This document shows positions 1-6,126 of a stretch of DNA of 6,126 nucleotides, in pieces (within the stretch, counting starts at the first letter, position 1; each line of letters begins with the position of its first letter). The notes beneath the pieces were generated by a model. The model was not told where the DNA came from. It saw nothing but the letters and a program-made list of their open reading frames with translations, and did not search any database. Origin of the DNA: an uncultured delta proteobacterium (lineage in GTDB: Bacteria > RBG-13-61-14 > DRUE01); contig CAIYYW010000016.1 in NCBI GenBank assembly GCA_903930515.1, positions 1 to 6,126 on the forward strand. Reading direction: 5' to 3'. The position numbers were made by a program, and so were the translations under genes.

Positions 1-672
1 GGCGAAATGGAACCACCAGACCGACTGATAAACCCGGGTCACGCCGGCAATGCTCATTCCCCCAAGTCCCATTGAAACCAGGTATCCGATGGGGGAATAT
101 GCCGCCCATTGGTCATTGGTATAAGCAATCCGGATCCCCTCAAGCAGGAACCCGGTGATGACGACCGCGGCGAATAGTATGAGCAAAAAGGCGTCATCCC
201 ATTTATTGTCCAGCCGGTCGGGCTTGATGATGTATCTGCGGATTGCGGCGTAGGCCAGGCCGGCGAGCAGGGCCAGGCCGGCGAGGTCGGCGAACATGCT
301 GATGGCCAGATATAAGGGGCCGTGATATATGCGGAACTTGAAATCCACATCCACGAACACAACCGCGGTGGTGAGCATAAGGGCTAGGAACGACCAGAAG
401 ATCGCGACATGCATTATGCCCGGGACCGGGTCCTTGAGCACGCGCATTTGCAGCGGGGTGTCCCAAACGAACAATTTGATCCGGGCGAACCAGTTGTTGA
501 AGCGGCTCTGGTCCGGTTGCGCCGAGAACCAGAATTTTAGTTTCTGATAAAAGCCGTAGGCGCAAATCCCCAGCGCGATCGTTGCCAGGGGGTAGATCAT
601 AAATTTGTAGGGCGCGTCAATATGCCAATACATCGCCCTTTGCGCGACATTGGCTGGTATGGTCATATCCAT
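1..672 (-). CDS. NarI/HdrE-like membrane cytochrome b-type subunit, N-terminal part (runs off the window edge)
   Basis: The first 224 residues are visible and the reading frame is still open at position 1, so the C-terminus is missing. The ATG at 672-670 is preceded by GAGGAGG (686-680) at 7 nt, which supports it over the ATG at 666. The protein is strongly hydrophobic, with likely membrane spans at about residues 24-41, 84-107, 117-143, 159-180 and from about 193. Histidines 88, 117 and 222 lie in or beside spans and are candidate haem b ligands. The layout, including a PGIMH motif at the second span and an RLDNKWDD loop before the fourth, resembles the respiratory nitrate reductase gamma/DsrM/HdrE-like domain. 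In many anaerobes this domain is fused to a C-terminal 4Fe-4S and CCG (HdrD-like) domain. If so, it would pass electrons between the quinone pool and a cytoplasmic partner. That Fe-S part lies outside the window and is inferred. It is the last visible gene of a leftward operon, 53 bp after the second resolvase-like gene. Confidence 0.78.
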   Translation of the reverse strand, partial: MDMTIPANVAQRAMYWHIDAPYKFMIYPLATIALGICAYGFYQKLKFWFSAQPDQSRFNNWFARIKLFVWDTPLQMRVLKDPVPGIMHVAIFWSFLALMLTTAVVFVDVDFKFRIYHGPLYLAISMFADLAGLALLAGLAYAAIRRYIIKPDRLDNKWDDAFLLILFAAVVITGFLLEGIRIAYTNDQWAAYSPIGYLVSMGLGGMSIAGVTRVYQSVWWFHFA

Positions 673-725
673 TTTAATTCCTCCTCTATTCGCTGCAGGG
701 CATGCTCGCGCATGCTCCCGCGCGA

Positions 726-1169
726 TCAAGCCGCTTCTTTGCCTTGTTTCTTTTCCACGACCGCCAGGGCGGCATCGCGCTGCCGCTCGGCCAGGGCGCC
801 CATATAGCGGTGCCGGACCTGTTGGCTCAGGCAATCCCATAGGTAGGAACTGCAAACGAGCTGGAGCCGCTTCCGGTCCAGGGTTTTGAGGAACGGTTCC
901 AGTTCCTTCCGCTTCCGGCTCAGGCACCAGATCCGCTCAACCAGGATGGTGTCCACGGTCGGGCCGCAATTGAGAGCATCCCTGACCCCGGGCTGATTGA
1001 TAAAATCCTCGCGGTAATTTTCGTCCTCATAAACGCAGACCAGCTCCAGGTTTTCCCGCTTGGCATATTCCTGGATCCGCTCTTTCTGGAACTCCTTGCT
1101 GATCTTAAGGTCGGTTCCCAGGATCGGGATGTCGCACACATAACCGACTGCTTTTCTTGGCTTGTTCAT
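726..1169 (-). CDS. Degenerate serine-recombinase-like domain protein, second tandem copy
   Basis: 147 residues. The ATG is preceded by GGAAGGAGG at 7 nt. The sequence follows the scaffold of a resolvase/invertase N-terminal domain: GYV near residue 9, ISKEFQ (23-28), YA..ENLELV.VYED (35-49), PGV (60-62), ILVERIW.LSR (75-85) and a LVC strand (104-106). Key catalytic positions are altered. No RVS motif follows GYV (it reads GYVCDIP, with a 10-residue insertion before ISKE). The DR of DRLSR is replaced by W81-C82, and the arginine before PG is Q59. There is no HTH or recombinase domain after it, only a charged tail. It aligns without gaps to the upstream paralogue (about 57% identity over the first 122 residues by hand count), sharing Cys 12, 68, 106 and 113 and the block WDCLSQQVRHRY. 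It is probably not an active recombinase. A structural, regulatory or redox role is possible, but the function is unknown. Confidence 0.8.
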   Translation of the reverse strand: MNKPRKAVGYVCDIPILGTDLKISKEFQKERIQEYAKRENLELVCVYEDENYREDFINQPGVRDALNCGPTVDTILVERIWCLSRKRKELEPFLKTLDRKRLQLVCSSYLWDCLSQQVRHRYMGALAERQRDAALAVVEKKQGKEAA

Positions 1170-1177
1170 CTTAAGGC

Positions 1178-1186
1178 CTCCTTCCG
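1178..1186 (-). promoter_or_regulatory. Shine-Dalgarno site of the second resolvase-like gene
   Basis: On the minus strand GGAAGGAGG is followed by CCTTAAG and then ATG at 1169. This is a near-perfect anti-16S match at ideal spacing and it fixes the start. It abuts the intercistronic palindrome, so that hairpin could affect access to this site. Confidence 0.7.
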
Positions 1187-1213
1187 GCGCGCAGACACCC
1201 TTGTCTGCGCGCC
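1186..1213. repeat. Intercistronic perfect palindrome (12-bp stem, 4-nt loop)
   Basis: Left arm GGCGCGCAGACA and right arm TGTCTGCGCGCC are exact reverse complements around a CCCT loop. It lies in the 52-bp spacer between the two resolvase-like genes, immediately before the Shine-Dalgarno site of the second. A nearly identical palindrome (core arms GCGCAGACA/TGTCTGCGC, loop CTCT) occurs at 5116-5137, so this belongs to a dispersed repeat family. In the transcript it would form a stable hairpin that could attenuate transcription or protect mRNA ends. No U-run follows on the minus strand, so it is not a standard terminator. Confidence 0.75.
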
Positions 1214-1221
1214 TTAAAAAT

Positions 1222-1662
1222 TCACGCGGCCTGCTCGTGCCTGGATTCTGCCCGGGCCCTGGCTTCTTGCCGCATCTTCTCCGCCAAATCCTCGCCGTAG
1301 CGATGCCGTACTTGCTGACTCACGCAGTCCCAGAGTTGAGAGGTGCAAACCAGAGGAACCCTTCTCGCATCCAGCTTGTCCAGCACCGGCTCCAAGTCCT
1401 TCATCTTCCGGCTCATCGCCCACACCCGCTCCACCAGGACCAGGTCGTAAGCCTCTTCGCAACAGAGGACCTTGTTCACCCCCGGCCGGTTCAAACAACC
1501 CTCCCCGGAGCAGTCATCCTCGTAGATGCCGACCAGCTCAAGGTTTTCCTTCTCGGCGTATTTCAAGATCCTCAGTCGCTGATCCTCCTTGCTGATCACC
1601 AGGTCGCTTCCGACCACCGGCACATCACACACATAACCGATTGCCCTCTTCATCTTTTTCAT
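1222..1662 (-). CDS. Degenerate serine-recombinase-like domain protein, first tandem copy
   Basis: 146 residues from the ATG at 1662, chosen because AAAGGAGG lies 7 nt upstream. An in-frame ATG at 1698 has no such site and would lie almost on the predicted transcription start. Scaffold motifs match a resolvase N-terminal domain: AIGYV (7-11), ISKEDQ (23-28), YAEKENLELVGIYEDDCSG (35-53), NRPGV (58-62) and LVLVERVWAMSR (74-85). The catalytic Arg-Val-Ser after GY is absent (GYVCDVP) and the DR of DRLSR is W81-A82. R59 and R85 are retained. It shares Cys 12, 68, 106 and 113 with the downstream paralogue and has additional cysteines at 51, 56 and 67. There is no DNA-binding C-terminal domain. It is the first gene after the sigma-54 promoter, so it heads the operon that continues into the cytochrome-like gene. 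Loss of recombinase activity is inferred from the residues and the actual role is not known. Confidence 0.82.
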   Translation of the reverse strand: MKKMKRAIGYVCDVPVVGSDLVISKEDQRLRILKYAEKENLELVGIYEDDCSGEGCLNRPGVNKVLCCEEAYDLVLVERVWAMSRKMKDLEPVLDKLDARRVPLVCTSQLWDCVSQQVRHRYGEDLAEKMRQEARARAESRHEQAA

Positions 1663-1669
1663 CTTACTA

Positions 1670-1677
1670 CCTCCTTT
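1670..1677 (-). promoter_or_regulatory. Shine-Dalgarno site of the first resolvase-like gene
   Basis: On the minus strand AAAGGAGG is followed by TAGTAAG and then ATG at 1662. It is a full-strength site at 7-nt spacing. It decides between the ATG at 1662 and the longer in-frame ATG at 1698, and gives paralogues of matching length (146 and 147 residues). Confidence 0.75.
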
Positions 1678-1714
1678 GTTTGAACTGTCTTTTTTCATTT
1701 CGCATATTTAATAC

Positions 1715-1730
1715 TACAACCTCCGTGCCA
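1715..1730 (-). promoter_or_regulatory. Sigma-54 (-24/-12) promoter driving the leftward operon
   Basis: Read on the minus strand this is TTGGCACGGAGGTTGTA. Consensus is TTGGCACG-N4-TTGCW, so the -24 element is perfect, spacing is exact, and only the C of the -12 GC is T. The -24 GG is at 1729-1728 and the -12 GT at 1717-1716. Transcription would begin near 1704, giving a leader of about 42 nt to the ATG at 1662. A sigma-54 activator is encoded on the other side of this region, which strengthens the call. Confidence 0.72.
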
Positions 1731-1767
1731 AAAGTATGCGCTAACTGCTCTTTAAAACAGTAACATA

Positions 1768-1794
1768 TTGATAATAAAGATGAATATATATAAT
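1768..1794 (+). promoter_or_regulatory. Possible sigma-70 promoter for the two-component genes
   Basis: TTGATA (1768-1773) and TATAAT (1789-1794) are good hexamers, but the spacer is 15 nt, shorter than the usual 17. A start near 1801 would leave a leader of about 220 nt before the kinase ATG. A second weak candidate, TTGACT (1988-1993) with TAAGAT (2010-2015) at 16 nt, would start almost at the ATG. The whole region is AT-rich, so chance matches are likely. Confidence 0.3.
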
Positions 1795-1834
1795 TTTGTC
1801 TGTTTCCCAGAAAATTTTTGCGGCCTTCCTGGTA

Positions 1835-1979
1835 TGTATCCGTATCTTTATATTATACAAATCAAGGCACTCGGATATGCTGATACAATTCTAACTGGCT
1901 GAAATTTAATGGTTTTAATGAAGCGACCATCTCTTTTCTGACTTGAATCATTCTTTTTGAGTGTATCAATAAAAGATAC
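1835..1979. promoter_or_regulatory. Cluster of GTATC/GATAC motifs, candidate activator-binding (UAS) region
   Basis: GTATC occurs at 1836-1840, 1842-1846 and 1963-1967, and its reverse complement GATAC at 1882-1886 and 1975-1979. The last pair forms GTATC-N7-GATAC, a 17-bp inverted repeat of the size bound by NtrC-type dimers. The hexamer TGTATC is shared by three sites. The cluster lies about 120-260 bp upstream of the sigma-54 -12 element, the normal range for enhancer sites, and also directly upstream of the regulator operon. That the neighbouring regulator binds here is inference. Confidence 0.4.
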
Positions 1980-2023
1980 GATTTTGCTTGACTTTGCGGA
2001 TTTTTTGCTTAAGATATGAATTG

Positions 2024-3427
2024 ATGTCAAACCGAGCGGTATTTCCACCCACGGAGGAAGAGCTGCTTTCGCGGCTGAATTGGTTTGTAAAACTGCGCTG
2101 GCTTTTTTTGCTGGGATTGGCCGGGGTGCTGTTTTTCGCCGCGGATGTTTTTCAAGTGAAGTTCAAGGCCTTTCCGATCGTGCTGATCGGGATCATCGTT
2201 CTGATATACAACCTGGTTTTTTATTTCCTTCATTCCTGGATGCGCCAGCAGCCGGGCCGGGAGGTCTCCAAGCGGGGCTTGAGGATTGAGGCCAATTTCC
2301 AGATCGGTCTGGACCTGTTATGTCTGGTGTTCCTGATCCATTACAGCGGCGGGATCGAGAACCCGTTCGTGTTCTTCTTCGTGTTCCATATGATCCTGGG
2401 CAGCATCCTGCTCACCGGCCGCGACATCTGGTTCCAGGCCGCAGGCGCCACCGGGATCCTGTTCCTCCTGCTCGCCCTTTCCTATTACAAGGTGATCGCC
2501 CACTACCATATGGAGGGGTTCGCCTCGGACCAGCTCTGGAGCAATGTCCCCTATATCTACGCCGGGGTGGCCTCCTTCCTGGCCACGGTGTTTATGTCCG
2601 TGTATATGACCAATTCCATCGCGCGCAGCCTGAGGAAGAGGGAGAAGGAGGTCTTCTTCACCAAGACCCAGTTGGAGAAAAAATCGCGCGAGCTGGAACT
2701 GGCCAACCAGGAACTGATCCGGAAGCAGAACCTGCTGATCCAGTCCGAAAAGCTCGCCTCGCTCGGGAAACTTTCCGCCGGGGTCGCCCACGAATTGAAC
2801 TCGCCGCTTACCGGAATCCTGAGCTTCTCATATTTCATCAAGGAGCATTGCGCCTCCGATCCCCAGGCCCAAAGCGATATTGAGGTGGTGATCCGCGAGA
2901 CTGAGCGCTGCAAGAAGATCATCAAGAGCCTTCTGGATTTCGCGCGCCAGAGCCAGCCGGAGAAGAAGGAGGATGACCTGCTCCATATTTTGAACAAGAC
3001 CATCTCGCTGGTTGAGAACCATAAGGACTTCAAAAATATTGAGATCGTCAAAGACTATCCGGAAAAGCTGCCTTTGATTATGTTTGACAAAGACCAGATC
3101 CAGCAGGTGTTTATGAACCTGGTCGTGAACGCGATGGAGGCGATGTCCGGCAAGGGCAAGCTCCAAATCCGCGCCGGGATCGGCTCGGACGGGAACGACC
3201 TTGAAATCTCCTTCCGCGACACCGGCTCCGGGATCAGCGAGGAGAACCTGCAGAAGATTTTCGACCCGTTCTTCACCACCAAGGAAAAAGGCACCGGACT
3301 CGGCCTCAGCATCAGCCTGGGGATCATTGAAAACCACGGAGGCAAGCTGGAGGTGTTCAGCGCGCCCGGCCAAGGCTCTACCTTCCTGGTGAAACTGCCG
3401 GTGGTCCCGGTTGGGGAATGGGGGTGA
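2024..3427 (+). CDS. Membrane sensor histidine kinase with RegB-like GGxxNPF motif
   Basis: 467 residues from the ATG at 2024; a TTG at 1988 would add 12. Neither has a clear Shine-Dalgarno site. Residues about 25-196 contain six likely membrane spans (25-42, 49-70, 92-107, 113-132, 136-156, 175-196). GGIENPF at 109-115, between spans three and four, matches the GGxxNPF heptapeptide known in RegB/PrrB as a ubiquinone-interaction site. A charged coiled coil (about 205-236) leads to the HisKA domain with H-box ASLGKLSAGVAHELNSPL and phospho-acceptor His256. Cys296 lies 40 residues later, the same spacing as the H225/C265 pair of RegB. The ATPase domain is complete: N-box with N365/N369, G1 DTGSG (399-403), F-box FDPFFTT (413-419), G2 GTGLGL (423-428). 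There is no PAS domain. It should autophosphorylate and pass phosphate to the regulator encoded immediately downstream. Quinone or redox sensing is inferred from the motif. Confidence 0.9.
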   Translation: MSNRAVFPPTEEELLSRLNWFVKLRWLFLLGLAGVLFFAADVFQVKFKAFPIVLIGIIVLIYNLVFYFLHSWMRQQPGREVSKRGLRIEANFQIGLDLLCLVFLIHYSGGIENPFVFFFVFHMILGSILLTGRDIWFQAAGATGILFLLLALSYYKVIAHYHMEGFASDQLWSNVPYIYAGVASFLATVFMSVYMTNSIARSLRKREKEVFFTKTQLEKKSRELELANQELIRKQNLLIQSEKLASLGKLSAGVAHELNSPLTGILSFSYFIKEHCASDPQAQSDIEVVIRETERCKKIIKSLLDFARQSQPEKKEDDLLHILNKTISLVENHKDFKNIEIVKDYPEKLPLIMFDKDQIQQVFMNLVVNAMEAMSGKGKLQIRAGIGSDGNDLEISFRDTGSGISEENLQKIFDPFFTTKEKGTGLGLSISLGIIENHGGKLEVFSAPGQGSTFLVKLPVVPVGEWG

Positions 3428-3429
3428 AT

Positions 3430-4872
3430 ATGGCGGAAGTGAATGTGCTGGTGGTGGATGACGAGGAGGTGGTGCTGGCCAGTTGCGAGCGCGCCCTGCA
3501 AAGCCAGGGATACGCCGTGATTTCTGCCCAGAGCGTGGACCAGGCCCTGGCGGAACTGGAAAATAATTCGTTTGATGTGGTGGTCGCGGATTTGGTGATG
3601 CCCCGGAAGGGCGGGATGGAACTGCTCAAGATTCTCCGGGAAACCTACCCGCAGATCCGGGTGATTATGATCACCGGATACTCCTCAATCAATACCGCGG
3701 TGGAATCCATCAAGCTGGGCGCGTTTGATTACCTGAGCAAGCCCTTCTCGCCCGCGGAATTGGTGCTCACCGTGAAGAAGGCCCTGGAGGAAAAGGGAAG
3801 ATTGGTGTCGCCCTACCTCACCGACCAGGAAATGCCCGGCCAGATGATCTTTGACAACATCATCGGAAACTCCTCCCGGATGATTGAGGTCTTCAAGTTC
3901 GTATCCAAAGTCGCCGCCACCGATACCACCGTGCTGATCATCGGCGAGTCGGGCACCGGGAAAGAATTGGTCGCCCGCGCCGTCCATAAAAACAGCCGGC
4001 GCAAGGACAACCATTTCGTGGTGGTGGACTGTCTCACCCTGACCCCGACCCTGCTGGAAAGCGAATTGTTCGGTCATATCAAAGGGTCCTTCACCGGAGC
4101 CGTGTCCGCCAAGGCCGGCTTCTTTGAAGTGGCCAACCAAGGGACCCTGTTCCTGGACGAAATCGGAGACCTCAGCTTTGACCTGCAAGGAAAACTGCTC
4201 CGGGTGATCCAGGAGCGAAAATACACCCCCGTGGGTGGCACTGAGCCTAGAGAGACCGACATCCGTCTGGTCGCGGCCACCAACAAGAACCTGAAAAAAA
4301 TGGTTGAGACCGGAACCTTCCGCGAGGATTTGTTCTATCGCCTATATGTGGTCCCGATTTTCCTGCCCCCGCTCCGGGAGCGCAAGGAAGACATCCCGAT
4401 TTTGGTGGAACATTTCCTGAGAAAATTTTCCAGCCGTTACCAAAAGCCCGTCCCCGCGATGTCGGAGAAGGTGATCAAATGCCTGCTCAATTACGCCTGG
4501 CCGGGGAATGTGCGGGAGCTGGAAAATACCATTGAGCGCGCCGCGGTCAGCTTTGAAGGCGGGGAAATCCTGCCCTCCGACCTGCCCGAGCAGATCCAGA
4601 AGGAAGTCGGCGAAGGGGCTGGTCTCGCCCCCGGGACCCTGGGCGAACTGAAAAAAATGAAAAAGCAGCTTCGGGAAAAAGCCATTGAGGATATTGAAAA
4701 GGAGTTCGTATTGAGCGCGCTCAGCTCCCATAATTTCAGCGTGGCCGAGGCCGCCAAGGCCGTGGGTATGCAGCGGACAAACTTCTACCGACTGATCCGC
4801 AAATACAACATTAAACTGCCCAAATCCGAGGAAGAATTGGAATCCGCCGATACTCACAACCACGATCACTGA
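3430..4872 (+). CDS. NtrC-family sigma-54-dependent response regulator
   Basis: 480 residues from the ATG at 3430, 2 nt after the kinase stop, with a G-rich GGGGG stretch 5 nt upstream. An in-frame ATG at 3418 overlapping the kinase end would add 4 residues. Receiver domain (about 5-118): acidic pair D10/D11, phospho-acceptor D54, T82 and K104. AAA+ domain (about 140-380): Walker A GESGTGKE (172-179), sigma-54 contact loop GSFTGA (219-224, usually GAFTGA), Walker B GTLFLDEIGD (238-247), sensor I ATNKN (283-287), FREDLFYRL with putative R-fingers (298, 304), and WPGNVRELEN (357-366). The C-terminus has a Fis-type HTH (about 436-459), then an acidic tail ending in DTHNHDH. All catalytic elements are present, so it should activate sigma-54 promoters when phosphorylated by the upstream kinase. 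The divergent sigma-54 promoter at 1715-1730 is the obvious target, by inference. Confidence 0.93.
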   Translation: MAEVNVLVVDDEEVVLASCERALQSQGYAVISAQSVDQALAELENNSFDVVVADLVMPRKGGMELLKILRETYPQIRVIMITGYSSINTAVESIKLGAFDYLSKPFSPAELVLTVKKALEEKGRLVSPYLTDQEMPGQMIFDNIIGNSSRMIEVFKFVSKVAATDTTVLIIGESGTGKELVARAVHKNSRRKDNHFVVVDCLTLTPTLLESELFGHIKGSFTGAVSAKAGFFEVANQGTLFLDEIGDLSFDLQGKLLRVIQERKYTPVGGTEPRETDIRLVAATNKNLKKMVETGTFREDLFYRLYVVPIFLPPLRERKEDIPILVEHFLRKFSSRYQKPVPAMSEKVIKCLLNYAWPGNVRELENTIERAAVSFEGGEILPSDLPEQIQKEVGEGAGLAPGTLGELKKMKKQLREKAIEDIEKEFVLSALSSHNFSVAEAAKAVGMQRTNFYRLIRKYNIKLPKSEEELESADTHNHDH

Positions 4873-4933
4873 ATTGCCCGCCGGGACATTCTTGCTTGCG
4901 CTGCTGTCAATGTGCGAGCGAATTCAGTCGCGA

Positions 4934-4950
4934 CAAGGGCGCAGCCCTTG
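4934..4950. repeat. Small hairpin downstream of the regulator gene
   Basis: CAAGGGC and GCCCTTG pair perfectly around a GCA loop (7-bp stem), 62 nt after the regulator stop codon. It could stabilise the 3' end of the transcript. No T-run follows, so it is not called as an intrinsic terminator. Confidence 0.4.
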
Positions 4951-4972
4951 ACCAATCTGTGCGAGCGACTTT

Positions 4973-4996
4973 CTTGTCCGCCGACTTGTCCGCCGA
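4973..4996. repeat. Perfect 12-bp tandem duplication
   Basis: CTTGTCCGCCGA occurs twice without a gap at 4973-4984 and 4985-4996, and a third partial CTTGTC follows at 5002-5007. It is part of the repeat mosaic after the regulator gene and may mark slippage or a junction between repeat elements. Confidence 0.65.
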
Positions 4997-5115
4997 AGCT
5001 TCTTGTCATCCATAGCTTTAGCGACGGATGATGGCGAAGGCCGGAAGCCTCTTCAGGCTCGGACAATCTGTAGGCGAAGGCGGAAGGCGCGATAGCTCTG
5101 AAATACACCCCTGGG

Positions 5116-5137
5116 GCGCAGACACTCTTGTCTGCGC
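5116..5137. repeat. Dispersed palindrome, second copy
   Basis: Arms GCGCAGACA and TGTCTGCGC pair perfectly (9 bp) around CTCT. It differs at one position out of 22 from the palindrome core inside the left operon at 1189-1210. Two near-identical copies 4 kb apart in unrelated spacers point to a genome-wide repeat family. Confidence 0.7.
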
Positions 5138-5270
5138 TTCTGCTTCCAATGTGCGAGCGACTTTAGGCGGGATAGCTCTGAATACTCCTCTCCCTTCAAT
5201 GTCCCTTTTGCTGTTTTGCTGTTTACGAATTATTAATTAACCGGGAAAATGCGAAATATGTGTATAAGGT

Positions 5271-5379
5271 AATGATTTTAAAGAGAAATTTAGGTTAAGA
5301 GGGGGAACACCGAAATAATTATTTGAGAAACTTTTTTAGGTTTGAGGGGAATTATTTAAGAAACTTTAGGAGGGGGATT
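5271..5379. repeat. Three degenerate direct repeats of about 33 bp
   Basis: AATTATTTGAGAAACTTT (5317-5334) and AATTATTTAAGAAACTTT (5350-5367) differ at one base. Each is followed by TAGG and a G-rich run (GAGGGGAA, AGGGGGATTA). A weaker first copy lies at 5271-5307, reading ATTTTAAAGAGAAATTTAGG and then AAGAGGGGGAA. Repeat starts are about 33-46 bp apart. The last copy overlaps the 3' end of the GemA-like gene. They could be protein-binding iterons, an element end, or a microsatellite-like array. Confidence 0.5.
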
Positions 5380-5862
5380 AGCCAAAGCCTGTAAATTTTG
5401 CGCACCCGATCTCCGATTCTTGATCGCCAGTAGGCCGTTGAAAACTATCGCCCAGTGCTCCGATGTTTGCGGCCACGGAAGGCCGGTTTGGTGGCGGCAA
5501 AACTGGGCGCGGCGTGCGGCGTCATAATTGAGTTCCGTAAACAACTCGTCCAACCGTTTCTGCTGCGTTGGCGAGATCGCTCCCGACTGCGAAGTAAAAC
5601 CCGGGCGGCGGTTTCTCGGCTCGTCCGCAAGCGCGGAACGGTAGGTATCCAATAATCGTTGGAGTTGGTTTGTGGAGAGGGACCGGAGGGATGGGCTGCC
5701 GGCGCGAGTCCATATCCCCCAGGAAACCATATCCTCATGAATGGCCTGGTGGACCTCGGCGCCGCCGGCGCATTCGTGGTGGTGCATCTGTCGCGCGGAG
5801 GCATGTATCCCGCGCATCAGCGAGACCCGCCGATCCCGGTCGTTAATTTTAGCGAGGGACAC
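5356..5862 (-). CDS. Putative GemA/DUF1018-like protein (Mu-type phage regulatory family)
   Basis: 168 residues from a GTG at 5862-5860, chosen because GGGGAGG lies 6 nt upstream. The frame stays open to an ATG at 5967, but that extension (35 residues) reads like non-coding sequence. The N-terminal part has RVSLMRGIHASARQM (12-26), recalling the RxxLIxxIHxAxxQLG opening of Mu gp16/GemA proteins. SLRSLSTNQLQRLLDTY (58-74) recalls the S..LS..EL..LL segment. The C-terminal half has ISPTQQKRLDELFTELNY (96-113) and TGLPWPQTSEHWAIVFNGL (126-144), recalling the TP.Q...I..L..ELG and terminal helical parts of that family. In place of the usual acidic loop after the first helix it has HHHEC (27-31). 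This is recognition by eye and the family call is tentative. In Mu-like phages GemA modulates host and phage expression. No other Mu genes are visible here. Confidence 0.5.
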   Translation of the reverse strand: MSLAKINDRDRRVSLMRGIHASARQMHHHECAGGAEVHQAIHEDMVSWGIWTRAGSPSLRSLSTNQLQRLLDTYRSALADEPRNRRPGFTSQSGAISPTQQKRLDELFTELNYDAARRAQFCRHQTGLPWPQTSEHWAIVFNGLLAIKNRRSGAQNLQALANPPPKVS

Positions 5863-5870
5863 TAGTGTCC
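5857..5870. repeat. Perfect 14-bp palindrome at divergent gene starts
   Basis: GGACACTAGTGTCC is its own reverse complement, centred between 5863 and 5864. It contains a GTG on each strand, at 5862-5860 (minus) and 5865-5867 (plus). Each GTG has a purine-rich Shine-Dalgarno-like stretch before it (GGGGAGG on minus, GCGAGGG on plus). It could be an operator between divergent genes. Alternatively, only one GTG is real and the symmetry produces the other. Confidence 0.6.
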
Positions 5871-6126
5871 TCCCCGCTCCCAAGCCTAGAGTTGGCCGAC
5901 CTAACCGAGACCGATTCCCTTTTGGAAGGCACAATGTTTTATCGGGACGATTTAGAATTGCAGGCAACCCGGGTAAAGGTTTATGTGAAACCGATTTCAG
6001 ACGAGGACGCCGGCGAGTCCCCCAAGGATTACCTCGCCTGCGATGTGGAGGTTGAGGAGGACATTGAAAACGAGAATTATTTGGGGGATAAAAAAGAGAA
6101 AACCTTTTTCGGGAACTGGATTTACC
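5865..6126 (+). CDS. Hypothetical acidic protein, N-terminal part (runs off the window edge)
   Basis: The frame is open from a stop at 5850-5852 to the window end. The GTG at 5865 has GAGG/AGGG about 6-7 nt upstream and would give 87 visible residues. A later ATG at 5934 gives 64, with a GGAAGG stretch only 4 nt before it. The translation from the ATG is plausible protein, beginning MFYRDDLELQATRVKVYVKP. It alternates beta-like segments with very acidic stretches such as DVEVEEDIENENY. I see no signal peptide, membrane span or family motif that I recognise. It is divergent from the GemA-like gene, so if both are phage-derived it could belong to the same element. The function is unknown and the start is uncertain. 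Confidence 0.5.
   Translation, partial: MSSPLPSLELADLTETDSLLEGTMFYRDDLELQATRVKVYVKPISDEDAGESPKDYLACDVEVEEDIENENYLGDKKEKTFFGNWIY

Follow-up and report, generated by a model that had tools for sequence, protein, structure and literature searches.

Introduction

In gamma-delta resolvase the catalytic set consists of R8, S10, R45, D67, R68 and R71, and genes annotated as 'recombinase family protein' are usually read as parts of mobile elements. The NarI-HdrD type enzymes belong to membrane electron transfer, and the ETF:menaquinone oxidoreductases are among their relatives. In the text available of a review on exapted mobile-element genes, the serine recombinases described are active ones only (PMC8987985). 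As regards signal perception, the heptapeptide GGXXNPF is the quinone-binding element of the kinase RegB (PMC10525716). Literature searches covering few subscription journals returned no paper joining resolvase with heterodisulfide reductase, sigma-54, operon and histidine kinase, and nothing on serine recombinases together with the term pseudoenzyme; resolvase, NarI and HdrD occurred together in no paper found.

This work describes a bacterial locus in which two catalytically dead serine-recombinase-like genes head an operon with a NarI-HdrD gene. The dead domain may have been exapted to serve the NarI-HdrD enzyme as accessory subunit or adaptor, a proposal to which about an even chance is given and whose biochemical part is deduced from sequences and gene context.

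Organisation of the locus

The window, that is, the whole stretch of 6,126 nucleotides analysed, is the entire contig C16 of its source genome. On the minus strand the order of transcription is a sigma-54-type site (1715-1730), gene A (P0001, 1222-1662, 146 aa), gene B (P0002, 726-1169, 147 aa) and the 5' part of a membrane protein gene (672-1). Divergently, the plus strand carries a histidine kinase gene at 2027-3427 and, at 3418-4872, one for a sigma-54 response regulator. Gene A is defined by its open reading frame, a match to the Pfam family Resolvase (PF00239) and an AlphaFold2 model, and gene B by its open reading frame, the same Pfam match and its identity to A. Towards the contig end (5356-6126) open frames without any Pfam match are present on both strands.

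A and B can be aligned without gaps, with 78 of 146 residues identical (53%); in the core, counted from invariant alignment columns, the value is 70/122 (57%). This recount, with both frames at their minus-strand positions, agrees with the first-pass annotation, which had described tandem ungapped paralogues of about 57% identity over 122 residues. The alignment also bears out that Cys12, Cys68, Cys106 and Cys113 and a WDC-S-QQVRHRY block are common to both proteins, and the layout confirms that the pair lies between a sigma-54-type promoter upstream and a redox membrane protein, encoded by the NarI-HdrD gene, downstream.

Homology to serine recombinases

A and B are homologues of the catalytic domain of serine recombinases (resolvases/invertases). 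The profile search against resolvase families that had been proposed for both proteins gave matches to PF00239 above the curated cutoff (A, E 1.4e-9; B, E 1.7e-7), relatives also exceed this cutoff, and a search with the family profile gave matches to TP901-1 integrase, TnpX, Sin and Gin-type invertases. The AlphaFold2 model of A (15-row alignment, mean pLDDT 85, pTM 0.77) has its structural matches in TP901-1 integrase (3bvp; Z 14.6, rmsd 2.9 over 110 residues), Bxb1 (Z 14.1; E 4.8e-7 with Foldseek) and IS607 TnpA (Z 13.7), and serine-recombinase catalytic domains score well above other folds. Residues 3-111 of the model also resemble the N-terminal domain of the GTPase HflXr (Z 8.8, below the recombinases). 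This likeness and that to lobes of sugar-binding proteins (Z 7-8 in the list of matches) were taken as common alpha/beta arrangements, and in the case of HflXr the modelled resemblance is possibly nothing else.

Loss of catalytic residues and new invariant positions

Alignment to TP901-1 integrase and Gin-type invertases places C12 at the column of R8, V/I14 at S10, W81 at D67, A/C82 at R68 and R85 at R71; the column of R45 is occupied by R59 in A and by Q59 in B. Because of this alignment, R45 (in A) and R71 are regarded as kept and the other catalytic residues as lost. The loss of catalytic motifs pointed out in the first-pass annotation, including the tryptophan in place of the D of DRLSR, is thus seen at W81, and the nucleophilic serine is replaced by V/I14.

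The same columns were counted in 23 domains of the family, with four active recombinases as outgroup. The Ser10 nucleophile is present in none of the 23 (Ile in 18, Val in 3, Phe in 1 and Met in 1), R8 in one and R68 in none, and D67 is never Asp and is Trp in 21. On the other side, R45 and R71 each persist in 21/23, and no domain lacks Gln28 or Asp49. The four outgroup recombinases keep nearly all catalytic residues. Among the positions invariant in the family, E78, W111 and Q116 are not common to the four active enzymes, and R79, D112 and R119 are partly so. The WDC-S-Q block had been regarded as no resolvase signature; its sequence does differ, but it occupies the site, before helix E, of the D-T/S-x-x-(A/P)-M-G-R/K motif of active enzymes, so that this description holds for the residues and not for the position.

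As had been anticipated, no DNA-binding domain (helix-turn-helix, recombinase or zinc-ribbon) was detected in A or B, which end at 146-147 residues, and the short tails of their relatives have no Pfam match. Given the incomplete catalytic set and the lack of a DNA-binding domain, both are predicted not to be functional serine recombinases.

The first-pass annotation had suggested a redox or metal-binding role through the four cysteines common to A and B. The redox neighbourhood and the presence of Cys113 in 18/23 domains would fit such a protein, but Cys12, Cys68 and Cys106 are found in a minority of relatives (5, 8 and 7 of the 23, respectively), and in the same genus (genome G001) the A orthologue is without Cys106 and Cys113 and the B orthologue without Cys68. 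Since even orthologues from one genus lose some of the cysteines, this role is very improbable, and a four-cysteine site was rejected on family conservation.

Distribution of the family

A first scan of a genome collection found nine loci, in metagenome-assembled genomes of uncultured deltaproteobacteria, Myxococcales, Acidobacteria and Krumholzibacteriota, and after further searches the set comprised 24 domains from 16 genomes of Myxococcota, Acidobacteriota, Krumholzibacteriota and the lineage of the window itself. Occurrence within the sampled phyla is sparse: 5/195, 3/~235 and 4/297 genomes, the last count comprising two strong members already in the set, one divergent member and one active recombinase. 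Weak matches in G089, G095, G558, G689, G795 and G801 were judged to be other recombinases and left out of the family. Full reading of the proteins from G558, G689, G795 and G801 showed YxRVS and mostly intact catalytic motifs, and the active recombinases of these four genomes form the outgroup. Homologues with intact motifs, which would have told against a repurposed fold, were searched for, and there were none within the family, which is monophyletic with respect to active recombinases (support 100/99).

Genes of the family were duplicated at least three times independently, giving A/B in the genus of the window, the two L019 copies and, in G104, a set among whose members are fused proteins with two and three domains. 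The expectation that paired copies would be general does not hold, since most genomes have one copy, some have two and others have fused doubles or triples. In L021 (3780-5219, plus strand) a single ORF fuses three dead-recombinase domains. The two-domain fusion of G104 (L040, 6318-7403, minus strand) lies away from NarI-HdrD and has its own sigma-54 site; this copy adjoins instead a gene named by eye as a pyridine-nucleotide-disulfide oxidoreductase. Many relatives carry a basic C-terminal tail.

Linkage to the NarI-HdrD oxidoreductase

The gene downstream of B (1-672, minus strand) is cut by the contig end and encodes the N-terminal, NarI/QmoC-like transmembrane part of the enzyme, with matches to QmoC (E 6.3e-12) and TmcC (E 1.2e-5), all under curated cutoffs. 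It is homologous to residues 5-216 of the NarI-HdrD protein of L017, and the start of contig C4 is homologous to residues 230-688; the HdrD half is thus probably located on C4 (G000:C4:3-1427), as judged by this homology across the two contig ends. The L017 homologue contains in one chain a NarI-like transmembrane part (PF02665), two 4Fe-4S motifs (Fer4) and two CCG domains. The genes that come next on C4, after the probable HdrD half, were named by eye as ffh, rpsP, rimM, trmD and rplS-like, and the operon therefore seems to consist of A-B-NarI-HdrD alone.

Each of the 16 genomes has a family member immediately upstream of a NarI-HdrD gene of one and the same subfamily, in the same orientation (in G104, the copy on contig C24), and so the pairing with a redox gene, proposed as a point to be looked for in other genomes, does recur. 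Within one phylum (195 genomes, identity measured to the L017 protein), NarI-HdrD proteins of at least 52% identity were present in six genomes, five of which carry the dead recombinase; 63 genomes had matches of 39% identity or less only, with the dead recombinase in none. The exception, G269, has NarI-HdrD at 52% and no dead recombinase in the 753 bases upstream; G002 has NarI-HdrD at 48% and no dead recombinase was found, its contig ending 66 bp upstream. Because no partner was found beside the enzyme in these two genomes, it may be a dispensable one. Over 14 loci, pairwise distances of dead recombinase and NarI-HdrD are correlated (r 0.744, Mantel p 1e-4). Common descent by itself could add to this correlation, and joint inheritance of a transferred cassette can also explain the linkage together with the matched distances.

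Three genomes (G105, G272 and G495) have neither the kinase nor the regulator and still keep the dead recombinase paired with NarI-HdrD. The tie is therefore to the enzyme, and a tie to the two-component system instead is weakened. In two of them, the Acidobacteria G105 and G495, the divergently oriented gene on the other side of the dead recombinase was named by eye as flavodoxin-like/FMN-reductase-like (L022, 2327-2914; L056, 6973-7554). EtfAB was not seen beside the operon, and beta-oxidation genes lie a few kb from it in G495 only.

Selection

A and B are under purifying selection. The dN/dS values against the G001 orthologues, obtained by simple Nei-Gojobori counting with dS near saturation for A, are 0.167 (A) and 0.32 (B) and lie near those of the kinase (0.17) and the regulator (0.13). 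Homology to resolvases is what decaying mobile-element remnants or still-active recombinases would also display. Either reading of the present genes is nevertheless hardly credible, given the absence of the Ser nucleophile from every member, the lack of a DNA-binding domain, the purifying selection and the conservation of the operon in several phyla. The plasmid, phage and viral-contig collections, at the thresholds used, yielded no family relatives. Mobile-element debris was rejected on selection, catalytic loss and this absence, and the initial view of a repurposed dead resolvase fold stands, with purifying selection, linkage to the redox gene in every genome of the set and the sigma-54 promoter-like sites described below.

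Regulation of the operon

The promoter-like element TGGCACGGAGGTTGTA (1715-1730, minus strand) is 68 bp before gene A and has one mismatch to TGGCACGN4TTGCW, with 0.03 such sites expected by chance. Clear sigma-54 sites (at least 10 of the 12 consensus bases) precede the dead-recombinase gene in 14 of the 17 regions analysed, mostly 49-103 bases before the start, and each is rare in shuffled sequences; the upstream regions of L018, L053 and L022 showed no clear site. With a -24/-12 element near the start and an enhancer-binding regulator nearby, the operon of the window has the features of putative sigma-54 control. A histidine kinase and/or a sigma-54 regulator adjoins the family locus in 12 of 15 testable genomes, the exceptions being the three named above; within this count, only the kinase is visible in the stretch examined of G103 and of G898, and G104 was counted on contig C178.

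The kinase (2027-3427, plus strand) has HisKA, HATPase_c and 6TM_PilS domains, with a PilS/RegB-like transmembrane region. It matches the RegB/PrrB model (E 1.1e-37) with 130 bits, under the curated cutoff of 350, and its GGIENPF stretch, read from the sequence at 2348-2368, fits GGXXNPF. Because the score is below the cutoff, quinone sensing by this kinase is a suggestion only. The NtrC/AtoC-type regulator (3418-4872, plus strand; a later ATG at 3430 is possible) is 84% identical to its G001 counterpart and matches the AtoC (E 7e-133) and NtrC (E 7.5e-126) models, both under the equivalog cutoffs. The palindrome GTATCAATAAAAGATAC (1963-1979; 0.01 expected by chance in the window) has the form GTATC-N7-GATAC, which stands at -317 relative to gene A both in the window genome and in G001, and it may serve the response regulator as an upstream activator site.

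The adjacent two-component system also bears on another possible function, in which the former active-site pocket would bind a small anionic ligand (phosphate, nucleotide or CoA-type) and report to the enzyme or, as feedback, to the kinase and regulator. The phosphate-binding R45 and R71 and Gln28 remain while Ser, R8 and D67 are gone, the kinase and/or regulator is a neighbour in most testable genomes, and the two-domain copy of G104 is near a pyridine-nucleotide-disulfide oxidoreductase gene. However, G105, G272 and G495 keep the gene with NarI-HdrD and without such a system, Gln stands at R45 in B and in the B orthologue, and there is no known ligand, which leaves this function rather unlikely.

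Intercistronic hairpins

Between A and B (1170-1221, minus strand) there is a strong hairpin (dG -28.4, z -5.6) that comprises a dispersed palindrome and, after it, the ribosome-binding site of B. The palindrome GCGCAGACA-N4-TGTCTGCGC occurs in the window at 1189-1210, as the A-B hairpin, and at 5116-5137; its core has 12 sites in the genome and 0 for the reversed control, and it looks like a dispersed repeat of the REP type. A second hairpin (GGGAGCATGC..GCATGCCC; 673-725, minus strand) separates B from NarI-HdrD (dG -25.6, z -4.4), with a G001 counterpart at L013 5948-5998 (z -2.7), and may determine in what proportion the gene products are made. A search of the window against Rfam gave no match.

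These structures flanking B, the ancestral DNA-binding fold and the basic tail of many relatives are compatible with a nucleic-acid-binding relic, which would bind DNA or the operon RNA hairpins without cleavage and tune expression. This is improbable: helix-turn-helix and zinc ribbon were not detected, the A-B gap hairpins differ in sequence between the window genome and G001, and that of the window is a generic dispersed repeat.

Proposed function

A mobile-element fold has seemingly been given a new cellular job, because the cutting machinery is lost and the gene stands before a membrane electron-transfer enzyme in at least four lineages. The route proposed for the NarI-HdrD partner begins with a signal that the kinase would perceive and pass to the regulator; in the lineage of the window this could perhaps be the quinone redox state, given the RegB-like GGIENPF motif, and other ligands might serve where the kinase has an sCache domain. 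The regulator would then activate the operon from the sigma-54 site, and the dead-recombinase protein would be produced together with the NarI-HdrD enzyme. It may act as a homo- or hetero-oligomer (A with B here, fused domains elsewhere), as suggested by the repeated duplication and fusion and the retained helix. The contact surface would probably be formed by the C-terminal helix and the remodelled pocket (E78, R79, W81, W111-D112, S115-Q116 and R119), through which the cytoplasmic Fe-S/CCG part of NarI-HdrD could be bound by an adaptor, gate or assembly factor.

In more general terms, the recombinase fold may now serve a respiratory-type membrane electron-transfer complex as a subunit, structural or regulatory, its phosphate pocket and oligomerisation helix rebuilt to bind the redox enzyme or a metabolite; about an even chance is given to this as well. 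The cases of G269 and G002, with NarI-HdrD and no dead recombinase found, and the two-domain copy of G104, away from NarI-HdrD and with its own sigma-54 site, count against a NarI-HdrD partner.

A whole clade has lost recombinase chemistry and is tied to an enzyme of energy metabolism in several phyla. If the proposal is true, a non-recombinase function would be added to the serine-recombinase superfamily, an unrecognised partner would be assigned to NarI-HdrD oxidoreductases, and an annotation rule would follow: no Ser nucleophile, an LWDCVSQ motif and NarI-HdrD as the next gene. A new functional class in this superfamily is plausible but unproven.

Comparison with known systems

The components are each of known kinds, and their fixed association of dead serine recombinase and redox enzyme was not found in the literature searched. 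With the AtoS/AtoC and NtrC systems the locus shares the HisKA-HATPase kinase, the receiver-AAA-HTH regulator and the sigma-54 site, and with RegB/PrrB kinases the GGXXNPF motif; unlike these systems, the proteins of the window score below the AtoS, AtoC, NtrC and RegB equivalog cutoffs, and sensor domains at family loci vary by lineage (6TM PilS-like or sCache-HAMP). With QmoC, TmcBC, HmcEF, GlpC and TfrB the enzyme has in common a NarI-like transmembrane part, along with two 4Fe-4S motifs and a pair of CCG domains, in a single chain, whereas it differs from other NarI-HdrD paralogues in forming a separate subfamily (at least 52% identity within the phylum searched against 39% or less) headed by the dead-recombinase gene. 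Finally, the central sheet, the start of helix E and the positions Q28, D49, R45 and R71 are common to the dead family and the catalytic domains of TP901-1 integrase (3bvp), Bxb1, Sin, gamma-delta resolvase and IS607 TnpA. In contrast to these recombinases, the family is without a DNA-binding domain and absent from the mobile-element collections searched, has the Ser nucleophile, R8, D67 and R68 replaced, carries LWDCVSQ-R where the D-T/S-x-M-G-R motif stands, and is found in a fixed operon with a redox enzyme.
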